This document shows, piece after piece, positions 1-64,000 of a DNA stretch of 64,000 nucleotides. The DNA is from Azoarcus sp. CIB (GTDB taxonomy: Bacteria; Pseudomonadota; Gammaproteobacteria; Burkholderiales; Rhodocyclaceae). The stretch lies in the NCBI RefSeq assembly GCF_001190925.1, contig NZ_CP011072.1, positions 3,968,001 through 4,032,000 of the forward strand. The letters are read 5' to 3'. A program made the position numbers and the translations under genes. The notes under the pieces were generated by a model, which searched no databases, had not been told where the DNA came from, and was given only the letters and a program-made list of their open reading frames with translations. The first letter of the stretch is position 1. Every line of letters begins with the position of its first letter.

Positions 1-96
1 GACAGCTACGGCAACCACCTGCGCCTTGAGCGCGTGCGCCTGTACGAGACGCCGAACTGCTGGGCCGACGCCGTGCGCGACGACGCCGGCCTCTGA
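1..96 (+). CDS. queD: 6-carboxytetrahydropterin synthase (QueD/PTPS family), C-terminal end only
   Basis: Only the last 31 codons are inside the window; the start lies to the left. The reading frame is open from base 1 to a TGA and ends with RVRLYETPNCWADA, which matches the final strand and the conserved Glu-Thr-Pro segment of the 6-pyruvoyl-tetrahydropterin synthase/QueD fold. In QueD enzymes this part closes the pterin pocket with a glutamate. The family makes 6-carboxytetrahydropterin for queuosine and other 7-deazaguanines. The gene converges on the minus-strand channel gene with 13 bases between the stops. Assignment rests on a short tail, so a paralogous PTPS protein is possible. Confidence 0.6.
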   Translation, partial: DSYGNHLRLERVRLYETPNCWADAVRDDAGL

Positions 97-109
97 AACA
101 CAGACGGGA

Positions 110-1432
110 TTAGTCGGCCGCTGCGGCCTCGGCGACCGCCTGCGCCAGTGCGGCCTCGCTGTGTACCACGCGCACTTCCCGCTGCGGGAAGGGGATCTCG
201 ATGCCCTCGGCACGGAAGCGCTTCCACACTTCCAGGTTGATGTGCGAAATCACGCCGAGCGTGCCTTCCTGCGGATCGGCGATCCATACCGCGAGGCGCA
301 GGTCGACGCCGCTCTCGCCGAAGGCGACGACGAAGGCCTTGGGCTCCGGCTCCGCGATCACGCGTTCATGCGTCTTCGCCGCCTCGACGAGGATCTGCAT
401 TGCGCGCTCCAGATCCGTGGCATAGCTCACCTGGATGTTGATCGGCACGACGATGCGCGTGTCGCTGTAGGTTTCGTTCTGCACGACCGAGCCGATCAGG
501 GTCTCGTTCGGCACCAGCGATTCGATGCCGCTCGCCGCGCGCAAAACCGTGTAGCGGGTGTTGATCTGGGTGACCACGCCGCGCTCGGCGCCGACCGAGA
601 TCAGGTTGCCGATACGCAGGGAATGGTCGAGCAGGATGATGAAGCCCGAGACATAGTTCGCTGCGATCTTCTGCAGGCCGAAGCCCAGGCCCACACCCAG
701 CGCCCCGCCGAACACCGACAGCGTGGTCAGGTCGATGCCGACCATGGGCAGCGCGATCAGCACGGCGACGACGATCAGGAGCGCCTTCGCGACGCGCATC
801 AGCACGAGGCGCATGCTGTCGTCGAGGCCGGCGGCACCGCTCAGCCGGCGCTCCAGCGCCCCCGCCGCCCACAGCGCGATGAGCAGGGTGAACATCACCA
901 TGCCCACGCCCTGCAGCAGGGTCCATAGCGAGAGCTTCTGGCTGCCGACCTTGAAGGACACCCCGTCGAGCGCATCGATCACCTCGGGAAGCCACCCGAG
1001 GATATGCAGCGCGACCACGGCCCACGCGAGCGATGCGAAGACGCGCTCGAAGTTGCCCAGCCAGCTCGAGTGGCCTATGCCCTGCCGCACCGTGAAGACG
1101 ACGAAGCGGATCGCGGCGAACGAAGTCAGCAGGGGCACAGCAAGATTGAGCAGGTGCACGCTCTGGTACTTGCCCAGCACCGCACGCGCGGCGAATACGA
1201 AGACGAGCGCCGACAACGGGAACAGCACGCGGCGCAGGCCGCTACGGCCGAAGCGCTGGGCGGCGGTTTCGGTGTCGCCGCGGGGGGCGACGCGCGCGAG
1301 CATCGCACGTTCGATCAGCCACGCGAGCAGGAGGCAGCCGACCAGGGCGCCGAGCTGCCACAGGATGGAGGGACTCTGCAGGTCGCTCCAGGTATCCATG
1401 AGCATGGCGGCGAAACGAATCTCTTCATTCAC
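110..1432 (-). CDS. MscS-family mechanosensitive ion channel
   Basis: This 440-residue inner-membrane protein has about six hydrophobic helices in its first 230 residues. They are followed by a Gly/Ala-rich pore helix (about 234-267, containing FGGALGVGLGFGLQKIAANY), which is the hallmark of the MscS pore. The remainder is the cytoplasmic beta and alpha/beta vestibule. At 440 residues it is longer than E. coli MscS (286) and resembles the multi-helix MscS-like channels. It should open under membrane tension on osmotic downshock. The start is a GTG whose last bases overlap the stop of the upstream PLD gene (GTGA), so the two are probably translationally coupled. Which MscS subfamily it belongs to cannot be told by eye. 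Confidence 0.85.
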   Translation of the reverse strand: MNEEIRFAAMLMDTWSDLQSPSILWQLGALVGCLLLAWLIERAMLARVAPRGDTETAAQRFGRSGLRRVLFPLSALVFVFAARAVLGKYQSVHLLNLAVPLLTSFAAIRFVVFTVRQGIGHSSWLGNFERVFASLAWAVVALHILGWLPEVIDALDGVSFKVGSQKLSLWTLLQGVGMVMFTLLIALWAAGALERRLSGAAGLDDSMRLVLMRVAKALLIVVAVLIALPMVGIDLTTLSVFGGALGVGLGFGLQKIAANYVSGFIILLDHSLRIGNLISVGAERGVVTQINTRYTVLRAASGIESLVPNETLIGSVVQNETYSDTRIVVPINIQVSYATDLERAMQILVEAAKTHERVIAEPEPKAFVVAFGESGVDLRLAVWIADPQEGTLGVISHINLEVWKRFRAEGIEIPFPQREVRVVHSEAALAQAVAEAAAAD

Positions 1433-2019
1433 GTTCCGGGTTTCCAGGGCAGACGGGTGATACGGGTGGCGTCGGCGCGGTGGCGGCGCCAGTTGTCGAG
1501 GTAGATCTGCGTCAGCGTGCAGTTGTCGCGCAGCACGAGCAGATTTTCGGCGTTACGCTTGACGGCCGATTGCGTGAAATTGAACGAACCGGTGACCAGC
1601 GCGCAGGCGGGGCCGTCGGCGTCGGCAATCATGACCTTGTTGTGGGCAGCGGCAAAGCGCGTCTCGAGCGATACCGGAATGCCGGCCGCGAGCAGTTCGG
1701 GCAGCACGTTGCCCTTGCCGCGCTTGTTCATCTTCGCATCCGCGAGCACTTCGACGCGCACGCCGCGCTGGTGCGCATCAATCAGCGCGCGCGCGATCGG
1801 CTTGCTCGTGAAGGCGTAGGCCTGCACATGCAGCGTCTTGCGCGCGTCGTCGATGACGTCGATCAGCAGCGCCTCGGGGCGGTCGGCGGGGGAAAACGCG
1901 ACCTCGACCGAGCCGCGCGCGGGAAGCCGCTGGCTCGCCGCGGCGACTTGCGTCGCCATGGCGATGAACGCTATTACGACGCCTGCGAGCAGCCGCCCCG
2001 ATACATCACGCCCCTGCAT
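1429..2019 (-). CDS. Phospholipase D-like nuclease, exported
   Basis: A protein of about 196 residues with an N-terminal signal peptide (hydrophobic stretch ending near AAASQ) and one HKD motif: His-Asn-Lys-Val-Met-Ile-Ala-Asp, followed by the GSFNFT strand typical of PLD-superfamily nucleases. One HKD motif means it should act as a dimer, like the Nuc/EDTA-resistant nuclease group. The predicted job is periplasmic or secreted cleavage of nucleic acid or phosphodiesters. I chose the ATG at 2019 because it places the signal peptide at the N terminus; a longer frame from 2067 would add residues inside the upstream methyltransferase gene. It overlaps that gene by 14 bases and the channel gene by 3. 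Confidence 0.75.
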   Translation of the reverse strand: MQGRDVSGRLLAGVVIAFIAMATQVAAASQRLPARGSVEVAFSPADRPEALLIDVIDDARKTLHVQAYAFTSKPIARALIDAHQRGVRVEVLADAKMNKRGKGNVLPELLAAGIPVSLETRFAAAHNKVMIADADGPACALVTGSFNFTQSAVKRNAENLLVLRDNCTLTQIYLDNWRRHRADATRITRLPWKPGT

Positions 2020-3289
2020 CCACACGCTCCAGCACGGCCGCGAAGAAGCCGTCGGTGTCATGCACACGCGGCGTCAGGCGCAGGCGCTCGCCGGTATCGA
2101 GGATGATGCCCTGCTTGCCGAGCACGTCGGTGGCGCTCACCTGGCGGAACTCGGGATGGGCGGCGAGGAAGGCGTCGACGATGCCGTCGTTCTCCTCGGC
2201 GAGCAGGCTGCAGGTCGCATACACGAGACGGCCACCCGGCTTGACGAGGCGCGCGGCCGATTCGAGGATCGCGCCCTGCTTGGCGACCATCTCGGCGACC
2301 GACTCGGGCGTTTGGCGCCACTTGAGGTCGGGGTTGCGGCGCAGCGTGCCGAGGCCGCTGCACGGCGCATCGACCAGCACGCGGTCGGCCTTGCCGGCAA
2401 GGCGCTTCACCTTGGCGTCGCGCTCGTGCGCGATCAGCACGGGATGCACGTTCGACAGGCCGGCGCGGGCGCAGCGCGGCTTGAGCTTGGCGAGGCGCTT
2501 CTCCGACACGTCGAAGGCGTAAAGGCGCCCAGTCGAGCGCATCAGCGCGCCGAGCTGCAGCGTCTTGCCGCCGGCGCCGGCGCAGAAATCGATGACCAGT
2601 TCGCCGCGCTTGGGCTGCACGAGGAAGCCGAGCAGCTGGCTGCCCTCGTCCTGCACCTCGAAGGAACCGTCGAGGAATAGCGGATGCTTCTGCAGCGCGG
2701 GCTTGGCGGCGAGGCGGATGCCCTGCGGCGAGTAGGGGCAGGGAGCGGCAGCGATGCCGTTGACCTTGAGGGCGTCGAGCACCTTGTCGCGGTCCGTCTT
2801 CAGCACGTTCACGCGCAGGTCCAGCGGTGCGGCGCGGTTGAGGCTGTGCGCGAGTTCGAGCAGCGTGGCTTCGTCGTGCGTCGCCAGCAGGCGCTCGGCG
2901 AGCCAGTCGGGCATGTCGGCGCGTTCGCCGAGCGAGCCTTCGTCGAGTTCCTTGGCCTTGATCTCGCTGACCCAGTCGCGCTCGGTGGCCGACGCGAGAC
3001 CTTCGAAGTTGCGCATCGGCCAGCCCTCACCGCGCGCGAGCCACGCCAGCAGCAGCGCGCGCGGACGCGCGTCCTCGCCGACGAGGCGGCGCAGCCAGCG
3101 CAGGCGCCGCACGATGCCGTAAACGGCCTCGGCGATGAAGCCGCGGTCGCGATGGCCGATCTCGCGGTTCTCGCGGAAGTGCCGCGACAGCACGACGTCG
3201 GCCGGATGTTCGAAGGTGAGCACCGCCCCGAGGACCTGGGCGGCGTGGATCAGCAGGCCGCGCGAGGCGGCCTCTTCATGTCTTGCCAT
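2006..3289 (-). CDS. RsmB/NOP-family rRNA (cytosine-C5) methyltransferase
   Basis: 427 residues, close to E. coli RsmB (429). The N-terminal 140 residues resemble the NusB-like RNA-binding domain. The C-terminal half is a class I SAM methyltransferase with a FCAGAGGKTLQL motif I and the catalytic PCSGLGTLRRNPD segment of m5C RNA methyltransferases; a second cysteine typical of the family lies in YATCSLL. The expected reaction is S-adenosylmethionine-dependent C5 methylation of a cytosine in 16S rRNA. Betaproteobacteria often carry another RsmB next to fmt/def, so this copy may be the paralogue; I therefore give no symbol. It follows the DUF3108 gene by 9 bases and is likely co-transcribed with purN. 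Confidence 0.85.
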   Translation of the reverse strand: MARHEEAASRGLLIHAAQVLGAVLTFEHPADVVLSRHFRENREIGHRDRGFIAEAVYGIVRRLRWLRRLVGEDARPRALLLAWLARGEGWPMRNFEGLASATERDWVSEIKAKELDEGSLGERADMPDWLAERLLATHDEATLLELAHSLNRAAPLDLRVNVLKTDRDKVLDALKVNGIAAAPCPYSPQGIRLAAKPALQKHPLFLDGSFEVQDEGSQLLGFLVQPKRGELVIDFCAGAGGKTLQLGALMRSTGRLYAFDVSEKRLAKLKPRCARAGLSNVHPVLIAHERDAKVKRLAGKADRVLVDAPCSGLGTLRRNPDLKWRQTPESVAEMVAKQGAILESAARLVKPGGRLVYATCSLLAEENDGIVDAFLAAHPEFRQVSATDVLGKQGIILDTGERLRLTPRVHDTDGFFAAVLERVDAGA

Positions 3290-3298
3290 AATTGTTCT

Positions 3299-4492
3299 TC
3301 AGTTTCCGATGGATGGATGGGCGAAGGCATTGTCCTCCGCCCGCAATTCGATCATGTCTTCTTCCGCCCCCTCGCGGCCGGTCCCCGCCACTGCGGGTTC
3401 GTCGCCGGCCGATCCGGGGGGCGACAGGCGCAGTTCGACGGCCTGCTGGTCGAGCACCTCGCCCTTGTCGTCGATGACGCGGATGCGCACCGGCAGCATG
3501 CCGTAGTTGCGCGCGAGCCAGATATCTATCGTCAGGCTGCCATTGCGCGCCTCGGCACGCACACGCACGGTATCCAGCAGCCCGATCGGCAGCGGCAGCT
3601 TCTCTGGGCCGACGACCTCGACGCTCGACGGCGTGGCCTCGCGTCCGGTGATAACGTTCAGCTCGGTCGATCCGCTGACCGCGCCGACGATGCCGATCTG
3701 GTGCCACAGGCTCAGAAGGTCCTGATCGCCCGGTCGCAGGTCCGCGACGCGCTCCTTGGCGCCGCGCTTCATCGTCACCTTGCGCGCATCCCAGTCGAAC
3801 ACCGCATTCGCCGGCGTCTTGCGCGATTGCTCGACGCTGAAGCGCTCCGGCTTCAGGCCTTCGCGTCCGACGCTGCCCGCGCTGCTCTGGGCGTAGTGGA
3901 AGGACCGGAACATGTCGACGACGCCGGTCGTGCGCACGGCGACCGACATGCGATAGCGTTTGCCGTCGTGCGACCACTCGTGCTGCGCCTCGCCGACGGC
4001 GAAACCGCCCTCGCCCAGATGCACGCGAAAGCGGATGCTGCCGCGCTCGGGCCAGCCGGCGATGTTGAAGCCCTTGAGGTCGGCGGCGGCGACGAGCTCC
4101 GGCGCGGCATCGGCGACGGGCGCCGCATCGACGGCCGGCGGCACCTCCGCCGCAGGCTGCGTCGCGACATCCGCAGGCGCCGCGACGGCGACCTCCCCGC
4201 CCTCTCCGGCCGGCGCCGTCAGCGGCACCACAGGCGGCGTTTCGGCCGCAGGCGCGGGCCTGGGCTTCGGCTTGGGTCGCGGTTTGGGCTTTTGCGGCAC
4301 AACGGGCTGTGGCGGAGGCGTCACGACCGGCGCGAGGTCGACGACCGGCTTGGGCTCGGAAATCACGAGCGTCGCATGCAGGACCGGCGGCTCGATGCCG
4401 ACGTGCGCAGACCAACCCGGCAGACTCAGCACGAGCGCATGTGCGAGCACCGAAGCGCCCGTCGCGAGGATCAGGATTGTCGGCTGTCGCAC
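3299..4492 (-). CDS. DUF3108 domain protein with TonB-like proline-rich linker
   Basis: About 397 residues. An N-terminal hydrophobic anchor (roughly residues 5-22) is followed by a Pro/Lys-rich linker (repeated PKPRPKPK-type runs) and an Ala/Pro-rich stretch, then a globular region that fits the DUF3108 family of periplasmic beta-rich proteins. The architecture is an inner-membrane-anchored, periplasm-spanning protein, but the family has no established function. I prefer the GTG at 4492, preceded by AGGGACGGAG, over an in-frame ATG at 4534, because the GTG places the anchor at the N terminus and shortens the overlap with purN to 22 bases. The purN-DUF3108-RsmB order suggests one operon. Confidence 0.75.
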   Translation of the reverse strand: MRQPTILILATGASVLAHALVLSLPGWSAHVGIEPPVLHATLVISEPKPVVDLAPVVTPPPQPVVPQKPKPRPKPKPRPAPAAETPPVVPLTAPAGEGGEVAVAAPADVATQPAAEVPPAVDAAPVADAAPELVAAADLKGFNIAGWPERGSIRFRVHLGEGGFAVGEAQHEWSHDGKRYRMSVAVRTTGVVDMFRSFHYAQSSAGSVGREGLKPERFSVEQSRKTPANAVFDWDARKVTMKRGAKERVADLRPGDQDLLSLWHQIGIVGAVSGSTELNVITGREATPSSVEVVGPEKLPLPIGLLDTVRVRAEARNGSLTIDIWLARNYGMLPVRIRVIDDKGEVLDQQAVELRLSPPGSAGDEPAVAGTGREGAEEDMIELRAEDNAFAHPSIGN

Positions 4493-5151
4493 GCTCCGTC
4501 CCTGGGCTCCCGATCCAGCGACGGGATCGTCCACCCGGCCTCATCGACCGCTTCGTCGCGCACGCGCACCTGGCCCTGCGCGGTGATCGTCAGCCGGTCT
4601 TCGACGAACCAGCGCACCGCCTGCGGGTAGATGCGGTGCTCCTGCCTGAGCACGCGCGCCGACAGGCTGTCCTCGTCGTCATCGCGCAGCACCGGAACGA
4701 CCGCCTGGATCACGACCGGTCCGCAGTCGAGCGCGGGGGTCACGAAATGCACCGTTGCCCCATGCGCCCGCACGCCCGCCTCGATCGCCCGCTGGTGCGT
4801 ATGCAGGCCGGGAAAGGCAGGCAGCAGCGAGGGATGGATATTCAACAGGCGCCCCTCGTAGCGGCGTACGAAGGCGTCGGTGAGCACGCGCATGAAGCCG
4901 GCGAGCACAACGAGGTCGGCGCCGTGCGCGTCGATGCTCTCGGCGAGCGCGGCGTCGAAGGCTTCGCGCGACGCGAAGGCCTTGTGGTCGACGACGGCGG
5001 TCGCGATGCCGTGCGCCGCGGCGAATTCGAGCCCCTTGGCGTCGGCGCGGTTGCTGATCACCGCGGCGATGCGGGCGCCCGGAATGCCCGCGTTCACGAT
5101 GGCTTCCATGTTGCTGCCGCGGCCGGAGATGAGGATGACGATGGACTTCAT
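4471..5151 (-). CDS. purN: Phosphoribosylglycinamide formyltransferase, folate-dependent
   Basis: 226 residues, slightly longer than E. coli PurN (212). It transfers the formyl group of 10-formyl-tetrahydrofolate to GAR in purine synthesis (cytoplasm). The phosphate-binding SGRGSNMEAI loop is at residues 9-18. The catalytic triad is visible as Asn in NIHPSLLPAFPG, His in GATVHFV and Asp in ALDCGPVV. I chose the ATG giving MKSIVILISGRGSN, the normal family N terminus; the much longer upstream extension of this frame is an antisense shadow of mutL. Its 3' end overlaps the DUF3108 gene. It is divergent from mutL across about 230 bases. Confidence 0.95.
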   Translation of the reverse strand: MKSIVILISGRGSNMEAIVNAGIPGARIAAVISNRADAKGLEFAAAHGIATAVVDHKAFASREAFDAALAESIDAHGADLVVLAGFMRVLTDAFVRRYEGRLLNIHPSLLPAFPGLHTHQRAIEAGVRAHGATVHFVTPALDCGPVVIQAVVPVLRDDDEDSLSARVLRQEHRIYPQAVRWFVEDRLTITAQGQVRVRDEAVDEAGWTIPSLDREPRDGACDSRQS

Positions 5152-5346
5152 GAAGGTGTTCTTGGTATTCGGTTCGGACGCGAACTCGCGCGTCGGGGGA
5201 ATCGGACAGGGACCGGCGCGCGATGTTCCGCAGACAATCCGGCACCGGCACACGGAGGATGGATTTTCGCCAATGATACCGGAACGGCGCCCCGGCCCCG
5301 AAACCCGGCCGGCGCAGCGGGGCGACCGGGGCCCGGGCGGACTCCG

Positions 5347-5352
5347 TATAAT
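5347..5352 (+). promoter_or_regulatory. Possible -10 hexamer upstream of mutL
   Basis: A perfect TATAAT lies 31 bases before the mutL ATG in the purN-mutL divergent spacer, embedded in a very GC-rich stretch where such a match stands out. I see no convincing -35 about 17 bases upstream, so this is a weak promoter call. Confidence 0.35.
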
Positions 5353-5382
5353 TGCACGTTGCGCCGCTTTTCCCCCGCCCCC

Positions 5383-7281
5383 ATGCCCTCGATCCACCTG
5401 CTGTCCGACCTCCTGATCAACCAGATCGCCGCCGGCGAGGTCGTCGAACGGCCGGCCTCGGTGCTCAAGGAGGTGCTGGAGAACGCGGTCGACGCGGGCT
5501 CGCGCGCGATCGACGTGCAGCTCGAACAGGGGGGCGTGCGGCGCATCCGTGTAGCCGACGACGGCTGCGGCATCGCGAAGGACGAGCTGGCGCTCGCGCT
5601 CGAACGCCACGCGACGAGCAAGATTGCGAACCTCGACGATCTCGAGCGCGTCGGCACGATGGGCTTCCGCGGCGAGGCGCTGGCGGCGATCGCGGCGGTC
5701 GCGCGCACGACGCTCACCAGCCGCGCCGAAGGCAGCGCGCACGCGTGGCGCATCGACGGCTCCGACCGCAGCGTGGCGCCGGCGGCGCTCGGCGCGGGCA
5801 CCGTCGTCGATGTCGCGGATCTGTATTACAACACCCCGGCGCGGCGCAAGTTCCTGAAGTCGGAATCGACCGAATACGCGCACTGCGACGAGATGTTCCG
5901 CCGCGTCGCGCTGGCGCGCCCCGACATCGGCCTGCAGCTCGCGCACAACGGCCGCGTCGTGCATCGCCTGCCCGCCGCGGACCACGCACGGCGCGTCGGC
6001 GCGCTGATGGGTGACGATTTCCTCGCGCAGGCGCGCGCGCTGGATGCCGATGCGGGGCCGCTGCGCCTGTCCGGTTTTGCATCGCTGCCCGCGTATTCGC
6101 GCGCGAGCCGGGACGCGCAGTACTTCTTCGTCAACGGCCGCTTCGTGCGCGACAAGCTGCTCACGCATGCGGTGCGCCAAGCCTACACGGACATCCTGCA
6201 CGGCAACCGCCACCCGGCCTATGTGCTGTTCCTCGAACTCGACCCGGCGGGCGTCGACGTGAACGTCCATCCGGCAAAGATCGAGGTGCGCTTCCGCGAG
6301 GCGCGCGCGATCCACCAGTTCGTGTTCCATGCGCTGACGCGCACGCTCGCGGAGTCGGGCGCGAGTCTCGCGGGCCGCGACGAACCGATCGCGGAGGCGG
6401 CGACAACCGGCGCCGCGTCATCCACGCCGGAAGCGCGTGCTCAGGGCGAGCACCCGCACCACTTCGGCGGCTACGGCAGTGCGCCGCCCGTGCAGGGCCG
6501 CCTCGCGATGGAATCCGCGAGCCGCAGCTACTTCGACTTCGTCGGCACGGCGCGCGAACCCTCAATGGCCGCCGTCAATTCCGCTGCAGCGCCAATGACC
6601 GCCGCAGGGGCACCGGACTTCCGCCCGACCGCCTTCGCACCCGCCGCGGGCCGTCCGACCGGCGGAATCGCAACGGCGCTACCGCAGCACGCCGACGATT
6701 CCGCCCCGCTCGGCTACGCGCTCGGCCAGCTCCACGGCATCTACATCCTCGCGCAGAACGCCAAGGGGCTCGTGCTCGTCGACATGCACGCGGCGCACGA
6801 GCGCATCCTGTACGAGAAGCTCAAGACCGTGCTCGACGGTCGCCCCTCGGTTCAGCGACTGCTGATCCCGGCGGTGTTCTCGGTCAGCGCGAAGGACATG
6901 GCCGCCGCCGAGGAATGCGCCGAGGTCCTCGCGGGCATGGGCTTCGAGATCGCGCCCGCCGGCCCGCAGGAGCTTGCCGTGCGCGCGGTGCCGGTGCTGC
7001 TCGCGAACGCCCCCGTGGCGGAGCTGCTGCGGAAGCTTCTCGAAGAGTTGCGCGAATACCCGGCCTCGGAAGTCGTCACCGCGCGCAGGAACGAGCTCCT
7101 CGCGACGATGGCCTGCCACGGCGCCGTGCGCGCGCATCGCAGCCTGACCATTCCCGAGATGAACGCGCTGCTGCGCGACATGGAGGCGACCGAGCGCGCC
7201 GACCAGTGCAACCACGGCCGCCCGACCTGGACCCAGCTCACGATGGGCGACCTGGACCGCTTCTTCATGCGCGGGCAGTAG
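5383..7281 (+). CDS. mutL: DNA mismatch repair protein MutL, endonuclease type
   Basis: 632 residues. The N-terminal GHKL ATPase is clear: NQIAAGEVVERPASVLKE (residues about 12-29), the DDGCGI motif and the FRGEAL loop. The middle is a low-complexity linker (about 340-430). The C-terminal dimerisation domain carries DMHAAHERILYE, which fits the endonuclease consensus DQHA-x2-E-x4-E with Gln replaced by Met, plus ACHGAVR and CNHGRP elements that complete the metal site. So this MutL is probably the nicking enzyme itself, as expected in bacteria without MutH. It should couple MutS mismatch recognition to strand incision. The ATG at 5383 gives the standard N terminus (MPSIHLLSDLLINQIAAGE). Confidence 0.95.
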   Translation: MPSIHLLSDLLINQIAAGEVVERPASVLKEVLENAVDAGSRAIDVQLEQGGVRRIRVADDGCGIAKDELALALERHATSKIANLDDLERVGTMGFRGEALAAIAAVARTTLTSRAEGSAHAWRIDGSDRSVAPAALGAGTVVDVADLYYNTPARRKFLKSESTEYAHCDEMFRRVALARPDIGLQLAHNGRVVHRLPAADHARRVGALMGDDFLAQARALDADAGPLRLSGFASLPAYSRASRDAQYFFVNGRFVRDKLLTHAVRQAYTDILHGNRHPAYVLFLELDPAGVDVNVHPAKIEVRFREARAIHQFVFHALTRTLAESGASLAGRDEPIAEAATTGAASSTPEARAQGEHPHHFGGYGSAPPVQGRLAMESASRSYFDFVGTAREPSMAAVNSAAAPMTAAGAPDFRPTAFAPAAGRPTGGIATALPQHADDSAPLGYALGQLHGIYILAQNAKGLVLVDMHAAHERILYEKLKTVLDGRPSVQRLLIPAVFSVSAKDMAAAEECAEVLAGMGFEIAPAGPQELAVRAVPVLLANAPVAELLRKLLEELREYPASEVVTARRNELLATMACHGAVRAHRSLTIPEMNALLRDMEATERADQCNHGRPTWTQLTMGDLDRFFMRGQ

Positions 7282-7699
7282 CTGCGCACGAGCGCCGGGG
7301 ACGCATGCGCGAGCGACTGCGTCGAGCGTTCGGACATCCGGCTCGACGGCTGACTCGACAATCCATCCGGCATTTTCCATCCTGCATCGCCACCCGCTCT
7401 CGAGGCGCCCGAAGAGCCTGCCCATACCAGCATTTAGTTGCAACTTCGCCGGAGTTGGCGGCAGAAAATGATGGCACGCGGACGGCCGTCGGCCTATAAC
7501 GGTACAGGAGCGGCCGAGCGGCACTCGCGCGTCTGCAGCCCCACTCATCCCGCCCGCATGATGCGAAAAGTGTGTCATCCAGGCTTGCTTTTCATTGGCG
7601 GAGGCCGGACGGAGCGAGCGATTCGGGGTTGGACCCACGCGACGGCAGCAACGACACCGACGGTATCTCACGTGGCGCAGCCCCGAGGGAGAAATGACC
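7282..7699. other. Gene-free stretch between mutL and the repetitive exported protein
   Basis: About 418 bases without a convincing coding frame; the frames crossing it lack a family match and have ordinary intergenic composition. Base composition is less GC-biased around 7430-7480. A TATAAC sits near 7494-7499 but has no good -35. A GAGGGAG Shine-Dalgarno at 7685-7691 belongs to the next gene. I see no strong hairpin, tRNA or repeat. Confidence 0.5.
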
Positions 7700-8671
7700 A
7701 TGCGCATTCTATTGATGGTGTTGTGGCTACTGTTGGCCGCGGTCACGTCGGCAACGGCCTCGGTACAAATATCTATCGGGATCAACCTGCCGGTGTATCC
7801 GCAACTCGTGCGGGTGCCGGGCTATCCGGTGTATTACGCACCGCGGGTGGCCGGGAATTTCTTCTTCTACGACGGTCTGTACTGGGTTTTCCACGATGAC
7901 GACTGGTACGTGAGCTCCTGGTACAACGGCCCGTGGACGATCGTCACGCCGGTAGCCGTGCCCGTGTTCATCCTGCGCATACCTGTGCGCTACTACCGCG
8001 AACCGCCGGTCTATTTCCGCGCATGGCGCCGCGATGCCCCACCGCGATGGCGCGAGCACTGGGGCGACGAATGGGGCGAGCGCCGCAGCGGCTGGGACCG
8101 CCGGGACCGCCGTGCAGCACCGCCGCCGGCACCGCTGCCGACCTACCAGCGGCAGTACTCGGGCGACCGCTATCCGCGTGAAATCCGCGACCAGCGGGAA
8201 CTGAGCAGCCAGCATTACCGCTACCGGCCGCGCGAGGCGGCGGCCCGGGAGCTCCTGCCCCCGCCGGCGTCGACGAGAATGCGGGGACCGGACAGCGACG
8301 AACGCGAAAGCGCACGCCGCGAACGCAGCCCCCGCATGATGGAGCAGGATCGGCAGCGTTCCGCTCCCGACGCGGGCTCGCGGCAGGGCGGACCGAGTCA
8401 ACGGCGGGCCGAGCCAGTGCCGATGGAGCCTCGGCAGATGGAACGCCGGCAGATGGATCCGCGCCAGATGGATCCGCGCCAGATGGAATCCAGACGCGAA
8501 CACCAGATGCGAGAGCAGCAGATGCGTGACCGCCAGATGCCTGGCCCGCGCATGGACGAGCGCGCACCGCAGGACCGGGGAGGCCGCACGGACCAGCAGG
8601 GACGCAAACAGCCGCCGCAGGAAGAGGAACGCGGCAAGCGCGGCAGGAACGAGCAGCAGATGGAGCGATAG
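7700..8671 (+). CDS. Exported protein with aromatic N-terminal domain and Arg/Gln/Met-rich repetitive tail
   Basis: 323 residues, not assignable to a named function. A signal peptide (about 1-18, ending TSATAS) is followed by a Tyr/Trp/Pro-rich region (about 19-105). That region resembles small secreted proteins of unknown role in environmental Proteobacteria that carry a YYAPRVAGNFFFYDGLYW-like patch. From about residue 110 the protein is dominated by Arg, Glu, Pro, Gln and Met, with a tandem QM(D/E)xR pentapeptide repeat at about 246-265 and further QMR units after it. The tail is strongly basic and probably disordered. The start at 7700 has GAGGGAG 8 bases upstream; the ATG at 7694 is too close to it. 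It stands alone between mutL and parE. Confidence 0.7.
   Translation: MRILLMVLWLLLAAVTSATASVQISIGINLPVYPQLVRVPGYPVYYAPRVAGNFFFYDGLYWVFHDDDWYVSSWYNGPWTIVTPVAVPVFILRIPVRYYREPPVYFRAWRRDAPPRWREHWGDEWGERRSGWDRRDRRAAPPPAPLPTYQRQYSGDRYPREIRDQRELSSQHYRYRPREAAARELLPPPASTRMRGPDSDERESARRERSPRMMEQDRQRSAPDAGSRQGGPSQRRAEPVPMEPRQMERRQMDPRQMDPRQMESRREHQMREQQMRDRQMPGPRMDERAPQDRGGRTDQQGRKQPPQEEERGKRGRNEQQMER
8435..8494 (+). repeat. Four tandem 15-bp units inside the repetitive exported protein
   Basis: Units start with CAGATGG at 8435, 8450, 8465 and 8480; the second and third are identical (CAGATGGATCCGCGC). The period is a multiple of three and encodes Q-M-(D/E)-x-R pentapeptides, so slippage would change protein length without frameshift. 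Looser CAGATGC copies continue downstream to about 8540. Confidence 0.85.
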
Positions 8672-8811
8672 CGCGCCGCACCCGCAAAGCCCCATCTTAG
8701 CGGCCACAGCCGTCGCGCGGAATCGCATCACCGCCGTGCCAGATCGCCGCCCAGCAGGTATCCTTGCACGCCTCCCGGCGCTCGGCCGGACCGCAACACA
8801 GTGCAGACACC

Positions 8812-10785
8812 ATGACAGGCAAGCAATACGACGAATCGTCCTTCCGCGTCCTCAAGGGACTCGAACCGGTGCGCGAGCGCCCCGGGATGTACACCCGCAC
8901 GGACTCGCCGGCGCACATCATCCAGGAAGTCATCGACAACTCGGCCGACGAGGCGCTCGGCGGCTTTGCGAAGAAAATCCATGTGACGCTGCATCTGGAC
9001 GGCTCGGTGAGCGTCGCCGACGACGGTCGCGGCATCCCGGTGGGCCTGCATCCCGAGGAAGGCGTGCCGGTCGTCGTGCTCGCTTACACCCGCCTGCACG
9101 CGGGCGGCAAGTTCGACAAGCGTGACGGCAACGGCGCCTATGCGTTCTCGGGCGGCCTGCACGGCGTCGGCGTCGCGGTGACGAACGCGCTGTCGACACG
9201 CGTCGAAGTCGAAGTGAAGCGCGAAGGCAAGATCCACCGCATCGACTTTGCCGAGGGCGGCGAGAACATCGGCGCGATCTCTGTTGTCGGCGACTGCGGA
9301 CGGCAAACCGGCACGCGCGTGCGTGCGTGGCCGGACGGCAAGTACTTCGAGAATCCGCGCGTGCCGCAGAACGAGATCGAACGCCTGCTGCGCTCGAAGG
9401 CGGTGCTGCTGTCGGGTGTGTCGGTGCGGCTCGACATTGAGCAGGCGAGCGGCCCGGCACTGAGCAAGACCTGGTCCTATCCGGACGGCCTGGCCGGCTA
9501 TCTGCGCGAACAGGCGGGCGACCTCGAGCCGGTCGCACCGCTCTTCACCGCCGAAAAGTACGCCGACAAGGACGACGCGACTTTCGCGCCCGGCGAAGGC
9601 GCAGCCTGGGTGATCGGCTGGTTCGAGCAGTCGGTGCCGTCCGAGTCCTTCGTGAACCTGATCCCGACGGTGGCCGGCGGCACGCACGAGAGCGGTCTGC
9701 GCGCGGGCGTGTTCGACGCGGTGAAGAGTTTCATCGAGCACCATGCGCTGCTGCCGCGCGGCGTGAAGCTGCAGCAGGAAGACGTCGCCGGACGCATGAG
9801 CTTCGTGCTGTCTGCGCGCCTGCTGGACCCGCAGTTCCAGGGTCAGGTGAAGGAGAAGCTCAACTCGCGCGAGGCGGTGAAGCTGGTGTCGTCGATGATC
9901 CGCGACCCGTTCGAGATCTGGTTGAACAATCACGTCGAGGCCGGCAAGGCGATCGCCGAATTGTCGATCAAGCAGGCGCTCGCGCGGCAAAAGAGCGCGC
10001 AGAAGGTCGAGAAGAAGAAGACCTCGGGCGTCGCGGTGTTGCCCGGCAAGCTCTCGGATTGCGAATCCGAGGACATTGCCGACAACGAGCTCTTCCTCGT
10101 CGAGGGCGACTCCGCGGGCGGCTCGGCGAAAATGGCGCGCAACAAGGAAACGCAGGCGATCCTGCCGCTGCGCGGCAAGGTGCAGAACTCATGGGAAATC
10201 GACCCCGACCGCCTGCTCGCAAACGCGGAGATCCACGATATCGCGGTCGCGCTGGGCGTCGATGCGCATGTGGCGGGCAGCAGCCCCGACCTCTCGGGCC
10301 TGCGCTACGGCAAGGTCGTCATCATGTCGGACGCGGACGTCGACGGCGCGCATATCCAGACCCTGCTGCTGACGCTGTTCTTCCGCCACTTCCCCGAATT
10401 GATCACGCGCGGCCACATCTACGTCGCGCAGCCGCCGCTGTATCGCGTCGATGTGCCGGCACAGGGCAAGAAGCGTCCGGCGCGGCGCCTGTATGCGCTC
10501 GACGACGGCGAGCTCACTGCGATCCGCGACCGTGTCGCGAAGGAAGGCTTCAAGCCGGAAGCGATCGAAGTCGGCCGATTCAAGGGTCTGGGCGAAATGA
10601 ACCCCGACCAGCTGCGCGAGACGACGATGGACCCTGCGACGCGCCGCGTGTTGCCGGTCCATGTGCGCGCCGACGCGCTCGAGGACACGCTGAAGATGTT
10701 CACGCTGCTGATGGGCAAGGGCGAAGCCTCGGGCCGGCGCGCGTGGATGGAGGCGAAGGGCGACACCGTCGAGGCCGACATCTGA
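8812..10785 (+). CDS. parE: DNA topoisomerase IV subunit B
   Basis: 657 residues, matching ParE (about 630-660) and lacking the large GyrB insertion. The GHKL ATPase motifs are RPGMYTRTDSPAHIIQEVID (about 24-43) and the DDGRGIPVG loop; the TOPRIM domain is marked by LVEGDSAGGSAKMARN (about 430) and MSDADVDGAHI. With ParC it forms the A2B2 enzyme that decatenates daughter chromosomes. The ATG at 8812 gives the canonical short N terminus. Downstream lie a HAD phosphatase gene and then parC, so the two topoisomerase subunits are separated by one gene but run in the same direction. Confidence 0.95.
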   Translation: MTGKQYDESSFRVLKGLEPVRERPGMYTRTDSPAHIIQEVIDNSADEALGGFAKKIHVTLHLDGSVSVADDGRGIPVGLHPEEGVPVVVLAYTRLHAGGKFDKRDGNGAYAFSGGLHGVGVAVTNALSTRVEVEVKREGKIHRIDFAEGGENIGAISVVGDCGRQTGTRVRAWPDGKYFENPRVPQNEIERLLRSKAVLLSGVSVRLDIEQASGPALSKTWSYPDGLAGYLREQAGDLEPVAPLFTAEKYADKDDATFAPGEGAAWVIGWFEQSVPSESFVNLIPTVAGGTHESGLRAGVFDAVKSFIEHHALLPRGVKLQQEDVAGRMSFVLSARLLDPQFQGQVKEKLNSREAVKLVSSMIRDPFEIWLNNHVEAGKAIAELSIKQALARQKSAQKVEKKKTSGVAVLPGKLSDCESEDIADNELFLVEGDSAGGSAKMARNKETQAILPLRGKVQNSWEIDPDRLLANAEIHDIAVALGVDAHVAGSSPDLSGLRYGKVVIMSDADVDGAHIQTLLLTLFFRHFPELITRGHIYVAQPPLYRVDVPAQGKKRPARRLYALDDGELTAIRDRVAKEGFKPEAIEVGRFKGLGEMNPDQLRETTMDPATRRVLPVHVRADALEDTLKMFTLLMGKGEASGRRAWMEAKGDTVEADI

Positions 10786-10872
10786 ACTTGCGGACCCGAT
10801 GACGGCGCCTTGCTGCGCCGCATCACGCCTCCTATAACGGAAAACGCCCGTCCCGTTTTCGAGTAGCCCCTC

Positions 10873-11664
10873 ATGGCCGCGAATCCCTCCCCTCGCCTCG
10901 CGCGGCGCCCAGCCGCCGTACTGGTGGATCTGGCCGGCGTGCTGCACGTTGGCGAGCAGGCCATCCCCGGCTCGGTGGACGCGCTCGCCCGCCTGCGTGC
11001 CGCGGGGCTGCCGCTGCGCTTTCTCACGAACACGACCCGCACGCCGCGCCGCACGCTGGTCGCGAAGCTGCAAAGGATGGGCTTCGCGATCGCCGAGGAC
11101 GAGTTGCAGACCGCCCCGCACGCAGCGCAGCAGCTCGTGCGCCAGCGCGGCCTGAAGCCGCTGTACCTCGTCCATCCCGACCTCGCGGCCGAAATCGGCC
11201 CGAGCGCGGAGGCCCCCGATGCGGTCGTGCTGGGCGACATGGGCCCGCATCTCGACTACGAGCGGCTCAACGCCGCGTTCCGCCTGCTGATGGGCGGCGG
11301 CGCCTTCATCGCGATGGCGAAGAACCGTTACTTCATGGAAGAGGACGGCCTGTCGCTCGACATGGGCGCTTTCGTGACCGGCCTCGAGTTCAGCAGCGGC
11401 GTCACGGCCGAGATCGTCGGCAAGCCCGCGGCGAGCTTCTTCCACACCGCGCTCGCCGAACTGGGCGTCGCACCGGCCGACGCGGTGGTGATCGGCGACG
11501 ATCTGCACGACGACGTCGGCGCGGCGCTCGACGCCGGCATCCCCGGGATCCTCGTGCGCACCGGGAAATTCCGTCCTGGCGACGATGCCCACCCGACGGT
11601 GCGCCCGGATCTCGTCGCCGACGATTTCGCCTGCGCGGTCGACCGGCTGCTCGCGCTCCCCTAG
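10873..11664 (+). CDS. LHPP-like HAD-superfamily phosphatase (TIGR01458 type)
   Basis: 263 residues with a HAD fold that tracks animal LHPP (phospholysine/phosphohistidine/inorganic pyrophosphatase) throughout. Motif I is [12 protein letters not shown], motif II the FLTNTTR region, motif III the lysine in VGKPAASFF, and motif [13 protein letters not shown]; the GKFRPGDD element near the C terminus is also LHPP-like. Motif I lacks the usual second aspartate (DxD is D-L-A); the LHPP group has serine there. The natural substrate in bacteria is unknown. It sits between parE and parC, 87 bases after parE and about 125 before the parC ATG. No functional link to topoisomerase IV is implied by sequence. 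Confidence 0.8.
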
Positions 11665-11789
11665 CCCGACCACGCCACGGTGCCGGCCGGGTCCTCGGGC
11701 CTGCCGTGGCGTACAATGCGCCGCTCAAGAATTTCGTAGCGGAGGCCGATGCGCCATCCGCTCCCCGATACCGCTTTGCCAAGCCACAC

Positions 11790-14168
11790 ATGAGCAACGA
11801 CACCCTCGACCTGTTCGGCGCCGCGGCCCGCCCCGCGGTGGCCACGCCAGACGACTCCGCCCCGCCCGCCCCGCCGCGGCCGCCCGCCGGCGGCAGCACG
11901 AACGGCGATGGCACGCTGCCGCTCGACCAGTACGCCGAGCGCGCCTACCTCGCCTACGCGATGAGCGTCGTGAAGTCGCGCGCGCTGCCGCAGGTCGAGG
12001 ACGGCATGAAGCCGGTGCAGCGCCGCATCCTCTACGCGATGAGCGAGATGCGCCTGTCGGCCGCGTCCAAGCATGTGAAGTCCGCACGCGTCGTAGGCGA
12101 CGTCATCGGCAAGTACCACCCGCACGGCGACTCCAGCGTCTATGACGCGATGGTACGCGTCGCGCAGGACTTCTCGCTGCGCTACCCGCTGGTCGACGGC
12201 CAAGGCAACTTCGGCTCGCGCGACGGCGACTCCGCCGCGGCGATGCGTTACACGGAATGCCGCCTGACGCCGATCGCCGAGTTGCTGCTCGCCGAGATCG
12301 ACCGCGGCACCGTCGACTTCGTGCCGAACTACGACGGCGCCTTCGAAGAGCCGCAACTGCTGCCCGCGCGCCTGCCCTTCGTGCTGCTCAACGGCGCCTC
12401 GGGCATCGCAGTCGGCATGGCGACCGAGATCCCGCCGCACAACCTGCGCGAAGTCACCGACGCCACCTGCCACCTCATCCGCCACCCGGATGCCGGCCTC
12501 GACGACGTCCTGCCGCTGCTGCCCGGCCCCGATTTCCCCGGCGGCGGCCAGCTCATCTCCTCGCCCGAGGTGATCCGCGATGCCTACGCAAGCGGGCGCG
12601 GAAGCCTGCGCGTGCGCGCGCGCTGGCACGTCGAGGAGCTCGCCCGCGGCCAGTGGCGCGTGATCATCGACGAGCTGCCGCACGGCGTATCCGCCGCCGG
12701 CGTGCTCGCCGAGATCGAAACGCTGACCAACCCGCAGCCGCGCGCCGGCAAGAAGGAAGTCAGCCAGGAACAGAAGAACCTCAAGCAACTGGTGCTCGGC
12801 GTGCTGGAAACCGTGCGCGACGAATCCAGCGACAAGGCACCGGTGCGCATCGTGCTGGAGCCGCGCTCTTCCCGCCAGAGCCGCGACGAGTTCATGGCGG
12901 TCCTGCTCGCGCACACCAGCCTCGAAAGCTCGGCATCGGTGAACATGACGATGATCGGCCGCGACGGCCGCCCGCAGCAGAAGAACCTCGTGCAGATCCT
13001 GCGCGAGTGGATCGACTTCCGCTACGTCACCGTCGAGCGTCGCACCCGCCACCGCCTCGACGAGGTCGATCGCCGGCTCCACATCCTCGAAGGCCGCATG
13101 ATCGCCTTCCTGCACATCGAGGAAGTGATCCGCGTGATCCGCGAGTCGGACGAACCCAAGCCCGCGCTGATTGCGGCCTTCGGCCTCACGGACGTGCAGG
13201 CCGAGGACATCCTCGAGATCCGCCTGCGCCAACTCGCGCGCCTCGAAGGTTTCAAGATCGAAAAGGAACTGGCCGAGCTCAAGGACGAGCGCAATGGGCT
13301 GCAGCACATCCTCGACAGCCGCGCCGCGATGACCCGGCTGATCCTCAAGGAGATCGAGGACGACGCGAAGAAGTACGGCGACAACCGCCGCACGGTGATC
13401 GAAGCCGTCGCCGCGGTCGCTCCGGCCGAGATCAGCGTGGCCGACGAACCGGTCACCGTGATCGTGTCGAAGAACGGCTGGGTGCGCTCGCGCCAGGGCC
13501 ACGGCATCGACGCCGCGGCGATCAGCTACAAGGCGGGCGACTTCGCCTTCGCCGTGATCGAGACGCGCACGACCTGGCCGCTGGTCGTCATCGACACCAA
13601 CGGCCGCGCCTACACCGTGCGCGTGTCGGACCTGCCCGGCGGGCGCGGCGACGGCGCGCCGATCGCGACGCTGGTCGACTTCCAGGACGGCGGCAAGATG
13701 GCGCAGGTGCTCACCGCCGAGCCCGAGTCGAGCTGGTTCTTCGCCAACTCCGGCGGCTACGGCTTCATCTGCACGCTCGCCGATGCGACCAGCCGCCAGC
13801 GCGCGGGCAAGGCCTTCATGACGTTGGAGAAGGGCGAGAAGGTGCTGGTGCCGGCGCGTGTCGTGGGCGAACGCATCGCCGCGGTATCGGAGCACGGCCG
13901 CATCCTGGTCTTCATGCGCAGCGAGATGAAGGTGCAGGCCGGCGGACGCGGCGTCATCGTGATGGCGCTCGACGACAAGGAGGCGCTGGTGGCGGTGGCC
14001 GTGCCGCCCGACGACGCGACGCTCCGGGTCGAAGGCACCGGTCGCGGCGGCAAGACCATCGTCGTCGAGCTCAAGCCGAGCCAGCTCGTGCCGCTGCTCC
14101 ATCGCCGCGCGCGCAAGGGCATGGTGCTCACGCCCAAGGTCGCGCCCGCGGCCCTGACGACCGCCTGA
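11790..14168 (+). CDS. parC: DNA topoisomerase IV subunit A
   Basis: 792 residues, slightly longer than E. coli ParC (752) because of a Pro/Ala-rich N-terminal leader of about 30 residues. The breakage-reunion domain shows [18 protein letters not shown], the [10 protein letters not shown] region and the catalytic tyrosine in AAMRYTE (about residue 154). The quinolone-determining region is [12 protein letters not shown], with wild-type-looking Ser. The C-terminal beta-pinwheel is about 490-790. The ATG at 11790 is the best-placed start; the frame extends upstream without a good Shine-Dalgarno. A strong hairpin follows the stop. Confidence 0.94.
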
Positions 14169-14236
14169 TTCGCCGGCCGCGCAACGGCGGCCGGAACCCA
14201 TCCGTCCCGTCGCAGTCTTTCAGAAAGCGGCATCCC

Positions 14237-14276
14237 GACGCCCGCCGGTCTCGCACGAGACCGACGGGCGTCGTTG
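14237..14276 (+). terminator. Hairpin downstream of parC
   Basis: A 17-bp inverted repeat with one internal mismatch (14237-14253 against 14256-14272, two-base loop), followed by GTTGTTG rather than a solid T-run. It lies between the parC stop and the antiporter start. It is very stable and probably stops transcription from parC, but the weak U-tract leaves room for a different role. Confidence 0.6.
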
Positions 14277-14309
14277 TTGCTGCCTCACCCCTCACAACCA
14301 AGACTCCGA

Positions 14310-16016
14310 ATGGACCACGACATCTCCCTCATCACCACGGTCGCCGCAGCCTTCGGCTTCGCGCTGATCTTCGGCTTCATCGCCGAGCGCCTGAAAGTGC
14401 CGGCGCTCGTCGGCTACCTCGTCGCCGGCATCGCGATCGGCCCCGCGACCCCGGGCTTCGTCGCCGACATCCACACCGCCTCGCAGCTGTCCGAGATCGG
14501 CGTGATGCTGCTGATGTTCGGCGTCGGCCTGCATTTTTCGCTCGACGACCTGCTCGCGGTGCGGCGCATTGCGCTACCCGGCGCGGTCGTGCAGATGGGC
14601 TTCGCGACCGTGCTGGGCACGGGGGTCGCGTGGTGGTGGGGATGGACCCTGGGTGCAGCGCTGGTGTTCGGCCTGTCGCTGTCGTGCGCAAGCACCGTGG
14701 TGCTGCTCAAGGCGCTCGAAGCGCGCGGCGTGCTCGACACGATGAACGGTCGCATCGCGGTCGGCTGGCTGGTCGTCGAAGACCTCGCCACCGTCGTGAT
14801 CCTCGTGCTGCTGCCGCCGCTCGCCGGCACGCTCGGGGCGCCAACCGCCTCGCCCGGCGACGCCGCCGACCCGCTGTGGCGCACCATCGGCAAGACCTTG
14901 CTGGAAGTCACCGCCTTCATCGCGCTGATGCTGATCGCCGGCCGGCGCGTCCTGCCCTGGCTGCTGTGGCAGGTCGCACGCACCGGCTCGCGCGAACTCT
15001 TCACGCTGTCGGTGATCGCTACGGCCATCGGCATCGCCTATGGCGCAGCCCAGCTCTTCAGCGTGTCCTTCGCGCTGGGCGCCTTCTTCGCCGGCATGAT
15101 GATGCGCGAGTCCGAATTCAGCCACCGCGCCGCCGAAGAGTCGCTGCCGCTTCGCGACGCCTTCTCGGTACTGTTCTTCGTCGCCGTCGGCATGCTCTTC
15201 GATCCGGCCGTGATCGCGGACTATCCGCTGCAAGTGCTTGCCGTGGTGCTCATCATCGTGGTCGGCAAGTCGCTCGCCGCGATGGCGCTGGTGCTCGCAT
15301 TCCGCTACCCGCTCAACACGGCGCTGACGGTCGCGGCAAGCCTCGCTCAAATCGGCGAATTCTCCTTCATCCTCGCCGGCCTGGGCCTCACGCTGGGCCT
15401 GCTGCCGCAGACCGGGATGAGCCTCGTGCTCGCCGGCGCGCTGATCTCGATCGCGCTCAATCCGCTGGTGTTCGCGACGGTCGGACCGATCCGCGTGTGG
15501 ACGCTGAAGCACTCCGAGTTCGCGCGGCGGCTCGAGCGCCGCGAAGACCCGTACGCCGAGCTGCCGACGAGCACCGAGCGCAAGTACCTGGAAGGCCAGG
15601 TCGTGCTGGTCGGCTACGGGCGGGTCGGCCGACGCATCGCGCAGGCCCTCGCCGCGCGCGGCATCCCCTTCGTCGTCGCCGAACAGAACCGCGAACAGGT
15701 CGAACAGCTGCGCAGCGAAGGCGTGGTTGCGGTCGCGGGTGACGCGTCCGAGCCGGCGGTGCTGATCCAGGCTCACATCGCCAATGCGGCGATGCTGGTG
15801 ATCGCAACACCCGACCCGATCAACGTCCGCCCCATGGTCGCCACGGCGCGCGCGCTCAACCCGGCGATCGAGATCGTCCTGCGCACCCACAGCGAGGACG
15901 ACTCCCGGCTGCTGCGCAAGGAAGGCGTCGGCACCGTGTTCTACGGCGAAGAGGAGCTCGCCAAGGGCATGACGGGGCACGTGCTGGAACGCTTCGCGCC
16001 GCGCATGAGCGCCTGA
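14310..16016 (+). CDS. ybaL: YbaL/KefB-type monovalent cation:proton antiporter (CPA2) with TrkA-N domain
   Basis: 568 residues. About 12 hydrophobic helices (5-395) form the Na+/H+ exchanger fold of the CPA2 family. A C-terminal Rossmann nucleotide-binding domain (TrkA-N/RCK) starts near 430 with VVLVGYGRVGRRIAQALA. The N terminus (DHDISLITTVAAAFGFALIF, then the conserved LVGYLVAGIAIGP) resembles E. coli YbaL more than KefB/KefC, and there is no adjacent KefF/KefG-like quinone reductase. It likely exchanges K+ or Na+ for protons under nucleotide control in the inner membrane. The ATG at 14310 follows the parC hairpin. The symbol is by resemblance only. Confidence 0.82.
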   Translation: MDHDISLITTVAAAFGFALIFGFIAERLKVPALVGYLVAGIAIGPATPGFVADIHTASQLSEIGVMLLMFGVGLHFSLDDLLAVRRIALPGAVVQMGFATVLGTGVAWWWGWTLGAALVFGLSLSCASTVVLLKALEARGVLDTMNGRIAVGWLVVEDLATVVILVLLPPLAGTLGAPTASPGDAADPLWRTIGKTLLEVTAFIALMLIAGRRVLPWLLWQVARTGSRELFTLSVIATAIGIAYGAAQLFSVSFALGAFFAGMMMRESEFSHRAAEESLPLRDAFSVLFFVAVGMLFDPAVIADYPLQVLAVVLIIVVGKSLAAMALVLAFRYPLNTALTVAASLAQIGEFSFILAGLGLTLGLLPQTGMSLVLAGALISIALNPLVFATVGPIRVWTLKHSEFARRLERREDPYAELPTSTERKYLEGQVVLVGYGRVGRRIAQALAARGIPFVVAEQNREQVEQLRSEGVVAVAGDASEPAVLIQAHIANAAMLVIATPDPINVRPMVATARALNPAIEIVLRTHSEDDSRLLRKEGVGTVFYGEEELAKGMTGHVLERFAPRMSA

Positions 16017-16040
16017 ACCGCCCGGAAACGATGGCGAACC

Positions 16041-16910
16041 TCAGCGGGCCGGCGGCGTTTCCTCGCGCTCCGTCACCTCGCCCGGTGGAAGGATAGCGCG
16101 GATCGGATCGCCGTCCCGGATCGACCCCGGCGCGCGCGGCGCCGGCTCGCCGACCATCGACTCGATCAGGATCGTCACGCGCCGGTTGCGCGCGCGGCCT
16201 TCCTCGTTGGTGTTGTCGGTGAGCGGTCGCTGATCCGCGTAACCGGCTGCGGTAAGACGGGCGCCGCGCATGCCCGACTCGATGAAAAGCCGCACGACCG
16301 TCGAGGCGCGCACCGCGGACAGCTCCCAGTTCGACGGGAAACGCCCGTTGCGGATCGGCAGGTTGTCGGTATGACCTTCCACCGTCACGGGAAACTCCGC
16401 GCGCGCGAGCACTTCCGCAACCGCCCGCAACGCGGCGACGGCGGACGGCGCGAGGACCGCATCGCCCGGCGCGAACAGCACCCGGGCGTTGATCTCGACC
16501 GAGATTCCGCGCGCCCCTTCGGACACGCGGACCTGCCCGCCCTGCGTGAGCGGATCCAGCACGCGACGGATGTCCTCAGCCATCGTCGTCATGCGCTTGT
16601 ACTCGGCGCGGCGCCGCTTCTCGGCCTCTTCGTCGGGGGTCGGCGACAGCGGCGCGGGCTTGGGCGGGGCGACCGCCGGCGGCGGCGCGATGACCGGGTC
16701 GCCCGGCACATTCACGGTGATGTTACGGAAGGCGTTGATCAGCGAATCGGACAGGACGCGGTACTTGCCCTCGTTCACCGACGACAGCGAATACATCACG
16801 ACGAAGAACGCGAACAGCAGCGTGATGAAGTCGGCGTAGGACACGAGCCAGCGATCCTGATTCTCGTGGTTCGCGTCGTCCAGCTGGCGGTGTCGGCGGT
16901 GGCGTCGCAT
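16041..16910 (-). CDS. motD: Flagellar stator protein, MotB family (MotD)
   Basis: 289 residues. A single N-terminal transmembrane helix (about 22-42, WLVSYADFITLLFAFFVVMY) carries the stator aspartate in YADF. A Pro-rich plug/linker follows (about 70-90), then an OmpA-like peptidoglycan-binding domain (about 140-275) with VEGHTDNLPI and NWELSAVRASTVVR. It pairs with the MotA-type protein immediately upstream (10-base spacing). Gene position after fliA and next to a MotA paralogue matches motC-motD of Pseudomonas, the second stator set. The C-terminal tail is acidic/Pro-rich and specific to this protein. Confidence 0.9.
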   Translation of the reverse strand: MRRHRRHRQLDDANHENQDRWLVSYADFITLLFAFFVVMYSLSSVNEGKYRVLSDSLINAFRNITVNVPGDPVIAPPPAVAPPKPAPLSPTPDEEAEKRRRAEYKRMTTMAEDIRRVLDPLTQGGQVRVSEGARGISVEINARVLFAPGDAVLAPSAVAALRAVAEVLARAEFPVTVEGHTDNLPIRNGRFPSNWELSAVRASTVVRLFIESGMRGARLTAAGYADQRPLTDNTNEEGRARNRRVTILIESMVGEPAPRAPGSIRDGDPIRAILPPGEVTEREETPPAR

Positions 16911-16920
16911 CGCGGCACGC

Positions 16921-17661
16921 TCAGGCGATGTAGCCCTGCATGCGGCTCTCGATGATGCGCGGGTTGTCGCCGTTGGCGATGCCGACCAGCCCGTCGACGA
17001 GCATCTCGCGCTGCGACACTCCGTCGGCCACGTAAGCCATCAGCTTCTTCGACATCGGCAGGAAAACGAGGTTGGCGAAGCCCACGCCATACACCGTCGC
17101 GACGAAGGCCACCGCAATGCCGGCGCCCAGCTTCGACGGATCGGTCAGGTTCTCCATCACGTGGATCAGGCCCAGCACCGCACCGAGAATACCCAGCGTC
17201 GGCGCGTAGCCGCCCGCAGCCTCCCAGATGCGCGCGCCCTGGCGCATCTGCGCCGCCCAGGCGTCGATCTCGACCTCCAGCACCTCGCGCAGCCGTTGCG
17301 GCTCGACGCCATCGACAAGGAGCTGCAGCCCCTTGCGGGTGAATGCGTCGTTGATGCGCGGGATCTGCGCCTCCAGCGCCAGCAGCCCCTCCTTGCGCGC
17401 GATCTGGCTCCAGCTCGTCGCCTGGCGGATCAGCGCCGCATGGCTCGACGGCGGCGGCACGAAGACCCAGCGGGTCATGCGGATGCCTGCGCGGAAAACC
17501 TTCAGCGGGCTCTGCAGCATCACCGCACCCAGCGTGCCGCCGATCACGATCAGGAAGGCAGTGGGCTGCAGGAGCGATGCGATATGGCCGCCCTCGATCA
17601 CCTGCCCCATGATCAGGGCGGAGATGCCGAGGGTGAGCCCGACGATGCTGATCTTGTCCAT
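16921..17661 (-). CDS. motC: Flagellar stator protein, MotA family (MotC)
   Basis: 246 residues with four predicted membrane helices: two at the N terminus (about 5-50, including LIMGQVIEGG and FLIVIGGTLGAV) and two at about 150-205 (APTLGILGAVLGLIHVMENL, GIAVAFVATVYGVGFANLVF). The cytoplasmic loop between contains the charged residues that contact FliG. With MotD it forms the H+-driven (by family) stator. I use the ATG at 17661 because it begins the first helix directly; the longer frame to 17844 runs back into fliA. It is 25 bases downstream of fliA. Confidence 0.9.
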   Translation of the reverse strand: MDKISIVGLTLGISALIMGQVIEGGHIASLLQPTAFLIVIGGTLGAVMLQSPLKVFRAGIRMTRWVFVPPPSSHAALIRQATSWSQIARKEGLLALEAQIPRINDAFTRKGLQLLVDGVEPQRLREVLEVEIDAWAAQMRQGARIWEAAGGYAPTLGILGAVLGLIHVMENLTDPSKLGAGIAVAFVATVYGVGFANLVFLPMSKKLMAYVADGVSQREMLVDGLVGIANGDNPRIIESRMQGYIA

Positions 17662-17686
17662 GTCCGCAGTCCCCCGGCCGGCCCGC

Positions 17687-18466
17687 TCAGGCGCCGGACG
17701 GCGGATTCTTGGGCGGCCGTCCGCGACGCGCCCCGGTCGTCGCGCCGGCCGGCCGCGCGGTCCCCAGGATGCGCGAGCGCAGGCGCGCCACAGCCTGGCT
17801 GTGGAGCTGGCACACGCGCGACTCGGAAACGCCCAGCACCTCACCGATCTCGCGCAGGTTGAGCTCCTCGTCGTAGTACAGCGCCATCATCAGTTTCTCG
17901 CGCTCGGGCAGATCTTCGATCGCCCGCACGAGCGCGTTACGCATGTCCGCCTTCTCGAGGATGTCGGCCGGATTCGACTCGTGCGCGCCGAGGTGGCGCT
18001 CGAAGTAGTCCTCGCCCTCGCCGTCGGTGAAGTCCTCGAAATGCACGAGCTGGTAGCCACGCGCGTCCTGCAGCATGCGCTGGTACTCGACGAGCGGCAT
18101 CCCCAGTAATTCCGCGAGCTCCACCTCGCTCGGCTGGCGCCCGTTGCGCTGCTCGAGCTCGTGCACCGCCGACTCGATGCGGCGCATGTCGCGCCGCAGG
18201 CTGCGCGGCAGCCAGTCGTTCTCGCGCAGGCCGTCGAGCATCGCGCCGCGGATGCGCTGCACCGCGTAGGTCTCGAACTGCGCGCCGAGCCCATCCTCGA
18301 AACGGCTGATCGCATCCAGCAGGCCCATCATGCCGTTCTGGATCAAGTCATCCATCTGCACGCTGGCCGGCAGCTTCGCCATCAGGTGGTAGGCGATGCG
18401 CTTGACCAGGGGGGCATAAGCCTCCACGAGGTGGTTCTTGTCGAGATTACCAGCTGCGTCGTACAT
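17687..18466 (-). CDS. fliA: Flagellar sigma factor sigma-28 (FliA)
   Basis: 259 residues, near the usual 240. Region 2 includes LVKRIAYHLMAKLPASVQMDDLIQ and GAQFETYAVQRIRGAMLDGL; region 3 has PRSLRRDMR; region 4 (about 185-235) is the helix-turn-helix with LNLREIGEVLGVSESRVCQL. The last 20 residues are a basic Ala/Gly/Arg/Pro-rich extension. It directs RNA polymerase to late flagellar and chemotaxis promoters and is normally held by FlgM. Start: ATG at 18466, giving MYDAAG. It lies downstream of flhF-flhG, the order seen in polar flagellates. Confidence 0.95.
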   Translation of the reverse strand: MYDAAGNLDKNHLVEAYAPLVKRIAYHLMAKLPASVQMDDLIQNGMMGLLDAISRFEDGLGAQFETYAVQRIRGAMLDGLRENDWLPRSLRRDMRRIESAVHELEQRNGRQPSEVELAELLGMPLVEYQRMLQDARGYQLVHFEDFTDGEGEDYFERHLGAHESNPADILEKADMRNALVRAIEDLPEREKLMMALYYDEELNLREIGEVLGVSESRVCQLHSQAVARLRSRILGTARPAGATTGARRGRPPKNPPSGA

Positions 18467-18576
18467 CCACTTCGCCTGTATTTTCTTCCGTCCTGGACGG
18501 GTTTCCGGGCATGGGGGCAAACCAGCGGATTTCCATTGTCCCCCTGCCGGACCGCTTTTGCCAAACGGGTACGCAC

Positions 18577-19392
18577 TCAATCCCATGTCTGCCTCCCCCG
18601 GACTGGCGCCGCGCCGGCCCGTGCGTTGCCGAAAGCCGCGAGACGCCTCAGGAAGGCAGCCTCCGCGTCGCGCGGCAACGCTTCCGCGGCGCTGTGCCCC
18701 AGCCCCGCAACCAGCTCGTCGCGCTCGAGTTCGCCCAGCCAGGCGAGCGGCACGCCGACATGGCGGCGCACGAGTTCGCTGAGGCTGCGAAAGAAGGCCG
18801 CGGCGTCGGCACGGCCGCGCGCACCACACACCGCCACGTGCAGCGAGCCCGCCCCGGCGGCAGCGAGCCCCTTGATCACCTGGTAGGCGTCCGTCGCACC
18901 GCTGCGGCTCGCCTCGGCGACGACCAGCCGGCGCGGTGCCGCCAGCGCGAAGGGCGACGGATCTGCGGCGCTCTCGCACGCCGAATGGATCAGGATGAAG
19001 CTCGCGGGGCGCTGCAGCGTACGCAACGCATCGAGCACGCAATCGCGCCGCTCGCCGTCGAGCAGCGGCAACGCGAGGGCGCAAGCCCCCACCGGTACGC
19101 GCCCGAGCAGACCCGGCACCGGCTGCAGCAACTCGCGCGCCGAACTGCGGCCGCCGAGCACGCCCAGCAGATCGCCGCCCGGAGGCAGGCCGAGCACGCC
19201 GGCCAGCGACTCCTCGCCCTGCACCTCGTCGAGCAACAGCACGCGCTGGCTGTGCCCGGCAATGCGGTGCGCCGCCTGCAACGCGACATGCGCACGGCGG
19301 CGCCCGGTCGCGTACAGCGCGACAACCGTCGGAGGGGCGCGCCGGAACAGGCGCCGCAGCCCGGCCGCCTGGTCTTCCCGCGGGTCGATCAT
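18577..19392 (-). CDS. flhG: FlhG/FleN-like protein lacking a Walker A loop
   Basis: 271 residues in the exact position of flhG/fleN, one base after flhF. The N terminus has DQAAGLRRLF (residues 7-16), matching the DQAxxLR helix by which FlhG stimulates the FlhF GTPase. The MinD/ParA domain follows, but the expected deviant Walker A (KGGxGKT) is replaced by YATGRRRAHVALQAAHR. The Walker A' region reads VLLLDEVQG instead of a D-A-D signature. The MinD-like fold still seems present, so this probably regulates flagellar number or placement through FlhF without ATP-driven dimerisation. Frame and codon use match its neighbours, so it is not an obvious pseudogene. Confidence 0.75.
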   Translation of the reverse strand: MIDPREDQAAGLRRLFRRAPPTVVALYATGRRRAHVALQAAHRIAGHSQRVLLLDEVQGEESLAGVLGLPPGGDLLGVLGGRSSARELLQPVPGLLGRVPVGACALALPLLDGERRDCVLDALRTLQRPASFILIHSACESAADPSPFALAAPRRLVVAEASRSGATDAYQVIKGLAAAGAGSLHVAVCGARGRADAAAFFRSLSELVRRHVGVPLAWLGELERDELVAGLGHSAAEALPRDAEAAFLRRLAAFGNARAGAAPVRGRQTWD

Positions 19393-19393
19393 G

Positions 19394-20860
19394 TCAGACT
19401 CCGCCGGCCGCCAGCATCAGCGCCGCTTCGTCGCCCTGCAGCTTCCACGGCGACTCGGTCGCCTGCTCGCGCAGCGCGCGGTGCAGCAGGTAGGCGCGAT
19501 TCGGCAGGTGCAGGTCCTCAGGCACGCGTTGGCCGTTGGCGACATAGAACACATTGAGCTCGTTGCGCACGGCCACATCGAGCGCCGGAGCGAGCGATGC
19601 CGCCTCGTCGACCTTGGTCAGCACGCAGCCGGCCAGGTCCGGTCCACTGTAAGCACGCACGACGTCGGCGAGCGTGTCGCCGCGGCAGGTCGAATTGAGC
19701 AGCAGCAGGCGGCGCACGTCGCCGGCACCGGTCAGCATCGCCGCCTGCTCGGCCACCATCTTGTCGCGCTGGCTCATGCCCATCGTGTCGATCAGCACCA
19801 TGTGCTTGTTGCGCAGCTCGGCAAGCGTCTGGCGCAGGTCGGCGGCGTCGCGCACCGAGAACACTGGCACCCCGAGGATGCGGCCGTAGATGCGCAGCTG
19901 CTCCTGCGCGCCGATCCGGTAGCCGTCGGTCGTGATCAGTGCCAGCCGCTCGGCGCCGTGGCGCACGACGCAGCGCGCAGCGAGCTTCGCCGTCGTCGTG
20001 GTCTTGCCCACGCCCGTCGGCCCGACCAGCGCGAACACGCCACCACGATCAATGATGTCCGAATCCGACGCGACCGCACGCAAGTCGCGCGCGAGGGCGT
20101 TCTTCACCGCGGCGCGGGCGTCCTCCGGCGAAGCTTCTTCATCCACGGATTCGGCCAGCCGGCGTGCAAGCACGCTGGAGAACCCGGCTTCGAGCAGCTC
20201 GCCGACGATATCCGCCCGTGCGGGCGCCTTGCGCCGGGTCTCGCCCCACGCAAAGCCCGCGAGCTGGCGCTCGATCATGCTGCGGATCCCGGCCATTTCC
20301 TTCATCAACTGGACGTTCGCTTCCTGCAGCGAACGGATGCGTTCGTCCTCGAGCTCGCGTGCGGGCTCGGCGGCACGGACCTGCACTGCGACCGGGGCCG
20401 GCTGCTTCGGGGCAGGAACCGTCGTCGCGGCAAGCGGAGCGGGCGCGGCGTCGGGCGCACTCCAGTCGTCGATCGAGTACTGCTCGCTCAGTGCCGCGGC
20501 GCGCGTGCGCATCACGTAATCGGCCGTCTCCATGCGCGGCGGGTTGAACGGGCGGATGATCTTTGCCGGCTTCGGCGTCGCAGCCGGAGCCGCGGGCGCA
20601 CGTCCCGACAGGCTCACCTGGAAGTCGTCGTCCTCGGCCGCCGGTGCCATGGGGGCCGACCGGGGGGCCGGCTGTGGCGCAGGCGCGGCAGCGCGCGGCG
20701 TCCCCGGCAGCGCTCCGACGTCTTCCGCCGGCAGGGCCAGGATCTCGACGCCGCCCTCGACCGCGCGGTTCGACAGCACGATGGCATCGGCACCGAGTTC
20801 GGCCTTCAGGGCACGCAGGGCCTCACGGGCGGAGGGGGCAAAGTAGCGCTTGACGTTCAT
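19394..20860 (-). CDS. flhF: Flagellar biosynthesis SRP-type GTPase FlhF
   Basis: 488 residues. An N-terminal basic/B domain with a long Ala/Pro-rich linker (about 50-150) precedes an NG domain. The G1 P-loop is VGPTGVGKTTTTAKLAA (about 282-298); ITTDGYRIGAQEQLR, the LIDTMGMSQRD element and the TKVDEAASL segment follow. FlhF sets the position and number of polar flagella and recruits early basal-body parts. It lies about 130 bases downstream of flhA and directly before flhG, consistent with a flhA-flhF-flhG-fliA transcript. Confidence 0.94.
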   Translation of the reverse strand: MNVKRYFAPSAREALRALKAELGADAIVLSNRAVEGGVEILALPAEDVGALPGTPRAAAPAPQPAPRSAPMAPAAEDDDFQVSLSGRAPAAPAATPKPAKIIRPFNPPRMETADYVMRTRAAALSEQYSIDDWSAPDAAPAPLAATTVPAPKQPAPVAVQVRAAEPARELEDERIRSLQEANVQLMKEMAGIRSMIERQLAGFAWGETRRKAPARADIVGELLEAGFSSVLARRLAESVDEEASPEDARAAVKNALARDLRAVASDSDIIDRGGVFALVGPTGVGKTTTTAKLAARCVVRHGAERLALITTDGYRIGAQEQLRIYGRILGVPVFSVRDAADLRQTLAELRNKHMVLIDTMGMSQRDKMVAEQAAMLTGAGDVRRLLLLNSTCRGDTLADVVRAYSGPDLAGCVLTKVDEAASLAPALDVAVRNELNVFYVANGQRVPEDLHLPNRAYLLHRALREQATESPWKLQGDEAALMLAAGGV

Positions 20861-20993
20861 GGTGGTTCTCCCGACTACCGCGCTCTGTGCGCAGCATGGA
20901 ACCGATTATGGTGGCGGGGAGGCGGAGCGATAGCGCGGAATAGACCCGGTTTCCCCCCGCAAATCCGGCCCGCGACGGTTTCCGCAACAGCGC

Positions 20994-23096
20994 TCAGCGC
21001 GCGGCCCCGCCCACCATCGCCGTGACGCGGATCGTGCGCGTCTCGGGCACTTCCGAATTCGCGATGACCTTGAGCGAAGGCACCGCGCGGCGCAGGAAGC
21101 GCGACAGCAGCCAGCGCAGCTGCGGCGGCACCAGCAGCACCGGCGGCAGCCCCATATCTTCCTGCCGCTGCGACACCTCGGCCGCGTGCCGCAGCATGCC
21201 GTCGGCGAGGCTCGGCTCGATGACGCCGCCATCGCCGCCCCCCGTCGACATCGCCTGCATGAGGATGCGTTCGAGCGCCGGATCGAGGGCCATCACCTGG
21301 ATATCGGCATTGCCCGGGAAGAGGCTCTGCAGGATCGAACGGCCCAGCGCCTGACGCACCCGCGACGTGAGCTCGAGCGGATCCTGGATACGCGGCGCGT
21401 TCTCGGCGAGCGTCTCGATGATCGTGCGCATGTCGCGGATATTGACCCCTTCTTCGAGCAGGTTCTGCAGCACGCGCTGCACCGTCGCGACCGGCAGCAG
21501 CGCCGGCACGAGGTCCTCGACGAGCTTCGGCGTCGTCTTGCCGATATGGTCGAGCAGCGCCTGCGTCTCCTGGCGTCCGAGCAGTTCCGCGGCGTGGTTC
21601 AGGATCAGGTGGTTGAGGTGCGTCGCGACCACCGTGCTCGCGTCGACGACCGTGTAGCCCAGCGCATGCGCCTGCTCGCGCTGGCTCGCGTCGATCCAGT
21701 ACGCGGGCAGATCGAACGCCGGATCGCGCGTCTCGCGCCCGGCGAGCGGCCCGGTCACGCGCCCCGGGTTGATCGCCAGATACTGGCCCGGATAGGCCTC
21801 GCCCGAACCGATCTCGACACCCTTCAAGGCAATGCGGTACGCGTTCGGCTTGAGTTCGAGGTTGTCCCGGATATGCACCGGCGCCGACAGGAAGCCGACG
21901 TCCTGCGCGAACTTCTTGCGCAGCCCGCGGATGCGCTTCAGCAGCTCGCCGTCCTGGCCCTTGTCGACCATCGGGATCAGCCGGTAGCCGACTTCCAGCC
22001 CCAGCACATCCACTGGAGCGACGTCGTTCCAGCTCGCCTCCTGGCTCTCGGCCGGGGGCACCGCCGCCGCAGCCTCGGGCGCCACCCGTGCAGTCGCGGC
22101 CGCCTCCTGGCGCGTGATGCCGACGCGCCGCCAGGCGAGCCAGCCGAGCGAACCGGCCATCAGGATGAACACCAGGTTCGGCATGCCGGGAATCAGGCCC
22201 AGCACGCCGATGATTACCGCCGTGAGCATCAGCACCTGCGGATTCGAGAACACCTGATTGATCACCAGGCCGCCCACGTCCGCATCGTCGCCGACGCGCG
22301 ACACGACCATGCCCGCCGCGACCGAGATGATCAGGGCCGGGATCTGCGCGACGAGGCCGTCGCCGATCGTCAGCAACGTATAGGTCTCGACCGCGACACC
22401 GGCCGGCATGTCGTGCTGCACGATGCCGACGAGCAACCCGCCGATGATGTTGATCAGCAGGATCACGATGCCCGCGACCGCATCCCCACGCACGAACTTC
22501 GACGCACCGTCCATCGCGCCGAAGAATTCCGACTCCTGCGCAACCTCCTTGCGCCGGCGCTTCGCTTCCGCCTCGTCGACCAGCCCCGCATTGAGGTCGG
22601 CATCGATCGCCATCTGCTTGCCGGGCATCGCGTCCAGGGCGAAGCGCGCGCTCACTTCGGCGATGCGCCCCGCGCCCTTCGTCACGACGACGAAGTTGAT
22701 GACGACGAGGATCACGAACACCACCAGGCCGATCGCGGTGTTGCCGCCGACGAGGAAGTGGCCGAAGGCCTCGATGACCTTGCCCGCGGCGTCAGGGCCG
22801 GTGTGGCCCTCGAGCAGCACGATGCGCGTCGACGCGACGTTCAGCGCCAGGCGCAGCAGCGTCGTCACCAGCAACACGGTCGGGAATACCGAAAACTCCA
22901 GCGGCCGGCGCGTGTACATCGCCACCAGCATCACCATCACCGACACGGCGATGTTGAAGGTGAAGAACACGTCCAGCGCGAACGGCGGCAGCGGCAGCAC
23001 CATCATGGACAGCACCATGATGATGAATATCGGCGCGCCCAGCATGCGCAGGTTGGTCGGCGTCAGCAGCGCACGCAGGTTGAGGACATCGTTCAT
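20994..23096 (-). CDS. flhA: Flagellar type III export gate protein FlhA
   Basis: 700 residues, the normal FlhA length. About eight helices occupy residues 15-330; a conserved cytoplasmic loop (FHIPEP region, here KGAGRIAEVSARFALDAMPG) contains charged residues used in proton coupling. The large C-terminal cytoplasmic domain (about 360-700) docks chaperone-substrate complexes, with GREYRDPAF-like and PELVEDLVP-like stretches recognisable (GRETRDPAF, KLVEDLVPALL). It forms the nonameric export gate with FlhB. The ATG at 23096 gives the usual short N terminus. It lies 38 bases downstream of flhB. Confidence 0.95.
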   Translation of the reverse strand: MNDVLNLRALLTPTNLRMLGAPIFIIMVLSMMVLPLPPFALDVFFTFNIAVSVMVMLVAMYTRRPLEFSVFPTVLLVTTLLRLALNVASTRIVLLEGHTGPDAAGKVIEAFGHFLVGGNTAIGLVVFVILVVINFVVVTKGAGRIAEVSARFALDAMPGKQMAIDADLNAGLVDEAEAKRRRKEVAQESEFFGAMDGASKFVRGDAVAGIVILLINIIGGLLVGIVQHDMPAGVAVETYTLLTIGDGLVAQIPALIISVAAGMVVSRVGDDADVGGLVINQVFSNPQVLMLTAVIIGVLGLIPGMPNLVFILMAGSLGWLAWRRVGITRQEAAATARVAPEAAAAVPPAESQEASWNDVAPVDVLGLEVGYRLIPMVDKGQDGELLKRIRGLRKKFAQDVGFLSAPVHIRDNLELKPNAYRIALKGVEIGSGEAYPGQYLAINPGRVTGPLAGRETRDPAFDLPAYWIDASQREQAHALGYTVVDASTVVATHLNHLILNHAAELLGRQETQALLDHIGKTTPKLVEDLVPALLPVATVQRVLQNLLEEGVNIRDMRTIIETLAENAPRIQDPLELTSRVRQALGRSILQSLFPGNADIQVMALDPALERILMQAMSTGGGDGGVIEPSLADGMLRHAAEVSQRQEDMGLPPVLLVPPQLRWLLSRFLRRAVPSLKVIANSEVPETRTIRVTAMVGGAAR

Positions 23097-23134
23097 TGCC
23101 AGCCTCTATCGCATCGTCCGTTCCGCACGCCCGC

Positions 23135-24274
23135 TCAGTCGGGCGCGCCGGGGTCCATGTCTGCGGGCACCGGCAGCTTGCCGGGCGCCGCGGGCGGAAG
23201 TCCGCCGTGAGCCATCCAGTGGTTGAGCTGATACACGTAGGCCATCACCTCGGCCACCGCCGTGTACAGCGCCCCCGGCACCGCCTGCTCCAGTTCGCAG
23301 TGCTTGTACAACGCACGCGCCAGCGGCGGCGCCTCCAGCATCGGCACCTTGTGTTCCTTCGCCAACTCGCGGATCTTCAGCGCGACCTCGCCGCGTCCCT
23401 TCGCGACGACGATCGGCGCGCGCATCTTGTCCGCGTCGTACTTCAGCGCCACCGAGAAGTGCGTCGGGTTCGTCACCACCACATCCGCCATCGGCACCTG
23501 CGTCATCATGCGGCGACGCGCCATCTCGCGCTGCATCGCGCGGATGCGCCCCTTCACCTGCGGATCGCCTTCCTGTTCCTTGCTCTCGCGCTTGACCTCT
23601 TCCTTCGTCATGCGCAGCTTCTTGTTGTACTGCCACAGCTGGAACGGCACGTCGATCAGCGCGAGGATCGCCAGCCCCATGATGATCAGCAGCGTCGCGA
23701 ACAGCACCATCTCGAGAAAATCCGGCACCGCCGCTTCCACCGCCTCGCCCGTCAGGGCGAAAATGTGCTCGTGCTCGCGCCACACCGCGAAGACGCCCAT
23801 CAGCCCGACCACCGCCGCCTTCAGAAGCGATTTCACCAGCTCGGCCAGCCCGTGCATCGAGAACATGCGACCGATGCCCTGGATGGGGTTCATGCGTTCG
23901 AGCTTCAGCCCCAGCATCTTGGGCGCGAACACGAAGCCCCCCATCAGGACCGGCGCCGCGATCGCCGCCAGCACCAGGATCCCGAACAGCGGCATCATCG
24001 TCAGCAGCGCATCGGTGAACAGATCGCCGAAGCTCTCCAGCATCAGCTTCGCATCGAAGGCACGTGCCCGCTCGATCGCGAAGCCGGCGCGCAACATGCC
24101 GAGGATGCGCCCCGAGATCCATTCCCCCATCATCCACAGCGCGCCGATGCCCGCGATCAGGACCAGAAAGGTCGACAGCTCGCGCGACTGCGGAACCTGC
24201 CCCTCCTCGCGGGCCTGTTCCAGCCTTCGTGACGATGGCTGTTCGGTTTTCTCGAGATCGCTGTCTTCGGCCAC
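23135..24274 (-). CDS. flhB: Flagellar type III export switch protein FlhB
   Basis: 379 residues, as in E. coli (382). The N terminus (AEDSDLEKTEQPSSRRLEQA) is typical; four membrane helices lie between about 30 and 210. The cytoplasmic domain carries the autocleavage motif Asn-Pro-Thr-His (VVTNPTHFSVALKY, about 266-279), which controls the hook-to-filament substrate switch. It is the first gene of the minus-strand flagellar cluster seen here, with 169 bases before the DUF192 gene on the same strand. Confidence 0.95.
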   Translation of the reverse strand: MAEDSDLEKTEQPSSRRLEQAREEGQVPQSRELSTFLVLIAGIGALWMMGEWISGRILGMLRAGFAIERARAFDAKLMLESFGDLFTDALLTMMPLFGILVLAAIAAPVLMGGFVFAPKMLGLKLERMNPIQGIGRMFSMHGLAELVKSLLKAAVVGLMGVFAVWREHEHIFALTGEAVEAAVPDFLEMVLFATLLIIMGLAILALIDVPFQLWQYNKKLRMTKEEVKRESKEQEGDPQVKGRIRAMQREMARRRMMTQVPMADVVVTNPTHFSVALKYDADKMRAPIVVAKGRGEVALKIRELAKEHKVPMLEAPPLARALYKHCELEQAVPGALYTAVAEVMAYVYQLNHWMAHGGLPPAAPGKLPVPADMDPGAPD

Positions 24275-24443
24275 GGCCGACTCCTTGCCTGCACGCCGGA
24301 TGCGACCCGCTCAGCACGGACACTCGGCGACGTGCGGCAATTATCGCCGCACACCGGCAAGCCCCGCCGCCGGATAAGCGCGGGAAAACAGCCCTAAATC
24401 GCGTCTTGAAAAATGCGGCGACCGACGCGCCGCCCTCGGCGCC

Positions 24444-24899
24444 TCAGCGTCCGGCAGGTAGCCGGCCGATGCCGCGGATCACCGTACCGGCGCCGATGCC
24501 GCGCGCGGCGAACCAACCGGCATTCATCTCCAGCGCGAAGCGCGCCGGCGCCGCGGCGCAATGGCTGACCTCCGATTGCGGCTGCATGTCGGCGATGTTC
24601 AGGATGCGTCCGTCGCGATCCATGAATGCCACCGACAAGGGGATCAGTGTGTTCTTCATCCACATGCAATGGCGCGCATCCTGTGTGAACACGAACACCA
24701 TCCCGCGCTGCAGCGGCATCGCCTTGCGATTCATCAGACCGATCTGGCGCGCCTGATCGGTATGCGCCAATTCCGCCTCGATGCGGTGCATCCCCGCCCC
24801 CAGTTCGACCATCGGCAATTCCGCACGCGCAGCGGGCAGGCAGACAGCGATCAGCGTGACGATCGCCGCACAGCGACCGAAAAAGGACGGAAGACTCAT
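24444..24899 (-). CDS. DUF192 family exported protein
   Basis: 151 residues. A signal peptide (about 1-25, ending ARA) precedes a single DUF192 domain with the conserved QIGLMNRKAMP and CMWMKNTLIPL motifs and a DGRILNI strand. The family forms small beta-barrel periplasmic proteins with no settled biochemical role. The ATG at 24899 begins at the signal peptide; an upstream frame to 24950 adds an unlikely leader. It is unrelated to the flagellar cluster by content and may be co-transcribed with the pseudouridine synthase gene upstream (63-base gap). Confidence 0.85.
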   Translation of the reverse strand: MSLPSFFGRCAAIVTLIAVCLPAARAELPMVELGAGMHRIEAELAHTDQARQIGLMNRKAMPLQRGMVFVFTQDARHCMWMKNTLIPLSVAFMDRDGRILNIADMQPQSEVSHCAAAPARFALEMNAGWFAARGIGAGTVIRGIGRLPAGR

Positions 24900-24962
24900 C
24901 GCCGGCGAACCCTGAGGGAATAGATGGGGAAGCGCGATTCTACCGCGCACGCCGCACCGCGG

Positions 24963-25571
24963 TTAAGCGCGCCGGATGCGTGAGGAGCCGGCCGTGCGCG
25001 CCCGCCCTTCGCTGCCAAGGCGCCCGCCATCCACCTCCTCGGCGCGCCACGCCCCCGGCGCTAGGCCCGCGAGCGACCATTCGCCGATCGTCACCCGGAT
25101 CAAGCGCAAGGTCGGGAAACCCGCCTTCGCGGTCATCCGTCGCACCTGCCGGTTCTTCCCCTCGCGCAGCACGATCTCCAGCCACGACGTCGGCACGCTC
25201 TTGCGGAAACGCACCGGCGGGTCGCGCGGCCACAACCAGTCGGGCTCCGGAATGGGCCGTGCCTCGCACGGCCGCGTCACGAAATCCCCCAGATCCAGCC
25301 CCCCGCGCAGCCGCGCCAGCGCGTCTTCGTCCGGCACCCCCTCGACCTGCACGACATAGGTCTTGGGCAGCTTGTGGCGCGGATCCGCGATCCGGTGCTG
25401 CAGCGCGCCGTCATCGGTCAGCAGCAGCAGCCCCTCACTGTCGGTATCGAGCCGCCCGGCCGCATACACGCCAGGCACCGGCACGAAATCCTTCAGCGTC
25501 GGCCGCCCCGGCTCCGCCGTGAACTGACACATCACGCCGAAAGGCTTGTTGAGAAGAATGACGCGGGACAT
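24963..25571 (-). CDS. rluE: 23S rRNA pseudouridine synthase, RluE-like
   Basis: 202 residues, the small RsuA/RluB/E/F type without an S4 domain, matching RluE size (about 207-217). The catalytic aspartate lies in [14 protein letters not shown] (about 40-53); KTYVVQVEG and the [22 protein letters not shown]-terminal signature are present. It should convert one uridine of 23S rRNA (position 2457 in E. coli) to pseudouridine. The last 20 residues are a variable Arg/Gly/Ser tail. The sequence starts [13 protein letters not shown], the classic family N terminus, confirming the start. Confidence 0.87.
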
Positions 25572-25631
25572 GCGGAAAATGATGAGAGGAAGATCCCGTC
25601 GCCGGTAGATGCAGGGAACATGGACAGGATC

Positions 25632-25719
25632 TGGCGGAGGCGGTGAGATTCGAACTCACGAACGGTTGCCCGTTGCCGGTTTTCAAGACCGGTGCAATCG
25701 ACCACTCTGCCACACCTCC
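25632..25719 (-). tRNA. tRNA-Ser (anticodon TGA)
   Basis: On the minus strand the sequence folds as a class II tRNA: acceptor GGAGGTG with CGCCTCC, D arm, anticodon stem CCGGT/ACCGG around loop CTTGAAA (anticodon TGA), a long variable arm (CAACGGGCAACCGTTC region) and T arm GTGAG-TTCGAAT-CTCAC. Discriminator G and an encoded CCA (25632-25634) are present. It reads UCA/UCG-type serine codons. Confidence 0.96.
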
Positions 25720-25754
25720 GGAAGCGGCGGAGTATATCACTCCGCCTTTGCGTG

Positions 25755-27056
25755 TCAGCCCCGCTCGAACAACGCGATCGACTCGACGTGCGAGGTCTGC
25801 GGGAACATGTTCGCGATCCCCGCGCCACGCAGCACGTAGCCCTTTTCGCGCACCAGTACCGCCGCGTCGCGCGCGAGCGTTGCCGGGTTGCACGACACAT
25901 ACACGATGCGCGGCGGCATCTGCTGTTCGCTCAGCGCCTTGACCACCGCGATCGCCCCCTCGCGCGGCGGATCGATCAGCAACTTGTCGAGCCGGCCGAG
26001 CGCGGCAAGGCTGTCCTCGGTGGCCTCGAAAAGATTCGCCGCGTAGAACTCGGTCCGCTCCGCCAGGCCGTTGCGACGGGCATTCTTCAGCGCCCGCGCG
26101 ACTAGCGTGTCGCTGCCCTCGACCCCGATCACATGCGCCCCGCGACGCGCGATCGGCAGACTGAAGTTCCCCAGACCGCAGAACAGGTCGGCGATGCGCT
26201 CGCCCGGCTGCGGGTCCAGCAGTTGCATCGAGCGGCGGATCAGCAGCCGGTTGATGTCGACGTTCACCTGCGTGAAGTCCGTCGGCAGGAAGTCCAGCGT
26301 CACGTCGAACTCGGGCAGCGTATACGCGAGCCCCGGCCCCTTCTTCGGATGCAGCGGCTTTGCCGTTTCCGGGCTGCCCGGTTGCTGCCACACCTGCACG
26401 CCGTGCGCGTCGGCAAACGCCGCCAGGTTCGCGATGTCCTGCGGCGTGAACGGCATCAGGTTGCGGAACACCAGCACCGTGATGTCCTCGCTCACCGCGA
26501 TCTCGATCTGCGGCAGCCGGTCGGGGATCGACAGACCCGCGACCAGTTCGTGCAGCGCCGGCAGCAGCGCCGACACATGCGCGGGCAGCACCGCACAGCT
26601 CTGCATGTCGGCGATGTAGCTGCTACGACGCTCGTGAAAACCGATCAGCACCCCGCCCTTCGACGGCACCATCCGCACGCCGATGCGCGCGCGGTAGCGA
26701 TAGCCCCATGCCGGTCCGTGGATCGCCGGATAAATCACGTCCGGCGTGACCTTGGCGATGTGCCACAGCGCATCCTCGAGCACGCGCTGCTTGGTCGCCG
26801 CCTGCGCCACCGAATCGAAATGCTGCATCGAGCAGCCGCCGCACGTACCGTAATGCGGACAAGGCGGCACCACCCGCTGCCCGCTGGGCTTGAGCACGCG
26901 CTCCAGTTCGGCCAGGTCGTAGCTCGGCCTCTGGCGCACCACCCGGTATTCGACCGTCTCGCCGGGCAACGCGCCATCGACGAACACCGCCTTGCCGTCC
27001 ACACGGGTAAAACCGCGCCCTTCATGGTCCAGAGATTCGATGACAGCAACAGGCAT
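25755..27056 (-). CDS. rlmD: 23S rRNA (uracil-C5) methyltransferase RlmD
   Basis: 433 residues, as in E. coli RlmD (433). The order is an N-terminal TRAM OB-fold (about 1-60), an iron-sulfur binding segment CPHYGTCGGC (about 66-75) with a further Cys in the central region, and a C-terminal SAM methyltransferase with the LFCGLGNFSLPIA motif and the catalytic YVSCNPATLARD cysteine. It methylates U1939 (E. coli numbering) of 23S rRNA. The ATG at 27056 (MPVAVIESL) is preferred over a TTG five codons upstream. It runs towards tRNA-Ser on the same strand with 35 bases between. Confidence 0.93.
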   Translation of the reverse strand: MPVAVIESLDHEGRGFTRVDGKAVFVDGALPGETVEYRVVRQRPSYDLAELERVLKPSGQRVVPPCPHYGTCGGCSMQHFDSVAQAATKQRVLEDALWHIAKVTPDVIYPAIHGPAWGYRYRARIGVRMVPSKGGVLIGFHERRSSYIADMQSCAVLPAHVSALLPALHELVAGLSIPDRLPQIEIAVSEDITVLVFRNLMPFTPQDIANLAAFADAHGVQVWQQPGSPETAKPLHPKKGPGLAYTLPEFDVTLDFLPTDFTQVNVDINRLLIRRSMQLLDPQPGERIADLFCGLGNFSLPIARRGAHVIGVEGSDTLVARALKNARRNGLAERTEFYAANLFEATEDSLAALGRLDKLLIDPPREGAIAVVKALSEQQMPPRIVYVSCNPATLARDAAVLVREKGYVLRGAGIANMFPQTSHVESIALFERG

Positions 27057-27199
27057 CAAGCGTCCGCCCAAAAGAGCGTGATTTTACCTACTCGCAAAGT
27101 GCTTTACCCGCCGGGTTCTATAATTGCCACGATCGGGCGGCAAACAGGCGGTTGCATCCGGCCTCCGCCCCCGCCCGCCCCACCGTGCAGGCCCTGACC

Positions 27200-27688
27200 A
27201 TGGATACCCCACGCGAACAAATTTTCGACAGCTACGGCGAATACCGCGCAGCACTCATCGGCGCCCTGGAGAACGCACAGCAAACGGTGATCGTCTTCGA
27301 TCCCGATCTGCGCGAATGCGGCCTGGAGAGCCGGCAAGGCATCGCGCAACTGGAGCGCCTGTGCTCGCAGAGCACTCGCCGCGACACCCTGCGCATCCTG
27401 CTGCACTCCACCACCTGGCTGCAACAGGACTGCCCCCGCCTCACGCGCCTGCTCAGCCACTATGCGCACTGCGCCAGTGTTCGCACCGCGGACGCGGGAG
27501 CCCGCATATGGAGCCAACCTTTCCTGATCGCGGACGACTGCCACCTCGTAACCCGCTTCCACCAGGAGCTGCCACGGGGAAAGAGCAGCACCGACGCAGC
27601 GGGATCGCTCACGCACCTCGCTACGCAATTCGAAACATTCTGGATGAATGGCGAGGCGAGTGCAGTCGGCACGCCACTTGACCTTTGA
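27200..27688 (+). CDS. Uncharacterised protein with a PLD-like fold (DUF7931-like)
   Basis: 162 residues, soluble, with no signal peptide. The pattern (YRAALIGALENAQQTVIVFDPDL, then ERLCSQSTRRDTLRILLHS, then VRTADAGARIWSQPFLIADDCHLVTRF) follows the strand-helix rhythm of a phospholipase D-like domain, but the HKD catalytic motif is absent, so it is not likely to be an active nuclease. I believe it corresponds to a family of small beta/gammaproteobacterial proteins known only as a DUF. A TATAAT sits at 27119-27124. It is divergent from rlmD and precedes the small lipoprotein gene. Confidence 0.65.
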   Translation: MDTPREQIFDSYGEYRAALIGALENAQQTVIVFDPDLRECGLESRQGIAQLERLCSQSTRRDTLRILLHSTTWLQQDCPRLTRLLSHYAHCASVRTADAGARIWSQPFLIADDCHLVTRFHQELPRGKSSTDAAGSLTHLATQFETFWMNGEASAVGTPLDL

Positions 27689-27726
27689 CCTGTCGCGCTT
27701 CCTTGTTGCGTTGCACCAACAAACTA

Positions 27727-27754
27727 TTGGCACACCTGAATCACATGCTAGAAT
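27727..27754 (+). promoter_or_regulatory. Sigma-70-type promoter for the small lipoprotein
   Basis: TTGGCA (27727-27732) and TAGAAT (27749-27754) with a 16-base spacer, about 90 bases before the lipoprotein ATG. Each hexamer matches the consensus at five of six positions, and the stretch is AT-richer than the surroundings. This is one of the clearer vegetative promoters in the window. Confidence 0.65.
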
Positions 27755-27842
27755 TTCCTGAGGTTCACCGGGCGGGCGGCTGTTTGCGTCCACCCGGCTG
27801 GAACTGATCATCCATCTAGCCCCACAAGAAAGGACATCCAAC

Positions 27843-28130
27843 ATGAAACAGTCGCTCCTCGTTGCTTCCCTGCTTGCCCTCGCCCTCGCCGCCTGCGGCA
27901 AGCCGGCCGAAGCGCCGAAGGTTGAAGCTCCCGCTGCCGCTCCGGCTGCTGCTGCTCCTGCTCAGGAAGCTGCCCCGGCGGCTGCTCCCGCCGCAGCCCC
28001 GGCTGAAGCCGCCAAGGAAGCTGCTGCAACCGCCGTCGAAGCCGCCAAGGACAGCGCTGCCGCTGCCGGCACCGCAGTCGACGCCGCCAAGGACGCAGCT
28101 GCTGCTGCCGCCGACGCTGCCAAGAAGTAA
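27843..28130 (+). CDS. Small alanine-rich lipoprotein
   Basis: 95 residues. A lipoprotein signal ends in a lipobox LAAC (Cys at 18). The mature part is almost entirely Ala, Pro, Lys and Glu: first Ala/Pro-rich, then helical Ala-Ala-Lys-(D/E) heptad-like repeats (AAKEAAATAVEAAKDSAAAA). The sequence suggests a membrane-tethered, extended then helical rod, somewhat like small Lpp-type or stress-related Ala-rich lipoproteins, but homology cannot be judged because of low complexity. It is a monocistronic unit with a good promoter, an AAGAAAGGA Shine-Dalgarno and a strong terminator, which points to high expression. Confidence 0.8.
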   Translation: MKQSLLVASLLALALAACGKPAEAPKVEAPAAAPAAAAPAQEAAPAAAPAAAPAEAAKEAAATAVEAAKDSAAAAGTAVDAAKDAAAAAADAAKK

Positions 28131-28147
28131 CGCTCTTCCAGCGACGC

Positions 28148-28177
28148 AAAAAAGCCGGCTTTCGAGCCGGCTTTTTT
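28148..28177 (+). terminator. Rho-independent terminator after the small lipoprotein
   Basis: Perfect stem AGCCGGCT/AGCCGGCT with a TTCG tetraloop and flanking A6/T6 runs that extend the pairing. It lies 18 bases after the stop. The symmetrical A- and T-runs mean it could also stop minus-strand transcripts from bamC. Confidence 0.93.
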
Positions 28178-28292
28178 GTTGCCTCGTTTCCAGATCTCGT
28201 CCGCTGCTGTTCAGCGCGACGCCACCCGGACAACGTCGCAGCCTCCGGCAACGGCCCGCCAGGAGCCGTCGCCACAGGCGCGACAGAACGTC

Positions 28293-29432
28293 TTACCGCA
28301 ACTGCTCCTGCAGCAGCCCGAGGATCTTGCGGGCGGTTTCGGACGAATCCTCGCCCCCCTCGCGGGTCATCACGCTGACCACCGATTTATCCCCCTCGGC
28401 CCGGACGCGCAGGCGGTATTCGCCGCCCTTCTGCACCACCTGCTCGTTGCTGCGCCAGAAAGCGAGCTTGGACAGGATGCCCTCGGATTTCTTCGTCTGC
28501 AGGTCTGCATCCGGATCCACGTAGCGAACGAAGAAGAGTCCCTTCGAGCGGTCACGATCCTCGACCGTGAAGCCGATGCGGTCCAGCGCCAGACCCACGC
28601 GACGCCACGCCCGGTCGAAGGACTCGTCGATTGCCAGCGTCACGCTGCCGCCGGTCGCCCCCTTGAGGGCGGCACGCTCGGCCGCCGGTGCCGCCGCGAC
28701 GATTGCCGCCGCGCGCTCTTCGGCCGCCCCGAGCCGGACCATCAGGCGACGCAGCATTTCCGCTTCGAGTTCGGGATCGGCCGGCCGCGGCTGCCACACG
28801 GTCGTATCCTTGGCCTCGTTGGGATAGATCTCCATCATGCCGCGATGGCTGATGTAGATCTCGACGGTATCGGGATCCTTGCCCGCCTCCAGCCGCGTGC
28901 GGAACTTGTCGCGCACCGGCGTCGAGAACACGCCGTCGAGCACCTTGCCCAGCGCCGAGCGGATGAAGTCCTGCGGGATCTTCGCACGGTCCTCTGCCCA
29001 GTCGGTCTCCATCACACCGACTTCAGGACGCTCGACGTTGAGGATGAACCCCGTTTCGAGCCAGAAGTCCTTGACCTTGGGCCACATGGATTCCGCCGAG
29101 CCCTGGACCACCAACCAGCGCTGGCTGCCTGCACGCTCGACGCGCATGCTTTCTACCTTCGGCAGCACCTGCTGCTGGCTTGCAGTCGGCTGGGGCTGTG
29201 CGCGGTCGGTCGCGTAGGCCGAATAGGTCGCCACGCCCTTGGGCGAGACGTCCGGCACGACATAACGGTCGTCGCGCGTCGGCGCCGTGAGGTCCGGCGG
29301 AATTTCCAGCGACGGCAGCTGCCGTGCGCTCTTGTAATCGATCTTCTTGGATTCGACGAGGGAGCCGGAACAACCCGACAGGGCGATGGCAGCGCCGAGC
29401 AGCGAAGCCGCAGTACGCAAGGTACGATTCAT
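28293..29432 (-). CDS. bamC: Outer-membrane assembly lipoprotein BamC (NlpB)
   Basis: 379 residues. A lipobox LSGC (Cys at 21) is followed by the unstructured N-terminal segment that in E. coli contacts BamD (YKSARQLPSLEIPPDLTAP), then two helix-grip domains (about 100-215 and 255-375). BamC is a non-essential subunit of the beta-barrel assembly machine. It lies 24 bases downstream of dapA, the classic dapA-nlpB pair, which supports the call despite low sequence conservation in the family. Confidence 0.87.
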   Translation of the reverse strand: MNRTLRTAASLLGAAIALSGCSGSLVESKKIDYKSARQLPSLEIPPDLTAPTRDDRYVVPDVSPKGVATYSAYATDRAQPQPTASQQQVLPKVESMRVERAGSQRWLVVQGSAESMWPKVKDFWLETGFILNVERPEVGVMETDWAEDRAKIPQDFIRSALGKVLDGVFSTPVRDKFRTRLEAGKDPDTVEIYISHRGMMEIYPNEAKDTTVWQPRPADPELEAEMLRRLMVRLGAAEERAAAIVAAAPAAERAALKGATGGSVTLAIDESFDRAWRRVGLALDRIGFTVEDRDRSKGLFFVRYVDPDADLQTKKSEGILSKLAFWRSNEQVVQKGGEYRLRVRAEGDKSVVSVMTREGGEDSSETARKILGLLQEQLR

Positions 29433-29456
29433 GAGTTTCGGTAATTCCAGGAAAAA

Positions 29457-30335
29457 TCAGACGTTCACGCCGGCGCGACGCATCGCCGCACGTACCCGCT
29501 CATGCAAGCCCTCGGACAGCGGCGTGAGCGGCAGGCGGATACCGGACTTGATCAGGCCCATCTGCTCGACCGCCCACTTCACCGGAATCGGATTGGCCTC
29601 GCAGAACAGGTCGCGGTGCAGGCCGACCAGACGCACATTGATCTCGCGCGCCTTGATTGCGTCGCCGGCGATGGCCGCGGAACACATCTCGTGCATCGCG
29701 CGCGGAGCGACGTTGGCGGTCACCGAGATCGCGCCATGACCGCCCAGCAGCATGAAGGCCATGCCCGTCATGTCGTCGCCGGTATACAGCGCAAACCCCT
29801 TGGGCGCGCGCTCGATCAGGTCGCACGCGCGGTCGATGCTGCCCGTGGCGTCCTTGATGCCGACGATGTTGGGAATCTGCGCCAGCCGCAGCGCCGTGTC
29901 GTTGGACAGGTCGGCCACCGTGCGCCCCGGCACGTTGTACAGGATCAGCGGCAGCTCGACCGCCTCGGCGATCGAGCGATAGTGGCGGTACAGGCCTTCC
30001 TGCGTGGGCTTGTTGTAGTACGGCACCACCGACAGGTGCGCCACGGCGCCGGCCTTCTGCGCGAAGCGCGTGAGCTCGATGGCTTCGGCCGTCGAGTTGG
30101 CACCGGTACCGGCGATCACGGGGATACGCCCTGCCGCGTGTTCGACGGCGACGCGAATCAGCTCGCAATGTTCTTCGACGGTCACCGTGGGCGACTCGCC
30201 GGTCGTTCCGACGATGACGATACCGTCGGTCCCCTCGGCAACATGGAAGTCGATCAGGGCGCGCAGGCGCGGAATGTCCAGGCTGCCATCTTCGTTCATC
30301 GGGGTGACGATGGCGACAATCGATCCGGTAATCAT
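29457..30335 (-). CDS. dapA: 4-hydroxy-tetrahydrodipicolinate synthase
   Basis: 292 residues, exact family length. It condenses pyruvate with aspartate semialdehyde in the lysine/diaminopimelate pathway. Visible motifs: GTTGESPTV (about 43-51), the tyrosine region [14 protein letters not shown] (about 130-143) and the Schiff-base lysine in GIKDATGS (about 161). A TIM barrel with a C-terminal helical domain is expected. It leads bamC. The ATG at 30335 gives [13 protein letters not shown], the standard N terminus. Confidence 0.96.
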
Positions 30336-30447
30336 GGAAGCGGCCGAAAATTAAAAGAATCGATTCTACCTGATCGACGCCGGACGGCCAGTGGCTTGCT
30401 CGACGGACTCGTCGCCGGATCTGGCTCGCGACCGCACGACTCGGCAA

Positions 30448-31374
30448 TCAAAGGTCGGCAAGCGCCTTGACGTGCGCCACCACCGAACGCGCCAGCGATG
30501 AAAGCGAATAGCCGCCCTCGAGGATGGACACGATGTTCTTGTGCCCGCACTCCTCGGCTACCGCCTTGATCTGCTCGGTGACCCACACGTAGTCCGACTC
30601 CACCAACCCGACCGAGCCCATGTCGTCCTCGTAATGCGCATCGAAGCCCGCCGAGATGAAGACCATCTGCGGCTTGTGCTCCCTCAGCGCAGGCATCCAG
30701 CGCTCGGCGACGATGGTGCGGAAAGCGTCGCCGCGCGTCCCCGCGGGCACGGGCACGTTGACCATGTTCGGCGCCGTGCAGTCCGCACCGCTGTAAGGAT
30801 AGAAAGGATGCTGGAAGATGCTCACCATGAGCACCCGCGGGTCGTCGCGAAAGGCGTCTTCCGTGCCGTTGCCGTGATGCACGTCGAAATCGACGATCGC
30901 CACGCGCTCCAACCCGTGCGCCTCGAGCGCGTGACGCGCGGCAATGGCCACGTTATTCAGGAAGCAGAACCCCATCGCCTTGCCGCGCTCGGCGTGGTGA
31001 CCCGGCGGACGCACCGCACAGAACGCATTCTCGATTTCGCCCTTCAGCACGAGATCCGTCGCCAGAACACCCGCCCCGGCCGAACGCAACGCTGCCTTCA
31101 TCGTCCCCGGACTCATCGCGGTATCGGGATCGAGATGGCGGATGCCGTGATCGGGCACGCTGGCGTTGAGCTCCTCGAGGTAGTTCGCCGGATGCACCCG
31201 GACGATCTGCTCGTCCGTCGCCAACGGGGCGTCATAGAACGAAAGGTACATATCGAGACCGGCGGCGATCAGCCGATCGTTAATGGCCGCCAGCCGATCC
31301 GGACATTCCGGATGGAAGGTTCCCATGTCGTGCAACCAGCAATCGCGGTGCGTGATGAACGCAGTCGTCGTCAT
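30448..31374 (-). CDS. Histone deacetylase/AcuC/AphA-family hydrolase
   Basis: 308 residues. All zinc-deacetylase landmarks are present: HPECPDRL near the N terminus, the charge-relay RPPGHHAERGKAMGFCFLNN (about 122-141), the metal ligands DFDVHHGNGTEDAF (about 172-185) and the SAGFDAHYEDD loop (about 253-263). Bacterial members act on acetylated polyamines, acetoin-related or other amides; the substrate here is unknown. It is divergent from the moxR cluster (135 bases) and lies upstream of dapA on the same strand, 112 bases away. Confidence 0.88.
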   Translation of the reverse strand: MTTTAFITHRDCWLHDMGTFHPECPDRLAAINDRLIAAGLDMYLSFYDAPLATDEQIVRVHPANYLEELNASVPDHGIRHLDPDTAMSPGTMKAALRSAGAGVLATDLVLKGEIENAFCAVRPPGHHAERGKAMGFCFLNNVAIAARHALEAHGLERVAIVDFDVHHGNGTEDAFRDDPRVLMVSIFQHPFYPYSGADCTAPNMVNVPVPAGTRGDAFRTIVAERWMPALREHKPQMVFISAGFDAHYEDDMGSVGLVESDYVWVTEQIKAVAEECGHKNIVSILEGGYSLSSLARSVVAHVKALADL

Positions 31375-31509
31375 ACCCCCCCTCTCTCGCGTGCGGGCTA
31401 ACCGCCCCGCATCCCTGTCTTCGAATCGGCGCGTCCTTGAAGGGCGCAGCCTGTCGGTCTTTGTTCTATTATCACCGCTTCCCGGTGAATTTCACAGTAC
31501 GCTCGCGCC

Positions 31510-32426
<917 letters not shown>

Positions 32427-32427
<1 letters not shown>

Positions 32428-33425
32428 TGCCTCCTCGCCCCGACGCTTCGCGTCGCCTTTCGACCACCTTGCGTCACCACCTCGATCGCTGGCTGTTTCG
32501 GGTCGGACCGCCCGAAACGGCCCCGATCGTGCTCGGCCAGCGGCGCATCTTCGTGTTGCCGACAACCGCGGGCCTGGCCTTCGCGGCCGCGCTCCTGGTC
32601 ATGCTGATCGCATCGATCAACTACAACCTGAGCCTCGGCTATGCGCTGGTGTTCCTCCTCGGCGGAGTATCGGTCGCGAGCATCGTGCACGCCTTCCGCA
32701 ACCTGTTGCATCTATCCTTCACACCGGGACGCGTCGAGCCGGTCTTTGCCGGTGAAAGTGCCTGTTTTCACATTGTCGTGACCAACCAGAGGCATGCGCG
32801 ACGGCCTTCGCTACGTCTCAAGGCGCACGGAGCGATCGTGCCGTTCGAGATCGGGGCCGGGGACAGGGCCGACCTGACCGTTCCGGCCGTAACCGCGGGA
32901 CGCGGCTGGATGGCACTCGGCCGCGTGCGCATCGAAACGACCTATCCGCTCGGCTTGATTCGCGCCTGGAGCGTACTGGTTCCTGATCAACGCTGCCTCG
33001 TGTATCCCGCCCCCGAGCCCATGCCCCCGCCGCTGCCGGAGGGCGCGTCCCGCAGCCCGGGGCAACGATCCGGTTCGGCCGGCGACGATGACTTTGCCGG
33101 CCTGCGCAGGCACCAGCCGGCGGACTCTCCGCGCCACGTCGCATGGAAAACGCTCGCGCGCGGCGGTCCCATGCTCACCAAGCAGTTCAGTGGCATGGAC
33201 GGCGGGGAGATCCATCTCGACTGGAACGACCTCCCCGCGAACCTCGGCACCGAGGCCCGCCTGTCGCGCATCACCGCGTGGATCGTGGCAGCCGAACAAC
33301 GAGGGCTCGCCTTCTCGCTCGCGCTGCCCGACGCAAGGATCGCGACAGGACGCGGACCACAACACAGCATGAGCTGCCTGCGGCGTCTTGCCCTCTTCGG
33401 AACGGACGTCGCCGCCGATGCGTGA
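32427..33425 (+). CDS. DUF58 domain membrane protein
   Basis: 332 residues with two adjacent hydrophobic helices (about 42-85, TTAGLAFAAALLVMLIASIN and YALVFLLGGVSVASIVHAF) and a C-terminal DUF58 region. The DUF58 hallmark GDDDFAGLRRHQPADSPRHVAWKTLAR is here with Asp-Phe and the conserved His/Trp-Lys. DUF58 proteins are VWA-like and form conserved pairs with MoxR ATPases and TgpA-type transglutaminases. It overlaps moxR by one base and the transglutaminase gene by eight. Confidence 0.85.
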
Positions 33426-35367
33426 CACGCGCGCGCCCACTCCCGCGCAGTTCGGCTGGCTGCTCGCCGCGGTGACCGCGACCCTCGCGCCACACGCGAT
33501 CGAACTCCCCAACTGGCTCGTCATCCTCTGCGCCAGCCTCATCGCCATCCGCGGCGCGCTGCTGTGGCGGCGCGGGAAACCGCCCCACCAGCTCGTCATC
33601 GTGCTGACTGCCGTCGCAGCGGGAATCGGCGTGCGGCTCGAATTCGACCATTTTTTCGGCAAGGATCCCGGCGTCGCGCTGCTCGCCGCACTGCTGTGCC
33701 TGAAACTGCTCGAATCGCGCACCACGCGCGACCTTCGTGCGGCCGTCCTGCTCACCTACTTCCTGCAGCTCGGCCTGTTCTTCTACAACCAGACGCCGGG
33801 CATCGCCGCGCTCGCGCTCGCGGGAGCGCTGCTGACCACGACGACCCTGCTAAGCCTCGAGGACGCCGCCGCACGGCCGGTCGCCCAGCTGCGAACCAGC
33901 GCAGCGCTCCTCGCGCAGGGCCTGCCCTTCATGCTGGCCCTGTTCGTACTGTTCCCGCGTGTGCAGGGTCCGTTGTGGGGCCTGCCATCGGATGCATACA
34001 GCGGCATGACCGGGCTCTCCGACACGATGACGCCCGGCTCGATCAGCCAGCTCGGCCTATCCGATGCCATCGCCTTCCGCGCGGAATTCGACGCCCCGCC
34101 GCCGCCGCCCTCTCAGCGCTACTGGCGCGGCCCGGTGCTCACCCGCTACGACGGGCGCAGCTGGCGGCCGGGCTTCAGCACGATCGCCGCGGCGCCCCGT
34201 TACGAACCTTCGGGCCGCGCGTACGAATACCGTCTCACCCTCGAACCGCACAATCAGCTCTGGCTCCTCGCCCTCGATTTCCCGGCCCCGAACATCCCGA
34301 AGGCGCGCTACGCCGGCGACTTCCGGCTACTCGCCGAACAGCCCGTGCGCACGCGCACACGCTTCGACTTGCGCTCATATCCCGCAACCGCGGTGGGCAA
34401 GGACGAGAACGCCATGGTGCTTGCCGAGGCGCGGCGGCTTCCGGCGAACGTTAATCCGCGCAGCAGGGCCCTGGCACTTGAAATCGCGGCAGTCGGCTCC
34501 GACCCTGCCGCGATCCTCGCACGCACCCTCGAACGCCTGCGCGGCATGGACCTGACGTACACGCTCAGCCCGCCCCTCCTGGGCACCCATGCAGTCGACG
34601 AATTCCTGTTCGACACCCGCCAGGGGTTCTGCGAGCATTTCGCGTCGGCCTTCGTGTTCCTGATGCGAGCCGCGGGCGTTCCGGCCCGCGTCGTCACCGG
34701 CTATCTGGGCGGCGAGATCAATCCGGTCGACGGCAGCCTGGTCGTGCGGCAATCCGATGCCCACGCCTGGGCGGAAGTATGGCTAGCCGGGCGCGGCTGG
34801 GTGCGCGTCGACCCCACCGCGCAGTCGGCCCCGTCCCGCATCGAATTCGGACTGAGCGCAGCCCTGCCGGACTGGGACGTCCTCCCGCTGCTGCGGCGCC
34901 CCGGCATGGACTGGCTGCGCGACCTGCGGCACCGCTGGGAAGCCCTGTCGAATACGTGGAACCAGTGGGTTCTTGGATACAATTCCGACCGGCAACGCGA
35001 CCTGCTCGAGCGGCTGGGCTTTCCGCAGCCAGACTGGCGCACGTTGGCGATGCTCCTGGGCGTTTCCGCGACGGGCCTGATGCTGCTTCTCCTGGCATGG
35101 GCCTTTGCGCAGCGCCGCCGGCACGACCCGCTCGACGCCGCCTGGGCCAGCTTTTCCCGCAAGCTCGCCCGCCACGGTGCGGCCAGGCACCCGTGGGAGG
35201 GACCGCTCGATTACGGCAAACGGCTGGCGATGACCTTCCCTGAGCACGCCGAGCCGCTGCGCGCGATCAGCGATGACTACGCCAGGCTGCGCTACCGCGC
35301 CGGACCTGCCGACCCGCACAGCGTGCGCTTGCTCGCCCGACACATCCGGAGACTGAAGCTGAAATGA
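33418..35367 (+). CDS. tgpA: TgpA-like transmembrane transglutaminase (DUF3488/DUF4129)
   Basis: 649 residues. About six N-terminal helices (10-190, DUF3488) are followed by a periplasmic transglutaminase-like domain whose catalytic triad is visible: Cys in TRQGFCEHFASAFVFLMRAAG (about 403), His in SDAHAWAEVW (about 446) and Asp in WVRVDPTA (about 465). One more helix lies near 550 (LLGVSATGLMLLLLAWAF), then a short cytoplasmic DUF4129 tail. In Pseudomonas aeruginosa TgpA is essential and periplasmic; its substrate is unsettled. Start: ATG at 33418, overlapping the DUF58 gene. It overlaps mltB by ATGA. Confidence 0.87.
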   Translation: MRDTRAPTPAQFGWLLAAVTATLAPHAIELPNWLVILCASLIAIRGALLWRRGKPPHQLVIVLTAVAAGIGVRLEFDHFFGKDPGVALLAALLCLKLLESRTTRDLRAAVLLTYFLQLGLFFYNQTPGIAALALAGALLTTTTLLSLEDAAARPVAQLRTSAALLAQGLPFMLALFVLFPRVQGPLWGLPSDAYSGMTGLSDTMTPGSISQLGLSDAIAFRAEFDAPPPPPSQRYWRGPVLTRYDGRSWRPGFSTIAAAPRYEPSGRAYEYRLTLEPHNQLWLLALDFPAPNIPKARYAGDFRLLAEQPVRTRTRFDLRSYPATAVGKDENAMVLAEARRLPANVNPRSRALALEIAAVGSDPAAILARTLERLRGMDLTYTLSPPLLGTHAVDEFLFDTRQGFCEHFASAFVFLMRAAGVPARVVTGYLGGEINPVDGSLVVRQSDAHAWAEVWLAGRGWVRVDPTAQSAPSRIEFGLSAALPDWDVLPLLRRPGMDWLRDLRHRWEALSNTWNQWVLGYNSDRQRDLLERLGFPQPDWRTLAMLLGVSATGLMLLLLAWAFAQRRRHDPLDAAWASFSRKLARHGAARHPWEGPLDYGKRLAMTFPEHAEPLRAISDDYARLRYRAGPADPHSVRLLARHIRRLKLK

Positions 35368-36374
35368 AACGTACCCTCGCCGCCGCAGTCATGAGCCTCG
35401 GACTGATCTCCCAGCCGGGCCTCGCCAGCGGCTCCTACGCCGAACACCCCGAAGCAATCCGCTTCGCGGACTCGATGCAGGAACAACACGGCTTCGACCG
35501 CGGCGCTGTGCTCGCTGCACTCGCACAGGCCCGCCACGAAGCTCGGGTCATCGACCTCATCCGCCCGCCCGCGACGCCCGGCACCCGCTCCTGGCAGCGT
35601 TACCGCGCACGCTTCCTCGACGGCAAACGGATCGAGGGCGGCATCGCATTCTGGCAGGAACACGCGGCCGCACTGCAGAAAGCCGCCGATCAGTACGGCG
35701 TCCCGCCCGAAATCGTCGTCGCCATCATCGGCGTGGAGACCTATTACGGGCGCAATACTGGCAATTTCGAGACCGTCTCCGCGCTCGCGACCCTCGCCTT
35801 CGACTACCCGCCGCGCGCGGCGCTCTTTCTGCGCGAACTCGAACAACTGTTCCTGCTCGCGCGCGACCAGGTCCGCGATCCGCTGTCGTACTACGGCTCC
35901 TACGCCGGCGCGCTCGGCTACCCCCAGTTCCTGCCCAGCAGCATCCGCAGCTATGCCGTCGATTTCGACGGCAATGGACACATCGACTTCGACGACGAGC
36001 CCGTCGACGCCATCGGCAGCGTCGCCAACTACCTTGCCCGGCATGGATGGGTTCGCGGCCAAACGGTCGCCATCCCCGCCCTCGTGCCACCCGAAACCGA
36101 TGCGCAGGCACTCGTCGACGCCGGCATCGAACCCGCGCTCGCGCCCGAGACGATCGCCGCCGCCGGCATCGTCGCCGCCAGCGCCAATCCGCCGGCAGCC
36201 CCGGCGACCCTCGTCGACCTCGCGACCCCGGGCGCACCGACCGAATACTGGCTCGGCTATCGCAACTTCTACGTGATCACGCGCTACAACAAGAGCAGCT
36301 TCTACGCAATGGCCGTGTACGAACTGGCACGCGCACTGCGCGACCAGTACGCGGACCTCGCCGCACCGCAATAG
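35364..36374 (+). CDS. mltB: Membrane-bound lytic murein transglycosylase B
   Basis: 336 residues. A signal peptide (about 1-20, ending GLAS) lacks a lipobox, so this is probably a soluble periplasmic SltB-like form. The catalytic glutamate is in VVAIIGVETYYGRNTG (about residue 129); the substrate groove motifs YPQFLPSSIRSYAVDFDGNGHIDF and SVANYLARHGW (about 180-225) follow. It cleaves glycan strands of peptidoglycan to 1,6-anhydromuramyl ends. The start codon overlaps the tgpA stop (ATGA), which ties it translationally to the MoxR-DUF58-TgpA set. It converges on rpoS. Confidence 0.92.
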   Translation: MKRTLAAAVMSLGLISQPGLASGSYAEHPEAIRFADSMQEQHGFDRGAVLAALAQARHEARVIDLIRPPATPGTRSWQRYRARFLDGKRIEGGIAFWQEHAAALQKAADQYGVPPEIVVAIIGVETYYGRNTGNFETVSALATLAFDYPPRAALFLRELEQLFLLARDQVRDPLSYYGSYAGALGYPQFLPSSIRSYAVDFDGNGHIDFDDEPVDAIGSVANYLARHGWVRGQTVAIPALVPPETDAQALVDAGIEPALAPETIAAAGIVAASANPPAAPATLVDLATPGAPTEYWLGYRNFYVITRYNKSSFYAMAVYELARALRDQYADLAAPQ

Positions 36375-36403
36375 GCACAGCCGCAATCAGCGGGAAAAAA
36401 GCG

Positions 36404-37339
36404 TCAGAGCAGTTCGTCGCGCGAAATACCGCGGCGCTTCACGGTGCGCCGCAACTGGCTCAGCGCCTCGAGCTGGATCTGGCGCACCCGCTCGCGCGTG
36501 AGCGACAGGCGCGCAGCCAGCTCCTCCAGCGTCATCACCTCGCATTCGTCGAGGCCGTAGCGGTGACGGATGACCAGGCGCTGCTTCTCGTTGAGCATCC
36601 CGATCCACTCGCGTATCAGCGCCTCGACCTCGGCATCCTGGATCGACAGATCGGGCGACGTCGCCTGGTCGTCGGCCAGCGATTCGCCGATCGACAGCGT
36701 AGGATCGATGTCCAGCGGCGCATCGAGCGACGCCGTGTGCTCGCTCAGGGACAGGATCGCGCGCACCTCGTCGACGGACTTGTCCAGCAGCGTCGCGACC
36801 TGCTCCAGCGTGAACTCCCCATTCCCTGCTGCCTCGAGGCTGCGCTGTGCGCGCAGGACCTGGTTGAGTTCCTTCACCACATGGACCGGGAGCCGGATCG
36901 TGCGCGACTGGTTCATGATGGCCCGCTCGATATTCTGGCGTATCCACCAGGTCGCATAGGTCGAGAAGCGGAACCCGCGCTCGGGATCGAACTTCTCCAG
37001 CGCGTGCATCAGGCCGAGGTTGCCCTCCTCGACCAGGTCGAGCAAAGGAATGCCGCGATTGAGGTAATGCTTGGCGATATTGACGACCAGGCGCAGATTG
37101 CGCTCTATCATCGTCTGGCGGGCCTGGAAGTCGCCCACCCTGACGCGGCGCGCCAGCGTCGCTTCCTCCTCAGCGGTCAGCAGCGGATTCGCGCCGATCT
37201 CGTTGAGGTAGATTTGGGTGACGTCGCTGAGAAACTCGTTCTCGAAAACTGGCGCGACGCGCTCGACAAAAACCTCCACCTCGAGGGGCAGATCCGGTTC
37301 CTGACTCTCTACATCGTCATGACTTGCCGGATCGTACAT
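36404..37339 (-). CDS. rpoS: RNA polymerase sigma factor RpoS
   Basis: 311 residues. Region 1.2 ([21 protein letters not shown]), region 2 ([31 protein letters not shown] and [17 protein letters not shown]), region 3 and the region 4 helix-turn-helix ([21 protein letters not shown]) are intact. The short region 1.1, the lack of a large non-conserved insert and the position after nlpD identify it as sigma-38 rather than RpoD. It governs stationary-phase and general stress promoters. Its main promoter in Proteobacteria lies inside nlpD; only 10 bases separate the two genes here. Confidence 0.95.
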
Positions 37340-37349
37340 AGCCTCCTCG

Positions 37350-38297
37350 TCAGCGTGCAGGCAAATACTTCAGCGGATCAACCGGGCGGCCCTGCTTGCG
37401 GATCTCGAAATGCACCTTGGGACGATCCGCATCGGTGCTGCCAAGCTCCGCGATCTTCTGGCCTTTCGACACCGAATCGCCTTCCTTCACCAGCAACTGC
37501 TGATTATGCGCATAGGCTGTCAGGTAATTCGCATCGTGCTTGATGATGACCAGTTTTCCATAGCCACGCAAGCCGCTTCCGGAATACACCACCTTTCCGC
37601 CTGCGGACGCCACCACCGGATCGCCCGCCTTGCCGGCGATGTCGACGCCCTTGTTCGTGCCCTCGTCGAATGTTTCGATGACCTGCCCCGAGGCCGGCCA
37701 CAGCCATGTGGTATTGCCCGGCGCCTTGTCCGGCTCAGGCGCGGCAGGGGCCGGAGTCGGGGCGGCAGGAACGGTCGCGCCCGCCCGCGGATTCAGCGAG
37801 GCCCACGCCTCGTCACTATAAGGCTGCTTGCCTCCACGGGGCTCCTGCTTGAACCCGCCCGCGACCGGCGGGGTGGTTTCGCCCGGGGTCTTGACCGGCT
37901 GGACGTCCACCGGCTGCGTGATCGCGATCGGCTGCGCCACCGCGCCGGCCGTCGCGCCACCGCCCGCAGCGGAAGCCGTTGCAGCGCCCACCCTCAGCGC
38001 CTGCCCGACATGGATCTGGTTGGGATCGGAGAGGCCGTTCCAGCCGACCAGATCCTTCACCGTGACTCCGTACTGCCGCGCGATCCCCAACAGCGTGTCC
38101 CCGGGGCGCACCACGTGAGTCGGAGCATCCGTCTTCGACACCACACCCGCTGCACCCGCGGCAGGCTCGGCGGCGGGCGGAGGGGTACCGTCCCTGACGG
38201 GGGCGGGCCGCGGGGTCGCACACCCCACCAGCACCGCGACGACGCCGCACAGCGTCAGCCAGCGGCACACATGACCAAGCTTCACTGAATCACTCAT
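37350..38297 (-). CDS. nlpD: NlpD-type lipoprotein: LysM plus degenerate M23 (LytM) domain
   Basis: 315 residues. A lipobox LVGC (Cys at 26) is followed by a LysM repeat (about 60-105, [20 protein letters not shown]), a Gln/Pro/Ala-rich linker, and a LytM domain (about 205-315). The zinc ligands of active M23 peptidases are missing: the HxxxD motif reads NKGVD and the final HxH reads KVH. It is therefore expected to be an amidase activator (of AmiC-type enzymes) rather than a peptidase, as in E. coli NlpD. It overlaps pcm by ATGA and precedes rpoS. Confidence 0.92.
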
Positions 38298-38950
38298 TCC
38301 GTACCAGTCAATAATGGGACGAACCGCACAGCATCGAGGCGACTCTCCCTGAAAACATTCCCCTGCCGCTCGATCATCACGAGCCTCTGGTCCGCGCCAC
38401 CGACGGGCAGCATCAGCCGCCCGCCCGAAGCAAGCTGCTCTTTGAGGGACACCGGCACGCTCGCCGCAGCAGCCGCAACTATAATCGTGTCATACGGAGC
38501 GGCCTCGGGCAAACCCATCGTGCCATCGGCACATTTCAGCCGCACGTTGGGCAAACGCAGTGGGCGGAGATTTTCGCGCGCAACATCGAGCAACGGACGG
38601 ATCCGTTCCACCGCATAGACTTCCTTGGCAACGAAGGACAACACCGCTGCCTGGTAGCCACAACCCGCTCCGACTTCCAGAGTCCGCCCGAGTTCGCGGC
38701 CGGCGCGCAGCGTCTCGATCATCTTCGCAACCACGAAAGGCTGCGAAATCGTCTGCTGATAGCCGATGGGCAGTGCCGTGTCGTCGTACGCGCTGTACGC
38801 CAGCCCCTCTTCGACAAATGCGTGCCGCGGCACCTGCATCATCGCCGCGAGCACCTTCTCGTCCCGGATGCCCTGAGCGCGCAGGCGCTCCACCATGCGA
38901 GCCCGCGCACGTGTCGCGGCCTGGCCCACATCGGGCCGGCGCAGGCTCAT
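38294..38950 (-). CDS. pcm: Protein-L-isoaspartate O-methyltransferase
   Basis: 218 residues, standard size. It methylates L-isoaspartyl residues in damaged proteins with S-adenosylmethionine. Recognisable are the MLQVPRHAF-like region ([14 protein letters not shown]), the family motif [15 protein letters not shown] and the SAM-binding [15 protein letters not shown] (about 80-94). Start and stop both overlap neighbours: its ATG with the surE stop (38947-38950) and its stop with the nlpD ATG. This makes a tightly coupled surE-pcm-nlpD-rpoS operon. Confidence 0.94.
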
Positions 38951-39690
38951 CGTGCCAGCCACTCCGAGACACCCGGCATCAGGTTGTAATGCGTCAGGTC
39001 GATCTGCAGGGGCGTAATGGAGACAAACCCTTCCGTCACGGCGTTGAAGTCCGTTCCTTCACCGGCATCGGCCGCCTGCCCGGCTGCACCGACCCAATAT
39101 ACCGTCTCGTTGCGCGGCGTCACGCTGCGGATCACCGGCTCGGCCTTGTGGCGCTTGCCCAGCCGTGTGATCTTCTGCCCGCGCAACTCCTCGTACGGTC
39201 GGTCAGGAACGTTCACGTTCAGCAACACGGGCTGGCGAAATGGATCACGCAGGAAACGTTCGGCCAGGTCGCGCGCCACACGCGCCGCAGCGGAAAAATC
39301 GCTCGCCTGCTTGCTCACGAGCGAAATCGCAATCGACGGCACGCCGAGCAGGTAGCCCTCCGTGGCCGCCGCGACCGTGCCGGAGTACACCGTGTCGTCA
39401 CCCATGTTGGCGCCGTGATTGACCCCCGACACGACCATGTCAGGCAGATGATCCAGCATCCCCGTCACGGCCAGATGCACGCAGTCCGTGGGCGTACCGT
39501 TGACGAAATGGAAGCCGTTGGCCGCGCGACGCAGCGACAAGGGGCGATCGAGGGTCAGCGAGTTGCTCGCACCGCTGCGGTCGCGCTCGGGCGCCACGAC
39601 GGTCACGTCCCCCACTTCGGAGAGGGCCGCTGCCAGGGCGGCGATGCCAGGAGCAAAATAACCGTCGTCGTTGCTGACCAGAATGCGCAT
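38947..39690 (-). CDS. surE: 5'/3'-nucleotidase, exopolyphosphatase SurE
   Basis: 247 residues. The metal site residues are in [15 protein letters not shown] (Asp8, Asp9), the serine in [12 protein letters not shown] (about 39) and the asparagine in [25 protein letters not shown] (about 92). It dephosphorylates nucleoside monophosphates and is a stationary-phase survival factor. The ATG at 39690 gives the canonical [10 protein letters not shown]; the ten-codon longer frame is unlikely. It opens the surE-pcm-nlpD-rpoS operon. Confidence 0.95.
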
Positions 39691-39813
39691 GATTTTTCCG
39701 TTCGGAGGGATACAAACCACGATGCCGGGCCGGATGTATCACAGAAGCGGCGAAGCATCTTAGCACACCGACGCACCCCCGCCCGGTCACCCGGAGAGTC
39801 CGACGGAGTGCAT

Positions 39814-39841
39814 AAAAGCAAAAACCGGCCAGCGGCCGGTT
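39814..39841 (-). terminator. Rho-independent terminator downstream of tRNA-Pro
   Basis: On the minus strand: AACCGGCC, three-base loop GCT, GGCCGGTT, then TTTGCTTTT. It lies 16 bases beyond the tRNA-Pro 3' end and before surE, separating merR/tRNA-Pro from the surE operon. Confidence 0.85.
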
Positions 39842-39856
39842 CTTGTTTGAATTTAC

Positions 39857-39934
<78 letters not shown>

Positions 39935-39981
39935 CACAAGCCGCCATTATAGCAGCACTGTCGGATTTTGCCAGCCTAGAA

Positions 39982-40362
39982 TCACGCTTTCAGCAGAGCA
40001 AGCGTCGCCACGATCTCCGCCCTCACGCCGGTGAGCATTTCGCGCAACCGATCGGACTCCTCCGCCTCCTCCTGCTCATGGATGGCGGACTCACCAAGCT
40101 TGTTGCGCGCACCCGAGATCGTGAAGCCTTCGTCGTACAGCAGCTCGCGGATGCGGCGCACCAGCAGCACTTCATGATGCTGGTAGTAGCGCCGATTGCC
40201 ACGCCGCTTCACCGGCTTGAGCTGGGTGAACTCCTGCTCCCAGTAGCGCAGCACATGGGGTTTCACCGCGCACAACTCGCTCACTTCACCGATTGTGAAG
40301 TAGCGCTTGGCCGGAATCGGCGGCAGAGGCCCGGAGGCCTCGTTATGGCTGCTTGCCTGCAT
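39982..40362 (-). CDS. MerR-family transcriptional regulator
   Basis: 126 residues. An N-terminal winged helix-turn-helix (about 20-90) shows [31 protein letters not shown] and [21 protein letters not shown]. The short C-terminal helix lacks the metal-binding cysteines of MerR/CueR-type sensors. It belongs to the small MerR proteins that commonly follow ihfA in Proteobacteria, of unknown ligand. It overlaps the ihfA stop by 20 bases and has only one possible ATG, so translation is probably coupled. Confidence 0.88.
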
Positions 40363-40654
40363 CGCTCAGCTGCTCCACGGCTGCCTTCAGCTTCTGACTG
40401 GCATGGAAGGTAACGACGCGGCGGGCGGTGATCGGAATTTCCTCGCCGGTCTTCGGGTTGCGTCCGGGCCTTTGCGGCTTGTCGCGCAGCTGGAAATTGC
40501 CGAATCCGGAAAGTTTTACGGACTCGCCCTTTTCCAGGGCCAGGCGGATCTCCTCGAAGAAGCCTTCCACCATGTCCTTGGCTTCACGCTTGTTGAGGCC
40601 GACACGCTCGAACAGCATGTCGGCCAGCTCTGCTTTGGTCAGGGTAATGTTCAT
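40343..40654 (-). CDS. ihfA: Integration host factor alpha subunit
   Basis: 103 residues. It has the HU/IHF fold: helical base [20 protein letters not shown], then [29 protein letters not shown] with the DNA-intercalating Pro in the arm. Position right after pheT identifies the alpha subunit. With IhfB it bends DNA for transcription, recombination and replication. The ATG at 40654 is 8 bases from the pheT stop, giving the conserved start; the longer frame reads into pheT. Confidence 0.95.
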
Positions 40655-40661
40655 TCTGGGA

Positions 40662-43040
40662 CTATCCACGCAAGCGGGCGCCGAGCACAGTTTCGGCATG
40701 ATGGACGATCGCCGTGACTGCGGCATCCACCTCTGCATCCTCAAGCGTGCGTTGAGTATCTTGCATCAACACCCTGAACGCAAGGCTCTTTTTCCCCGGA
40801 TCGATGCCTTTGCCATGATACACATCGAAGAGCTCGACACCCTTCACGATGGCGGGCGCCGACTCACTCAGCACCTCGATCACGCGCGCGACCGGCAGCG
40901 CCTGCTCGACGACGAGGGCGAGGTCGCGGGTGACCGCGGGCTGACGCGAGATTTCCGCGTAGGCAGGCAAATCGGCCAGCAGCGCCGCATCCATGTCGAG
41001 CTCGAACACGACCGGTGCGGCACCGAGGTCGTAGCGTTGAACCCAGACCGGGTGAAGCTCGCCGACGACGCCGATGCGACGCCCGTCCAGCAGCACCGCC
41101 GCGGCGCGACCGGGATGAAGTGCAGGCTCCGAAACCGGCTCGAACTTCAGGGTGCGCGGCGCAAAGAGGGCCTCGACGTCCCCCTTCATATCGTAGAAAT
41201 CGACATTGCGGGTCGGCGCACCCCATTGTTCGGGCAGCGCAGAGCCGGCCGCGAGACCAGCGACACGTACGGGCTGATGGAAGCCGGCGATCGGTTCGCC
41301 GTCGGCCTTGCGCTCGAAACAGCGGCCGATTTCAAACACGCGCACGCGGCTCAACTGCCGCTTGCGGTTCGCGACGAGATTGCCCGCGAGCCCAGGAATC
41401 AGGCTGCTGCGCATCACGCTCATCTGGCTGGCGATCGGGTTCGCGAGCCGGATCGGCGTGTCGCTGGAACAGAAGTCGCGCTCCCACGCCTCCTCGACGA
41501 ACGCGTAGTTGACCACCTCCTGATAGTCGCGACCCGCCAGCAGATGACGGACGTCCCAGACGCTGCGGCCGGACTCGGAACGGTCCAACATCGCCAACCC
41601 ACCCTGCGGCGGCAGAGCCGGGATGTTGTCGTAGCCGTAAAGGCGCGCGATCTCCTCAATCAGGTCTTCTTCGATCTCGATGTCGAAGCGGAAGGACGGC
41701 GGCACGACGAGCAGGTTCTCACCCTCGTGGGACACGCCGAGGTGCACGCCATTGAGCAGTTTAACGATCGCGGCATTGTCGGGATCGATGCCAAGCAGGC
41801 GACGCGCGCGCGCCGGACGCAGACGGACCGGCTTGCGTGCAGGCAGATGCTCTTTCGACACGGCCTCGACGACCGGCCCCGCCGCACCGCCGCAGATTTC
41901 AAGGATCAGCTGCGTCGCACGCTCGATCGCGCTCGCCGCCAGCTCGAAGTCCACGCCACGTTCAAAGCGGTGCGAGGCATCGGACACGAAGCCGTAGCTG
42001 CGCGCGCGACCCGCGATCGCGTCGGGCGCGAAGAAAGCGCTCTCTAGGAACAAGTCGGTCGTCTCGAGCGTGATCCCGCTCTCCTCGCCACCCATGATGC
42101 CGGCGAGCGCCAGCGCACGTGTCTCGTCGGCGATCAGCAGGGTGTCGGCCGCCGGAGTGACGGTCTGCTCGTTGAGCAGCAGCACCTGTTCGCCCTCGCG
42201 CGGATAGCGCACGTGGATCGCACCGGACAGACGCGCGTTGTCGAAGGCGTGCAAGGGCTGGCCGAGCTCCAGCATCACGTAGTTCGTGACATCCACGAGC
42301 GCACTGATCGAACGCACGCCGCAACGCTGCAGGCGCTGCTTCATCCAATCCGGCGTAGGGAGCTTCGCGTCGACGCTGCGCACGATACGCCCGCAGTAGC
42401 GCGGACATGCCGCTGGCGCATCGAGCACGATGGCACGCCGATCATCGATGGTCGGCTCGACTGCCACGACTTCCGGCACGGAAAGCGGCTGCCCCGTCAA
42501 TGCTGCAACTTCGCGGCCGACGCCGAGCAGGCTCAGGCAATCCGAGCGGTTGGGCGTGAGCTTGATCGTGAACAGCGTGTCGTCTAGCGCCAGATACTCG
42601 CGCAGGTTCGTCCCGACGGGCGCGTCGACGGGAAGATCCATCAGACCGGCATGATCTTCCGAGAGACCCAGTTCGCGGGCCGAGCACAGCATGCCGAATG
42701 AGTCGACGCCCCGCAGCTTGGCCGCCTTGATTTCGAAGCCGGGCAACTTCGCACCGACGACGGCGCAGGGCACCTTCATGCCGACCGCCGCATTCGGCGC
42801 GCCGCAGACGATCTGCAGCAACTCGCCCTGCCCCGCGTCGACCTTGCACAGCTTCAGCTTGTCGGCGTTTGGATGCTTTTCCGCCTCGACGATCCGGGCG
42901 ATGACGACGCCGGTGAAGGGCGGCGCAACGGGAGCTGATTCTTCCACCTCGAGGCCGGCCATCGTCATGAGATGTCCGAGCGCCTCGCTGTCGAGCGGAG
43001 GATTGACGAGGCTCCGCAGCCACTGTTCCGAGAATTGCAT
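40662..43040 (-). CDS. pheT: Phenylalanyl-tRNA synthetase beta subunit
   Basis: 792 residues, as in E. coli (795). Domains in order: N-terminal and tRNA-binding EMAP-like OB fold (about 40-150, [18 protein letters not shown]), B3/B4 editing domain (about 210-380), B5 (about 400-470, with [25 protein letters not shown]), the catalytic-like module, and the C-terminal FDX-ACB anticodon-binding domain (about 700-792, [17 protein letters not shown]). It charges tRNA-Phe with PheS as an alpha2beta2 enzyme. It follows pheS by 7 bases. Confidence 0.96.
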
Positions 43041-43047
43041 GTTTCGA

Positions 43048-44097
<1,050 letters not shown>

Positions 44098-44102
44098 TCA
44101 GG

Positions 44103-44132
44103 AAAAAAAAAGGAGGCCAGGCCTCCTTTTTT
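44103..44132 (-). terminator. Hairpin with flanking A/T runs between rplT and pheS
   Basis: Stem GGAGGCC/GGCCTCC (44112-44118 with 44120-44126; one-base loop formally, so the loop probably opens to about three to five bases) flanked by A9 and T6, that is, an intrinsic terminator readable in both directions. It lies in the 67-base rplT-pheS gap. On the minus strand it would end the thrS-infC-rpmI-rplT transcript or attenuate pheST. I find no Phe-rich leader peptide in this gap. Confidence 0.85.
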
Positions 44133-44146
44133 CGTGCTGCGTTCGA

Positions 44147-44506
44147 TTACGCAGCGAGTTTGGCCCGGGCCTGATCTGCGAGCGCCGCAAAAGCGGGCTT
44201 GTCGAACACGGCCAGGTCGGCCAGCACCTTGCGGTCCACTTCGATCGCGGCCTTCTTCAGGCCGTTCATGAAGGTGCTGTAGGTCAGGCCCACTTCACGC
44301 GCAGCGGCGTTGATACGGGCGATCCACAGGGCACGGAACTGGCGCTTGCGCTGACGACGGTCGCGATAGGCGTACTGACCGGCCTTCATCACCGCCTGTT
44401 TGGCGATGCGGTATACGTTCTTGCGGCGACCGCGGTAACCCTTGGCCTGATCGAGAACCTTTTTGTGACGCGCGCGGGCGGTTACACCACGTTTAACTCT
44501 GGGCAT
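44147..44506 (-). CDS. rplT: 50S ribosomal protein L20
   Basis: 119 residues with the standard L20 sequence: [23 protein letters not shown] at the N terminus, [21 protein letters not shown] in the middle, and an Ala-rich C terminus. It binds 23S rRNA early in assembly and in many bacteria represses its own operon by binding a leader in the rpmI mRNA. It lies 12 bases after rpmI. Confidence 0.97.
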
Positions 44507-44518
44507 TGTGGTCTCCTA

Positions 44519-44716
44519 TCAAGCGTAAGGCAGCATGGCGCGGATCAGCTTCTCGTCGGCGGCGTGGACTTCCGTCATGCCGCGCAGCTGGCGCTTGCTC
44601 TTGGTGGTCTTCTTGGTAAGGATGTGGCGCTTGAACGCCTGGGACCGCTTGATCCCACCACTAGCGCGGACTTTGAACCGTTTGGCGGCTCCGCTCTTGG
44701 TCTTCATCTTCGGCAT
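44519..44716 (-). CDS. rpmI: 50S ribosomal protein L35
   Basis: 65 residues, complete and typical: [20 protein letters not shown], then the basic [16 protein letters not shown] stretch. It is preceded by a 140-base gap after infC that has several GC-rich inverted segments. This is the place where an L20-responsive leader would be expected; I cannot fold it confidently by eye. Confidence 0.97.
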
Positions 44717-44856
44717 TGCTAACTCCAGGTTTATGAATGACGCCAGGTAGCGTCGCCATGCGGCGCGTTTTCAACCTGACATCACTTGTATTCCGGCAGA
44801 CATACCCGCCGGGATTTGCCTCCAGCCAAGGGCCGGGGGCAGATTTTCGGTCGCGC

Positions 44857-45381
44857 TCAGCGGTTCTTCTTCACCGGCGCGATCACCATCACCATCTGAC
44901 GCCCTTCCATCTTGGGCATCTGCTCGACCTGACCCAACTCCTCCAGATCGGCCTTGACCCGCTCGAGCTGACGCAGGCCGAATTCCTGGTGCGCCATTTC
45001 CCGACCGCGGAAACGCAGCGTCACCTTGCACTTATCACCTTCTTCAAGGAAGCGCTTGAGGTTGCGCAACTTGATCTGGTAATCGTTCTCGTCAGTTGCA
45101 GGACGGAGCTTGACTTCCTTGATCTGCACCTGCTTCTGTTTGAGCTTGGCTTCGTGGGCCTTCTTCTGCTCCTGATACTTGAATTTGCCGAAATCCATCA
45201 CCCGGCAGACCGGGGGCTGCGCCATCGGCGCGATTTCGACAAGATCCAGCCCGGCTTCTTCAGCCGCATCGAGGGCCGCTCTCAGGGACACGATACCGAT
45301 CGGTTCGCCGTCTTCACCGACCAGACGAACTTCGGGCGCGCTGATCTCCTCATTGACGCGCTGCTTTTTTTCTTGAGCGAT
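44857..45381 (-). CDS. infC: Translation initiation factor IF-3, ATC start codon
   Basis: 174 residues when read from an ATC at 45381 ([12 protein letters not shown]), preceded by a GGAG Shine-Dalgarno nine bases upstream and an in-frame stop two codons before. The first in-frame GTG (45291) would remove the conserved [19 protein letters not shown] region, so the rare start is needed. infC genes classically use AUU or similar codons, and IF-3 discriminates against them, giving autoregulation. N- and C-terminal domains are intact ([28 protein letters not shown]). It follows thrS by 28 bases. Confidence 0.95.
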
Positions 45382-45409
45382 GGTTCAGTTCTCCACGAAT
45401 GCCAAAAAA

Positions 45410-47326
45410 TCAAATCGAGGCCGACCGCGCTTCAACTTCGCGCTGCCAACGCTCGATCAGGGTATCGAGGGTCATCTGGCCAAGATCCTGGCCCCCTCTG
45501 GCACGCACGGCAACGAGGCCCGCAGCCTTTTCCTTCTCGCCAATGACGATCTGGTAGGGCAGCTTGTGCACGCTATGTTCTCGGATTTTATAGGTAATCT
45601 TTTCGTTACGCAAATCCGCCTCGACCCGGAAACCCGCCCGCTTCAAGCGTTTTGTAACTTCCGTCGCGTACTCGGACTGACCTTCCGAGATATTCAGGAC
45701 CACGGCCTGGACCGGAGAGAGCCACAGCGGCAGCGCCCCCGCGAAGTGCTCGATGAGGATGCCGATGAAACGCTCGAGCGAGCCGAGGATCGCGCGATGC
45801 AACATCACGGGATACTTCTTGGCGTTGTCTTCGGCGACGTATTCGGCCCCGAGACGGACCGGCAGATTGAAGTCGAGTTGCAGCGTGCCGCACTGCCACA
45901 CGCGGTTGAGGCAGTCCTTGAGCGAGAACTCGATCTTCGGCCCGTAGAACGCCCCCTCGCCCGGCTGCAACTCATACGCGAGCCCCTGCGCGTCGAGCGC
46001 GGCCGCGAGCGCGGCCTCGGCCGCATCCCACTGCTCGTCGGTACCGACGCGCTTGTCGGGGCGCGTCGACAGCTTGATCAGGATGTCGTTGAAACCAAAG
46101 TCGGCATACACCTTCTGCAGCAGACGGATGAAGGCGGCCGACTCGGCCTGCACCTGATCCTCGGCACAGAAGATGTGCGCATCATCCTGCACGAAGTTGC
46201 GCACGCGCATGATGCCGTGCAGCGAACCGGAGGGCTCGTTGCGGTGGCACGAACCGAACTCGGCCATGCGCAGCGGTAGGTCCCGGTAGCTCTTCAGACC
46301 CTGGTTGAAGATCTGGATATGACACGGGCAGTTCATCGGCTTGACGGCGTAGTCGCGCTTCTCCGACTGCGTCGTGAACATGAGGTCCGAATACATGCCC
46401 CAGTGCCCCGATTTCTCCCACAGCGAGCGATCGACGATTTGCGGCGTCTTCACTTCCTGGTAGCCGTTATCGAGGATGGTGCGGCGCATGTACTGCTCGA
46501 CCTGCTGCCACAGCGTCCAGCCGTTGGCGTGCCAGAACACCATGCCGGGCGCCTCTTCCTGCAGATGGAAGAGATCGAGCAGCCGACCGAGCTTGCGGTG
46601 ATCGCGCTTCTCGGCCTCTTCGAGCATATGAAGATAGCTCTCGAGGTCTTCCTTCTTCGCCCAGGCGGTGCCGTACACGCGCTGCAGCATCTCGTTCTTC
46701 GAATCACCGCGCCAGTACGCGCCGGCGAGCTTGGTCAGCTTGAAGACCTTGAGCTTGCCCGTCGAGGGGACGTGAGGACCGCGACACAGGTCGATGAAGT
46801 CGCCCTGACGATAGAGCGAGACATCCTCTCCCTGCGGGATCGAGGCAATGATCTCGGCCTTGTAGTTCTCGCCCTGCGACTTGAAGAATTCCACGGCCTT
46901 GTCGCGCGGCCACACTTCGCGCGTGACCGGGATCTCGCGCTTGACGAGTTCGGCCATGCGCTTTTCGATGCTTTCGAGGTCTTCCGGCGTGAAGGGGCGC
47001 TTGTACGAGAAGTCGTAGTAGAAGCCGTTCTCGATGACCGGACCGATCGTGACCTGAGCGTCCGGGAAAAGCTCCTTCACCGCATGCGCAAGCAGGTGAG
47101 CGGTCGAGTGCCGGATGACATCCACACCCTCTTCGGTCTTGTCGGTGACGATAGCGAGCGATGCATCACTTTCGATGCGATGCGAAAGATCGACGAGCTT
47201 GCCGTCCACCTTGCCGGCAAGCGAGGCTTTCGCGAGACCCGCTCCGATCGACGCCGCGACGTCGAGCACGGTCACCGGATGGTCGAAGCTGCGTACGGAA
47301 CCGTCGGGGAGCGTGATGTTCGGCAT
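45410..47326 (-). CDS. thrS: Threonyl-tRNA synthetase
   Basis: 638 residues (E. coli 642). Order: TGS domain (1-62), the editing SAD domain with [16 protein letters not shown] (about 70-85) and the downstream Cys/His site, the class II core (about 240-535; zinc ligands expected in MNCPCH, a His near 385 and one near 511), and the anticodon-binding domain (about 540-638). The ATG at 47326 gives [14 protein letters not shown], the standard start. It leads the thrS-infC-rpmI-rplT unit. Confidence 0.97.
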
Positions 47327-47382
47327 GATCTCTAGGCCTCGAGAAGGGGTGACGAAAAGCTGGATGATGGAAAATGTGGACG

Positions 47383-47413
47383 AAAAAAAAGTGCGGACGG
47401 GCCGCACTTTTTT
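47383..47413 (-). terminator. Rho-independent terminator between tRNA-Val and thrS
   Basis: GTGCGG (47391-47396), loop ACGGG, CCGCAC (47402-47407), flanked by A8 and T6. On the minus strand it lies about 80 bases after tRNA-Val and about 57 bases before the thrS start. It therefore ends the tRNA transcript or acts as an attenuator in the thrS leader. Confidence 0.87.
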
Positions 47414-47495
47414 CCTGGAGCACTACAGCGGAGCCCGACTTTTCAGCTTCCGGCTTCAGTAGTAGTTCGGAAGATCATCTTCCAGCTCCATACGT

Positions 47496-47572
47496 TGGTA
47501 GGCGCGATTGGACTCGAACCAACGACCCCCACCATGTCAAGGTGGTGCTCTAACCAGCTGAGCTACGCGCCT
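47496..47572 (-). tRNA. tRNA-Val (anticodon GAC)
   Basis: Minus-strand cloverleaf of 77 bases including encoded CCA (47496-47498). Acceptor AGGCGCG/CGCGCCT, D arm GCTC..., anticodon stem CCACC/GGTGG around loop TTGACAT (anticodon GAC), and T arm GTTGG-TTCGAGT-CCAAT. Discriminator A. It lies between nirN (about 100 bases) and thrS. Confidence 0.96.
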
Positions 47573-47674
47573 GCTAAGAGCTGCGCATTATAGGCATCAC
47601 TTTCGAGGTGCGCAACACCCTTTTCAAAATTTCTTCAAAAATCCTCCGGGCGCCCCAAACGGGAAACGTCCGCC

Positions 47675-49267
47675 TCAATGGCTAGTGCCTTCCTCGCGCG
47701 AGATCTTGTTCCACACGTTGTACTTGCCGACCGGTTTCTTCATCGGCAGGCGCTTTACTTCCTCGAGCGTCTTGGCGTCGTAGACGATCAGCGCACCGTC
47801 CATCTCCCACAGGCTCGCGAGCGCATAGCGGCCGTCGCGCGTGAACTCGATGTGCGCGAGCGTCTGGCCCGGCGCGGCCTTGAGCTCCTTGACGATCTCC
47901 AGCGTCTGCTTGTCGATGACCTGCAGCGTGTTCTTGGCCTCGCGACTCATCATCGAGTCGACGAAGGCGTAGCGGCTGTTCTCGTGGCTGCGCAGGAAGA
48001 AGCCGGGGCCGCGCGTGGGGATGCGCTTGACGACGCTCCAGTCCTTGAGGTCGATGACCGTGACTTCGGCGGCCTTGAGGTTGGTGCTCGCCATCACGCG
48101 CCGGCCCTGCCAGTCCCACGAGATGCCGGAGCCGAGATGCGGCATGCCGTCGAGCGCCAGGTCGGCGATCTTGCGGCGCACGTCGAGGTGCACGACCTGC
48201 CCTACGCCTTCGCGCGAGGCGCCGAGAACGGTTGAGTAGTCTTGGGTGAAGAAGAAGTCGTCGAGCGGATCGGCGAGCGTGGTGCGGCGCGGATTGAGGT
48301 AACCGGGAACGAAAGCGCCTTCGCGGTACTTGAAGTCGTGGACGAAACCGGTAGGGATGTCCTCGACGTGGCGGTCGTAGCTGATCTCCCAGATCTCGGG
48401 CACGTCCTTCAAAGCGGCGACGAAGCTGTTGCGTGGGGTGGCTTCATAGACCGCCGACACGCGCGAACTGGTCTTGCCGTCACGGTCGGTGACGGGGATG
48501 GATTTCAGCAGGTTGAGTTCGCCGTCGAGCAGCACCAGCGTGTGTGGCAGGTAGTTGGCGACGGCAACGTGCTTGCCGTCGGGCGACACGGCGACGTTGC
48601 GCGTATTGATGCCGGCGCGGACCTCGCTGACGACCTTGAGGTTCCACAGGTCGTACTTGGTGATCCAGCCGTCGCGCGAAGCGAAGAACACGAAGCGGCC
48701 GTCGGCCGTGAACTTCGGCCCGCCATGGAGCGCATGCCGGCTCGGGAAACGGTGGATGCGCTCAAGCTTGTCGCCGTCGAGCACCGAGACGTGATGGTCG
48801 CCGGTTTCGACGACGAGGAAGAGGTTCATCGGGTCGGCGTCGAACACCGGTTTCGCGGGCAAGGTCGCCGGATCGATGTGGGCGATGCGCGAGGCCCGGA
48901 TGTCGGACTCGCTCCAGCTCGGCGCGGGCACGACCGGGGTATAGATCCACGCGACGAGAGCGGCGATCTGTTCCTGGGGAATCAGGGCGCCGAACGGCAG
49001 CATTTGCGTCGCAGTACGACCGTCGCGGATCACCGTTGCGGCCTCCTCCTTGCGCAGGCGCGCGAGGTTTTCGGGCAGCAGCGCGGGGCCGGTTGCGCCG
49101 AGGCGGTCCGGACCATGACAGGCGGCGCAGTGTTGCTGGTAGACCGCCGCGGGGCCCTCCGCGCCCCGCGAGTCGGCCGCATGCAGCGCGAGGGCCGCGC
49201 CGACGAGTAAGCCGGAAAGAACCAGGACGCGCCGGACGGGCGACGGCAGAGTGTGCGTGGATTTCAT
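47675..49267 (-). CDS. nirN: NirN: cytochrome c / cytochrome d1-domain dehydrogenase of heme d1 synthesis
   Basis: 530 residues. A signal peptide (about 1-36) precedes a cytochrome c domain with one CAACH heme site (47-51) and a C-terminal eight-bladed d1-type propeller (about 140-530). It resembles NirS but is more divergent and lacks the NirS FLHDGG active-site segment, as expected for NirN. NirN oxidises dihydro-heme d1 to heme d1 in the periplasm and hands it to NirS. It is the last gene of the nirJ-nirN transcript, 12 bases after nirJ. Confidence 0.88.
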   Translation of the reverse strand: MKSTHTLPSPVRRVLVLSGLLVGAALALHAADSRGAEGPAAVYQQHCAACHGPDRLGATGPALLPENLARLRKEEAATVIRDGRTATQMLPFGALIPQEQIAALVAWIYTPVVPAPSWSESDIRASRIAHIDPATLPAKPVFDADPMNLFLVVETGDHHVSVLDGDKLERIHRFPSRHALHGGPKFTADGRFVFFASRDGWITKYDLWNLKVVSEVRAGINTRNVAVSPDGKHVAVANYLPHTLVLLDGELNLLKSIPVTDRDGKTSSRVSAVYEATPRNSFVAALKDVPEIWEISYDRHVEDIPTGFVHDFKYREGAFVPGYLNPRRTTLADPLDDFFFTQDYSTVLGASREGVGQVVHLDVRRKIADLALDGMPHLGSGISWDWQGRRVMASTNLKAAEVTVIDLKDWSVVKRIPTRGPGFFLRSHENSRYAFVDSMMSREAKNTLQVIDKQTLEIVKELKAAPGQTLAHIEFTRDGRYALASLWEMDGALIVYDAKTLEEVKRLPMKKPVGKYNVWNKISREEGTSH

Positions 49268-49279
49268 GGAATCCTCGGA

Positions 49280-50485
49280 TCAGGCGGTGCGCCGACGGGA
49301 AACGAAGGGGGTGGTGACGACGCGCTCGCCAGCGACCTCGCCGGCTTTCACGCCGATTTCGTCGTCACTGAGGTAGCAGCCGGGGTCCTCGGCCCACGGA
49401 TCGCCGGTGATCTGCTGTGCACGCACGCGCGAGCTGCCGTTGCAGATGTCGAGATGGTGGCAGGCACCGCAGCGCCCGGACAACGCGCGCGGATGCTGCT
49501 TGAGTCCGGCCATCAGCGGATTGGACAGGTCGCTCCATATCTCGGAGAACCTGCGCTCGCGGACGTTACCGAGGGGAACGTGCCACCACATCGTGTCGGG
49601 ATGAACGACGCCGAGGTTGTCGATGTTGGCGACGTTTACCCCGCTGGCGTTGCCGCCCCATTGCGCGAGCTTGCCGCGGATGTGTTCGACATGCTCGGGG
49701 AAGCGCCGCGCGATCCAATGCAGCAGGTAGACGCCGTCGGCGTCATTGTTGCCGGTGACGAAGTCCTTTTCGATGCCGCGCCGGTGCAGGTCCAGGCAGG
49801 TTTCGAAGAGCAGGTCCATCGCGTCGCGCGTGGTCTGGTGGCGTGCGTCGTCGGCGCGGTGCTTGTTGCCGCGGCCGGCGTAGTTGAGGTGCGAGAAGTA
49901 GAACTTGTCGATACCCTCGTCCTCGACGAGGCGCAGCAGCGCCGGCAGGTCGTGGGCGTTGTCCTCGGTCATCGTGTAGCGCACGCCGACCTTGATGCCA
50001 CGCCCGAGGCACAGGCGAATGCCGGCCATCGAGGCCTCGAAGGCGCCGTCGAGGCGGCGGAACTTGTCGTGGGTGGCGCCGATGCCGTCGAGGCTGACGC
50101 CGACGTAGTCGAAGCCGGTGTCGTCAATCGCGTCGATATTGGCGTCGTTGATCAGCGTGCCATTGCTCGACAGTCCGACATAGAAGCCCATCTCTTTCGC
50201 ACGCCGGCCGATCTCGAAGATGTCGGGCCGCAACAGCGGTTCACCACCGGACAGGATCAGCACCGGCACGCGGAAGGACTTGAGGTCGTCCATCACCCGG
50301 AGGACGTCGGCAGTCGAGAGTTCGCCCGGGAAGTCCTTGTCGGCCGAGATCGAGTAGCAGTGCTTGCAGGTGAGGTTGCAGCGACGGATCAGGTTCCAGA
50401 TGACGACGGGGCCAGGGGGATTGCGGCGCGGGGCGACGGGCGTCGGGTGGTCGAGTTCGCGGATGAAGTGCGAGATGCGGAACAT
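49280..50485 (-). CDS. nirJ: NirJ: radical SAM enzyme of heme d1 synthesis
   Basis: 401 residues. The radical SAM cluster motif is RRCNLTCKHC (Cys36, Cys40, Cys43), with the SAM-binding LSGGEPLL stretch near 78. A C-terminal SPASM-like segment adds cysteines (RCGACHHLDICNG and a later DPGCYLSD). NirJ replaces the propionate side chains of 12,18-didecarboxysiroheme during d1 formation. The ATG at 50485 gives MFRISHFIREL. Just upstream is an FNR-like box with a TGTAAT hexamer (50507-50548), so nirJ-nirN probably has its own anaerobic promoter. Confidence 0.93.
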   Translation of the reverse strand: MFRISHFIRELDHPTPVAPRRNPPGPVVIWNLIRRCNLTCKHCYSISADKDFPGELSTADVLRVMDDLKSFRVPVLILSGGEPLLRPDIFEIGRRAKEMGFYVGLSSNGTLINDANIDAIDDTGFDYVGVSLDGIGATHDKFRRLDGAFEASMAGIRLCLGRGIKVGVRYTMTEDNAHDLPALLRLVEDEGIDKFYFSHLNYAGRGNKHRADDARHQTTRDAMDLLFETCLDLHRRGIEKDFVTGNNDADGVYLLHWIARRFPEHVEHIRGKLAQWGGNASGVNVANIDNLGVVHPDTMWWHVPLGNVRERRFSEIWSDLSNPLMAGLKQHPRALSGRCGACHHLDICNGSSRVRAQQITGDPWAEDPGCYLSDDEIGVKAGEVAGERVVTTPFVSRRRTA

Positions 50486-50506
50486 GGGACTCTCCTCAGA
50501 GCTGCC

Positions 50507-50548
50507 ATTACAGCGAACCGCAGCCTTCAGGGAAATGACGCCGGTCAA
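50507..50548 (-). promoter_or_regulatory. FNR/DNR-type class II promoter of nirJ
   Basis: Read on the minus strand: TTGAC-CGGC-GTCAT (50548-50535; 7 of 10 positions of TTGAT-N4-ATCAA) and a -10 TGTAAT (50512-50507; 5 of 6 positions). The box centre (50541.5) is 32 bp from the -10 centre (50509.5), exactly the spacing of an activator at -41.5. It lies 22 bases upstream of the nirJ ATG. Confidence 0.6.
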
Positions 50549-50590
50549 GGGCGGGCGGATGGCCGCAGGGACCGCCGGCGCGCCCGGGAC

Positions 50591-50923
50591 TCACTCGCCG
50601 ACGACGACGGCACCCTTCATCTCGGGATGCGGGCCGCATCGGTACTCGAAACGCCCGGCCCGCGGAAAGGTGCGGGACCATTTCTCGCCGGGGAAGAAGC
50701 GCTCGGACTCTTCACCGGTCGCTTCGAACAATACCGAATGGCTGGTCCGCTTTTCCCGATTGACCCACGTGACCGTGTCGCCCGCGCGGATCTCGACTAC
50801 CGCGGGAGAATATTTGTAGTCGACGATGGACACTTCATGCTCGGCAGCGCAGACGATACCGATCTGCCACGCGCCGAGCAGGGCGACCACGGCCGCCGCG
50901 TTGGTCTTGAGACGCACGATCAT
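50591..50923 (-). CDS. Plastocyanin/pseudoazurin-like cupredoxin in the nir operon
   Basis: 110 residues. A signal peptide (about 1-27) precedes a small type-1 copper domain. Candidate copper ligands are His62 in RTSHSVLF, Cys96 and His99 in YRCGPHPEMKG, and Met102, a His-Cys-His-Met set with two residues between Cys and His as in plastocyanin-type loops. The protein should be a periplasmic one-electron carrier, possibly feeding NirS or accepting electrons from NirT/NirB. Cupredoxins are usual donors to copper NirK and are less expected inside a nirS operon. It is 87 bases after nirB, across a hairpin, and ends about 105 bases before nirJ. Start: ATG at 50923. Confidence 0.8.
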   Translation of the reverse strand: MIVRLKTNAAAVVALLGAWQIGIVCAAEHEVSIVDYKYSPAVVEIRAGDTVTWVNREKRTSHSVLFEATGEESERFFPGEKWSRTFPRAGRFEYRCGPHPEMKGAVVVGE

Positions 50924-50954
50924 CCCCCGCAAAAGGTACTTGTCGAACGGAACG

Positions 50955-50989
50955 AAGCCGCCTCCCCCGCGAACGGAGGAAGGCGGCTT
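50955..50989 (-). terminator. Stem-loop between nirB and the cupredoxin gene
   Basis: AAGCCGCCT (50955-50963) pairs with AGGCGGCTT (50981-50989), with CCTCC/GGAGG extending the stem inwards. On the minus strand it is followed by CGTTCCG, so there is no real U-tract. It could be a partial terminator or an mRNA 3'-end stabiliser separating expression of nirSTB from the cupredoxin. Confidence 0.5.
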
Positions 50990-51010
50990 GGGGCACAGGC
51001 GCGCGAGCGC

Positions 51011-51880
51011 TCACTTCGCCGCAGTGATGTCGGCGCTGGTGTCGATGCCGAGCTTGTAGCCGAGCGAAACGTGATGGAAACGACCGGCGGCGCTGTCGTC
51101 GTGGATCGCGAAGCCGAAGTTGTACGTCTTTCCGGACTCGAGGGCGACATCACCCTCCCCGCCCGCCAGCTTGCGCGCGAACACGACCGTCCAAGTGTCG
51201 CCGTCGAGTTTGCCGTCGGCACTCACGAGCGCTTGACCGCCTTCCATCACGCGCTTGTCCGCGACGTAGCCGTTGAAACCTTTCTTCTCTCCGCTGCGCC
51301 ACTGGTACAGATCGTAGAACTTGCCTTCCGCCAGCGATCCGCCCTTGACGTATTTCAGCTTGGTCTCGGCGGCGCCCGGCATGGTGCGCGAGTCGACGTG
51401 GCAGGTGGACCAGCATCCGCCGAGGTCGGCGAGTTCGACCTTGCCGCCGGCTTCCAGCATGAAGGCGACCTTGACGGGGTTCTTCGCATCCATCTTCGCT
51501 GCACCGGATGCGGGCGGCTGCTTCCACGAGAAGCGCACGTACAGGTTGTCCGCGTCACGCGCGGCCTGCACCTTGACAGGAATGGCGGGCGCCTTGCCGG
51601 CGATCGGAGTCGGCTCGATCTTCTGCCCGCTCGCCATCTTCTTGCCCATGTCGGACGTTTCCGAATGGTGGCAGTCGGCGCAGGTTTCGCCCTTCTTCAT
51701 GCCGCGCGCGCCGCCGTGTTCCGTGCCCTTGGTGATCCACTCGATCGGGGATACGCCCGGATAAAACACGGTGATGTCCTTCGCGGGGATCTTGCTCCAG
51801 TCGGGGGCCGCAGCCATCGCGGCGCCGGTCGCGCCTGCCAGAATTGCGCCGACAACGCCGGCAATTATCGTTTTCTTCAT
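51011..51880 (-). CDS. nirB: NirB-like cytochrome c-552 with ethylbenzene-dehydrogenase-type heme domain
   Basis: 289 residues. A signal peptide (about 1-24) is followed by a CxxCH heme site CADCH (67-71). A second cysteine-histidine motif, C-W-S-T-C-H (156-161), has three residues between the cysteines. The rest resembles the EB_dh heme-binding fold of cytochrome c-552 proteins (VKVQAARDADNLYVRFSWKQPP; SGKTYNFGFAIHDD). Position after nirS and nirT matches nirSTB of Pseudomonas stutzeri, where NirB is a diheme cytochrome. It should pass electrons in the periplasm, perhaps from NirT to NirS. Confidence 0.8.
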   Translation of the reverse strand: MKKTIIAGVVGAILAGATGAAMAAAPDWSKIPAKDITVFYPGVSPIEWITKGTEHGGARGMKKGETCADCHHSETSDMGKKMASGQKIEPTPIAGKAPAIPVKVQAARDADNLYVRFSWKQPPASGAAKMDAKNPVKVAFMLEAGGKVELADLGGCWSTCHVDSRTMPGAAETKLKYVKGGSLAEGKFYDLYQWRSGEKKGFNGYVADKRVMEGGQALVSADGKLDGDTWTVVFARKLAGGEGDVALESGKTYNFGFAIHDDSAAGRFHHVSLGYKLGIDTSADITAAK

Positions 51881-51927
51881 CGTCGATTCCTCAGTTGATT
51901 CAGTCGGAGGCCTGGGCCGCGGGCGGC

Positions 51928-52536
51928 TTACAGGTCGTCTTCCTCGGTCATCCCTTCGGGCTTCGTATGCGCAATGCCTTTGTGACAGTCGATGCAGGTC
52001 ATGTTGTCCTCGCGCGCCATTTCGTGCTGCTTGCGCGCCCGCTGCTTTTGCGAGTCGGCATTCATGCTCTCGAGGCTGTGGCAGTTACGACACTCGCGCG
52101 AATCGGCCGCCTTCATGCGTTTCCACTCGTTGCGGGCGAGCTCGAGGCGCTTGGACGCAAACTTCTCGGGCGTATCGATGGTGCCGGTCAGCTTGCCCCA
52201 GACCTCCTTCGAGGCCTGCACCTTGCGGATCATCTTGTGCGTCCAGTCCTTCGGCACATGGCAATCGGGGCAGGTCGCACGCACCCCGGTGCGGTTCGTG
52301 TAGTGGATCGTCTTCTTGTATTCCTGATACACGTTGTCGTGCATTTCATGACACGAAATGCAGAACGCCTCCGTATTGGTCGCTTCCAGGACGGTGTTGA
52401 AGCCGCCCCAGAAGAGCACGCCGATCGCAAATCCCGCGACCAGGAGGCCCCCGAACGAATACTTCGCGCTCGGACGACACAACGACGCCCAGAATCCTCT
52501 CCGCCCTTCCGGCTGCTTGTCGTCTTTGTCTGTCAT
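51928..52536 (-). CDS. nirT: NirT: NapC/NirT-family tetraheme quinol dehydrogenase
   Basis: 202 residues. One N-terminal membrane helix (about 27-47) anchors a periplasmic domain with four CxxCH sites: CISCH (59-63), CPDCH (89-93), CRNCH (149-153) and CIDCH (181-185). Extra His residues in between (HEMHD, KTIHYT, HEMARED) are typical distal ligands. The family moves electrons from quinol to periplasmic reductases. It follows nirS by 71 bases, across a GC-rich stem-loop, and precedes nirB by 47 bases. Confidence 0.93.
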
Positions 52537-52559
52537 GACACTCTTTTCTCCCTTCCCGG

Positions 52560-52582
52560 CCCCCGCGCACGGGGCGCGGGGG
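52560..52582 (-). other. GC-rich stem-loop in the nirS-nirT gap
   Basis: CCCCCGCG (52560-52567) pairs with CGCGGGGG (52575-52582) around a seven-base loop, with no T-run after it. On the minus strand it lies 26 bases after the nirS stop. The likely role is 3'-end protection of abundant nirS mRNA with partial read-through into nirT, not full termination. Confidence 0.55.
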
Positions 52583-52607
52583 ACTCAGCAGGCGACCGGA
52601 GAACCGA

Positions 52608-54290
52608 TCAATAAACGTCGTGCATCGTGTTGAAGACGTTGAACTTGCCCGTCGGCGTGACGATGGCCGGGTCGGTGATGACCTTCTTCAGCTTGAGGGT
52701 CTTGTCGTCATAGATGACGATCGCCGACTGGTCCGTCTTGCCACCCCACAGGGAGATCCACACCTCGTTGCCCGCTTCGTTGAACTCCGGGTGTGTCGCA
52801 CGGCGGATCGCCTTGCTTTCGGGCAGGCCCGAATCCTTCGCAACGTCGAGACGGCTCGGCGCCTTGCTCAGGTCCTTCAGGTCATACACATAGACGGATT
52901 CGGCGATCTCGCGCTCGGGGTTCATCGGTGCATCGGCCCACAGGTGGGTCGACTTCGGATGGGTCTTCACGAACAGATTGCCCGCGCCCGGCATCTTCAA
53001 TTCCTGCACGACCTTCCAGTTCTTGTCTTTGAATTTCGCGTGCTTTGGATTGTCGGAGGCCGTCGAGATCACCGAGATGACGTCGGCGCCAAGATGGCCG
53101 GTGGTCCACACCGGGCCGAATTGCGGGTGCATGAAGTTCGCGCCCCGCCCCGGATGCGGGATCTTCGCCGTGTCGATCAGGCTCGCGAGCTTGCCGGTCT
53201 TGGTGTCGACCGCGGCGACCTTGTTCGACGCGTTGGCGGCAACCATGAAGTAGCGCTTGGAAATGTCCCACCCGCCGTCATGCAGGAATTTCGCGGACTC
53301 GATCGTCGTGGACTTCAGGTTCTTGATGTCCGTGTAGTCGACCAGCATGATCTGCCCGGTCTCCTTCACGTTCACCACCCACTCGGGCTTGATGTGCGAC
53401 GCGACGATCGACGCGACGCGCGGTTCCGGGTGGTATTCCCCGTCGACCGTCTGGCCGCGGGTCGAGACGATCTTGATCGGCTCAAGCGTCTCGCCGTCCA
53501 TGATCGAGAACTGGGGCGGCCAGTAGGTGCCGCCGATCAGGTACTTGTCTTCGAAGCCCTTGAATTTCGACGTATCGACCGAGCGTGCGTCCGAACCAAG
53601 GCGCACCGTCGCGACCGTCTTCGGCTCTTCGTACCACATGTCGATGATCGTCGTCAGACCGTCGCGGCCAACGGTGTAGACGTAGCGGCCCGATGCCGAC
53701 AGGCGGGAGATATGCACCGCATAGCCGGTGTCGAGCACCTTCCAGATCTTGTGCGTGTCGCCGTCGATCAGCGCGAGCTTGCCGGCATCGCGCAGCGTCA
53801 CCGCAAACACGTTCTTCAGGTTGATGTTGTTCATCTGCTTCTTCGGACGCTCGGCAACCGGAACGATCAACTTCCAGCTGTCCTTCATGTCCTTGAGCGA
53901 GAACTCGGGCGGCACGTCCGGCGTCTGCTGGATGTACCGCGCCATCATGTTGATTTCTTCCTTGGTCAGGATGTCGTCATAGTTGACCATCCCGCCTTCG
54001 GTGCCGTAGGAGATGATCTTCTCGAGCCGGGCGGTGCCGAGCTTCAGCGTGCCGCCTTCGAGCTTGGTGCCATCGGCCGCGGTCTTCGCCCAGTGCGGTT
54101 CAAGGTTCTTGCCGGTGGCACCCTTGCGCAAAACGCCGTGACAACCGGCACAGCGCTCGAAGTAGATCTGCTTTGCCTTCGTTTTTTCGTCGGCAGTCAT
54201 TTCAGGAGCTGATTGCGCCCACGCCGCGCCGACTGCCATCGGCAGCAGCGCCAGAGCCAGGGTCTTTCCGATCCAATTATGGTTTTGCAC
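52608..54290 (-). CDS. nirS: Cytochrome cd1 nitrite reductase, short-arm form (first copy)
   Basis: 560 residues. A signal peptide (about 1-26, ending AWAQ) leads to a cytochrome c domain with CAGCH (47-51) and a probable Met ligand in GGMVNYDD (101), then the eight-bladed d1 propeller with proximal His193 (GYAVHISR) and active-site His299 (IVASH) and His337 (FLHDGG). The mature N-terminal arm before the heme is short and has no tyrosine apart from the IYF next to the heme motif. It reduces nitrite to NO in the periplasm. I take the GTG at 54290 because AAGGAG lies six bases upstream; an earlier in-frame GTG lacks a site. It leads nirS-nirT-nirB. Confidence 0.94.
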   Translation of the reverse strand: MQNHNWIGKTLALALLPMAVGAAWAQSAPEMTADEKTKAKQIYFERCAGCHGVLRKGATGKNLEPHWAKTAADGTKLEGGTLKLGTARLEKIISYGTEGGMVNYDDILTKEEINMMARYIQQTPDVPPEFSLKDMKDSWKLIVPVAERPKKQMNNINLKNVFAVTLRDAGKLALIDGDTHKIWKVLDTGYAVHISRLSASGRYVYTVGRDGLTTIIDMWYEEPKTVATVRLGSDARSVDTSKFKGFEDKYLIGGTYWPPQFSIMDGETLEPIKIVSTRGQTVDGEYHPEPRVASIVASHIKPEWVVNVKETGQIMLVDYTDIKNLKSTTIESAKFLHDGGWDISKRYFMVAANASNKVAAVDTKTGKLASLIDTAKIPHPGRGANFMHPQFGPVWTTGHLGADVISVISTASDNPKHAKFKDKNWKVVQELKMPGAGNLFVKTHPKSTHLWADAPMNPEREIAESVYVYDLKDLSKAPSRLDVAKDSGLPESKAIRRATHPEFNEAGNEVWISLWGGKTDQSAIVIYDDKTLKLKKVITDPAIVTPTGKFNVFNTMHDVY

Positions 54291-54334
54291 CTTTCTCTCC
54301 TTAAGCGACACGGAATGTCAAACAACTGGCGCGG

Positions 54335-54376
54335 AGTATTGACCTGATGACTTTGGGGATCTTTGATGTGTCTTAA
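54335..54376 (-). promoter_or_regulatory. FNR/DNR-type class II promoter of nirS
   Basis: On the minus strand: TTAAG-ACAC-ATCAA (54376-54363; 8 of 10 positions of TTGAT-N4-ATCAA) and -10 AATACT (54340-54335; 4 of 6). Centre-to-centre distance is 32 bp. The predicted transcript start near 54328 leaves a leader of about 38 bases before the GTG. The plus-strand text TTGAT-N5-TTAA followed by TTTCCCC also occurs at the nirE promoter. Confidence 0.6.
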
Positions 54377-54486
54377 ATTTCCCCATGCGGCGCGGGGATA
54401 TAGACATTCGACATACGTGCGAATCCGCTCCGACCGATAGCCGGAGGGACAATGACGGCATCGCCGTCATGCGGAAGGAAAGGGAT

Positions 54487-54993
54487 TCAGCCCGCGTCGC
54501 GGATGCGCAGGCCGGTCTTCTTCAGGATCGCCGAGGAGAAGAGCACGTCGCGGGCGCGACACGCCGCGGGGAAGAGCGACTCGAGGCGGGCGGCGATGTC
54601 CTCGAGCTGTCCGCGCACGGCGTCGTGGCTGCGACCATGCACCATCGCGAACAGGTTGTACGGCCAGTCCGGAAGGCGACGCGGACGCCGATAGCAGTGC
54701 GTGACGGCGGGGAGCGCGCCGAGCCATTCGCCGACCGCATCGATCGCCTCGTCATCGATGTCCCACACACTCATGCCATTGGCCGTATAGCCGATCGCGT
54801 AGTGGTTCGGTACCGCCCCGATGCGCCGGATCACGCCTCGCTCGAGCATGGAGCGGATGCGTGCGAGCAATTCCTTCGGAGGGATACCCAGCTCACCGGC
54901 GACCGCGCCCCAGGGATCGGGAACCAGCGGCAGGCCGCCCTGGGTCGCGACGATGATGCGGCGTTCGAGGTCGTCGGCAGCCACGTCCGTCAT
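54487..54993 (-). CDS. nirH: NirH: siroheme decarboxylase subunit (AsnC-like)
   Basis: 168 residues, the NirL/NirH size class. The N-terminal winged helix resembles AsnC/Lrp (LERRIIVATQGGLPLVPDPWG, RGVIRRIGAVPNHYAIGY); the alpha/beta C-terminal half has CYRRPRRLPDWPYNLFAMVHG, the conserved segment of this family. With NirG and NirDL it decarboxylates siroheme to didecarboxysiroheme; it is not a DNA-binding regulator despite the fold. Its ATG overlaps the nirG stop (ATGA). It ends about 200 bases before the nirS start, leaving room for the nirS promoter. Confidence 0.88.
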   Translation of the reverse strand: MTDVAADDLERRIIVATQGGLPLVPDPWGAVAGELGIPPKELLARIRSMLERGVIRRIGAVPNHYAIGYTANGMSVWDIDDEAIDAVGEWLGALPAVTHCYRRPRRLPDWPYNLFAMVHGRSHDAVRGQLEDIAARLESLFPAACRARDVLFSSAILKKTGLRIRDAG

Positions 54994-55472
54994 GCCTCCA
55001 GCTTCATTTCGACGAAGTACTCGCGTTCCTTCGGAAAGAGGAACACGGGTAGTCCGGTTGCGGCTTCGATGCGCCGGGCGCAGTCGGTGATTCCGTCGGG
55101 TCGCTCGGTGGCGAGCACGAACCACATGTTGAGTGCGTGCTCGCGCCGGTAATTGTGTGCGACTTCGACGAACGCGTTGACCTGCGCGGTGACATGTTCG
55201 AAGGCATCGTCGGAAACACTCATCGCGGCGAGGCAGAACGCGCCACCGATGCGCTCGATCTGGAACATCGGACCGAAGCGGGTCAGCACGCGCGCGTCGA
55301 GCAGACGCTGCAGGCGCGCGAGGACGTCTTCCTCCGCGAGTCCCAAGCGCACGCCGACGTCCGCGAAGGGCTGGCGGGAGAGCGGAAAGTCGCCCTGCAA
55401 GGCGTTGATCAGCACACGATCGATGTCATCGAGGGCAACGGGACTGTCGACTGACGTGCGGCGACCGCTCAT
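54990..55472 (-). CDS. nirG: NirG: siroheme decarboxylase subunit (AsnC-like)
   Basis: 160 residues, the shorter NirD/NirG class. The AsnC-like N-terminal part (VLINALQGDFPLSRQPFADVG, RFGPMFQIERIGG) precedes the family's conserved NYRREHALNMWFVLATE, whose Tyr-Arg and His are implicated in the decarboxylase active site. The ATG at 55472 overlaps the nirDL stop by ATGA; the 25-codon longer frame would run inside nirDL. The fixed nirDL-nirG-nirH order with 4-base overlaps implies coupled synthesis in defined ratios. Confidence 0.88.
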   Translation of the reverse strand: MSGRRTSVDSPVALDDIDRVLINALQGDFPLSRQPFADVGVRLGLAEEDVLARLQRLLDARVLTRFGPMFQIERIGGAFCLAAMSVSDDAFEHVTAQVNAFVEVAHNYRREHALNMWFVLATERPDGITDCARRIEAATGLPVFLFPKEREYFVEMKLEA

Positions 55473-56530
55473 GTTCCGACGTCCGTCAGGTAACAGGCGC
55501 CCTGCTGCTTGAAGCGGCGGCAACTGAAGAGCACCTCGTGCGCCCATCGATCCAGGCCGAGGCGAGCGGCGATGTCGTCACGGGTCGCGCACACGGCTTC
55601 GCGCGAGCGTCCGTGGATCATGCAGAACAGGTTGTAGCGCCACCCCGGCAGCGCGCGGCGACGGCGGTAGCACAGGGTGACGGCCGGCTCCGCAGCCATC
55701 AGGCGACCGAGCCGGCTGACCTCCTCATCCGGCACGTCCCACACGCACATCGCGTTGGCGCGAAAGCCCAGCTCGTGATGCCGCACGACGATGCCGAAGC
55801 GCTTGACGATGCCGTCGGCGAGCCAGCGTTCGATCAGTTCTATAACCATGGCCTCGCTGATCCCGGCCTTCCGCCCCAAGGCATCGAACGGACGCGACTC
55901 CAACGGCAGCCCTTCCTGCAGCGCACGCATCAGGGCGCGCTCCAGCCCCGGCAGCGCACAGGCCGCCTCGGGGGCCGGCTGTGCCGGCGCGGCCGCCTCC
56001 TTGCATGCGGCGCGCGCAGTGCCGCCCCCGGCCAGATCGAAGCCCAGATCGATGTGGAACTCCTCTTCCAGCGGCAGCACGATCACCGGGCAGCCGGTGT
56101 CGTGCTCGATGCTGGCGACGATCTCACGGAGTCGTCCCGGTGACGCTGCGGTAACGACGAACCAGAGGTTATAGGCGTGCTCGCGCTGGTAGTTGTGGTT
56201 GACCTCGGCGACGGCGCTCACGCGTGCGGCAATCTCCTCTAGCCGTTCCGCGGGCGCGGCGAGGGCTGCAAGGGCGCTCGCGCCGATGCGCCGCGGCGCA
56301 AACACGGCGCCAACACGGCTGACGACGCCCGAAGCCTGCCAGGCCCGCAGCGCATCCAGCGCCTCGTTTTCGCCGAGACCGCATTCCGCCGCGATCGCGG
56401 CGAACGGTCGCGACACCAGCGGAAATGCGCGCTGGTATTCGTTGAGAAGACGGAAAGACCCCGAGCCGACCGCCGCGCCGGAAACTCCCGCCTCGGCAAT
56501 ATCCACGATGCGCGCGCCGTGACAGCTCAT
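55469..56530 (-). CDS. nirD: NirDL: fused siroheme decarboxylase subunits
   Basis: 353 residues, twice the single-subunit size. The first half (about 25-165) is NirD/NirG-like with NYQREHAYNLWFVVTA. An Ala/Pro-rich linker (about 170-195) follows. The second half (about 195-345) is NirL/NirH-like with CYRRRRALPGWRYNLFCMIHG. Both AsnC-type winged helices are present. It removes the acetate carboxyls at C12 and C18 of siroheme. Such D-L fusions are known in some denitrifiers. The ATG at 56530 follows the nirF stop by one base. Further Met choices upstream lie inside nirF. Confidence 0.9.
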   Translation of the reverse strand: MSCHGARIVDIAEAGVSGAAVGSGSFRLLNEYQRAFPLVSRPFAAIAAECGLGENEALDALRAWQASGVVSRVGAVFAPRRIGASALAALAAPAERLEEIAARVSAVAEVNHNYQREHAYNLWFVVTAASPGRLREIVASIEHDTGCPVIVLPLEEEFHIDLGFDLAGGGTARAACKEAAAPAQPAPEAACALPGLERALMRALQEGLPLESRPFDALGRKAGISEAMVIELIERWLADGIVKRFGIVVRHHELGFRANAMCVWDVPDEEVSRLGRLMAAEPAVTLCYRRRRALPGWRYNLFCMIHGRSREAVCATRDDIAARLGLDRWAHEVLFSCRRFKQQGACYLTDVGT

Positions 56531-56531
56531 C

Positions 56532-57719
56532 TCAGAATCCCGTGCGGAACGCGCGGCTGGTGAAGAAGATGCCACTCGGGCTTGAGGCCGGCAGCTCGGC
56601 GAGCCTTTGTCGTGTGCGCGTGTCGTAGATCGCGACCTTGTTGTCGTCCCGCGCCGAGATCCACACCGCCTCGCCCTTGGGCGTGAACTCCATGTGCAGG
56701 ATCGCCCGGCCAGGCTGGAAAGTGTCGACGAGACGGTTCGTGAAGGTGTCGATGACCTGCATCCAGCCGTTATCCGGGAAGGCGAAATTCACCCACACCT
56801 CGCGCCCGTCGGGCCGCGCCATCACGAACACGGGCTGGCTCTTGACCGCGATGCGCGCCACCTCCTTCCAGCTCCCGAGCTCGACGACGAGCACCTCGTG
56901 GCGGCCGATCGCCGGCAGGTAGGCGCGCCCGGCAGCGACCGCCCAGCCGCGCAGGTGCGGCATCTTGTATACAGGCAACGCCTGTTCGCCGCGACCGTAG
57001 CCGGGCAGGATGGTGCGCACGCCCTGCGCCGACTGCCACAGGTCGAGCATGGAGAGGCCGTCCTCGCCGAAGAGGCCGGCGATGTAGTAGCGGCCGTCGG
57101 GCGTAACGAGCGCGTCGTACGGCTGCTTGCCGGCGGGATAGCGTTCGGTCTTCGGGTTCTTCGGATCCGACAGGTCGGTGACGCGGATCTCGTTCGCATC
57201 GAACAGCGAGTAGATGAACCGGTTTCCCGGCAGATCCGCGAGCCCGACGACCTTCGAGCGCTTGCCCTCGGTGCCATAGTCGGCCGGCACGTCGGCAACG
57301 AGCTCCAGCGTATCCGCGTCGAAGGCCTTGATGCCGCCCGGCTCATAGTTCTGAGCCACCACCAGGCGACCGTCCTGCGAGACCGCCCCGCCGATCGAAT
57401 TGCCCGCCTGCAGGATGCGTCCAGCAATCGTGGCGGTCAGCAGGTCGACCTTGGTGAGCCCGCCATCGCGCCCGAAAACATACGCGTAGCGGCCGTCACG
57501 CGAGAAGACCACCGACGCGTGCGACAGGTCGCCGAGGCCCGACACCTGCGCAAGCGACTTGCGGCCGGACGTCTCGATCACCTGCACCTGCCCCGTCGCG
57601 CGCTCGATCACCACCCCGAGATCCCCGGTGCCACGCAACGTCGGCTGCGGCGTCGCACACGCCGAAAGGAGCAGGACCGGGACGATCCACCACATGTATT
57701 TCACAATCAGGTGCAGCAT
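56532..57719 (-). CDS. nirF: NirF: periplasmic heme d1 biosynthesis lipoprotein
   Basis: 395 residues. A lipoprotein signal ends in LLLSAC (Cys21); the mature protein is an eight-bladed d1-like propeller (about 35-390) with the repeated SRDGRYAYVFGRDGGL-type blades also seen in NirS. NirF is required for heme d1 synthesis, acting in the periplasm on the precursor after NirJ. A lipid anchor is known in P. aeruginosa NirF. It lies 46 bases downstream of nirC and directly before nirDL. Confidence 0.9.
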   Translation of the reverse strand: MLHLIVKYMWWIVPVLLLSACATPQPTLRGTGDLGVVIERATGQVQVIETSGRKSLAQVSGLGDLSHASVVFSRDGRYAYVFGRDGGLTKVDLLTATIAGRILQAGNSIGGAVSQDGRLVVAQNYEPGGIKAFDADTLELVADVPADYGTEGKRSKVVGLADLPGNRFIYSLFDANEIRVTDLSDPKNPKTERYPAGKQPYDALVTPDGRYYIAGLFGEDGLSMLDLWQSAQGVRTILPGYGRGEQALPVYKMPHLRGWAVAAGRAYLPAIGRHEVLVVELGSWKEVARIAVKSQPVFVMARPDGREVWVNFAFPDNGWMQVIDTFTNRLVDTFQPGRAILHMEFTPKGEAVWISARDDNKVAIYDTRTRQRLAELPASSPSGIFFTSRAFRTGF

Positions 57720-57765
57720 TTGATCCTCATCTCATATCGAGCCGCACGGACGACGAAAACCCCGC

Positions 57766-58125
57766 TCAGCGCGAGGCGCCGGGATCCGCCGGAAATCCTT
57801 CAGCAAGCCGATCCACGATCCACGCGGCCTCGTCTTCCGCGACGATGCCGCGGAACGGCGGCATCGGCGTGCCGGGGCGACCGCCGAGGATTGTCGCGAC
57901 GAGGCTCTCGCGTGGCTTGTCGCGCAGGGCCGGGGCCGTCAGCGCGGGCCCCAATCCGCCCTGCAGGGTCAGGCCGTGGCAGGAACCGCAATCCTGGCGC
58001 ACCAGATGCACCAACTCGCGGATACGCTGGGGCTGCAACTGCGGGGACGCCTCCTGCGCGGCAGCCGGCAATCCCGCGACCATTGCGATAAATGCCATGA
58101 AAACCGCCCGATACGTCCCATACGA
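57766..58125 (-). CDS. nirC: NirC: small periplasmic cytochrome c55x
   Basis: 119 residues from a GTG at 58125. The signal peptide (about 1-24) precedes one heme site, CGSCH (47-51), with GLTLQGGLGPAL after it and a Met-containing region (GTPMPPFRGI) that probably gives the sixth ligand. NirC is a small c-type cytochrome proposed to donate electrons to NirS or to take part in d1 maturation. I prefer the GTG over the ATG at 58098 because it gives the signal peptide a positively charged N region. It opens nirC-nirF-nirDL-nirG-nirH, divergent from nirE. Confidence 0.83.
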   Translation of the reverse strand, partial: SYGTYRAVFMAFIAMVAGLPAAAQEASPQLQPQRIRELVHLVRQDCGSCHGLTLQGGLGPALTAPALRDKPRESLVATILGGRPGTPMPPFRGIVAEDEAAWIVDRLAEGFPADPGASR

Positions 58126-58241
58126 CACACCGTCACCCCCCGAGTATTGAATCACCCGCCCCGTCAGCCACCGCGACGCATTCACGATGCCCGAATCCAC
58201 GACGGCGCGACAAGTATCAAGCGCACAGCATTCTGCGCTCC

Positions 58242-58283
58242 TTGATATCGGTTAATTTCCCCGGCGACGAGTAGGGATACAGT
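58242..58283 (+). promoter_or_regulatory. FNR/DNR-type class II promoter of nirE, possibly shared with nirC
   Basis: TTGAT-ATCG-GTTAA (58242-58255; 8 of 10 consensus positions) and -10 TACAGT (58278-58283; 4 of 6), centres 32 bp apart. On the opposite strand GATACT (58218-58213) lies 33 bp from the same box and could serve nirC. An imperfect inverted repeat (TATCAAGCGCA ... TGCGCTCCTTGATA, 58216-58248) adds a second half-site-like ATCAA. Confidence 0.6.
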
Positions 58284-58360
58284 GTCGGCGCGAATCAGCT
58301 GATTGCCACACAAGAACCAGCCGCGCTGGTACGTCCGCGCGGCGTCCTGGAGAGCCATCC

Positions 58361-59185
58361 ATGAGCATGCACAATCGCGTCGCCGACCTCAGGCAGTGCA
58401 GCGCGGGGGACGCATCGCGCCCGACCGGCAAAGTGTATCTGGTGGGAGCCGGCCCCGGCGACCCGGACTTGCTCACACTCAAGGCGGCACGCCTGATCGG
58501 CAGCGCCAAGGTGGTCGTGTACGACCACCTCGTCGGCGACGGCGTCCTCGCACTGGTCGGCCCCAACGCCCGCATGATCTATGTCGGCAAGGAGGCCGGC
58601 AATCACTCCCTGCCTCAGGATCAGATCAACGGACTACTGGTCGAACTCGCGCGCGCCGGCCTCGACGTAGTGCGACTCAAGGGCGGCGACCCCTTCATGT
58701 TCGGCCGCGGCGGCGAGGAGATGGAGGAACTGCTCGAGCACGGCGTCTCGTGCGAAGTCGTGCCCGGCATCACGGCGGCCTGCGGCATCTCCGCCTGCAC
58801 CGGGATGCCGCTCACGCATCGCGATCACGCTCGGTCGGTGATCTTCACCACCGGCCATCTCAAGGATGGCACCGTAAACCTCGACTGGCCTGCCCTGGCG
58901 CGCCCAAACCAGACGGTCGTGATCTACATGGGTCTCGGCGCGCTCGAAATCATCTGCCGCGAACTCATCGCCCACAGCCTGCCCGGCGACACTCCCGCGG
59001 CCGTCGTGCATGCCGGCACCACGGACCGGCAAGTCGTCCTCACGGACCGGCTCGACCGGCTCGCAACATCAGTCAAGCGCGCCCGACTCAAGTCGCCGGC
59101 GCTGATCATGATCGGCTCGATCGTTTCGCTCCACGCGCTGCTCGGCAAGGAACGACAAACGGAAGAACTTGCGCTGACGGCATGA
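58361..59185 (+). CDS. nirE: NirE: uroporphyrinogen-III C-methyltransferase of heme d1 synthesis
   Basis: 274 residues. SUMT motifs: VYLVGAGPGDPDLLTLKAARLI (about 25-46), VRLKGGDPFMFGRGGEE (about 104-120) and VVPGITAACGISACTGMPLTHRD (about 133-155). It methylates uroporphyrinogen III at C2 and C7 to precorrin-2, the first committed step shared by siroheme and heme d1. It is a single-domain enzyme without the CysG dehydrogenase half. Position between the d1 gene cluster and a nirS supports NirE over a cobalamin CobA. It starts at the ATG behind a CTGGAGAG Shine-Dalgarno, 70 bases after the predicted transcript start. Confidence 0.92.
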   Translation: MSMHNRVADLRQCSAGDASRPTGKVYLVGAGPGDPDLLTLKAARLIGSAKVVVYDHLVGDGVLALVGPNARMIYVGKEAGNHSLPQDQINGLLVELARAGLDVVRLKGGDPFMFGRGGEEMEELLEHGVSCEVVPGITAACGISACTGMPLTHRDHARSVIFTTGHLKDGTVNLDWPALARPNQTVVIYMGLGALEIICRELIAHSLPGDTPAAVVHAGTTDRQVVLTDRLDRLATSVKRARLKSPALIMIGSIVSLHALLGKERQTEELALTA

Positions 59186-60985
<1,800 letters not shown>

Positions 60986-61027
60986 TCGAGCGGGGCGGCC
61001 CGTCCGCCCCCGTACCTCAACGCCGAC

Positions 61028-61050
61028 GGCCAGCCTTGCGCTGGCCTTTT
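61028..61050 (+). terminator. Rho-independent terminator after the second nirS
   Basis: GGCCAGC (61028-61034), loop CTTGC, GCTGGCC (61040-61046) and TTTT, continuing CATTTGTT. It is 43 bases after the nirS stop and closes the nirE-nirS unit. Confidence 0.88.
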
Positions 61051-61066
61051 CATTTGTTGCAGATGG

Positions 61067-61309
61067 CTATTTCCTGAGGCGCGTGACGACAAACAAGATC
61101 ACGATCGCGCCAACGATCGAGCCGACGAAGCCGGCGGGCTGACCCGGCCGATACAGGCCGAAAAATTGTCCACCGTAGCCCGCCAGCATCGCACCGGCGA
61201 TGCCGAGTAGGGTCGTCATGATGATGCCCAGTCCGTCCCTCCCCGGATGCAGCAGTCGGGCGAGCACGCCGACGATGAAGCCGATGACGATGGTGGCGAT
61301 CAGGGACAT
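61067..61309 (-). CDS. GlsB/YeaQ/YmgE-family small membrane protein
   Basis: 80 residues with three hydrophobic segments: IATIVIGFIVGVLARLL, MTTLLGIAGAMLAGYGGQFFG and FVGSIVGAIVILFVVTRL. The GGQFFGLY patch and Gly-rich helices are typical of the 'transglycosylase-associated' family, which despite its name has no shown enzymatic activity. Members are often induced by stationary phase or acid stress. The ATG at 61309 begins the first helix. It follows the exonuclease gene by 13 bases on the same strand. Confidence 0.85.
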   Translation of the reverse strand: MSLIATIVIGFIVGVLARLLHPGRDGLGIIMTTLLGIAGAMLAGYGGQFFGLYRPGQPAGFVGSIVGAIVILFVVTRLRK

Positions 61310-61322
61310 CTGAAATACCTCC

Positions 61323-62117
61323 CTACGGATTAGGCGCCGGCCAGGCGGCGAGAAACTCCTTCCAGTGCGGCGCGTCGACGCGCGCAAGCGACTGGCGCAC
61401 CACGTCCAGCTCGGCCTCGTAGGCCGCCGAATCGAGTTGGCCGCGCATGCGTTGGAAACCAAGATACACGAGATAAGTGTTCACGACATCGGTCTCGCAG
61501 TAGTCGCGAATCTCCGCAATCCGCCCTTCCTGCCAGGCCGGCCACACCGCCGAGCCATCCATGCCGAGCTTGCCCGGGAAGCCCATCAGCTTCGCGAGCT
61601 CATCCAGCGGCGCATTCGCGCGCGGCTGGTACATCGCCAACAGATCCATCAGATCGAGATGGCGGCTGTGATAACGGCCGATGTAATTGTTCCACTTGAA
61701 ATCGCGCGAGTCGTGATAATCGCCCTCGCCCTGGTCCCAGTAGCGCGGCGCCGACACGCCGTGCCGCAGGCCGCGGTAGTGCAGCACCGGCAGGTCGAAG
61801 CCGCCGCCGTTCCACGACACGATCTGCGGCGTGTAGCGCTCGATGCCGTCGAAGAAGCGCTGGATGATCTCCCCCTCGCCGCTGTCCGGCTCCGACAGCG
61901 AAAACACGCGGAACTGGTTCGCGTCGCGCAGGGCGCACGAAATCGTCACGACACGCTGCAGGTGATGCTGCAGGAAATCGCTCCCACCCGCGGCGCGGCG
62001 CTGCTGGAACGCGAATTCGGCGACCTCGTAGTCGCTCAGGTCCTCGGGCAGGCCATGGAGCACGCGGATACCGGCCACGTCCGGAATGGTTTCGATATCG
62101 AATACGAGGACCGGCAT
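61323..62117 (-). CDS. Predicted DEDD-type 3'-5' exonuclease (PolB-like)
   Basis: 264 residues. The exonuclease acidic residues are visible: Asp-x-Glu in MPVLVFDIETIPD (Asp7, Glu9), Asp in IVSWNGGGFDLPVLHYRG (about 113), and the last Asp in DYCETDVVNTYLVYL (about 215). The HLDLMDLLAMY and DELAKLMGFPGKL blocks are the family's signature for the stand-alone 'predicted 3'-5' exonuclease related to PolB exonuclease domain'. Nucleic-acid substrate unknown. The ATG at 62117 puts motif I at the N terminus. It precedes the YeaQ-like gene and follows cysM (22-base gap). Confidence 0.87.
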   Translation of the reverse strand: MPVLVFDIETIPDVAGIRVLHGLPEDLSDYEVAEFAFQQRRAAGGSDFLQHHLQRVVTISCALRDANQFRVFSLSEPDSGEGEIIQRFFDGIERYTPQIVSWNGGGFDLPVLHYRGLRHGVSAPRYWDQGEGDYHDSRDFKWNNYIGRYHSRHLDLMDLLAMYQPRANAPLDELAKLMGFPGKLGMDGSAVWPAWQEGRIAEIRDYCETDVVNTYLVYLGFQRMRGQLDSAAYEAELDVVRQSLARVDAPHWKEFLAAWPAPNP

Positions 62118-62139
62118 CCGCGAGTCTCCAGAAAGATCG

Positions 62140-63030
62140 TCAGCCGGGGAACACGCCCGTCGACAGATAACGGTCGCCGCGATCGCAAACAATCGACACA
62201 ATCACGGCATTCTCCAGCTGCGCTGCAAGGCGCACCGCCACGTGCATCGCCCCGCCCGACGAAATGCCCGCAAAGATACCCTCCTCGCGCGCAAGCCGCC
62301 GCGTCATCTCCTCGGCATCAGCCTGGCTCACGTACTCCAGCGCATCAACACGGGGCTTCTCATAGATGCGCGGCAGGTAGGCCTCCGGCCACTTGCGGAT
62401 GCCGGGAATCTGCGAACCCTCCTCAGGCTGGCAGCCGATGATGCGGATCGCCGGATTGCTCTCCTTGAGGAAGCGCGAACAACCCATGATCGTGCCCGTC
62501 GTCCCCATGCTGCTGACGAAATGGGTGATGCGGCCGCCGGTCTGCTCCCAGATCTCCGGTCCGGTCGCCTCGTAATGCGCGAGCGGATTGTCCGGGTTGG
62601 CGAACTGGTCGAGGATGATGCCCTTGCCCTCGTCGCGCATGCGCTCGGCGACATCGCGCGCCATCTCCATGCCGCCTTCGCGCGGAGTCAGCACCAGCTC
62701 CGCACCGAAGGCCCGCATCGTCTGGCGACGCTCCACGCTCTGGTTCTCCGGCATGACCAGGATCATGCGATAGCCGCGGATCGCCGCAGCCATTGCCAGC
62801 GCGATGCCGGTGTTGCCACTGGTCGCCTCGATCAGCGTATCGCCAGGGCGGATGTCGCCGCGCCGCTCCGCATGCACGATCATCGACAGGGCCGGGCGGT
62901 CCTTCACCGACCCCGCGGGGTTGTTGCCTTCGAGCTTGGCGAGGATCACGTTGTTGCGCCCCGCCCCGATGCGCTGCAGGCGCACCAGCGGAGTCTGACC
63001 CACATAATCGTCGAGCGTCTTGAAATCCAT
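62140..63030 (-). CDS. cysM: Cysteine synthase B (O-acetylserine sulfhydrylase B)
   Basis: 296 residues, close to E. coli CysM (303). The PLP lysine is in NNPAGSVKDRPAL (about Lys43); the phosphate-binding TSGNTGIALAM and the conserved QFANPDNPLAHYEATGPEIW follow, with GCQPEEGSQIPGIRKW near 215. The N terminus (TLDDYVGQTPLVRLQRI) and the residues of the PEEGSQIPG loop fit the CysM subtype rather than CysK. It makes cysteine from O-acetylserine and sulfide or thiosulfate. It starts at the ATG at 63030. Confidence 0.93.
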   Translation of the reverse strand: MDFKTLDDYVGQTPLVRLQRIGAGRNNVILAKLEGNNPAGSVKDRPALSMIVHAERRGDIRPGDTLIEATSGNTGIALAMAAAIRGYRMILVMPENQSVERRQTMRAFGAELVLTPREGGMEMARDVAERMRDEGKGIILDQFANPDNPLAHYEATGPEIWEQTGGRITHFVSSMGTTGTIMGCSRFLKESNPAIRIIGCQPEEGSQIPGIRKWPEAYLPRIYEKPRVDALEYVSQADAEEMTRRLAREEGIFAGISSGGAMHVAVRLAAQLENAVIVSIVCDRGDRYLSTGVFPG

Positions 63031-63144
63031 CTTGCCTTGTTCCGGAATGGTTGATCCGCCCCGATCTTAAGCCGCCGCCCCCCGAATCGATAACCTGCGC
63101 CGCGGTATAAGCTTATAGCGCAAGCGGTAGCCGGCGGCAGCGGA

Positions 63145-64000
63145 TCAGCGCCGACCGATCCCGTGATACTCGAGGCCGGCCCGCTTCATCGTCGCCGGCT
63201 CGTACATGTTGCGTCCGTCGAACACCACCGGATGACGCAGGAGCTCGCGGATGCGCTCGAAATCGGGGCTGCGGAATTCCTTCCACTCCGTGACGATCAC
63301 CAGCGCGTCCGCCCCATCGAGCGCAGCCATGGGACGATCGACGTAGCGCAGCCGCCCCTCGTCGCCGAAGATGCGGCGCGCCTCGCTCATCGCCACCGGA
63401 TCGTAGGCCGATACCGTCGCCCCGCGGCGGAACAGCTCCCCGATCACCACACGGCTCGGCGCATCGCGCATGTCGTCCGTGTTGGGCTTGAACGCGAGCC
63501 CCCACAGCCCGAAATGCATTCCGGAAAGATCCGATCCGAAGCGCGCGACGATCTTGTCCACCAGCCTCAGCTTCTGCGCCTCGTTGGCCTGCTCGACCGA
63601 GTTCAGGATCAACAGATCGTGCCCATGCTCGCGGCCGGTGCTGACCAGCGCCTTGACGTCCTTCGGAAAGCAGGAGCCTCCATAGCCGCAACCCGCATAC
63701 AGGAAATGCCAGCCGATACGCGGATCCGAACCAATTCCCTGGCGCACCAGCTCGATGTCCGCACCGAGCACTTCGGCGAGATTCGCCAGCTCGTTCATGA
63801 AACTGATGCGGGTCGCGAGCATCGCGTTCGCAGCGTACTTGGTCAGCTCGGCGCTGCGCACATCCATGACCAGCAGCTTTTCGTGGTTGCGCTGGAACGG
63901 CCCGTAGAGCTCGCGCATCAGCACGATCGCACGCTCGTCGTTCGCGCCGACGATGATGCGGTCGGGCCGCATGAAGTCCTCGACCGCAGCGCCTTCCTTC
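63145..64000 (-). CDS. ugd: UDP-glucose 6-dehydrogenase, C-terminal part (runs off the window)
   Basis: About 285 C-terminal residues; the open frame continues through the right edge, so the NAD-binding N terminus is missing. The catalytic cysteine sits in [15 protein letters not shown], and [22 protein letters not shown] is the dimerisation helix region typical of UDP-glucose/GDP-mannose dehydrogenases. The C-terminal UDP-binding domain includes [16 protein letters not shown]. It oxidises UDP-glucose to UDP-glucuronate for exopolysaccharide or LPS. GDP-mannose dehydrogenase is the main alternative, but the [13 protein letters not shown] motif supports Ugd. Confidence 0.92.

Follow-up and report, generated by a model that had tools for sequence, protein, structure and literature searches.

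The window analyzed here, a stretch of 64,000 nucleotides from Azoarcus sp. CIB, carries a flagellar gene cluster on its minus strand in the order flhB-flhA-flhF-[flhG-like gene]-fliA-motC/motD. We take the names of flhA, flhB, fliA, and the motC/motD pair from recognition of their sequences, while flhF is additionally identified by the model TIGR03499. The genes and features are as follows:

23135..24274, minus strand: flhB, a 379-aa ORF (name by sequence recognition)
20994..23096, minus strand: flhA (ORF and gene order; name by sequence recognition)
19394..20860, minus strand: flhF, the SRP-type GTPase partner, 488 aa (TIGR03499, 267 bits, above the curated cut-off)
18577..19392, minus strand: FlhG-derived protein of 271 aa, predicted pseudo-ATPase (ORF; FleN/FlhG homology in the PDB; synteny; pN/pS)
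19342..19374, minus strand: predicted FlhF-activating enhancer helix DQAAGLRRLFR, residues 7-17 (direct reading, alignment, codon conservation)
19285..19311, minus strand: former deviant Walker A loop, now ATGRRRAHV without GK[TS], residues 28-36 (alignment to FleN and 29 canonical FlhGs)
19222..19230, minus strand: former DxD (Walker A'), now DEV, residues 55-57 (D55-E56-V57; reading and alignment)
17687..18466, minus strand: fliA, sigma 28 (ORF; name by sequence recognition)
16041..17661, minus strand: motor stator pair, motC/motD-like (ORFs 16921..17661 and 16041..16910; names by sequence recognition)

The gene at 18577-19392 is the minus-strand 271-aa ORF; the frame read from the plus strand over these positions was rejected. 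It follows flhF after a single base, with fliA next, and its residues 7-16 read DQAAGLRRLF, so that both the position and the motif given in the initial annotation, which named no strand, hold.

FlhG is described as a conserved ATPase of the MinD type, with a central role for its nucleotide cycle in setting how many flagella form and where. The protein of the window has the DQAxxLR enhancer helix of this family (DQAAGLR, residues 7-13), but the P-loop region of FleN and FlhG is represented by LYATGRRRAHV instead of the deviant Walker A motif KGGxGK[TS], and DEV stands where FleN and FlhG have DxD. Both the P-loop and the signature lysine have been lost, as has the catalytic Asp, and the alignment (ATGRRRAHV and DEV) bears out the earlier statement that KGGxGKT is replaced and the Walker A' DxD missing. 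Phmmer searches of the PDB returned FleN as the best match (E 7.6e-10 to 1.7e-9), followed by FlhG (E 4e-6 to 1e-5); no further protein was matched at E<=1. No NCBIfam model matches the protein at E<=1, and Pfam gives no ATPase family, its single match lying far under the cut-off. An AlphaFold model (17 close relatives) deserves little confidence (mean pLDDT 57, pTM 0.60, helix region below 50), and its Foldseek matches at ranks 1-9, all of them FleN, FlhG, or MinD, are therefore supportive only. Gene position and FleN/FlhG homology together lead us to assign the gene, by synteny and descent, as the flhG/fleN orthologue. As the protein lacks two of the features by which this ATPase is defined, we call its product a FlhG-derived pseudo-ATPase rather than a FlhG ATPase.

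The same combination is found in 16 named relatives of 65-97% identity, including Aromatoleum, Azoarcus, Thauera, Pseudothauera, and MAGs, all of which have an open frame, the same helix, and no P-loop (a seventeenth match, from Zoogloea, is only partial and was left out of the alignment). A sequencing or frameshift error masking a normal loop, which the initial annotation had named as grounds for refutation, was rejected, because nothing speaks for it and the pattern recurs in these independently assembled relatives and in further genomes. For the window's group, a simple counting method applied to pooled pairs from 9 genomes, uncorrected for shared branches, gives an overall pN/pS of 0.18. 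Constraint is strongest at helix codons 4-18 (pN/pS 0, without a single amino-acid change), followed by residues 141-232 (0.11) and the surroundings of the former P-loop (0.15), while constraint is weakest (0.34) in the last 39 codons, at the end where FlhG ATPases carry a membrane-targeting helix. The gene is hence maintained under purifying selection. A pseudogene, whether by relaxed selection or by a broken frame, was rejected for the window's group given the open frame in 16 relatives and the overall pN/pS.

To see how far this pattern extends, we drew an even sample of 300 genomes from the window's GTDB order, which corresponds to the former Betaproteobacteria (henceforth betas). FlhF matches at E<=1e-20 were found in 215 of them and lie above the family cut-off in 196. 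We examined 200 of the 215, having left out 13 whose matches (1e-20 to 1e-24) lie far below the family cut-off, and passed over 2 (G301 and G210) for which near relatives were taken. Together with 21 genomes from the window's own genus and family, this gave 221 genomes, of which 208 (187 from the even sample and the 21 extra ones) have an alignable FlhG with the helix; 3 of these (L166, L185, and L191), partial at the edge of their stretch, are in the motif counts but were left out of the trees. The 13 genomes outside this count comprise 2 with a drastically shortened FlhG (L144 and L249), 1 with a frameshifted gene (L253), 4 with a canonical but helix-less protein (L275-L278), 5 without detectable flhG (L098, L195, L231, L264, and L271), and 1 that cannot be judged because its stretch ends (L234).

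Among the 208 betaproteobacterial FlhGs beside flhF, the glutamine and leucine of the helix are present in every one (208/208 each), the arginine in 204, and the aspartate in 201, whereas GK[TS] is retained in only 35, the signature lysine in 17, and the catalytic Asp in 13. No protein of the 208 has GK[TS] together with the catalytic Asp. The even sample taken by itself gives the same picture (helix glutamine 187/187, GK[TS] 34/187). Across 42 families the glutamine is invariant, while GK[TS] is lost throughout in 29 families, kept throughout in 8, and mixed in 5. The glutamine count is no artifact of detection, since the helix-less proteins L275-L278 score 235-247 bits and the profile thus finds members that have no helix. 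Loss of the P-loop with retention of the helix is therefore a trait of most of the window's order and not a peculiarity of one species. The initial annotation, which had described an FlhF-activating helix kept and an ATP loop lost and had asked whether this is a lineage trait, was correct and captured something far more general than a single gene. The 35 proteins with GK[TS] could still bind ATP. At the far end of divergence, 3 genomes of one family (L192, L256, and L259, from G214, G115, and G152; family f49) encode a strongly divergent FlhG whose helix reads LHQGxxL, only the glutamine and one leucine of the motif being left.

These counts also bear on the idea that the altered loop has remained an unorthodox binding site for ATP or some other nucleotide, with the arginine-rich ATGRRRA taking the place of the lysines, so that the switch would be altered and not lost. 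Lysine is frequently replaced by arginine in betas (37/208 at the P-loop lysine and 50/208 at the signature lysine), the loop region is moderately constrained among close relatives (pN/pS 0.15), and the predicted overall fold appears MinD-like. Yet the letters and the length of the loop vary widely among betas, betas have also lost the catalytic Asp along with residues of the switch region that gammaproteobacteria conserve, and the shortened proteins described below have no loop whatever, which together make this reading quite improbable.

We reconstructed how the loss arose on a tree that FastTree built from 234 proteins, the P-loop and DxD columns being excluded. By parsimony, the state of GK[TS] changed at least 10 times on this tree, or was lost 19 times if regain is forbidden, and an IQ-TREE tree of 87 proteins gives at least 10 changes or 21 losses, respectively. 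On the latter, the minimum falls to 8 changes when branches of less than 80 support are collapsed and to 5 when the threshold is 90. Because no betaproteobacterial protein combines GK[TS] with the catalytic Asp, the simplest order is that hydrolysis was lost early and binding was then lost many times. The full series would thus run from early loss of the catalytic Asp over repeated loss of ATP binding to deletion of the core in one genus. The last of these steps is represented by a mini-FlhG, a 133-aa frame in 2 genomes of genus g26 (L144:263-661 in G166 and L249:2600-2998 in G044), in which the helix DQAEGLRRLLG is joined to the segment just before TDAYxxIK and the C-terminal part. The helix runs straight into the C-terminal part, which means that the greater part of the ATPase core has been deleted.

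Beside flhF, flhG is undetectable in 5 of the 221 betaproteobacterial genomes, and even the helix is therefore dispensable there. One of these (L098, from G230) has fliA directly after flhF, while the 4 others (L195, L231, L264, and L271, from G245, G120, G155, and G272; family f4) encode FlhF in a frame lengthened at its C-terminus to approximately 790-1030 aa, after which no flhG comes; the extension of these family f4 frames gives no score as FlhG. Separately, the gene of L253 (G228) appears frameshifted in one assembly and is open in relatives of that family. A reverse case is seen in L275-L278 (G242, G163, G279, and G252), where a MinD-like protein with canonical KGGxGKT and no DQAxxLR helix sits beside a divergent FlhF (113-123 bits), perhaps as part of a replaced flagellar system.

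Ordinary decay, by which flhG is on its way out and the helix is merely the last part to go, would account for the 5 complete losses beside flhF, including G230, and for the frameshifted copy. It is nevertheless very unlikely as a general explanation: in the window's group the frame is open at a pN/pS of 0.18 and the helix is the most constrained part of all, the glutamine is found in 208 of 208 proteins over 42 families, and both mini-FlhGs retain the helix.

Outside the betas, gammaproteobacteria show the opposite trajectory. We found FlhF in 69 non-beta gammaproteobacterial genomes (henceforth gammas) and read 67 of them, leaving out G362 and G447, where the gene lies near contig ends. In the first 29, which have the best FlhF scores, P-loop lysines, catalytic Asp, and helix glutamine are all in place without exception (29/29). 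KGGxGK[TS] is likewise present in 37 of the further 38, the remaining one having an incomplete frame, but a DQA/SQAxxLR helix is intact in only 15 of them; by reading, 17 are helix-less, 5 have a degenerate helix, and 1 is unreadable. This gives totals of 66/67 for KGGxGK[TS] and 44/67 for the intact helix. Betas have thus kept the helix and lost a complete ATPase site, whereas gammas have kept the loop and often lost the helix. Helix-less FlhG/FleN proteins (the 17 of 38, among L279-L316) are common in gammas, well beyond Pseudomonas-like proteins.

The partners of FlhG may differ between the two groups as well. A search with one FleQ N-terminal-domain model gave no match above 31.6 bits in 80 betaproteobacterial genomes and only weak ones in the window's genome (27.4 bits at most), while matches of at least 34 bits are present in 50 of the 67 gammas (27/29 and 23/38). 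All 17 gammas without such a match keep KGGxGK[TS], so that outside the betas P-loop loss is not tied to a missing FleQ match, and we rejected the absence of FleQ as a sufficient cause on these grounds. The contrast in FleQ rests on one evolutionary split, that between betas and gammas. FlhC was considered in the same manner: it is strong in the window's genome (295 bits) and in 48 of the 80 betas, with 2 more weak cases, and appears weakly in 2 of the 29 gammas. A raw association with the P-loop (GK[TS] in 7 of 45 genomes with strong FlhC versus 12 of 32 without; Fisher p 0.035) vanishes in phylogenetically independent pairs, where FlhC (FlhDC) shows no association with P-loop state, and FlhDC was therefore rejected as the driver of the loss.

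Another ATPase might have taken over what FlhG gave up. The initial annotation had suggested a search for a second, canonical FlhG or MinD, and this was answered in part: the window's genome encodes a canonical MinD (L005) plus ParA-, Mrp-, and NifH-like proteins, but no second canonical FlhG with the helix was found among the 7 of 11 AAA_31 matches that were read out (L006 having failed our filter and the last three being weaker matches), and this candidate was set aside within that scope. ATP-dependent counting could have moved to another ParA/MinD protein, e.g., the canonical MinD, working alongside FlhG. MinD is common also where FlhG is canonical, however, and neither a sequence sign of coupling nor anything in the region links MinD and FlhG, so that we regard this as unlikely despite the presence of a suitable protein and the reported effect of MinDE on flagellation in E. 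coli (PMC10963238, PMC12826062).

We rather favor the view that the gene of the window is a flhG/fleN orthologue that was probably reduced to a pseudo-ATPase and retained to activate FlhF without ATP. According to a December 2025 review, the helix glutamine of FlhG is co-catalytic for FlhF and completes its active site (PMC12826062). From the conservation of the helix, we infer that this glutamine would still insert into the FlhF GTP dimer and trigger hydrolysis, which would make betaproteobacterial FlhG an ATP-independent GTPase-activating protein for FlhF. The remaining MinD-like fold could serve as a constitutive scaffold, perhaps for FliM/FliN, with FlhG acting as a C-ring adaptor. Judged by its motifs, the protein of the window would not be expected to undergo ATP-dependent dimerization, and the jobs of this step, i.e., FlrA/FleQ control and membrane shuttling, may have been dropped or moved elsewhere. 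Betas seem to have replaced or lost the FlrA/FleQ branch; we propose that the ATP-dependent dimer became jobless for this reason, while FlhF still needed an activator. FliM was described to bind FlhG regardless of nucleotide and FlrA to bind only the ATP-bound dimer (PMC11236974). The claim that only the first function of FlhG appears intact is in keeping with the invariant glutamine, the purifying selection, and the mini-FlhG, but may go too far in its "only", as ATP-independent functions such as FliM binding may persist too. ATP binding and ATP-dependent counting have probably both been lost from betaproteobacterial FlhG, and the altered mode of flagellar counting or placement that had been put forward for this locus may exist. 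The pattern suggests that this large group controls its flagella without an ATP step regarded as central.

For the betas at large, we lean toward a wider reading in which FlhG is no longer an ATPase and FlhF is under the control of an ATP-independent protein whose only universal feature is one glutamine helix. Such a protein would be a stand-in for SRP RNA without the MinD engine, trimmed to a mini-protein in one genus, and evolution would have split the two jobs of FlhG one way in betas and the opposite way in many gammas. The literature searched, whose scope excluded subscription papers and preprints, yielded no report of betaproteobacterial FlhG without the ATPase site and no data on ATP binding, GTPase activity, or flagellar number for these proteins. 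The same review treats FlhG as an ATPase and as part of a conserved switch, and its available text, like that of PMC4905959, PMC7064773, PMC10241942, PMC12713375, and PMC11236974, contains no mention of an ATPase loss in betas (PMC12826062). The loss on the betaproteobacterial side was thus not found in print within this scope, while Pseudomonas FleN without the DQAxxLR motif has already been published (PMC12713375). With an invariant glutamine but not one complete ATPase site among 208 proteins, this large group of flagellated bacteria amounts to a natural separation-of-function series. It makes testable which tasks of FlhG need ATP, with FlrA/FleQ control and membrane shuttling on one side and FlhF activation and C-ring binding on the other, and the mini-FlhG offers a minimal activator to work with.

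Compared to known systems, the protein of the window shares with FlhG of Geobacillus (4rz2/4rz3), Shewanella, Vibrio, and Campylobacter the gene position after flhF, the DQAxxLR helix, and homology over residues 7-232, but differs in having neither KGGxGKT nor the catalytic Asp of DxD. Pseudomonas FleN (5j1j, 8pb9) is its best sequence match in the PDB and among its best fold matches, yet FleN is its mirror image in that it keeps the ATPase and has no DQAxxLR helix (PMC12713375); FleN also acts on FleQ, for which the 80 betas tested gave no strong match. MinD belongs to the same fold superfamily and is encoded in canonical form (L005) elsewhere in the genome, but retains the P-loop and has no DQA helix. 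The MinD-like proteins L275-L278, which 4 genomes of the window's order encode, likewise adjoin a relative of FlhF but present the reverse combination, with KGGxGKT intact and the helix absent.
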